Made by a program: the position numbers and the translations under genes. The notes beneath the pieces are model-generated. The model was not told where the DNA came from. It worked only from the letters and a program-made list of their open reading frames with translations, and did no database searches. A DNA stretch of 33,069 nt from Gammaproteobacteria bacterium (GTDB lineage: Bacteria; Pseudomonadota; Gammaproteobacteria; Steroidobacterales; GCA-2729495). The stretch spans positions 1-33,069 of the forward strand of contig QUBU01000025.1 in the NCBI GenBank assembly GCA_014337915.1. The letters run 5' to 3'. Positions 1 through 33,069 of the stretch are shown here, piece after piece (position 1 is the first letter of the stretch; each line of letters starts with the position of its first letter).

Positions 1-147
1 CGCCCAGATGAATGCGGCGAGGAAAGGCCGCAGGATCCAGAAAGAAGCCACCGAAAGCCCGCCGATGAACATCACGCCGAGCGTGGTGCGTGCGAGGTCG
101 GTACGGCTGGATACTTCGCTGCCCGGTTCCCCGGGGATGTCTGGCAT
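1..147 (-). CDS. AI-2E/YdiK-family transporter, N-terminal fragment
   Basis: Only the first 49 codons lie in the window; the gene runs off the left edge. The ATG at 147 is preceded by a strong ribosome-binding site (AGAGGAGG, six bases upstream). The start is a short polar stretch, then DLARTTLGVMFIGG and a hydrophobic segment ending in WILRPFLAAFIWA. This resembles the N-terminus of YdiK-like members of the AI-2E transporter family, inner-membrane proteins of about 350-370 residues with six to eight membrane segments. Family members have been linked to autoinducer-2 export and to Na+/H+ antiport; the substrate of this one cannot be judged. It follows the PPK2 gene by 59 bases on the same strand and could be co-transcribed with it. 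Recognition rests on the first 49 residues. Confidence 0.7.
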   Translation of the reverse strand, partial: MPDIPGEPGSEVSSRTDLARTTLGVMFIGGLSVASFWILRPFLAAFIWA

Positions 148-206
148 GACAATCCTCCTCTGGCTGTGATTGCGAGTCAGGCCGGCGCCAGGGAACCAAC
201 CCCTCG

Positions 207-1106
207 CTATTCGTTTCTGAGGCGTGCCCTTGCCGCCGCCAGCTCACGGCGGGCCGCAGCGCCCACCACCGGGTAGTGCAGCTTTAGCCCGGCGATGGTG
301 TGCACCACCGCCGCCGCCACTGCCAGCCGCGTGAACCACTTGTTGTCCGCGGGGATGACGTACCAGGGCGCCTGCTTCGAAGCGGTGTGGCGGATGGCAT
401 CTTCGTAGGCCTCCTGGTACGTAGCCCAGTGGCCGCGCTCGGCCACATCCGCCGCGGAAAACTTCCAGTTCTTCTCCGGGTTGTCCAGGCGTTCCATGAA
501 ACGGCGCTTCTGCTCGGCCTTCGAGACATGCAGGAAGAACTTCAGCACCAGGATGCCGTTGCGCACCAGGTAGTGCTCGTAGCTGGCGATGTCTGCGTAG
601 CGCTGCTTCCATATCTTCTTCGTCACCAGGGAGGGGTGCAGCTTCTGTCGCTGCAGCAGCTCCTGGTGGACCTTCACCACCAGCACTTCCTCGTAGTAGG
701 AGCGGTTGAAGATACCGATCTGCCCGCGGGCCGGCACATGGCGCATGCAGCGCCAGAGGTAGTCGTGGTCCAGCTCCTCGCTGGAAGGCTGCTTGAAGGA
801 CGTCACGCTGCAACCCTGCGGGTTGATGCCCGAGGTGACGTGCTTGATGGTGCCGTCCTTGCCGGCAGCGTCCATGGCCTGGAAGACCAGCAGCAGCGCC
901 CAGTGGTCCTGGGCGTAGAGCATGTCCTGCTGCTCGGCCAGCCACTCGACGCCCCGCTCGAGCATCTCCTTCGCCTCGGCCCTGTCGGCAGACTTCAGCC
1001 CCGCCGTGTCGGCGGGACTGAAATCCCGGAGGCGGAACCCCTTGCCGCTGGTGATGCGGTAAGGCTTGACGAGTTGCGCGACACGCTCGAGCTGGTCCTT
1101 GTCCAT
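207..1106 (-). CDS. PPK2-family polyphosphate:nucleotide phosphotransferase
   Basis: 299 residues, a usual length for one-domain PPK2 enzymes, which use inorganic polyphosphate to phosphorylate nucleotides in the cytoplasm. Visible motifs are a Walker A-like loop MDAAGKDG at residues 78-85, followed by TIKHVTSGINPQGC, and a Walker B/lid region FNRSYYEEV at 133-141. The pattern matches the PPK2-related group of 'polyphosphate:nucleotide phosphotransferases' (class III-like, acting on AMP and/or ADP). The subclass is inferred and would need activity data. The ATG at 1106 has GGGAGG upstream. It lies between the DUF4344 gene (77-base gap) and the AI-2E transporter gene, all on the minus strand. 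Confidence 0.9.
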   Translation of the reverse strand: MDKDQLERVAQLVKPYRITSGKGFRLRDFSPADTAGLKSADRAEAKEMLERGVEWLAEQQDMLYAQDHWALLLVFQAMDAAGKDGTIKHVTSGINPQGCSVTSFKQPSSEELDHDYLWRCMRHVPARGQIGIFNRSYYEEVLVVKVHQELLQRQKLHPSLVTKKIWKQRYADIASYEHYLVRNGILVLKFFLHVSKAEQKRRFMERLDNPEKNWKFSAADVAERGHWATYQEAYEDAIRHTASKQAPWYVIPADNKWFTRLAVAAAVVHTIAGLKLHYPVVGAAARRELAAARARLRNE

Positions 1107-1183
1107 GCGCCCTTGCCTCCCCGCGCCTGCAACCCGTCGATGCGGTCAAGGTAGCACAGCAGGCCGGGGCGTCACCGGGATCC

Positions 1184-2005
1184 TCAGCCGGGTCGGCGCA
1201 GCGCCATGCGCTGGAGCGTATCGAGCAGCTCGTAGCAGACCACGAGTTCGCGGCTGCTGGGCTGCCATGCAGCCTCGGCACGCCCGCAGCGGCGGAACAC
1301 GATCGTGGCGGGTGCCGGCAGGCGGAACAGTTCGCCCACCCGTGCCACCAGTTCCTCGACCAGGCCAGCCTGGCGCAGCGCCGCGACCACACTGCCAGTG
1401 GCCAGCGTGGGCACGGCTTCGTAGCGAATCTCCAGGGCGGCTCCGGCGGGCTCGCCCGGCTTGCGGCCATAGCTCGCGATCAGCCAGTCGATGCCGCGGC
1501 TGGCCCGGGCGAACTCCGCGGCGCAGCCCGCGGCGCGCGCCGTCGGCAGTCCCGCCCGCTGTGGCAGGTCCGCGTAGGTCACGGGATCCGCACCGTAGAG
1601 CAGGCAGACGATCTTGTAGAAGCGCTGGATGGTGAGGGCATGCGTATCCCAGTAAGGCACGGGTGCGCCGAGCTCCGTACCGCGGCTCCAGGCCATGCGC
1701 TGCGCATCGGCGGCGGCGAGCAGGTATGCGCCGTTGCGCGCCCGCAGCGCCGGATCACGCTGGCCACCGCGGATCAGCGCGGCCGCGGCGAGGTAATCGG
1801 CAGCATCTTCTTCCGGCCCGAGCAGCGGCACCTGGAACTCGCCCAGCACCAGGTGCGCCAGCTCGTGCACCAGCAGGAACTGCACGTTGCCGAGGACGAA
1901 GGTCGCGGTGGCCGGCTCCAGCGCCGCGTCGGCTGGCGCTGCCGCCCGCGCCGGGGGCGCCACCAGCAGGACAAGCGCCAGGACTACGGCAGCGATGGTA
2001 CGCAT
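1184..2005 (-). CDS. secreted DUF4344-type putative zinc metallopeptidase
   Basis: The protein begins with a Sec-type signal peptide (basic start, hydrophobic stretch rich in Ala, Val and Leu, then PPARAAA). An HELAH motif (HExxH zincin signature) follows soon after, in the context LLVHELAHLVLGEF. A downstream EEDAADYLAA segment may supply the third metal ligand. This combination matches DUF4344 (putative metallopeptidase), whose substrates are unknown. An upstream in-frame start at 2041 would overlap pth and put residues before the signal peptide, so the ATG at 2005 is preferred; it leaves a 10-base gap after pth. The protein is about 273 residues and probably periplasmic. Peptidase activity is inferred from the motif only. 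Confidence 0.72.
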   Translation of the reverse strand: MRTIAAVVLALVLLVAPPARAAAPADAALEPATATFVLGNVQFLLVHELAHLVLGEFQVPLLGPEEDAADYLAAAALIRGGQRDPALRARNGAYLLAAADAQRMAWSRGTELGAPVPYWDTHALTIQRFYKIVCLLYGADPVTYADLPQRAGLPTARAAGCAAEFARASRGIDWLIASYGRKPGEPAGAALEIRYEAVPTLATGSVVAALRQAGLVEELVARVGELFRLPAPATIVFRRCGRAEAAWQPSSRELVVCYELLDTLQRMALRRPG

Positions 2006-2015
2006 GACGCCAACC

Positions 2016-2630
2016 CTAACTTGCGGGACCGAGGCCGGCATCGCGCGGCGTTGCCGTATGCAGGTAGGTCATCGCACGCTGCACACCCTGGGTGAACGCG
2101 ATCTCCAGCGCCCGCAGCGATTCCGCCATGGCCTCCTCGATGAGGCTGCGCTCGTCGCGCCCGGGCGCGTGCAGCACGTAGTCGGCGACCTGGTCTTTCT
2201 GGCCGGGATGGCCCACCCCCAGCCGCAGCCGCAGGAAGTCGGCGCCGCAGTTGGCGATGATGTCGCGCAGGCCGTTGTTGCCGCCATGCCCGCCGCCGGT
2301 CTTCAGGCGCGCGGTGCCGGGCGGCAGGTCCACCTCGTCGTGGACCACCAGCAGGGAGGTGACCGGGATCTGGTAGTAGTCCATCACGCGGCGCACGCAC
2401 TGGCCGCTGCGGTTCATGAAGGTGCCGGGCTTGACCAGCCGCAGCGACTGTCCCGCGAAACTGACCTGGCAGGCGCTGCCGGACAGCTTCGGCTCCTCGC
2501 GAAAGTTGCCACCGGCGCTGGCGGCGAGCCGGTCGAGGAACCAGAAGCCGGCGTTGTGGCGATCGCCGGCGTGCTTCGGTCCGGGATTGCCGAGGCCGAA
2601 GACGACGGCAGGCAGTGGGGCGGCGTTCAT
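2016..2630 (-). CDS. pth: peptidyl-tRNA hydrolase
   Basis: Pth cleaves the ester bond of peptidyl-tRNAs that drop off the ribosome and recycles the tRNA. The protein has 204 residues against about 194 in E. coli. Family motifs are present: GLGNPG with Asn15, the catalytic histidine in DRHNAGF (His25), KPGTFMNRSG, and VVHDEVDLP with Asp98, which orients the histidine. GGAG lies five bases before the ATG at 2630. It follows rplY in the common gammaproteobacterial order, but a strong terminator separates the two, so pth needs read-through or its own promoter. The usual next gene, ychF, is absent; the DUF4344 gene follows after 10 bases. Confidence 0.97.
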   Translation of the reverse strand: MNAAPLPAVVFGLGNPGPKHAGDRHNAGFWFLDRLAASAGGNFREEPKLSGSACQVSFAGQSLRLVKPGTFMNRSGQCVRRVMDYYQIPVTSLLVVHDEVDLPPGTARLKTGGGHGGNNGLRDIIANCGADFLRLRLGVGHPGQKDQVADYVLHAPGRDERSLIEEAMAESLRALEIAFTQGVQRAMTYLHTATPRDAGLGPAS

Positions 2631-2670
2631 GTGGACTCCGGTGCTTGCCGCGGAGTCTGTCGCGGCAGCC

Positions 2671-2701
2671 AGAAAAAGAAAAGCCGCGCGAAAGCGCGGC
2701 T
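2671..2701 (-). terminator. intrinsic terminator after rplY
   Basis: On the minus strand AGCCGCGC, a TTTC loop and GCGCGGCT form a perfect 8-bp G+C-rich stem, followed at once by TTTTCTTTTTCT. This is a textbook Rho-independent terminator, 52 bases beyond the rplY stop codon and before pth. Confidence 0.93.
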
Positions 2702-2753
2702 GGGATTGCGCAGAACGATGCCGGCGCCCGCCGGGGCGCCGGCATCCGCGCGC

Positions 2754-3503
2754 TTACTTCTTCTCCTTGCCCTTGGCCTCCTTGGCCGCGGGGGCTGCCG
2801 CCTTGGCGGCAGGCGCACCAGGCTTGGCCGCAGCAGCAGCCGGCGCAGCGGCGCCCTCGGCCGGAGCAGCGGCACCCTCGGCCACTGCGCCCTCGGCCGC
2901 AGCGGCGACTTCCTCGACTTCCTCGCGCACGGTGTGGATGGAGACGACCGGACGGTCATTCTCCACGCCGGCGGCAAGGGCGAGGATTTCCACGCCCGCG
3001 GGCAGCGGGATGTCGGAGAGGTGCAGGTTCTTGTTGAGCTCGAGGTCGACGACGTCGAGCGTCAGGAACTCGGGCAGGTCCTTCGGCAGGCAGGAGATCT
3101 CGACCTCGGTCATGAGGTGCTGGATCACGCCGCCGCCTTCCTTGACGCCCCTGGCACTCGCCTGGTTGAGGAAGTGCAGCGGGATCGTCATGCGGATCTT
3201 CTCGGTGGCGAGGATGCGCTGCAGGTCGAGGTGCACGATGGCGCGCCGCGCCGGGTGGACCTGGATGCCCTTGACGATTGCCTGGAGGTGCTCGCCGCCG
3301 AGGGTGACGTCGAGGATGCTGGAGAAGAACGCTTCCTGCTCGGCGTTGCGCAGCAGTTCGTTCTTGTCCATCGCCACGGGGGTCGGCTGCTGGCCGCCGC
3401 CGTAGAGGATGCCGGGAACCTTGCCGGTCCGACGCAGGCGGCGGCTCGCACCTTTCCCTGCACCTTCCCGGGGCTCCGCAGCGAGTGAGAATCGCTTGGC
3501 CAT
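2754..3503 (-). CDS. rplY: large-subunit ribosomal protein L25, CTC form
   Basis: L25 binds 5S rRNA. This is the long general-stress (Ctc/TL5) form: an N-terminal L25 domain (MAKRFSLAAEPREG through RRTGKVPGILYGGG), a beta-rich C-terminal domain (residues about 95-190), and a tail of about 50 residues built almost only from Ala, Pro, Glu, Gly and Lys. It totals 249 residues; the E. coli protein is 94. The ATG at 3503 follows GGAG by seven bases; an upstream in-frame extension to 3566 has no family resemblance. It lies downstream of prs on the same strand and ends at a strong terminator. The low-complexity tail is probably disordered and may vary between strains. Confidence 0.95.
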   Translation of the reverse strand: MAKRFSLAAEPREGAGKGASRRLRRTGKVPGILYGGGQQPTPVAMDKNELLRNAEQEAFFSSILDVTLGGEHLQAIVKGIQVHPARRAIVHLDLQRILATEKIRMTIPLHFLNQASARGVKEGGGVIQHLMTEVEISCLPKDLPEFLTLDVVDLELNKNLHLSDIPLPAGVEILALAAGVENDRPVVSIHTVREEVEEVAAAAEGAVAEGAAAPAEGAAAPAAAAAKPGAPAAKAAAPAAKEAKGKEKK

Positions 3504-3583
3504 GTGGTTGCTCCTGTTGGATTTTCCGGTTTCGTCGGCGCCCCGGCCTGCGACCAGCCGGAGCACCCCCCGAAGGGGGCGGC

Positions 3584-3614
3584 ATCATAGCCCAGACTTG
3601 GGTGCTGCGGCCAA
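3584..3614 (-). promoter_or_regulatory. candidate promoter for rplY
   Basis: On the minus strand TATGAT (a good -10) is preceded by TTGGCC, but the spacing is 19 bases, longer than ideal. The predicted transcript would begin with a C-rich stem, CCCCC-TTC-GGGGG, near 3566-3580. The evidence is moderate; rplY could also be read from the tRNA-Gln/prs promoter. Confidence 0.35.
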
Positions 3615-3682
3615 TGTCCCGGAGCTGGGCCTTTGGGCTCGGGCTTGGGCAGAGACCGGAATGGCTGCCGCGAGGGGCAGCC

Positions 3683-3692
3683 GGGGGGGGGG
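3683..3692 (+). repeat. run of ten G in the prs-rplY intergenic region
   Basis: Ten consecutive G residues lie just downstream of prs, followed by AGGCCCCC, so a short stem (GGGGG/CCCCC) is possible. No T-run follows on either strand, so it is not a normal intrinsic terminator. Such tracts are prone to slippage and sequencing error. Confidence 0.8.
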
Positions 3693-3719
3693 AGGCCCCC
3701 GACCGTTGTGCGCCGACCG

Positions 3720-4691
3720 TCAGTCGACGTAGAGGGAGCTGACCGATTCGTCGAGGCAGATACGGCGCACGGTCTCGCCAAGCAGCTCGGCGACGCCGAG
3801 CTGGCGGATGCGCGAGCAGGCGGCGGCAGCCGGGCCGAGCGGAATGGTGTCGGTCACCACCAGCTCGTCGAGCACCGAGGCGCTGATGCGCTCCACCGCC
3901 TTGCCCGATAGGATCGGATGCGTGACATAAGCCAGCACCCGCTCTGCGCCGTGGTCCTTCAGCGCCTTCGCCGCCTGGCAGAGTGTCCCGGCCGTGTCCA
4001 CCATGTCGTCGATGAGCACGCAGGTCTTGCCTGCGACTTCGCCGATGATGTTCATCACCTCGGAGACGTTCGGCTGCGGACGGCGCTTGTCGATGATCGC
4101 CAGGTCCGCGTTGTCGATGCGCTTGGCGAAGGCCCGGGCACGCACCACACCGCCGACGTCCGGCGACACCACCACCAGGTCGCTGTACTTCTGCCGCCAC
4201 AGGTCACCGAGCAGCACCGGCGAGGAATACACGTTGTCGACCGGCACCGCGAAGAAGCCCTGGATCTGGTCGGCGTGCAGGTCCACCGTGAGCACGCGGT
4301 TGATACCCGCCTCCGCCACCATGCCCGCCACCAGGCGGGCCGTGATCGGCACGCGCGCGGCGCGGGTGCGGCGGTCCTGGCGCGAGTAGCCCATGTAGGG
4401 CATCACCGCGGTGATGCGCGCCGCCGAGGCGCGCCGGCAGGCGTCGGCCACCACCAGCAGTTCCATCAGGTTGTCGTTCACCGGCGGGCAGGTCGATTGC
4501 ACGATGTAGACATCGCGGCCGCGGATGTTGTCGAGGATCTCGACGTTGATCTCGCCGTCGGAGAAGCGCCCGACATGCGCCTTGGCGAGCGGCTGCATCA
4601 GGTGCCGCGCCATGCGCTGGGCCAGTCCCGGGTTGGAGTTGCCCGCGAGGATGGCCATGTTCGGCAGCAGGTTGCGGGTCCCGGCGTTCAC
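3720..4691 (-). CDS. prs: ribose-phosphate pyrophosphokinase (PRPP synthase)
   Basis: Makes PRPP from ribose 5-phosphate and ATP for nucleotide, histidine, tryptophan and NAD synthesis. Clear family blocks are [10 protein letters not shown] near the start, the flexible ATP-binding loop [29 protein letters not shown], and the ribose-phosphate loop [12 protein letters not shown]. The start chosen is GTG at 4691 with GAGG six bases upstream (323 residues). An internal ATG at 4658 ([11 protein letters not shown]) would give 312 residues, closer to the E. coli 315, and cannot be excluded. It begins 31 bases after the tRNA-Gln 3' end, with no terminator between, so both are probably on one transcript. 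Confidence 0.97.
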
Positions 4692-4722
4692 GCGATACCT
4701 CGGTCGTTGGCCATGGTCGGAC

Positions 4723-4797
4723 TGGCTGGGGTGGCAGGATTCGAACCTGCGAATGGCGGGATCAAAACCCGCTGCCTTACCGCTTGGCTACACCCCA
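4723..4797 (-). tRNA. tRNA-Gln (anticodon TTG)
   Basis: A full cloverleaf can be folded by eye on the minus strand: acceptor stem TGGGGTG/CACCCCA, D-arm with AGCCAAGCGGTAAGGC, anticodon stem GCGGG/CCCGC around loop TTTTGAT (anticodon TTG, reading CAA), and T-arm with GTTCGAATCC. Discriminator G is followed by a genome-encoded CCA (4723-4725). It lies between lolB and prs, and its promoter is visible upstream. Confidence 0.97.
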
Positions 4798-4836
4798 TTC
4801 GAGGGTGGGGACGTTCCCCGCGCAACAGGCGCGCGT

Positions 4837-4865
4837 ATTGTCCCGGCACCCCCCGGGGCTGTCAA
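4837..4865 (-). promoter_or_regulatory. sigma70-type promoter for tRNA-Gln and prs
   Basis: On the minus strand a perfect -35 box TTGACA, a 17-base spacer and GACAAT (-10) stand just after the lolB stop codon. The predicted start near 4830 gives a leader of about 33 bases before the tRNA. The -35 box is 18 bases from the lolB stop, so no ispE fits here. Confidence 0.85.
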
Positions 4866-4883
4866 ACAACGCGGGCCCGCGCG

Positions 4884-5552
4884 TCAGGGTGACGCTGCGG
4901 ACGGGCCTTCGAGGCAGGTGGGCTCCAGGCACCAGCGGTCGATCACCACCCGCAGGCGCGCCCGCGGGCTCTCCAGCGCGAGCCGCACCGGCATCTCGAC
5001 CCCGGCCGTCGCGTCGTAGCGGTCGTAGCTGATGGTCCAGCCGCCCTGCTCCAGCCGGGCGAGTTCGCCCCGGGGCGTGAACTCGCGGCTCGCCGGTGTG
5101 GCGGGATCCGCGAGGCCCAGCAGCCACCAGCGCGCGCTCGCCGCGGGGAACGGCCAGCCGAGCTGCTCGCCGAGGAAGGCTTCGGCAGCCGCCGCGTCCT
5201 GCCACTCGCGCGTGAACTCGCCATTGCGGCTGGTCACCCGCAGCGACTGCGGGTCCCAGCGGATCTCGTAGGCGCCGGCGCCGAAGGGTCCGCTGACGCG
5301 CAGGCGCGCGGCGGGCCCGGTCTGCCGCCAGAGCAGGTCGCCCTGGCCGCCGCCGCGGTCGGACTTCACGGCGATGCGCCCGCGTGCCTGCCAGTCCGCG
5401 AGGGCGGCGACGCGGGCATCACGCGCCGCCCAGTCGATCGGCGGGCCGGCAACCGGTCGCAGCGTGGTGCAGCCGGCGAGCGCGGCAAACGCGACCACGG
5501 CCGCTGCCCGCCACAGGCCAGGGGGCAGGACTGCCCGATGCCGCTGCTGCAT
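4884..5552 (-). CDS. lolB: outer-membrane lipoprotein localisation protein LolB
   Basis: LolB receives lipoproteins from the periplasmic carrier LolA and inserts them into the outer membrane. The 222-residue protein starts with a lipoprotein signal peptide ending in a lipobox (LAGC, cysteine at about residue 28). It then shows the LolB pattern: WQARGRIAVKSDRGGGQGDLLWRQ, a beta-rich half-barrel, and GEFTREWQDAAAAEAFLGEQLGW followed by WWLLGLADP. The ATG at 5552 is three bases after the stop of the TPR gene, so the two are probably co-transcribed and translationally coupled. In many gammaproteobacteria ispE comes next; here the tRNA-Gln promoter does. Confidence 0.93.
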   Translation of the reverse strand: MQQRHRAVLPPGLWRAAAVVAFAALAGCTTLRPVAGPPIDWAARDARVAALADWQARGRIAVKSDRGGGQGDLLWRQTGPAARLRVSGPFGAGAYEIRWDPQSLRVTSRNGEFTREWQDAAAAEAFLGEQLGWPFPAASARWWLLGLADPATPASREFTPRGELARLEQGGWTISYDRYDATAGVEMPVRLALESPRARLRVVIDRWCLEPTCLEGPSAASP

Positions 5553-5555
5553 GGG

Positions 5556-7274
5556 CTAGTCGAGGAAACGCTGCATGGTGTCCCGCAGCGGCCTGCTGTC
5601 CGGTGCCGCCTGCAGCGCCTCGTCCCAGAGCCGGCGCGCGGCATCGCGTTCACCCTGCTTCCACAGCACCTCGCCCAGGTGCGCGGCCACCTCGGGGTCG
5701 GCGAGGCGCGACCAGGCCAATGCCAGGTAGCTGCGTGCTTCATCCATCCTGCCCTGCCGGTACAGCAGCCAGCCGTAGCTATCGAGGATGGCGGGATCCT
5801 CCGGTTGCCGTTCCAGGGCGCGACGGATCAGCGGCCGGGCGCTGGCCACGCGGCCGCCGTGGTTCAGCAGGGTGTAGCCATAGGCATTCAGCGCCATTGC
5901 ATTGTCGGGAAACAGCGCCACCGCAGCCTCCATGTCGGCCAGCGCGGGTTTCACCTCGCCCATCTGCTCGAGCAGGGCGCCGCGCGCCAGGCGCAGGTCG
6001 GCGTCGTCGGGCTGGTAGCGCAGGATGTCGTCGAGCACCGCACGCGCCTGCTGCAGCTCACCCTGCTTCTGCAGGATAGCCGCGCGGCGCCGCGCGGCCT
6101 GGAAGGCCAGCTCCGGATGCTGTGCGGCCAGTGAGTCGAGGACCTGCAGCGCACTCGGCACATCGCCACGCGCCACCGCGATGCGCGCCAGGGTGTCGCG
6201 TGCAGCCAGCAGGTAGGCGCCGCCATCGATCCGCGCCAGCATCTGGATGGCCGTCTCCAGCTGCTCCTGGTGCAGCGCGATCTCGGCCAGGTGGAAGTAG
6301 CTCTCGTCGCCGTAATCGTCGTTGGATACGAGTCCGCTGAACTGCTCCCAGGCACCCCTGTAATCCTCCGCGGCGAGGCTGACGAGGCCGTGCAGGCGGC
6401 GGATCGCCGGCTGGTCGCCGTAGCGCGTTTCCAGCGCGGTCAGCACGGCCAGTGCCTCGTCGTTGCGCTCGGCCGTGGCCAGCAGGCTCGCGTACTCGAG
6501 CTCGCTTTCCACGCCGGGCTGGGCCGCGAGCTGTTCGCGGGCCTGGCCGAGGGCTGCTGCGGTATCGCCACGGGCCAGCAGCGCGCGGCCGATGATGGCC
6601 TGCGCCTCGTTGTCCGTGGGCCAGGCGATGTCCGGGTCGATGGCGGCCCGGGCCGTGGCCAGGGCCAGGTCGTAGTCCCGCGAGCGCAGCGCGGCTGCGG
6701 CGAGCGCGGTCTGCAGCGCCGGCAGCGGCGGCGCCCCTGCCGCCAGCCGCGACCAGACCCGGGTCACACCCTCGAGGTTGGTTTCCTCGCCGAGCTCGCC
6801 GGCCAGCTGGCGATAGTCCGCGTCGCTGCGCTGCGCGGCCGGACCGAGCGCGGCCTCGGCCTGCCGTGCGGCGCCCTCGACGTCGTTGCGCCGCACCAGC
6901 AGGCGCACCAGGTAGAGCCGCGCGCTGCTGTCCGCCGGGGCGAGTGCGGCCCAGCGGCGCGCCGCGCGCAGGGCGTGGCTGTCGAAGCCGTACTGGAAGG
7001 CGAACTCCGCCGCGCGCTGGCTCTCGTCCGGGTTGTCGCTGCGCTCGGCAGCGTTGAGGTATTCCTCGGCGGCCACCGGCTGCAGGCCGCGCCGTGCGGC
7101 GATCTCCGCCATGAGCATGTGGTAGCCGGCACCGGGGATGGCGGCCTCGGGCTCGGGTGCCCTGGCGGTGGTGCTGGCACAGCCCCCGAGGAGCAGCGTG
7201 GCCAGGGTGGCAAGGGTGGCAAGGGTGGCCACGGACGGCAGGCTGCCAGGCAGGCCGGTAGTGCGCATCTGCAT
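5556..7274 (-). CDS. TPR-repeat lipoprotein
   Basis: A long helical-repeat protein exported as a lipoprotein. The signal peptide ([11 protein letters not shown]..., hydrophobic core [13 protein letters not shown]) ends in a lipobox LLGGC. The rest is tetratricopeptide repeats, recognisable by alternating small and aromatic positions such as [14 protein letters not shown] and [21 protein letters not shown]. Similar TPR lipoproteins sit beside lolB and opposite hemA-prfA in many gammaproteobacteria; a role in envelope assembly or as a scaffold is plausible but unproven. The start is uncertain: ATG at 7274 and 7268 and a GTG at 7310 are in frame without a good ribosome-binding site. ATG 7274 gives a normal signal peptide and about 572 residues. 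It is divergent from prfA with only 50 bases between the starts. Confidence 0.85.
7201..7227 (+). repeat. three 9-bp tandem units inside a signal peptide
   Basis: GCCAGGGTG followed by two copies of GCAAGGGTG. On the coding (minus) strand this makes the repeated Ala-Thr-Leu of the TPR lipoprotein's hydrophobic core. Gain or loss of a unit would keep the frame and change the length of that core. Confidence 0.85.
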
Positions 7275-7324
7275 ATATGAAGATAATAGCGCGGCTTTCG
7301 CCAGCGCCACGCCGAATTGATCCC

Positions 7325-8416
7325 ATGCAGAAGAGCATCCTCGACAAGCTGGAGCACATGGCCGGGCGCTTCGATGAAATCGGTGCCCTGCTCGCGGACC
7401 CGGACGTCATCGGCGACCAGGCCCGGTTCCGCGACCTCTCGAAGGAGTATGCGCAGCTGCAGCCGGTCGTGAAGCTGCATGGCGCCTGGTGCCAGGCCCT
7501 GGCCGACGGCAGGGCCGCCGCGGAGATGCAGCAGGACAGCGATCCCGGCCTGCGCGCGCTCGGCCAGGAGGAAGCGAAGGCGGCAACCGCGCGCCTCGCC
7601 GACCTCGAGCTGGCGATCCGCCAGCAGCTGGTACCGAAGGACCCCCACGACCAGAGCAACATCTACCTGGAGATCCGCGCCGCCGCGGGCGGCGACGAGG
7701 CCGCGATCTTCGCCGGCGACCTGTTCCGCATGTATGCACGCTACGCCGAGCGCGAGGGCTGGAAGGTCGAGGTCATGAGCTCGAGCGCCAGCGAGAAAGG
7801 CGGCTTCAGGGAGATCATCAGCCGCATCGTCGGCCAGGGCGCCTACTCGCGCCTGAAGTTCGAATCCGGGGCCCATCGCGTGCAGCGCGTGCCCGAGACC
7901 GAGGCCCAGGGGCGCATCCACACCTCGACCTGCACGGTGGCCGTGCTGCCGGAGATCGAGGAGATCGAGGAAATAAAGATCAACCCGGCCGAGATCCGCG
8001 AGGACACCTACCGTTCCTCGGGCGCAGGCGGCCAGCATGTCAACAAGACTGACTCCGCGGTGCGCCTCACCCACCTGCCGACCGGCATCGTCGTCGAATG
8101 CCAGGACGAACGCTCGCAGCACAAGAACCGCGCCCGCGCCCGCGCCCTGCTGCAGGCCCGGCTGCTGGACATGGAACGCCACCGGCAACAGAGCGAACAG
8201 GCGGCGCAACGCAAGAGCCTGGTGGGCACCGGCGACCGCTCCGAGCGCATCCGCACCTACAACTTCCCGCAGGGCCGGATCACCGACCACCGCATCAACC
8301 TGACGATCTACCGGCTCAGCGATGTCATCGAAGGCGATCTCGACCCGGTGATCCAGCCGCTGGCGCAGGAATACCAGGCCGAGCAGCTCGCCTCGCTGGA
8401 AGCCAGCAGCGCCTGA
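7325..8416 (+). CDS. prfA: peptide chain release factor 1
   Basis: RF1 recognises UAA and UAG and triggers hydrolysis of peptidyl-tRNA on the ribosome. At 363 residues it has normal length. The GGQ catalytic loop is in [18 protein letters not shown] (GGQ at 235-237). The codon-recognition domain precedes it ([18 protein letters not shown]), and [10 protein letters not shown] follows. The start [16 protein letters not shown] at 7325 matches the family; an in-frame extension to 7277 does not. The Q of GGQ is normally methylated by PrmC, whose gene lies at 18364, about 10 kb away. hemA, usually upstream, is absent. Confidence 0.98.
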
Positions 8417-8549
8417 ACGGCGCCGCTGTGACAATCCGCCACAGGCCGGCGCTGCCTCCTGGCGCCCGGACTCTGCAAGAATCCGCGTGACGTGCCGGGC
8501 CGAGGTTTCGATCCGGCACCACTTTCGAGATTACGAGGAGGGTTCCCCC

Positions 8550-9941
8550 ATGGGCCTGTTGCCGACCGGTCGCCTGCGCGGCCTGCTGCTGTCGCTGTCC
8601 TGCCTGCTGCCGCTCGCCGCGGCGCCGGCGCTGTCACAGGGGCGCCCCGGTGGTCAGCAGGCGAAACCCGACCACTACGTGCTGGTGCATGCGGGCACGC
8701 TGCTCGCCGTGCCGCGCCAGAAGCCGCAGAGCCAGATGACGGTGATCGTGAAGAACGAGCGGATCGTCGGTGTCGCCAGGGGCTTCCTCACGGCCGCGCC
8801 GGATGCAGCCGCGGGTGCCACGACGCAGATCGTCGATCTCTCCGACCGCTTCGTGCTGCCGGGGCTGATGGATGCGCACGTGCACCTGGCCATGGAGTCG
8901 AGCTTCGGCCGCCACCGCGCCGAACGTGGTGACCGCAACCCGCCGACCGGCGCCGAGCGCGCGGTCAACGCCATCGAGTACTCGCGGCGCACGCTGGCCG
9001 CGGGCTTCACCACCGTGCGCGATGTCGGCTCCGATGACCAGTCCGTGTTCGCGGTACGCAACGCCATCAACGCCGGGCGCATGCTCGGCCCGCGCATCCT
9101 TGTCTCCGGCGGCGCGCTGGCCGCGACCGGCGGCCACGCCGACGGCCTGCCGCTCGACGCCACCGGCGACCCGCAGAAGCGGCTCGAGGACGGCACCTGC
9201 GATGGTCCCTACGAGTGCCGCCGTGCCGTGCGCTATGCCTACAAGCTCGGCGCCGATGTCATCAAGTTCACCGCCACCGGCGGCTTCAGCGGCAACACCG
9301 GCACCGAACCGGAGATGTTCCCCGACGAGATGGAGGCGATTGTCAGCACCGCCCACATCCTCGGCATGAAGGTCGCGGTGCACGCCTACTCGCCGGTGGC
9401 GATCCGCCAGGCCGTCGCCGCCGGGGTCGACTCGATCGAGCACGGCTTCCTGCTCGACGACGAGGGCATCCGCATGATGAAGGCCCGGGGCACCTGGCTG
9501 GTGCCGACCCTCTCGGCCAGCTACCCGCCGCCGATCTTCCGCGTGCCCAATCCCGAGTCCGTGCGCCTGCGCAACGAGTACAAGGCCTTCGAGCGCGCCT
9601 ACGCGGCCGGCGTCAACATCGCCTTCGGCACCGATGCCGGCACCTTCACCCACGGCGACAACGCCAAGGAATTCGAGCTCATGGTCAGGTTCGGCATGCC
9701 GGCAATGGAAGCGATCTACTGCGCGACCCTGTCCACCGCGAAGCTGTTCGGGCTCGACAAGGAAGCCGGCAGCATCGAGGCCGGCAAGGTCGCCGACCTG
9801 GTGGCCGTGAAGGCCAGCCCGCTGGACGACATCACGCAGCTGCGCCATGTCGACTTCGTCATGAAGAGCGGCAGGGTGGCGAAAAAGGACGGCGCGATGA
9901 CCGAGCCCTTCACCTATCCGCCGGTGGCGCTGTCGTTCTGA
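8550..9941 (+). CDS. secreted metal-dependent amidohydrolase (imidazolonepropionase-like)
   Basis: 463 residues from the ATG at 8550, which has GGAGGG seven bases upstream. An N-terminal signal peptide (MGLLPTGRLRGLLLSLSCLL...AAAPALSQG) predicts export. The body is an amidohydrolase-superfamily barrel: FVLPGLMDAHVHL (first HxH metal pair), ADVIKFTATGGFSG with the lysine likely to be carboxylated, KVAVHAYS and SIEHGFLLDD (further metal histidines), and AFGTDAGTFTHGDN (active-site aspartate). It ends in GSIEAGKVADLVAVKASPLDDI, typical of imidazolonepropionase-like/Xaa-Pro-dipeptidase-type members. Such exported enzymes hydrolyse dipeptides or other amides; the substrate is unknown. It is convergent with the TonB receptor gene, 25 bases away. 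Confidence 0.88.
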   Translation: MGLLPTGRLRGLLLSLSCLLPLAAAPALSQGRPGGQQAKPDHYVLVHAGTLLAVPRQKPQSQMTVIVKNERIVGVARGFLTAAPDAAAGATTQIVDLSDRFVLPGLMDAHVHLAMESSFGRHRAERGDRNPPTGAERAVNAIEYSRRTLAAGFTTVRDVGSDDQSVFAVRNAINAGRMLGPRILVSGGALAATGGHADGLPLDATGDPQKRLEDGTCDGPYECRRAVRYAYKLGADVIKFTATGGFSGNTGTEPEMFPDEMEAIVSTAHILGMKVAVHAYSPVAIRQAVAAGVDSIEHGFLLDDEGIRMMKARGTWLVPTLSASYPPPIFRVPNPESVRLRNEYKAFERAYAAGVNIAFGTDAGTFTHGDNAKEFELMVRFGMPAMEAIYCATLSTAKLFGLDKEAGSIEAGKVADLVAVKASPLDDITQLRHVDFVMKSGRVAKKDGAMTEPFTYPPVALSF

Positions 9942-9966
9942 GGGTGGGCAGCGAAACGATCAAGCA

Positions 9967-11976
9967 TCACTGCCTGCTCTCCCCTGGCTGCCAGATGAGC
10001 GTGGCCGCGTAGCTGCGGCCCGATTCCGGAAAGCCCTCGTCGTAATAATAGAGCCGGTCGCCCAGGTTCTGGCCCTCGACCAGCAGGCGCAGGCCACCGC
10101 CGAGGTCGAAGTCGAAGCCCGCCTCGAAGACGCCGAAGCCGGGCGTGGAACGGCTGCCGTTGCTGGTGCTGAGCCGGCCGTCCTCGGCCTTGAAACCGAG
10201 CCGCAGGCGGACGCGCGTGCCGAGCGCGGTCTCGCTCGCCAGCAGCAGCTTGTTGCGTGGCGTGTAGAGCGCCTGCACCTGGGGCTGCGAGAGATTGTCC
10301 ACGTCGACCAGGCTCCAGCCGAGGCCGAGCTCGCCGACCACGGGAAACGCCCGCGCCAGTGAAAGCTCGAAGCCCCGCCGGCGCTGGCGACCGACGTTTT
10401 GCAGCTGCGAGCAGGGCGGCGAAGTGCAGGCTGTGGCAGGCAGGCTCACGCTGCTGATGGCGTCGTCCAGCCAGCTGCCAAACACCGCAAACCGCGCGCT
10501 CGCGCCGGCCAGGCCGCCATCGACACCGATGTCCACATGGTCGGCCTGCTCCGCCTGCAGGCCCGGGTTGGGCAGCGCAGTGCCGAGACGATAGGAGTAG
10601 CGGTCCTTGAGCGTCGGGAAGCGGGTCTTGTGCGCCAGGTTGAGTCCGAAATTCCAGCCAGGCGTGAATCCCCAGCGCAGGCCGGCGGTGGCATTGATGG
10701 CGGCGTCGTCCTCGAGCGGAAACGGCGTGATGACGCCATTGACGTTGTTGTCGGCACGCCGGGCATCCAGGGCATTCCAGCCGAGGCCGAGGCTGCCGGT
10801 CACGCTCCCGCCCAACGCGCGGGTATGCTCCACGGCCAGCGACCAGCTGCGGTCCTCCATCTCCTCCGGTGGTTGCCCGGCGTCGTCCACCTCGCGATGC
10901 ACGTCGTCCTTGAAGTGGAGTACCGCGCGCGTTACGCCGGCTGCGCCGCCGGGAGAGAATTCGGCCTCGATGCTGCCACCATAGCTGTAGTCGTCGTAGT
11001 TGCTGTCGAAGGCATACGGCCGGTTCTGGGTGTCGTAGTTTGCGTTGTCATAGGACTGGATGCGGTTCTCGAAGCTGTCGTAATAGATGCGGGAGCGCAG
11101 CCAGAAGCCATCACTGACCGGCAACGCGCCGAGCAGGTAGACGTCCTCCTTGTCGTAGTACGGCCAGCGCCAGTACCGCGGGCGTACCTCCGTGGAAGTA
11201 CCTGCGTAGGGGGGTGTCCCCTTCCTGCCATCGAGGCGCGTGTAGTTGAGCTGCCACTGCGCGCCGCTGTCGCCCAGCCAGCCGAGCCTCACGCCAGTGG
11301 TCAGGTCACGGCTGTAGGAGTTCTCGCGCCGGCCGCCGTCTTCTGCCGGGCCGTACACCGCATCGGGTATGCGAAAGAAGTCCTGGTCCCGCAGGAAGGC
11401 CGAACCCTGCACATACCAGTTGCTGCCGCGGTAACCGACGCGGCCGCCTACATCGCTACGCTGCGAATCCCGGCTGTCGTCCGCCACCAGGCCCGCGCGC
11501 AGGCTGCTGGTGAACCCCGCGGCAGGCAGCGCGGTGACGACGTTGATGGCGCCGCCCAGCGCATTGGGTCCGTAAAGCACCGAGCCACCGGATTTGCTGA
11601 CGCGGATCTCGCTCACGTCGCCGACACCGAGGCGACCCAGGTCGATGTTGCCGTCATAGGGCACATAGACCGGTACACCGTCGATGAACAGCGGCACCTG
11701 GCGCGAGTCGTAGCCACGCAGCTGGATCAACGCCTCATTGCGACCGCCCACCCGCGTGACCGTGACGGCTGGCAGCAGGTCCAGGGCATCGGCCAGGTCG
11801 CGCCGGGCGGCGGAGTCGAGCTGCGGCGCCTCGATCAGGTCGGTCGGCAGCTGGCTCCCGGCTTCACGGTACGCGATGACTTCGACGACGCCGAGTTCGG
11901 CATCGGCGACGGCCGCGGTGGCGGCCGCCAGCAGGGCCGCCGCGCAGGCCAGGTGGTTTCGGGAACGGTTCTGCAT
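9967..11976 (-). CDS. TonB-dependent outer-membrane receptor, ModE-linked (putative molybdate/tungstate uptake)
   Basis: 669 residues with a signal peptide, an early TonB-box-like stretch (LGVVEVIAY), a plug domain (LADALDLLPAVTVTRVGG, IQLRGYDSRQVPLFIDGVPV, VLYGPNALGGAINVVT), and a beta-barrel ending in YAATLIWQPGESRQ. It is a small member, similar in size to vitamin B12- and catecholate-type receptors. The ATG at 11976 has GGAG six bases upstream. Its promoter region carries a strong ModE-type operator (12014-12037), and modA is immediately upstream on the same strand. This implies a role in molybdate, tungstate or metal-chelate uptake (inference). Cobalamin is less likely: only 92 bases separate it from modA, too few for a cobalamin riboswitch. 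Confidence 0.9.
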   Translation of the reverse strand: MQNRSRNHLACAAALLAAATAAVADAELGVVEVIAYREAGSQLPTDLIEAPQLDSAARRDLADALDLLPAVTVTRVGGRNEALIQLRGYDSRQVPLFIDGVPVYVPYDGNIDLGRLGVGDVSEIRVSKSGGSVLYGPNALGGAINVVTALPAAGFTSSLRAGLVADDSRDSQRSDVGGRVGYRGSNWYVQGSAFLRDQDFFRIPDAVYGPAEDGGRRENSYSRDLTTGVRLGWLGDSGAQWQLNYTRLDGRKGTPPYAGTSTEVRPRYWRWPYYDKEDVYLLGALPVSDGFWLRSRIYYDSFENRIQSYDNANYDTQNRPYAFDSNYDDYSYGGSIEAEFSPGGAAGVTRAVLHFKDDVHREVDDAGQPPEEMEDRSWSLAVEHTRALGGSVTGSLGLGWNALDARRADNNVNGVITPFPLEDDAAINATAGLRWGFTPGWNFGLNLAHKTRFPTLKDRYSYRLGTALPNPGLQAEQADHVDIGVDGGLAGASARFAVFGSWLDDAISSVSLPATACTSPPCSQLQNVGRQRRRGFELSLARAFPVVGELGLGWSLVDVDNLSQPQVQALYTPRNKLLLASETALGTRVRLRLGFKAEDGRLSTSNGSRSTPGFGVFEAGFDFDLGGGLRLLVEGQNLGDRLYYYDEGFPESGRSYAATLIWQPGESRQ

Positions 11977-12013
11977 GCATGACTCCGACAGGAATGTTGG
12001 CCAGGTGATGACT

Positions 12014-12037
12014 CGGTATATTTGTTTGTATATAGCG
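12014..12037 (-). promoter_or_regulatory. ModE-type operator before the TonB receptor gene
   Basis: On the plus strand CGGTATAT, eight bases, ATATAGCG. On the minus strand the left half extends to ATCGCTATATA, identical to the left half of the E. coli ModE consensus as I recall it, and the right half (ATATACCGA) is close to it. It is 38 bases upstream of the receptor's start codon, overlapping the likely promoter, so molybdate-loaded regulator would be expected to repress. Confidence 0.85.
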
Positions 12038-12068
12038 ATAGCCGGACGCAGGCGGTGGACGGGCCTGC

Positions 12069-12875
12069 CTAGCGGCCCTGCTTCAGTACCGTGAACCCAG
12101 CGGTGGTGAAGATGACTCCCGCCTCGGGCCCCGCCAGCCAGGCAAGGAACGCGGCGGCGGCCGGGCTGGCACCGCGGACCAGCGCCGCCGGGTAGACGAT
12201 CGGCGCGTGACTTTCCGGGGGAAACGTGGCGACCACGCGTACCCGTGGTTCGACCGCGGCATCGGTGGCGTAGACGACACCCAGGGGCGCCTCGCCCCGC
12301 GCGACGAAGGCCAGCGCTGCCCGCACGTTCTCGGCAGGCACCGTGCGATTCTCGACCGCCTGCCAGGCGCCCAGCGCCTGCAAGGCGGCCACGGCATAAC
12401 GCCCTGCGGGAACACCCTCCGGCTCGGCAATCGCCAGGCGTCCGCCGCTGCCCAGCGCCGCGGCAAGGTCGACGCCAGGCCGCAGGTCCACAACGACCCT
12501 GCTGCCGGCTGGCGCCACCAGCACCAGGCGGTTGCCCAGCAGGTCGCGACGGCTGGTGGCCTGCACGAGGCCACGCTCCTCGAGGTAGTCCATCCAGGCG
12601 CTGTCCGCGGAGATGAACAGGTCCGCTGCGGCACCGGACTCGATCTGCCTCGCAAGCACGGAACTCGCCGCGACCGAGAGCTTCACGGTCACGCCCTGTG
12701 CGGCCTCGTAGCCGCGGGCGCTCTCACCCAGCGACTCGGTGAGCGAAGCCGCCGCAAATACCGTGATGACCGGCCGGGCCGCTGTGGCTGGATGCGCCTG
12801 GGCCAGGCCAGCCAGCGTTCCGGCAAGCAGCACCAGCAGGCTGGCGACACGGCGTCTCATGGGGGAGCTTTTCAT
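12069..12875 (-). CDS. modA: molybdate ABC transporter, periplasmic binding protein
   Basis: ModA captures molybdate or tungstate in the periplasm and delivers it to ModBC. The protein has a signal peptide (RRRVASLLVLLAGTLAGLAQAHPATAA) and the family start ITVFAAASLTESLGE, in which Ser residues bind the oxyanion. SVAASSVLARQIESGAAADLFISAD follows, with SPAAAAFLAWLAGPEAGVIF near the C-terminus. The ATG at 12875 is chosen; a second in-frame ATG at 12860 would also give a good signal peptide. Neither has a Shine-Dalgarno sequence. The ModE-type operator is only 5 bases upstream of the first ATG, so the transcript may be leaderless or nearly so. Confidence 0.95.
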   Translation of the reverse strand: MKSSPMRRRVASLLVLLAGTLAGLAQAHPATAARPVITVFAAASLTESLGESARGYEAAQGVTVKLSVAASSVLARQIESGAAADLFISADSAWMDYLEERGLVQATSRRDLLGNRLVLVAPAGSRVVVDLRPGVDLAAALGSGGRLAIAEPEGVPAGRYAVAALQALGAWQAVENRTVPAENVRAALAFVARGEAPLGVVYATDAAVEPRVRVVATFPPESHAPIVYPAALVRGASPAAAAFLAWLAGPEAGVIFTTAGFTVLKQGR

Positions 12876-12880
12876 GGCTG

Positions 12881-12904
12881 CGCTATATCCTGATGGATAT
12901 AGAG
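12881..12904. promoter_or_regulatory. ModE-type operator between modA and modE
   Basis: CGCTATAT, eight bases, ATATAGAG, with a perfect 8-bp inner inverted repeat CTATATCC-TGAT-GGATATAG (12883-12902). It lies in the divergent region between modA (minus) and modE (plus) and is placed to control both. Confidence 0.9.
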
Positions 12905-12989
12905 CCTAATGGCCAGGGCGGGACCAGGCGATGACTTTTCGCAGGTCCACGCTAAGATCGCCGGGGTCGGGTCAGCATCGCGAGGGATC

Positions 12990-13439
12990 ATGGTCAACGT
13001 CCGCTTCCGGCTGGATTTCGCGCCCGGCGCGTCGGTGGGTCCCGGCAAGATCGACCTGCTGGCCGCCATCGACGCGGAGGGTTCGCTCTCGGCGGCGGCA
13101 CGCAGCGTCGGCATGAGCTACCGGCGCGCCTGGCTGCTGCTCGACAGCCTCAACGCCAGCTTCGACAGCCCGGTCACCCGTGCCAGCGTCGGCGGCCGCG
13201 GTGGCGGCGGTGTCCTGCTCACGCCTTTCGGCCGTGAACTGGTACGCCACTATCGCGAATTCGCCGCTGAGCTGGACGCACTCGCCAGCCGCCGCTGGGG
13301 CCGGATCGCCGTCCGCCATGGCGGCCCGCCGCGGCCTGCGCGCGGCAAGGGCACGGCACGCGGACCCACGCTGTCCACCGGCGTCACGGCCGTGGCGCGC
13401 CGGGGCCGTGGGCGCAAGCCCGCAGCGAAACAGCCTTGA
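12990..13439 (+). CDS. modE: one-domain ModE-type transcriptional regulator
   Basis: 149 residues from the ATG at 12990 (GAGGG four bases upstream); an upstream in-frame start at 12909 adds unrelated residues. The N-terminal 100 residues are the ModE winged-helix domain: GKIDLLAAIDAEGSLSAAAR, SYRRAWLLLDSLN (recognition helix region about 32-54), a Gly-rich wing (GGRGGGG) and LTPFGRELVRHYREF. Two-domain ModE proteins of about 260 residues also have paired Mop/TOBE domains that bind molybdate; these are missing here. A short basic tail (RRGRGRKPAAKQP) replaces them. Its last 56 bases overlap the 3' end of modC on the other strand. The three nearby ModE-type operators are its probable targets. 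How it senses molybdate is unclear. Confidence 0.88.
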   Translation: MVNVRFRLDFAPGASVGPGKIDLLAAIDAEGSLSAAARSVGMSYRRAWLLLDSLNASFDSPVTRASVGGRGGGGVLLTPFGRELVRHYREFAAELDALASRRWGRIAVRHGGPPRPARGKGTARGPTLSTGVTAVARRGRGRKPAAKQP

Positions 13440-14484
13440 CCAGCGCCCAGGCAGGCATGCCAGGAGCGAGGCCGAGTTCGGCCGCGGCCAGGGCCGTCAC
13501 CCGCGCCAGCACGATGACGCCACCGACATCCAGGCTCACCAGCCGCGAGTGAGGCGACTCGACATCCACGGCGGTCACCGTGCCGGCCAGCGCATTGCGT
13601 ACGCTCAGGCCCTGCGGCGGCTGCGTCGCCACGATCACTTCGCGCGCCAGCAGCTGCAGCCGCACCGCCATGCCCGGTGCCAGGCCCGCCGCGGGAACGC
13701 GCAGCCTGCCGGTGCCGGCACTGACAGTGGCGAGCCCGGTAGCGGCGTCCACCGCGGTGACCGTCGAGTCGAGCACCGCGCCGACGGCGGCCTCCCCGGC
13801 CAGCCGGCCCAGTGCCGGCTGCAGGACCACCTCGGCCAGCGGGCCGGCGGCTGCGACCCGGCCCTGCTCCATCAGCACGACATGGGTGGCGAGGCGCAGC
13901 ACCTCGTCGAGCTGGTGGCTGACGTAGAGCATCGGCAGGCGCCAGTGGTCGCGCAGCCGCTCAAGGTACGGCAGCACTTCCTCGCGGCGCGCGACATCCA
14001 GCGAAGCCAGTGGCTCGTCGAGCAGCAGCAGCCGCGGCTGCGCCAGCAGCGCCCGGCCCAGCGCTACGCGCTGGCGCTCCCCGCCTGACAGGCCGCGGGG
14101 CCGGCGTTCGAGCAGCGGGCCGAGGCCGAGCAGCGCGACGACATCATCGAAACCGATGCGCACCGCGGCGTGCTGGCGCCGCAGGCCGAACTCGAGGTTG
14201 CCGCGCACGTCGAGGTGCGGGAACAGCCGCGCGTCCTGGAACACATAGCCGAGGCGCCGCTGCTCGGCAGGCAGGTCGATGCCGGTCGCGGCATCGAACA
14301 GCAGTTCGCCATCGAGGCTGATACGGCCGGCATCGGGACGCAGCAGCCCGGCCACCGCATTGACCAGGCTGGTCTTGCCCGAGCCCGAGGCGCCGAACAG
14401 CGCCACCAGCGCCGGCGCCGGCGCGGCGAAGGCCGCGTCGAGCATGAACTCACCCAGGCGGCACTGGACGGAAACGTCGAGCAT
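13384..14484 (-). CDS. modC: molybdate ABC transporter, ATP-binding protein
   Basis: ModC energises molybdate import through ModB. The 366 residues contain Walker A GASGSGKTS (31-39), the signature LSGGERQRV (132-140), Walker B LLLLDEP (152-158), and the switch histidine His190 in YVSHQLDEV. A C-terminal region holds a Mop/TOBE domain (about 293-355, SVRNALAGTVTAV...GMPAWALVKAVSL) that can bind molybdate in this family. The start codon follows the modB stop directly (TGA then ATG), showing translational coupling. The final 18 codons are antisense to the end of modE; the last residues (RACAHGPGAPRP) look like extra tail. Confidence 0.95.
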   Translation of the reverse strand: MLDVSVQCRLGEFMLDAAFAAPAPALVALFGASGSGKTSLVNAVAGLLRPDAGRISLDGELLFDAATGIDLPAEQRRLGYVFQDARLFPHLDVRGNLEFGLRRQHAAVRIGFDDVVALLGLGPLLERRPRGLSGGERQRVALGRALLAQPRLLLLDEPLASLDVARREEVLPYLERLRDHWRLPMLYVSHQLDEVLRLATHVVLMEQGRVAAAGPLAEVVLQPALGRLAGEAAVGAVLDSTVTAVDAATGLATVSAGTGRLRVPAAGLAPGMAVRLQLLAREVIVATQPPQGLSVRNALAGTVTAVDVESPHSRLVSLDVGGVIVLARVTALAAAELGLAPGMPAWALVKAVSLRACAHGPGAPRP

Positions 14485-15171
14485 TCAGGGCCCCAGCAGC
14501 GCCCGCACGCGGCGCGCCAGCAGCTCGGCCAGTGCCAGGCCGGCGAAGCCCAGCGCAAAGGACAGCGCCGCGAGCCTTGCCGCCACCGCATCACCACCCG
14601 GCATCTGCAATGCCGTGTAGAGGGCCAGCGGCAGCGTGCGCGTCTCGCCGGGGATGTTGGACACGAAGGTGATCACCGCGCCGAATTCGCCAAGGCTGGC
14701 AGCGAAGGCGGTCACGGCGCCGGCCAGGATGCCGGGCAGCATCAGCGGCAGCGTGACACTGCGGAAGCGGTCGAAGGCCCCCGCTCCCAGCGTGCGGGCC
14801 GCGTCCTCCAGGCCCGGATCGATGTGCTCCAGCGAGACGCGGATGGCCCGCACCATGAGCGGGAAGGACATCACCGCGGTGGCCAGCGCGGCACCCGAGC
14901 GGCTGAACACCAGCTGCAGGCCGAACTGCTCATGCAGCCAGCCGCCGATCGGCCCGCGGTTGCCAAATAGCACCAGCAGCAGGTACCCCACTGCCACCGG
15001 CGGCAGCACCAGTGGCAGGTGCACGAAGGCGTCGAGCAAGGCGCGACCGGCAAAGCGCCCGCGCGCCAGCACCCAGGCCACGGCAATGGCCAGGGGCAGG
15101 CTGAAGAGGACGCTGCGGGTGGCCACGGCGAGGCTCAGCCCGAGCGCCTGCCACTCCATTTCGGTGAGCAC
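14485..15171 (-). CDS. modB: molybdate ABC transporter, permease
   Basis: Inner-membrane channel of the molybdate importer. From GTG at 15171 (GGGGTGA just upstream) it has 228 residues, a normal length, and begins like other ModB proteins (LTEMEWQALGLSLAVATRS). Several hydrophobic helices are visible, and the cytoplasmic coupling (EAA-type) loop is EDAARTLGAGAFDRFRSVTL followed by PLMLPGI. Alternatives are TTG at 15186 and ATG at 15159. modC follows without a gap. A ModE-type operator lies 17 bases upstream, so modBC is probably transcribed separately from modA. Confidence 0.94.
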   Translation of the reverse strand: MLTEMEWQALGLSLAVATRSVLFSLPLAIAVAWVLARGRFAGRALLDAFVHLPLVLPPVAVGYLLLVLFGNRGPIGGWLHEQFGLQLVFSRSGAALATAVMSFPLMVRAIRVSLEHIDPGLEDAARTLGAGAFDRFRSVTLPLMLPGILAGAVTAFAASLGEFGAVITFVSNIPGETRTLPLALYTALQMPGGDAVAARLAALSFALGFAGLALAELLARRVRALLGP

Positions 15172-15187
15172 AGGGTCACCCCGCAAG

Positions 15188-15211
15188 CGCTATATTGACC
15201 GCAGCATAGCG
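15188..15211 (-). promoter_or_regulatory. ModE-type operator before modBC
   Basis: CGCTATAT, eight bases, GCATAGCG, with outer 6-bp arms CGCTAT/ATAGCG forming a perfect inverted repeat. It has the same 24-bp length as the other two ModE-type sites and lies between the sulfatase stop and modB. It is the weakest of the three because the right half lacks TATAT. Confidence 0.75.
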
Positions 15212-15253
15212 GGCTGCCCCGGGGCAAGGAAGCCGCGCGACGGCGCGACCCGC

Positions 15254-17056
15254 TCAGAGGGTGATGGTCTCAGCGCTGACCTCCCAGCCCGCATCGACCC
15301 CGCCCGGCAGCATCTGCCCCCGGTCTTCGCCAACCTCGCTGTCGATGAGCTGGTTGAGCTTGGCGTTCATCGCCAGCAGCAGCTCGCGGTGGCGGCGCTC
15401 GCCGGCCAGGTTGTCGATTTCCAGCGGGTCGGCCTGGGTGTCGAAGAGCTCGAGGTCGTTGAAGCGCTGGAGATCCTCCAGCGTCACCGGGCGGTTGTGC
15501 TGCTTCGGCGAGAAATAGCGCGTGAACACGTACCGGCCGTCGTACACGGAGCGCAGCGCACCGCGCTTCATCATGTCGGGAACGATGCCCGCGGCCTTCA
15601 TGGCGTCTGGCTTGCCGCCCTGCTGGAGGAAGGCCACCGCCCGGCGGACGAAGTCACCATCGAGATAGGCGAACATGTTGTAATTGAACAGCACGCCGTC
15701 GTGCAGGGCGTTGATACCCGCCTGCTCCGGGGCGGCCAGCAGCGCGGAGATGTCCTTGCCCGGCAGGCCCTGCGTGATTCGCGCCCGCAGTTCCGGTGCA
15801 GCACCGGAAAACGCCACCAGGGTCGGCGCCAGGTCGACATGCGAGGTCACTGCCGCGCACTGGCGCCCGCCAGCATGGGCCGGGTGGGAAACGATCAGCG
15901 GCACGTTGTTCTGCTCGCGGTAGCCGAGCGCGCCCTTGGCATGCAGCTTGTGGGCGCCGTCCATGTCACCGTGGTCGGCCGTCAGCACGACGATGGTGCG
16001 GTCGGCGAGTCCCGAGGCATCGAGTTCGGCCAGCACCGTGGCGATATTGCGGTCCACATCACGGAGGCAGTTGAGGTAGTAGTTGTGCCGGCGGCGCCAG
16101 CGCTGCTCCTCATCCGGGATCTCGCCGACCAGCGCGTCGTGGGAGCCCAGGAAGTCGCGGTGTGCCCGTGGCCGGCCGCGCGCGTCCAGGGCCTGGACGT
16201 GGCTCGCCGGCAGCTGGAAGTCCCACTGCACGGCATAGAGCGGATCGACGGGGTCGCGGTTCAGGTGGGTGATGCCCCGCGCGGAGCGCACCGGCGTGCC
16301 CGGCGCATCGGTGTCGTAAAACATGACGTCGTGGGGATTGACCAGGTTCACCGCCAGAAACCAGGGCTTGCCATCCGCCGCCAGTTCGCGGCCCTTGCCG
16401 CGCAGCCAGCTGCCGCTCATGGCAGCAGTGATGTTGTCGTGGCGATAGCCGCCTTCGCCATGGGCGATGATGTCGCCGACGCCGAAGTAGTCGGAGAATC
16501 CGTACGCCTCCATCTCCTGGGTGAAGATCTTCGTCGGCGCCCCAAGCTTGTTGACCGTCTCGAATTCCTTCGTGAGGTGCCACTTGCCCTTGTAGGCGGT
16601 GTAGTAGCCGGCCGTGCGCAGCATGTCGCCCAGGGTGGGGATCTCGGTGGACATGCTGCCCATCCACGGGAAGTTCGTGTTGTCGAACATCCCCGTGTGC
16701 TGGATGTGCTGGCCCGTATACACAACCGAGCGCGACGGCGTGCAGACGCAGGAATTGATGCGATGGTTGGTGAACGAGATGCCCTGGCGGAGCAGGCGTT
16801 CATGCGCCGGCAGGCTGAATCCCGGCGGCAGTTCACCGGGCCGGAAGTAACGCTCCTGGTCGGTCAGGATGAAGATAATGTTCCAGGGACCAGCCTGCCT
16901 CGCTGCTGCGGGCCCGGCGCCCTGGCCTGGGACAGCCGCCGCTGCGGTCGGGGTTGCGCTACCAGCGCCCATGCCAAGCGCGAACGCCCCGAGCCCGGAA
17001 GCCGTCAGAAAATCACGCCGGCTGGCCGGACCCCCGGTCCAGGAATTTTCAGTCAT
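15254..17056 (-). CDS. Tat-exported sulfatase-family hydrolase
   Basis: 600 residues. A twin-arginine signal (SRRDFL, Arg13-Arg14, then a hydrophobic Ala/Gly/Leu region) predicts folded export to the periplasm. The sulfatase motif C-T-P-S-R at Cys105 is intact, so the cysteine should be converted to formylglycine, the catalytic nucleophile. Other landmarks are ILTDQERYFRPG (a single metal-binding Asp, as in choline-sulfatase/phosphonate-monoesterase-like members), YKGKWHL and LTADHGDMDGAHKLHAKG. Expected chemistry is hydrolysis of a sulfate or phosphonate ester; the substrate is unknown. No formylglycine-generating enzyme gene is in the window. It lies 71 bases after the cystathionine synthase/lyase gene on the same strand, so release of sulfate for sulfur amino-acid synthesis is a possible but unproven link. 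Confidence 0.88.
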   Translation of the reverse strand: MTENSWTGGPASRRDFLTASGLGAFALGMGAGSATPTAAAAVPGQGAGPAAARQAGPWNIIFILTDQERYFRPGELPPGFSLPAHERLLRQGISFTNHRINSCVCTPSRSVVYTGQHIQHTGMFDNTNFPWMGSMSTEIPTLGDMLRTAGYYTAYKGKWHLTKEFETVNKLGAPTKIFTQEMEAYGFSDYFGVGDIIAHGEGGYRHDNITAAMSGSWLRGKGRELAADGKPWFLAVNLVNPHDVMFYDTDAPGTPVRSARGITHLNRDPVDPLYAVQWDFQLPASHVQALDARGRPRAHRDFLGSHDALVGEIPDEEQRWRRRHNYYLNCLRDVDRNIATVLAELDASGLADRTIVVLTADHGDMDGAHKLHAKGALGYREQNNVPLIVSHPAHAGGRQCAAVTSHVDLAPTLVAFSGAAPELRARITQGLPGKDISALLAAPEQAGINALHDGVLFNYNMFAYLDGDFVRRAVAFLQQGGKPDAMKAAGIVPDMMKRGALRSVYDGRYVFTRYFSPKQHNRPVTLEDLQRFNDLELFDTQADPLEIDNLAGERRHRELLLAMNAKLNQLIDSEVGEDRGQMLPGGVDAGWEVSAETITL

Positions 17057-17127
17057 CTGGTTCGCCCCCCAGCATCTGGTGGCTGGCAGGATACGCCCGT
17101 CCGCTGTTGACGCAAGCGGTGCCGCGA

Positions 17128-18312
17128 TCAGCCCAGCGCCGCCCCGATGTCGGCGACGAGGTCGGCGACATCCTCGATGCCGATCGACAGCCGCAGCAGG
17201 TCATCGCCGATGCCCGCCGCCCGCCGCTGCTCCGCGGGCATGGCGCTGTGGCTCATGGCGGCCGGATAGCCGGCAAGGCTCTCGACGCCGCCCAGGCTTT
17301 CGGCCAGGGTGAACACCCGCAGTCGCTCCAGGAATGTACGGGCCGCGGCTGCACCGCCCTCGATCTCGAAGGACAGCATGCCACCGAAGCCGCGCATCTG
17401 CCGGCGTGCCAGCGCGTGCTGCGGATGGTCCGCGAGGCCGGGGTAGTGCACGCGGCGCACGCGGCGATGGCCAGCGAGATATTCGGCCACGGACTGGGCA
17501 TTGGCGGCGTGGCGTTCCATGCGCAGTGCCAGCGTCTTGATCCCGCGCAGCAGCAGGTAGCTGTCGAAGGGGCTGGCCACGCCCCCGGCCACGCTGCGCA
17601 GGCCGTGCAGGCGCTGGCCGAGTTCGGCGGTCGCGGCGACCAGGAAGCCGCCGAGCACGTCGGAGTGGCCACCGAGGTACTTGGTCGCCGAGTGCATGAC
17701 GACGTCGGCGCCGGCCTCCAGCGGCTTCTGGAACAGCGGCGTCGCGAAAGTGTTGTCGACCACCGTCAGGATGCCGTGGCGACGCGCCAGCGCGCAGGCA
17801 GCGGCCAGATCCTGGATGCGCAGCAGTGGATTGGTCGGCGTCTCCAGCCACAGCATCCGGGTCTGCGGCCGGATGGCGCCCTCGATGGCGGCGAGGTCGC
17901 AGCAATCGACGCAGGACACCGCGAGCCCCGCGCTGCGCGGGCGCACATCGTGGAGGATGCGGTAGGTGCCGCCGTAGCCGTCATGCGGTGCGATGACATG
18001 CGCGCCGGCATCGAGCAGCTCCAGCACCGTGGCCGTGGCGGCCATGCCCGAGGCAAAGGCCAGCGCGCGCGCGCCGCCCTCGAGCTCCGCGAGGCAGCGC
18101 TCGAGCGCATCGCGGGTCGGGTTGCCGTTGCGGCTGTAGGCCCAGCCCTGGTGCTCGCCCACCGCCGACTGCGCGAAGGTCACGCTGGTGTGGATCGGCG
18201 GCATGACCGCACCGGTGGCCGGATCGCGCGTGGCGCCGGCGTGGATGCAGAGCGTGGCAGGCCCGGGCTTGCGGGGCCCAGCACTGGCGGGCTTGTCGGG
18301 ATTTCGCGTCAT
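17128..18312 (-). CDS. cystathionine gamma-synthase/gamma-lyase family PLP enzyme
   Basis: 394 residues, typical for the Cys/Met-metabolism PLP family. Landmarks are TLCIHAGATRDPATGAVMPPI, the PLP-phosphate-contacting YSRNGNPT (Tyr59, Arg61), ASGMAATATVL, the cofactor aspartate in VVDNTFATP (Asp186), and the Schiff-base lysine Lys211 in HSATKYLGGHSDVLGG. The family makes cystathionine from an activated homoserine and cysteine (MetB), splits it (gamma-lyase), or makes homocysteine with sulfide (MetZ). Sequence by eye does not decide between them, so no symbol is given. The ATG at 18312 is the natural start; the frame stays open far upstream opposite prmC, but that part is not coding. It is divergent from prmC with 51 bases between them. 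Confidence 0.9.
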   Translation of the reverse strand: MTRNPDKPASAGPRKPGPATLCIHAGATRDPATGAVMPPIHTSVTFAQSAVGEHQGWAYSRNGNPTRDALERCLAELEGGARALAFASGMAATATVLELLDAGAHVIAPHDGYGGTYRILHDVRPRSAGLAVSCVDCCDLAAIEGAIRPQTRMLWLETPTNPLLRIQDLAAACALARRHGILTVVDNTFATPLFQKPLEAGADVVMHSATKYLGGHSDVLGGFLVAATAELGQRLHGLRSVAGGVASPFDSYLLLRGIKTLALRMERHAANAQSVAEYLAGHRRVRRVHYPGLADHPQHALARRQMRGFGGMLSFEIEGGAAAARTFLERLRVFTLAESLGGVESLAGYPAAMSHSAMPAEQRRAAGIGDDLLRLSIGIEDVADLVADIGAALG

Positions 18313-18363
18313 GGGACAATGGCTGGCTGATTGCGCAGCCACCATACCATCGGTACCGGCAAA

Positions 18364-19221
18364 GTGAACCCGCCTGCTGCATCCACGGTCGAGGCCCTGC
18401 TCCGCGCCGGGCTGCGCCTGCTCGAAGGCTCCAGTCTCTCGCCGCGCCTCGATACGGAGCTGCTGCTGGCCAGGGCCCTGGGCTGGGATCGCGCGCGCCT
18501 GTTCATGAACCGCGACCAGCCGGTGGCGGCCGCGGTCGCCGCGCAATTCATCAGGGACATCTCTGCGCGCCGGACCGGCCGTCCGCTGGCGCATATCACC
18601 GGGCGCCGTGAGTTCTGGAGCCTCGATCTTGCCGTAACCACCGACGTGCTGGTGCCGCGGCCGGAAACCGAGCTGCTGGTCGAACGGGCGCTGCTGCGGC
18701 TGCCGGCCGATCGACCGGCTCGCGTGCTCGACCTCGGCACCGGCAGCGGCGCCATCGCCCTGGCGATCGCCAGCGAACGCCCGCAGGCCATGGTGCTCGC
18801 CACCGACCAGAGCGCGGCTGCACTCGCCGTCGCGCGGGCAAATGCCGAAGCCAGCGGCCTGCACCGGGTCCGCTTCGCCGCTGGCGACTGGTTCAATGCC
18901 GTCGACGATGGCCCATTCGAAATCATCGTCTCGAACCCGCCCTACATCGCCGATGCCGAGTGGGCCGGCGTCGATGCGGAACTGGCCTTCGAGCCCCGCA
19001 GTGCGCTGGCCGCCGGGCCCGATGGGCTGGACGCGCTGCGCGTGATCGCCGCCGGCGCGCCGGCCCGCCTCGCCCCGGGTGGCTGGCTGCTGCTGGAGCA
19101 TGGTGCCAGCCAGGGACCGGCAGTGCGCGCGCTGCTGGGAGCGGCCGGCTTTGGGCGCGTGACAACCGCCGCCGACCTCGCGGCCCTGCCGCGGGTGACC
19201 GAGGGCCAGTGGCCGGGCTGA
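18364..19221 (+). CDS. prmC: release-factor glutamine methyltransferase
   Basis: PrmC methylates the glutamine of the GGQ motif in RF1 and RF2, raising termination efficiency. The 285-residue protein shows the N-terminal helical domain (LSPRLDTELLLARALG), TGRPLAHITGRREFWSLDL, the SAM-binding motif VLDLGTGSGAIALAIA (121-136), and the diagnostic NPPY at 191-194. The start is the GTG at 18364; TTG at 18331 is in frame but adds residues not seen in the family, and neither has a good ribosome-binding site. It is usually directly downstream of prfA; here about 10 kb intervene and it presumably has its own promoter. Confidence 0.95.
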   Translation: MNPPAASTVEALLRAGLRLLEGSSLSPRLDTELLLARALGWDRARLFMNRDQPVAAAVAAQFIRDISARRTGRPLAHITGRREFWSLDLAVTTDVLVPRPETELLVERALLRLPADRPARVLDLGTGSGAIALAIASERPQAMVLATDQSAAALAVARANAEASGLHRVRFAAGDWFNAVDDGPFEIIVSNPPYIADAEWAGVDAELAFEPRSALAAGPDGLDALRVIAAGAPARLAPGGWLLLEHGASQGPAVRALLGAAGFGRVTTAADLAALPRVTEGQWPG

Positions 19222-19246
19222 GCGCCCCGCCACCAGCGAACGCTGC

Positions 19247-19252
19247 TAGAGT
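19247..19252 (+). promoter_or_regulatory. candidate extended -10 box before the Sel1 gene
   Basis: TGCTAGAGTA occurs here, with TAGAGT as -10 and TGC as an extended -10 element, 34 bases before the ATG. The same ten bases form the -10 region of the candidate mreB promoter. No clear -35 box is visible. Confidence 0.45.
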
Positions 19253-19285
19253 AGCGGCCCGCCCCCGGCCCACCACGATCACGCC

Positions 19286-19801
19286 ATGCGCCAGATTGCC
19301 CTGCTGATCCTCGCCCTCACTGCCGCGCCTGCGGCCCTGGCCGGCGAGTGCCGTTCCGCACTGCGGCCGCTGCTGCTCAGCACCCAGCCGGACGCCGCGG
19401 CGCTGCAGGCTGTACGCGCCAGCTGCCAGGCCGAGGCCGACGCCGGCGATGCCGTGGCACTCTACGAACTCGCGCTGTTCCACCTCGGCCTGAACGGCGA
19501 GTGGCAACCCGATGCAGCCCTACCGCTGATCCGCGACGCCGCGGCAGCAGGCGTGCCGGAGGCTCAGTACTGGCTCGCCTGGCAGTACGAGGCGGGGCCG
19601 CTGCTGGATCACGACCAGGCGCTGGCACTGTCCTGGTACCAGCGGGCCGCCAACGGCAACCATCGCCTCGCCGTCGCGCGGCTCGCCAGCGCCTATGCCG
19701 GCGGTGAACTCGGGCTGGCTCGCGATCCGCTCAAGGCCGCGGAGTACAAGGCCCGCGAAGCGCAGTGCCTGCGCCGGCAGCAGGCCGCTGCCGGGAACTG
19801 A
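19286..19801 (+). CDS. secreted Sel1-repeat protein
   Basis: 171 residues with a short signal peptide (MRQIALLILALTAAPAALAG) and two or three Sel1-like repeats, e.g. AAAAGVPEAQYWLAWQYEAG and RAANGNHRLAVARLASAYAGG. Sel1 repeats are short helical hairpins used for protein-protein contacts, often in the periplasm. Four cysteines in the mature part (near the N-terminus, in RASCQAEA and in REAQCLRRQ) could form disulfides. Its function is unknown. It starts 64 bases after prmC and may be co-transcribed with it or use the TAGAGT box. It ends 11 bases from the convergent LuxR-type gene, with a shared palindrome over both stop codons. Confidence 0.82.
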   Translation: MRQIALLILALTAAPAALAGECRSALRPLLLSTQPDAAALQAVRASCQAEADAGDAVALYELALFHLGLNGEWQPDAALPLIRDAAAAGVPEAQYWLAWQYEAGPLLDHDQALALSWYQRAANGNHRLAVARLASAYAGGELGLARDPLKAAEYKAREAQCLRRQQAAAGN

Positions 19802-19816
19802 GGCCGCCGGCCTCAG
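19798..19816. terminator. palindrome spanning two convergent stop codons
   Basis: CTGAGGCC-GCC-GGCCTCAG is a perfect 8-bp stem with a 3-base loop. It contains the TGA of the Sel1 gene and, on the other strand, the TGA of the LuxR-type gene. No T-run follows, so it is more likely a barrier or RNA 3'-end stabiliser than a full terminator. Confidence 0.6.
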
Positions 19817-20991
19817 GGATCCGCTGCCGGCACCGCGGTGCCGTGCCCGGAAGTCATCCATAGCGCATTCGCCAGCTTGCGGATCAGCTGCGCCTGGCTG
19901 GACACCCCGAACTTGGCATAGATGCTTTTCAGGTGGCTGCGCACGGTCTGGTCTGCCAGTCCCAGCCGGAGCGCTGCATCGGTCACCGAGCCGGTACCGT
20001 AGAGGGCCTCGCAGATCCGTTGTTCCGCCGGCGTCAGCCGGTAGAGCCAGGCCAGGCGTTCACCGGGCAGGATGCGCGGCCTGCCTATATCCTGGATCAG
20101 CAGCAGCGCAGCGGCACCCTCCGGCAGCAGTGCGCGGTCAGCGGCGCTGTTGCAGGCAATCACCGACAAAGCCAGCGGCGTGGCCGTTTTGCGCCGTAGC
20201 ACACGGATCACCCTCGGCACCGAAGCGGCATCGCCAGGCGCAGCGGTCATTGCCAGGCGCAGCGCCTGCCTGAACTCCGTCTCCACGGCGTTCGAACCGA
20301 ACCACAGCTGGCCCTGCCGCAGCCCGACGCCATCCTCGCTGTCGAGGATGGCCTGCGCCAGCGGGTTGCAGTGCAGGCTGCGAGCGGCACGGTCCAGCAC
20401 CACGATGGCCTGCCCGGTGCGGTCGAACCATGTCAGCGCCCGGCGGCGCCCGGCATCGCCCAGCGTGAGCCGATCCTCCAGTTCCCGGACAACCCTCAGG
20501 TGCCCCAGCGCTTCGCGCATCAGCGCCACCTCGGCATCGCTGAAATCACGGTCGGCGCGCGTGACACCAACATTGGCGAACAGCTGGGGCTGGTTCTCCA
20601 TCACCGCCAGCAGCGCAAACTGCATGCCGGCAGGCAGCGCCACGCGCCGGTAGAGTGAATTCGCCTGCAGCTCCGCGGCGGGGATGGCATCGGTGGAGCG
20701 AAAAACGGCGCCGGCCGGGCGTGCGAGCAATTCACGCCAGATCAGGTCTTCGGCCAGGTCGCTTCGCGCCATGGCTGGCAGGTATTTCAGGTCGATGCCA
20801 TGCACCAGGAAAACGGAGTTCCGCGGATGAACGCGATCGAGGCGTGCATGGACGCCTGCCGTACCGCCGACCATCGGCACCAGGATCGCCAGGATGCGCC
20901 GCCAGGCATCGGGCTCCAGGGTCGCCCGATAGAGGTCCATCACGGCCGCTTCCGGCAACAGGCCAGTCTCAGCTGCTGGCATGGACGTCAT
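19813..20991 (-). CDS. LuxR-type transcriptional regulator, second of a tandem pair
   Basis: 392 residues. The C-terminus is a LuxR/GerE helix-turn-helix: LTPAEQRICEALYGTGS, then ALRLGLADQTVRSHLKSIYAKFGVSSQAQLIRKLA. The N-terminal 300 residues have no domain I can name with certainty; the middle (GQAIVVLDRAARSLHCNPLAQAIL) looks PAS-like and could bind a small ligand. There is no receiver domain and no clear autoinducer domain. It is a paralogue of the gene directly upstream, which has the same length, the same start (LYRATLEPDAWRRIL against IYAATLRPDFWTRVM) and a near-identical recognition helix. Its ATG at 20991 overlaps the end of that gene by 23 bases, so the two are translated together; an ATG at 20982 is an alternative. 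Confidence 0.88.
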   Translation of the reverse strand: MTSMPAAETGLLPEAAVMDLYRATLEPDAWRRILAILVPMVGGTAGVHARLDRVHPRNSVFLVHGIDLKYLPAMARSDLAEDLIWRELLARPAGAVFRSTDAIPAAELQANSLYRRVALPAGMQFALLAVMENQPQLFANVGVTRADRDFSDAEVALMREALGHLRVVRELEDRLTLGDAGRRRALTWFDRTGQAIVVLDRAARSLHCNPLAQAILDSEDGVGLRQGQLWFGSNAVETEFRQALRLAMTAAPGDAASVPRVIRVLRRKTATPLALSVIACNSAADRALLPEGAAALLLIQDIGRPRILPGERLAWLYRLTPAEQRICEALYGTGSVTDAALRLGLADQTVRSHLKSIYAKFGVSSQAQLIRKLANALWMTSGHGTAVPAADP

Positions 20992-22180
20992 TTCCAGGCG
21001 GCAGCATGTGCAGTGAATGTGCCAGCTGCTGCTGCAATTGCGCCTGGTTCACGACACCGAACTTGCCGTAGATGCTCTTGAGGTGGCTGCGCACCGTGTG
21101 GCGCGACAGGCCGAGCGCCTCGGCTGCAGTGTCGACGTCGGCGCTGCGGAACAGGGCCTCGCAGACGCGCAGTTCCGCGGCAGTCAGCCGGTAGATGCGT
21201 TCCAGCCAGGCGACCGGCAGATCGTATTGGCGGCTCGCATCGAAGAACATCACCAGGCAACCGGCCCCCGGGGGAAATACCGCGCGATCGGCAGGCAGGA
21301 CACAGGGCATCAGACTCAGCGCCAGCGGTGCCACAGTCGCGACCTGCGAGAGGCGCAGGTCGATGTGCATTGGCGGCATGGCGCTGTCTGCGTCCGCTGC
21401 CACGACCTGGCGCAGGCCGTGCTCGAATTCCGCCTGCGTGGCGAGGCTGTCGAACAGGAAGCGGCCGTTCTTGAGGGCGATACCGTCCACGCGCGCGAGC
21501 CAACGCTCCGCAGTCCGGTTGACGTGGATGGCGTAGCCGCTGCGGTCGAGCACCACCAGTGCCTGGCCTGCGCGGTCGATGCTCAGTAGCGCTTCCTGAC
21601 GGGCAGCATCGCCGAGCATGACGCGCCTGGCCAGCGCTGTCGCGACCTGCAGGTGCGGCACGAGCGCGGAGAGCAGCGCCAGTTCCGCATCGGTAAAGTC
21701 ACCGTCCGCGTCACCTCGCAGGAAGCCGATGCTTTTATGAACCTCCGGTCCCGACTCCAGGACGGCATGGATGAAGTATCCGAGCCCCTCGGGGCCAGCC
21801 AGCTGCTGATACAGGGGACCGCGCTCTGCGGCTTCGAGTGAAACGAGGTCGGCGGTGCGACAGACCGTACCGGCCGGCAGCCAGCGTGCCGCCTGCCAGA
21901 TGCGATCCTCGGTGACGTCGCGCCCGCGCAGCAGGACGGCAGCCTGTGGCGAGAAGCCTATGGTCTCCGTGAACGAGTCGCAGGGATGATCACGATCGAT
22001 GCCAGCCGCCAGGGCCTTCTCGCAGCCCAGCAGCGGCGCGACCAGTGTCATGACCCTGGTCCAGAAATCCGGCCTGAGCGTGGCGGCGTAAATCTGCTGG
22101 AGCACGTCGGCAGGAAGGGCAATGCCAGCCCTGCTGCTGGCTGCTCCTGTAATGTTCTCCGGCCGCACCTGGCGGTGCAT
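20969..22180 (-). CDS. LuxR-type transcriptional regulator, first of a tandem pair
   Basis: 403 residues from the ATG at 22180, which is six bases after GGGAGG; a GTG at 22183 is also in frame. The layout is like its downstream paralogue: an N-terminal helical region (LPADVLQQIYAATLRPDFW), a middle PAS-like part (GQALVVLDRSGYAIHVNRTAERWLA), and a C-terminal LuxR HTH (LTAAELRVCEALFRSADVD, LGLSRHTVRSHLKSIYGKFGVVNQAQL). The recognition helix TVRSHLKSIY is shared exactly by the pair, so they may bind the same site, perhaps as heterodimers. Two related palindromes upstream (22258-22277 and 22304-22324) are candidate operators. Target genes and ligand are unknown; no metabolic gene set adjoins it. 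Confidence 0.88.
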   Translation of the reverse strand: MHRQVRPENITGAASSRAGIALPADVLQQIYAATLRPDFWTRVMTLVAPLLGCEKALAAGIDRDHPCDSFTETIGFSPQAAVLLRGRDVTEDRIWQAARWLPAGTVCRTADLVSLEAAERGPLYQQLAGPEGLGYFIHAVLESGPEVHKSIGFLRGDADGDFTDAELALLSALVPHLQVATALARRVMLGDAARQEALLSIDRAGQALVVLDRSGYAIHVNRTAERWLARVDGIALKNGRFLFDSLATQAEFEHGLRQVVAADADSAMPPMHIDLRLSQVATVAPLALSLMPCVLPADRAVFPPGAGCLVMFFDASRQYDLPVAWLERIYRLTAAELRVCEALFRSADVDTAAEALGLSRHTVRSHLKSIYGKFGVVNQAQLQQQLAHSLHMLPPGNDVHASS

Positions 22181-22257
22181 CACGGTCCTCCCTGCAGAAC
22201 AGTGACGGTGCCTTGTTGCGATTATGCCTCAGCAACTGGCCATTGCTGCTGACCAGA

Positions 22258-22277
22258 CCTCACCCATCTGGGTGAGG
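22258..22277. promoter_or_regulatory. palindrome upstream of LuxR-type gene, copy 1
   Basis: CCTCACCC-ATCT-GGGTGAGG, a perfect 8-bp inverted repeat with a 4-base centre, 77 bases upstream of the LuxR-type start. Its core CCCATCTGGG recurs at 22310-22319 as CCCATCCGGG, 47 bases away. It could be an autoregulatory operator. Confidence 0.55.
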
Positions 22278-22303
22278 CGAACAGCCGCGGAATGCCGCCC
22301 GCC

Positions 22304-22324
22304 CATCCCCCCATCCGGGGGATG
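22304..22324. promoter_or_regulatory. palindrome upstream of LuxR-type gene, copy 2
   Basis: Arms CATCCCCC and GGGGGATG, eight perfect base pairs around CATCC. It shares the CCCATCYGGG core with the palindrome at 22258-22277, about four and a half helical turns away. Confidence 0.5.
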
Positions 22325-22478
22325 CGCAAACTGCACACAAGTGGCAGGCTCGGAGACGCTGAAACGCCGGCGATTCATCGCCGCCACCCAGGAGGCCGGC
22401 CATCACGGCATTCCCCCCGGGGCTGGCAACCGGCGACGCGGGATCGCGGTTCCTTCAGGCGAAGGGTGTTAGCTGTTC

Positions 22479-22543
22479 GCCGGTGCCCGGCGGTCGCCGC
22501 CTCCCTGACACGCGGCCTGCCGCCGGCCACCGGCGCATTTTCT
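22479..22543 (+). terminator. stem-loop with plus-strand T-run downstream of metH
   Basis: Arms GCCGGTGCCCGGCGG (22479-22493) and CCGCCGGCCACCGGC (22520-22534) pair at 14 of 15 positions around a 26-base loop. On the plus strand GCATTTTCTTC follows, giving an intrinsic-terminator shape for rightward transcription. It also lies 10 bases past the metH stop, where it could protect or end the leftward metH message, though no T-run follows on that side. Confidence 0.55.
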
Positions 22544-28093
<5,550 letters not shown>

Positions 28094-28102
28094 GAGCGAA
28101 TA

Positions 28103-28118
28103 ATAAAGAAGTCTTTAT
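28103..28118. promoter_or_regulatory. candidate operator of the ArsR-methyltransferase/metF/metH operon
   Basis: ATAAAGA-AG-TCTTTAT, a perfect 7-bp inverted repeat in an A+T-rich island, 10 bases upstream of the first start codon. Its size, symmetry and position fit an autoregulatory ArsR-family site that blocks transcription or early elongation. That SahR or this protein binds it is inferred. Confidence 0.7.
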
Positions 28119-28171
28119 ATGTCTGTCGATGAATATTCGCCAATCGATGCCAACCGACCAGGTCGAGTCAC

Positions 28172-28200
28172 CCCGGGCATGGACCGCCGCCACGCCCGGG
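28172..28200. repeat. inverted repeat CCCGGGC/GCCCGGG
   Basis: Seven-base perfect arms around 15 bases, between the cytochrome gene and the ArsR-type gene. It could form a stem in RNA of either strand; no T-run follows. A role is not evident. Confidence 0.4.
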
Positions 28201-28245
28201 CGCACCCGCGCCTGGGTAGCCAATGGATCGTCAATTTTCAGGAAT

Positions 28246-28284
28246 AGCCGAGAACATGTCGGCTTTCGCCATGAACTGGCGAAA
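28246..28284 (-). terminator. two adjacent stem-loops downstream of the cytochrome gene
   Basis: On the minus strand TTTCGCC-(7)-GGCGAAA is followed at once by AGCCGA-(7)-TCGGCT; both stems are perfect, both loops have seven bases, and one base is shared. They lie 16 bases past the cytochrome stop. The trailing TATTCC is a weak T-run, so they may end or stabilise that mRNA. Confidence 0.5.
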
Positions 28285-28300
28285 ACGCGGTGGAAACCTG

Positions 28301-29554
28301 TCAGCGAGCCTCGGCCTCTGCGCCCGGCATGGTCTCTTTCTTCAGGATATTGATGACGGCCGCGCGCGTGGCCGGATCGGTGATCGGGCCGATGGATATG
28401 GCCATGGAGGTGCCCGGCAGGAACTTGTCGGGATTGGCCAGGAAGGCATCGAGCGTCCGGTCGTCCCAGACCAGCCCCTTGCGTCCAGCCTCGGACATCG
28501 CCTGCGAATAGTGGAAATTGGGCACCGTCCCGGCGCGCTGCCCGAAGATGGCATACAGGTTTGGACCAGCGAGATGCTTCGCGTTGCGCTCGACGGTATG
28601 GCAGAAGCGGCACCACTTGTAGGTTTCCGCTTTCACCTGGCGCTCGAATGGCGTCTCTGGCGTCACCGTGACCTGCACCACCGGAGCCTCATGGGAGGTT
28701 ACGCCCGCCGGCGCCGCCACCATCACGCCGACCGGCCAGGGCGTCACGCGGAACATCGCATACGGCCCATACGCCGCGAGTCCCAGCAGCACCAGCACCA
28801 CGAGCACCGCGCTGGCCCGTGCCAGCAGCCCGGCCGGGGCAGTGGCGATGACCCGGGGGCGGCGGCGCGCACGCAGCCAGGCACCCACGGCGAACAGCAG
28901 CGCACTCAGCACCAGGAAGCCGCCGACCGCCGGCACGGCATTGCCCGGCTCCTTGAACGTGCTCATGGCATAGAGGTTCAGGGCCATCGCCACCCAGGCC
29001 TGCAGGCCGATGCCCGGCGGCCAGGCGCGCAGCAGGCCCGTACCCCGGCGCAGCCAGAACCAGGCGCCGCTGCAGACCGTGACCAGCGTCAGCAGCAGCA
29101 CCCCGAAGTTGAGCGCGGAATGGAAGTAGCCGCTGAACATCCAGCCGCTGCGGTTCTCGCCGACCAGGGCCGGCAGGTCGAAGAACGGCCCGATGTGGAC
29201 TTCAAGGCCCTCGGTCCAGGCCTGGCTGATGCCAAGGAGCGGAATCACCAGCAGCAAAAAGTAGAGGGAGAAGGCCAGCGTGCGGGCCCAGGCCTGGCCG
29301 GCGGCGGTCATCCCCGCGGCCGGTGCTGCCGGCTGCTCGCGCAGCCAGCGCCAGATCCGCAGCAGCAGCAGGACGAACAGCGTGATGCCGACCAGGTAGT
29401 GCCAGCCGCGCAGCTGCTCACGCAGCAGCGAGGTCTTTTCCACGCGCGGCATGCGCACCGTCAGCGCCAGCTGCACGGTGTACAGGGCCATGATCAGCCA
29501 GCCGAGAATGACGCTGGCACGGCTGTAGCCCGGACGCTGGAATTCATCACGCAT
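28301..29554 (-). CDS. membrane cytochrome b561-like protein fused to cytochrome c
   Basis: 417 residues. Hydrophobic segments are at about 12-33, 52-70, 92-110, 145-168, 183-200, 211-228 and 246-267, then a C-terminal class I cytochrome c domain with heme motif CRFCH (Cys315-Cys318-His319) and a likely Met384 ligand in PGTSMAIS. Arg-rich loops (about 169-170 and 228-235) place the cytochrome c domain in the periplasm. The first four helices resemble cytochrome b561, but only His52 and His145 stand where ligands are expected; the helix-1 and second helix-4 histidines are replaced (near Gly18 and Val158-Cys161). It probably passes electrons from the quinone pool or a b-heme to a periplasmic acceptor; the partner is unknown. 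The ATG at 29554 is used. It is downstream of gatB by 82 bases. Confidence 0.85.
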   Translation of the reverse strand: MRDEFQRPGYSRASVILGWLIMALYTVQLALTVRMPRVEKTSLLREQLRGWHYLVGITLFVLLLLRIWRWLREQPAAPAAGMTAAGQAWARTLAFSLYFLLLVIPLLGISQAWTEGLEVHIGPFFDLPALVGENRSGWMFSGYFHSALNFGVLLLTLVTVCSGAWFWLRRGTGLLRAWPPGIGLQAWVAMALNLYAMSTFKEPGNAVPAVGGFLVLSALLFAVGAWLRARRRPRVIATAPAGLLARASAVLVVLVLLGLAAYGPYAMFRVTPWPVGVMVAAPAGVTSHEAPVVQVTVTPETPFERQVKAETYKWCRFCHTVERNAKHLAGPNLYAIFGQRAGTVPNFHYSQAMSEAGRKGLVWDDRTLDAFLANPDKFLPGTSMAISIGPITDPATRAAVINILKKETMPGAEAEAR

Positions 29555-29636
29555 GACGCACCTGCCTGTGGCTGCAATTCCCCACGACGCCCGGCCCGGC
29601 CGTGGCTGCCCCGGCGCAGCCCGGGCGCGGCTGCGG

Positions 29637-31078
<1,442 letters not shown>

Positions 31079-31082
<4 letters not shown>

Positions 31083-32560
31083 CGCTTTGCCCCCGCCGGC
31101 GGATCGGCCGGCCGCCGGCGATGCCAGTCGGTGGCGCACTGATACTGGTGGGCGACGTTGAGCACCGCCGCTTCACCGAAGGCGGGGCCGATCAGCTGCA
31201 GGCCCACCGGCAGGCCGTCGACGAACCCGCAGGGCACGGAGATGCCCGGCACACCGGCCAGGTTGACGGCGATGGTGTAGATGTCGTTCAGGTACATCTG
31301 CACCGGGTCGTCGGTCTTCTCGCCCAGGCGGAATGCCGGCGTCGGCGTGGTCGGGCCGGCGATGACATCCACCCTGTCGAAGGCACGGCGCAGGTCCTCG
31401 GCGATGAGCTTGCGCGCCTTCTGCGCCTGCAGGTAGTAGGCGTCGTAGTAGCCGGTCGACAGCACGTAGGTGCCGGTCATGATGCGGCGGCGGACCTCGG
31501 CGCCGAAGCCCTCCTGGCGCGAGCGCTTGTACATTTCTTCGAGCGAGCCGGCCGCAGTGCTGCGGTGGCCGAAGCGCACGCCATCGAAGCGCGCCAGGTT
31601 CGAGGAGGCCTCGGCCGGGGCGACGATGTAGTAGGTCGGCACCGACAGGCCCAGGTGCGGCAGGGACACATCGACGATCTCGGCACCGAGCTGGCGCAAT
31701 ACCTCGAGGGCCTCGCGCAGCCGGGCGGCGCAGCCGGCATCGAGTCCGGCGTCGAAGAACTCCGGCGGCACGCCGATGCGCCGGCCCGCGAGCGGCCGCC
31801 CCAGCTCCGCCACATACCGCGGCACCGGCAGGTCGGCACTGGTGGAGTCGCGCGGATCGAAGCCCGCCATGGCCTCGACCACCAGCGCCGCATCCTCGGC
31901 GCTGCGCGCCAGGATGCCGGCCTGGTCCAGGCTGGAGGCGAAGGCGATCATGCCGTAGCGTGACACGCGGCCATAGCTCGGCTTGAAGCCGGTGATGCCG
32001 CTGAGGGCCGCCGGCTGGCGGATGGAGCCGCCGGTATCGGTGCCGGTGGCCGCAGGCACCAGGCCGGCCGCCACCGCCGCCGCCGAACCGCCCGAAGAAC
32101 CGCCCGGGGAACGTTCCAGGTCCCAGGGATTGCGCACCGGCCCGAAGAAGCTGGTCTCGTTGGACGAACCCATGGCGAATTCGTCCATGTTGGTCTTGCC
32201 GACGCAGACCAGGCCCGCGGCCGCCAGACGCTCGACCACCGTGGCATCGTAGGGCGAGATGAAGTTCGCCAGCATCTTCGAGGCGCAGGTGGTGGCAACC
32301 CCGCGGGTGCAGAAGATGTCCTTGTGGGCGATGGGCACCCCGGTGAGAGGCCCGCCCTCGCCGCGCGCCAGGCGGGCATCGGCCGCATCCGCGGCAGCCA
32401 GCGCCTGCTCCGGCGTGACCGTGATGAAGGCGTTCAGCGCGCCGTCGAAGCGCTCGATGCGCGCCAGGCTGGCCGCGACCAGCTCGCGGCTGCTGGTGCT
32501 GCGCTCCCGGAGCGCACGGGCCAGCTCGGCGATGCTGCGATCGTCTCCCTGCAAGGCCAC
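31079..32560 (-). CDS. gatA: Asp-tRNA(Asn)/Glu-tRNA(Gln) amidotransferase subunit A
   Basis: Amidase subunit that hydrolyses glutamine and channels ammonia to GatB. The 493 residues hold the complete Ser-cisSer-Lys triad: Lys80 in PIAHKDIF, Ser155 in [10 protein letters not shown] and Ser179 in [41 protein letters not shown] is near the C-terminus. The start is GTG at 32560, three bases after the gatC stop. It is the middle gene of gatCAB and overlaps gatB by four bases. A tRNA-Gln gene in the same window shows that Gln codons are read; whether charging is direct or through GatCAB depends on synthetase genes outside the window. Confidence 0.97.
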
Positions 32561-32563
32561 GGC

Positions 32564-32851
32564 CTAGTCGATGACCCGGGGCACGAGGTACAGGCCACCC
32601 TCGGCACGCGGGGCATTCTGCTGGCAGAGGTCGCGGCAGTCCTCTTCGGTGACCACGTCGGGCCGCAGCCGCTGCGCCATGTCCAGCGGATGGGCCATGG
32701 GGACGACGCCCTGCGTGTCCACCTGCCTGAGCTGGTCCACGAGGTCGAGGATGCGCGACAGTTTGGCGGCGTAGTCGGCCGCTTCTTCCTCGCTCAGGGC
32801 CAGGCGCGCCAGCTGCGCAATGTGACGCACGTCCTCTTTGCTCAGTGCCAC
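32564..32851 (-). CDS. gatC: Asp-tRNA(Asn)/Glu-tRNA(Gln) amidotransferase subunit C
   Basis: Small subunit (95 residues) that wraps and stabilises GatA and GatB. Typical features are VRHIAQLARLALSEEEAADYAAKLSRIL at the N-terminus, the VDTQGVVPMAHPLDMAQRLRPDV middle, and the C-terminal NAPRAEGGLYLVPRVI. It starts with GTG at 32851, with GAAGG nine bases upstream. It heads the gatCAB operon and is divergent from mreB, a common arrangement in gammaproteobacteria and betaproteobacteria. Confidence 0.96.
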   Translation of the reverse strand: MALSKEDVRHIAQLARLALSEEEAADYAAKLSRILDLVDQLRQVDTQGVVPMAHPLDMAQRLRPDVVTEEDCRDLCQQNAPRAEGGLYLVPRVID

Positions 32852-32905
32852 GGGAAAGAGCCTTCAGATCAGCCGCTTAGGGGAGCGCGCATGATACACC
32901 GGCGG

Positions 32906-32934
32906 TTGTGAAAATGCCCCCTCGTTGCTAGAGT
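32906..32934 (+). promoter_or_regulatory. candidate promoter of mreB
   Basis: TTGTGA, a 17-base spacer and TAGAGT, with TGC before the -10 as an extended element. The predicted start near 32941 gives a leader of about 60 bases containing the stem ATCCGGT/ACCGGAT. Confidence 0.65.
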
Positions 32935-32942
32935 ACCGCGCA

Positions 32943-32964
32943 ATCCGGTTTCGGGTTACCGGAT
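32943..32964 (+). promoter_or_regulatory. stem-loop in the mreB leader
   Basis: ATCCGGT (32943-32949) and ACCGGAT (32958-32964) form a perfect 7-bp stem with an 8-base loop, 40 bases before the mreB start codon. It could influence mRNA stability or mark an operator; no role is shown. Confidence 0.45.
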
Positions 32965-33004
32965 CCTTCTCGCCGCTTTTTCTGGGCTCAATTGGGTTGC
33001 GCGC

Positions 33005-33069
33005 ATGCTGAAGAAGCTCCTCGGCTACTTCTCGAACGATTTGTCCATTGATCTCGGGACCGCCAACAC
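33005..33069 (+). CDS. mreB: rod-shape-determining protein MreB, N-terminal fragment
   Basis: The first 21 codons are in the window; the gene continues to the right. MLKKLLGYFSNDLSIDLGTAN is the hallmark start of MreB: a short amphipathic membrane-binding helix, then the actin-fold phosphate-1 strand DLGTAN. MreB directs lateral cell-wall synthesis, so the organism is probably rod-shaped. The ATG at 33005 has no clear Shine-Dalgarno sequence. mreC and mreD would be expected next, outside the window. Confidence 0.95.
   Translation, partial: MLKKLLGYFSNDLSIDLGTAN

Follow-up and report, generated by a model that had tools for sequence, protein, structure and literature searches.

The TonB-dependent receptor (TBDR) encoded next to modA in the DNA stretch analyzed here (33,069 nucleotides of contig QUBU01000025.1 from a gammaproteobacterium, referred to as the window) likely provides a ModE-controlled, TonB-powered step that brings molybdate or tungstate across the outer membrane, perhaps as a complex with a small molecule. 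An earlier note made from the sequence alone had proposed such a step. Our computational analysis supports it, with the cargo, the TonB dependence and the sign of control remaining inferences and with no transport, binding or expression data at hand. The features on which this view relies are listed in Table 1.

Table 1. Positions of the receptor gene, the mod genes and the ModE-type sites in the window
Feature	Position	Strand	Basis and remarks
TBDR, 669 aa	9967..11976	minus	ORF and Pfam domains; proposed Mo/W importer under ModE control
Plug loop YVPYDGNID, residues 104-112	codons 11641..11667	minus	conservation in alignment A1
Putative TonB box region LGVVEVIA, residues 28-35	11872..11895	minus	inspection of the sequence by eye only
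ModE-type operator of the receptor gene	12012..12039	.	18/20 to consensus; no binding data
modA, molybdate-binding protein	12069..12875	minus	TIGR01256, 187.1 bits (cut-off 62.5)
Weaker ModE-type site between modA and modE	12879..12906	.	13/20; 3 mismatches to core
ModE-like regulator, 149 aa	12990..13439	plus	TIGR00637; helix-turn-helix domain only
modC with TOBE domain	13384..14484	minus	TIGR02142, 435 bits (cut-off 285); PF03459
modB	14485..15186	minus	TIGR02141, 215.8 bits (cut-off 182.6)
ModE-type site before modB	15186-15213		13/20

The receptor and its ModE-type operator

The family to which the receptor belongs is established by its Plug (PF07715, 62.7 bits) and TonB_dep_Rec_b-barrel (PF00593, 75.3 bits) domains, both of which score above cut-off. 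An AlphaFold2 model (pLDDT 82.4, pTM 0.86) predicts the TBDR fold, and Foldseek retrieved FrpB, BtuB (cobalamin) and OprC (copper) as its top matches with E-values of 1e-28 or better. These proteins share the plug and barrel architecture with the receptor at a structural identity of only 14-17%. The best hit of a single-sequence PDB search had an E-value of 1.5e-6, and NCBIfam returned 19 models at E 1e-3, none of them above its curated cut-off (best: TIGR01785, 74.4 bits vs. 316.85); the receptors lie nearest to models of siderophore, haem and B12 receptors, all below cut-off. A clear best match to a receptor for another substrate, which the earlier note had named as a ground for abandoning its proposal, was hence not found, and neither sequence nor profile cut-off nor structure showed close kinship to a characterized receptor.

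Within the 27 sequences of alignment A1, residues 104-106 and 108-112 of the plug loop are invariant and residue 107 is almost so. The loop contains no cationic residue and aligns with NLAGVSGSAD of BtuB, a different sequence. Five charged barrel residues (K356, D358, H360, K457, D458) are likewise invariant in A1, and several of these vary in a wider receptor set (K356 to R, D458 to E). Residues 1-35 resemble a signal peptide followed by a TonB box, of which L28 and G29 are invariant in A1; this assignment was made without a predictor. The placement of conserved residues in the structure rests only on secondary structure and the BtuB alignment.

The receptor gene starts downstream of modA, and the 92-bp gap between them holds the operator, which deviates at 2 of the 20 set bases from ATCGNTATATA-N6-TATATANCGAT, the ModE consensus printed in PMC2700814. 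The modA operator of E. coli K-12, our positive control, scored 16/20, and no match to the consensus with three or fewer mismatches occurred in any of 100 shuffled windows. Genome-wide, the core CGNTATATA-N6-TATATANCG with at most one mismatch was found in a single place, the receptor operator. With up to three mismatches it was found in three (the receptor operator, the modA/modE gap and contig 9), and since a reversed control pattern likewise gave three places, only the site of the receptor stands out among the genome matches. Scores of 13 are also found elsewhere in the window, so that the modA/modE and modB sites are not significant by score alone. Sites close to modE in the relatives L017, L018 and L019 score 16, 17 and 15, respectively, and only that of L018 sits in a modA/modE gap. 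The adjacency of receptor and modA and the possession of an own ModE-type site, the best of three in the window (18/20 vs. 13 and 13), had both been claimed before, and both claims held.

The same is true for the absence of two other control elements. An Rfam scan of the window reported only a tRNA above threshold and thus nothing in front of the receptor that would represent a cobalamin riboswitch or another structured RNA. In the gap to modA, the closest resemblance to a Fur site (10/19 to the Fur consensus) was equalled in 169 of 500 shuffles, so that Fur control finds no support beyond chance. As no sigma-70-like promoter was detected between positions 11900 and 13050, the operator cannot be placed relative to -35 and -10 elements.

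The window encodes ModABC, as all three equivalog models score above cut-off, and all 15 PDB matches of the ModA protein are named molybdate- or molybdenum-binding or transport proteins. In this respect, and in its ModE-type operators, it resembles the modE-modABC system of E. coli K-12, from which it differs by the addition of a TBDR with its own operator and by a regulator that consists of the DNA-binding domain only. This regulator, whose start was chosen where its relatives begin to align (L019 and L021 do so from residue 28 of the longer ORF), matches TIGR00637 with an E-value of 4.3e-21 (74.8 bits) below the cut-off of 98.5. We call it ModE-like because Pfam searches found no C-terminal molybdate-binding Mop/TOBE domains in it; with ModC as the sole PF03459 match in the genome, molybdenum sensing remains unexplained. 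The genome carries six genes with molybdopterin-type domains, including a PF00384 gene which we take to be possibly a molybdenum-free NuoG. Control of the receptor gene by ModE is well supported, although inferred from the operator and its conservation rather than from binding data.

Conservation of the operator and of molybdenum-related partner genes

The conservation of the operator is shown by our survey of relatives. The receptor family comprises 28 clusters at 60% identity, and the plug loop reads YVPYDG in 20 of them. The best member reaches at least 15/20 in 19 clusters (15 directly before the receptor, four before its operon). Among 383 control genes, drawn from the remaining genes of 40 loci, only 4 do so, and three of these are modE genes or divergent from modE. 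Nine clusters fall below this threshold: L032, L063/L115 and L038 score 14, L044 has a variant with a five-base spacer and nothing else, and no convincing site was found in L062, L064, L082, L086 and L113. Two of the four members of the Halothiobacillus cluster score at least 15, and the site of L066 (scanned as L026) scores 16. A later search provided seven new loci, of which four score at least 15, two score 14 and one has no site; with 1.5-kb flanks the figures were two, two and three, respectively, and two of the four positive loci qualified only after wider stretches had been taken. Operon heads were assigned after the whole-locus scans were known, and the operon start of L112 was estimated. 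The operator is also present before Pseudomonas receptors that do not adjoin mod genes.

ModE is present in 8 of 8 family loci, the window's own included. Among genome-contig loci it accompanies all 10 receptors of at least 38% identity and 13 of 32 overall; in one class sample, it was found in 5 of 6 other receptor genomes vs. 53 of 362 genomes without the receptor (Fisher p = 4e-4). The class and phylum searches scored at most three candidates per genome, and their receptor counts are therefore lower bounds. From the plasmid collection, 8 of 23 records were taken in, and the genomes of these records are excluded from the ModE counts. The tree and the clusters omit L047, whose receptor frame stops at 542 aa, and L020, a near-copy of L019. 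L009-L016 denote shorter parts of the window, and L017-L023 denote places; L030/L020, L031/L021 and L058/L018 share contigs, L029 was treated as a duplicate of L055, and wider stretches were substituted for L024-L028 (L062-L066) and for L104 and L106-L109 (L111-L115).

Genomic coupling to molybdenum-related genes is likewise shown. Gene order around the receptor is variable, and its neighbors in relatives include modE, modABC, modD (ModD scoring above its cut-off) and FecBCD-type transporters, which recur together with ModD, a methyltransferase or a monooxygenase. Linkage of the receptor to mod genes and the operator, whose recurrence in relatives the earlier note had proposed as a check, thus both recur, with 9 of the 28 clusters under the operator threshold. 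A small Oxidored_molyb-domain protein lies next to the receptor in some loci, di-haem proteins do so in others, and a plasmid copy from P. aeruginosa is found near moaA and nar genes. For the methyltransferase, the luciferase-like monooxygenase and the di-haem protein there is no obvious need if a bare oxyanion is handled. Searches with the luciferase-like neighbors and with a PF13343 binding protein pointed to no specific substrate.

An operon of this type, matched in 2102 of 5426 complete E. coli genomes, combines the receptor with ModD and with a transporter similar to Haemophilus HI1471, and has an operator in front. K-12 lacks it at the site where the E. coli type strain has it. Annotations call its transporter "iron," and a terminator match before the operon is the ModE-type palindrome itself. 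Among the closest known systems is the FecBCD-type molybdate transporter MolABC of Haemophilus influenzae, which we take to be HI1470-HI1472, an assignment based in part on PMC10182148. In PDB searches, the FecCD permease of the E. coli operon matched HI1471 best (E 9e-65; next 2e-50; a lead of 47 bits). Its binding protein found 4pag first (E 6.9e-26) and HI_1472 second (E 1.2e-7, residues 214-289 only). HI_1472 ranked third for the binding protein of L063, whose permease is nearest to BtuC in NCBIfam, below cut-off. The E. coli-type operon can hence be regarded as MolABC-like, and binding of molybdate or tungstate by it is inferred; this does not extend to the window, which uses ModABC. MolABC as described (PMC10182148) acts at the inner membrane and includes no TBDR under ModE control.

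Candidate cargoes and rival explanations

Two forms of the preferred explanation differ in the cargo. In the first, the receptor would take up molybdenum in chelated form, bound by a molybdophore that is either secreted or scavenged (for instance, a catecholate or some other organic complex), and neighboring enzymes would modify or destroy the ligand and thereby free the metal; ModD, the methyltransferase, the luciferase-like monooxygenase and the di-haem oxidoreductase found in relatives are the candidates for this task. TBDRs usually carry large complexes, and this form is further favored by the recurrence, beside the receptor, of FecBCD-type transporters accompanied by ModD, a methyltransferase or a monooxygenase and by a 2592-aa frame in the genome of the window that encodes three NRPS condensation domains. 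It is weakened by the inner step in the window's clade, as ModABC imports the free oxyanion, and by HI_1472-type MolA, which binds molybdate itself (PMC10182148). Moreover, the contig with the NRPS frame has neither a TBDR barrel match nor a ModE-type core match at three or fewer mismatches, and no chelator-like gene was found among the ten window proteins scanned, a result that does not cover other loci. We therefore stop just short of calling the chelate form probable. Import of free molybdate or tungstate, with the accessory genes serving other molybdenum-dependent steps, is possible. OprC, which is thought to import free copper, offers a model and is among the best structural matches. The partners ModA and the HI1471-like transporter handle oxyanions, and the charged barrel residues are invariant in A1. 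However, porins are believed to let free molybdate through at ordinary concentrations, no residue of the plug loop is cationic, and several of the charged barrel residues are not kept in the wider set.

Alternatively, ModE might control a receptor for another compound needed at low molybdenum or for molybdoenzyme synthesis, such as an iron-siderophore, a haem-like or corrinoid compound, or molybdopterin. The top profile matches to siderophore, haem and B12 receptors speak for it, as do the Oxidored_molyb-domain and di-haem proteins adjoining the receptor in some loci. We consider it unlikely, since the NCBIfam matches stay under their curated cut-offs, structural identity is low, the window receptor has no Fur-like site beyond chance, and the coupling to ModABC, HI1471-like and ModD genes would otherwise be hard to explain. 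Finally, operator and linkage might reflect chance or hitchhiking, with an ordinary TBDR merely located downstream of modA. The variable gene order near the receptor and the absence of the site from some relatives are compatible with this reading. It is nevertheless very improbable: the shuffles gave no match, sites precede Pseudomonas receptors away from mod genes, and the family-wide counts (19/28 clusters vs. 4/383 control genes) reject chance linkage.

A putative outer-membrane limb of molybdenum acquisition

In the ModE-controlled uptake model that we prefer, the local ModE-like regulator would control transcription of the receptor gene via its operator, most likely as a repressor when molybdate is plentiful; repression is inferred, as are the cargo, the TonB dependence and the order of the steps. 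When molybdenum is scarce, the receptor would bind molybdate or tungstate on the outside of the cell. We slightly favor a complex with an organic small molecule over the free oxyanion as the bound form. TonB-derived energy would move this cargo into the periplasm. There, ModA would capture the oxyanion and hand it to ModBC for import into the cytoplasm. In relatives, this inner step may be carried out by a FecBCD-type transporter similar to MolABC of Haemophilus, and in others by an uncharacterized binding protein together with a di-haem oxidoreductase. We found no description of such a receptor in the open-access literature that we searched, which leaves most subscription journals uncovered. 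A dedicated outer-membrane route for molybdate has also been proposed for ModA-IcmP of the P. aeruginosa H2-T6SS (PMC8602904), and OprC is regulated by CueR and low copper (PMC8602904).

A bolder reading, possible when all its parts are taken jointly, is that of a widespread and undescribed class of TonB-powered, ModE-switched receptors that forms the outer-membrane limb of molybdenum and tungsten acquisition. They would pair with ModABC, with MolABC-like systems or with a third inner system, the binding protein and di-haem oxidoreductase. Their cargo would be molybdenum in complex with a ligand on which ModD and partner enzymes act after import; such a receptor would be present in about two fifths of the complete E. 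coli genomes.

Accounts of molybdate uptake usually begin in the periplasm and treat the outer membrane as a passive sieve. If our model is correct, molybdenum and tungsten would join the metals that are actively imported across the outer membrane, and the TBDR family under ModE control would help to explain how cells compete for molybdenum where it is scarce. Whether true molybdophores have cognate receptors would become directly testable, and ModD would gain a role should the ligand-processing view hold. The orphan genes modD, DUF2478 and that of the small Oxidored_molyb protein are concrete candidates, and genes of this kind occur in genetically tractable organisms such as the E. coli type strain and plant-associated Pseudomonas.

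Operator and surroundings of the window receptor

The window is contig 28 of 35 in a genome of 2.72 Mb. In it, the gene for the TonB-dependent receptor (TBDR) follows modA on the minus strand at a distance of 92 bp. We scored operators as the number of matches to the 20 set bases of ATCGnTATATA-N6-TATATAnCGAT; one form of the ModE consensus is printed in the literature (PMC2700814). The receptor operator matches 18 of these bases, and the modA operator of Escherichia coli K-12, our positive control, reaches 16 with the same scorer. None of 100 shuffles of the window gave any consensus match at three or fewer mismatches. In the entire genome, the receptor site is the only place where the core pattern fits with no more than one mismatch; a tolerance of three gives three places, the modA/modE gap among them. 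Since a reversed control pattern is equally frequent (three places at the same tolerance), the receptor site alone stands out by its score genome-wide. Situated past the end of modA, this operator is consequently not the promoter of modA itself. The observation of an earlier note, that the receptor adjoins modA and possesses its own ModE-type site, the best in the window, is thereby confirmed.

Features discussed in the text, with their coordinates (window positions unless a locus or contig is named)
Feature	Position	Strand	Remark
modB	14485-15186	minus	curated equivalog cut-off passed
modC	13384-14484	minus	curated equivalog cut-off passed
ModE-like gene	12990-13439	plus	
modA	12069-12875	minus	curated equivalog cut-off passed
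Receptor operator	12012-12039		
TBDR receptor gene	9967-11976	minus	Plug and barrel domains
Tandem overlapping ORFs	19813-20991 and 20969-22183		
Row headed by ArsR-methyltransferase fusion	22544-28093	minus	
NRPS-type open frame	G000:C22, about 35200-42900		window's own genome
E. coli operon copies	L080:2353-8779, L090:3001-9427		17/20 ModE-type site before operon
Methylorubrum pCMU01 extra sites	L083:14083-14110 and 12913-12940		scores 15 and 16
L064 gene cluster	G185:C1:18500-37000		

The solved relatives of ModA are, by name, molybdate-binding proteins, and the predicted structure of the receptor is that of a TBDR (pLDDT 82.4, pTM 0.86). The ModE-like regulator consists of a DNA-binding domain only, without molybdate-binding domains, and the single TOBE domain in the whole genome resides in ModC; molybdate sensing in the window clade is therefore unexplained. 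Four PF00384 genes, one of which we take to be possibly NuoG with no need for Mo, and two MoCoBD_1 genes are present in this genome.

On another contig, an open frame of 2592 aa contains three NRPS condensation domains; none of the genome's 25 TBDR barrel hits maps to this contig. Elsewhere in the window, two tandem overlapping ORFs resemble paralogous regulators; a LuxR-type GerE domain was matched in the first, and the second was not scanned. A separate row begins with a gene whose product joins an ArsR-type regulator to a methyltransferase (domain match), and the ORFs downstream resemble, by eye only, methylenetetrahydrofolate reductase and MetH.

The receptor family and its operators

Relatives of the receptor were detected in 8 of 40 genomes of the same family (E 1e-30), 7 of 369 of the same class (E 1e-40) and 10 of 398 of the same phylum (profile, 1e-60), the own genome being counted each time, and further in 32 loci of named genomes and 23 plasmid-collection records, eight of which were fetched. 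Their hosts include Pseudomonas, Alloalcanivorax, Halothiobacillus, Thiomicrorhabdus, Sulfuricurvum and one representative each of the Chlorobiota, Fibrobacteres and Kiritimatiellae; records from E. coli, Proteus, Azospirillum and Methylorubrum were found as well. The other TBDRs of the window's genome (24 in total) are distant: of the eight examined, two give matches with an E of 1e-3 or lower, the closest with E 3.5e-8 over 96 residues.

A plug loop, YVPYDGNID, is invariant in an alignment of 27 receptors save for one nearly invariant position. Among 28 clusters, obtained by grouping at 60% identity together with later-found loci, YVPYDG is present in 20 and the exact YVPYDGNID in 12; YVPYDGYVD, YVPYDGNLD, YVPYDGNVD and YVSYDGYVD occur in others, YLPADN or YLPYDN in a group that includes alphaproteobacteria, and none of these forms in the L113 receptor. 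The loop aligns with NLAGVSGSAD of BtuB, which we take to be a substrate-contact loop.

A site scoring at least 15, our threshold, is present within 400 bp 5' of the receptor in 32 of 42 loci of the redundant set, and only 0 or 1 of 200 shuffles reached the score of each of these 32. Counting the best member, 19 of the 28 clusters attain the threshold, 15 directly 5' of the receptor and four 5' of the operon's first gene; in the Halothiobacillus cluster, two of four members do so. Nine clusters fall short: those of L032/L033/L101 (14), L063/L115 (14, or 15 with a five-base spacer), L038 (14, at the operon head) and L044 (16 only with a five-base spacer, counted as a miss), and those of L062, L064, L082, L086 and L113, in which no convincing ModE-type site was found. 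The best ModE match in the genome of L062 (E 2.4e-8) is not convincing; the genomes of L064 and L063 do encode ModE. As a control, 383 other genes from 40 of the loci yielded four at 15 or more: two modE genes, one gene divergent from modE and one unrelated gene. Seven loci found later provided a fresh test of the operator pattern. With 1.5-kb flanks, two reached 15 and two 14; with wider stretches extending to the operon start, four reached 15, two 14 and one none, the latter with a receptor of 25% identity lacking the plug loop. In the Pseudomonas group (14 loci, not adjoining modA/modE), two sites reach 15 or more in 13 loci; in the remaining locus the two score 19 and 14. Plasmid pCMU01 of Methylorubrum bears extra ModE-type sites near a DUF2478 gene.

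Linkage to ModE and inner-membrane partners

A ModE domain is encoded in all eight loci from the family search (own included) and in 13 of 32 named-genome loci, among them all ten with at least 38% receptor identity. Furthermore, 22 of 23 receptor genomes possess ModE (E 6e-17 or better). In the class sample, own genome excluded, ModE (E 1e-14) accompanies the receptor in 5 of 6 genomes and occurs in 53 of the 362 that lack the receptor (Fisher p = 4e-4).

Three inner partners recur. The first is ModABC, encoded in the window, in L017-L019 and L023, and in L032 and L033, the loci from Dokdonella and Lysobacteraceae. The second is an ABC transporter of FecBCD type, frequently accompanied by ModD, a methyltransferase, DUF2478 or a luciferase-like monooxygenase. 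The third pairs a PF13343 binding protein with a di-haem oxidoreductase and is seen in the Pseudomonas group, Azospirillum, L065, L112 and L114. In L022, L023, L056 and on a Pseudomonas aeruginosa plasmid, the receptor has a small protein with an Oxidored_molyb domain as its neighbour; on the plasmid, moaA and nar genes come next.

Several arrangements were noted besides. DUF2478 adjoins the receptor in L063, L066 and L115. L064 unites ModB, ModC, a luciferase-like monooxygenase, FecCD, an ATPase, two more TBDR-like genes, FecB-like matches, the family receptor, ModD and a ModE match in one cluster, and despite this gene set no ModE-type site lies 5' of its receptor. In L062 (genome G371), where site and convincing ModE are both missing, the receptor is flanked by ModB/ModC-like genes on one side and by a binding protein of PF13343 type on the other. 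Of the genus relatives, L017 and L019 encode a di-haem oxidoreductase close to the receptor; the 18 kb of window sequence that were examined contain no di-haem match. Directly 3' of the receptor, L017 and L018 encode a 175-aa protein without Pfam match.

In E. coli, the receptor is the last gene of an operon that reads binding protein, FecCD permease, ATPase, methyltransferase, ModD, receptor. Of 5426 complete genomes, 2102 give a match, 2094 of them over at least 80% of the operon's length; the type strain ATCC 11775 is among the matching genomes, and 8 of 2105 operon places are on plasmids. Two inspected records place the operon between treA and ymgE, a position occupied by ycgY in K-12. Its 181-bp promoter stretch matches 2098 genomes, and three further alleles of the ModE-type site score 16, 17 and 18. 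The best solved relative of the permease is HI1471 of Haemophilus influenzae (222 bits; next 175); that of the binding protein is 4pag, of unnamed function, followed by HI_1472 (E 1.2e-7, partial length only). We take HI1471 and HI_1472 to be MolB and MolA, respectively. MolABC is described as transporting molybdate with an affinity below that of ModABC, with MolA binding at the 100-micromolar scale (PMC10182148). The operon's ModD is over its NCBIfam cut-off; PLSDB and RefSeq label parts of the operon iron transporter.

A candidate route for molybdenum or tungsten

We found no description of a ModE-controlled TBDR in the part of the literature searched, which includes few subscription journals; "undescribed" hence means no more than not found there. 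An earlier prediction may be contained in existing comparative genomics of TonB receptors and of ModE. The main text of a 2024 review of TonB-dependent uptake (PMC11658791) does not contain "molybd", "tungst" or "oxyanion". For Geobacter sulfurreducens, several transport systems have been placed in the predicted ModE regulon (PMC2700814), and the nearest published idea that we found is the ModA-IcmP route of P. aeruginosa (PMC8602904).

Control of the receptor by a ModE-type site is strongly supported, albeit in the absence of binding or expression data. A cargo of Mo or W is inferred from this control and from the partner genes, not from binding. The earlier note's reading of the receptor as a ModE-controlled outer-membrane importer of Mo or W is supported as a candidate, and it is widened here to a receptor family. 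A chain of import under Mo scarcity is the best-supported reading, and we regard it as likely. When Mo is low, ModE would leave the receptor promoter, and the receptor would use TonB energy to move some form of Mo or W into the periplasm. Uptake would then be finished by ModABC in the window organism, and by the MolABC-like system in E. coli and others.
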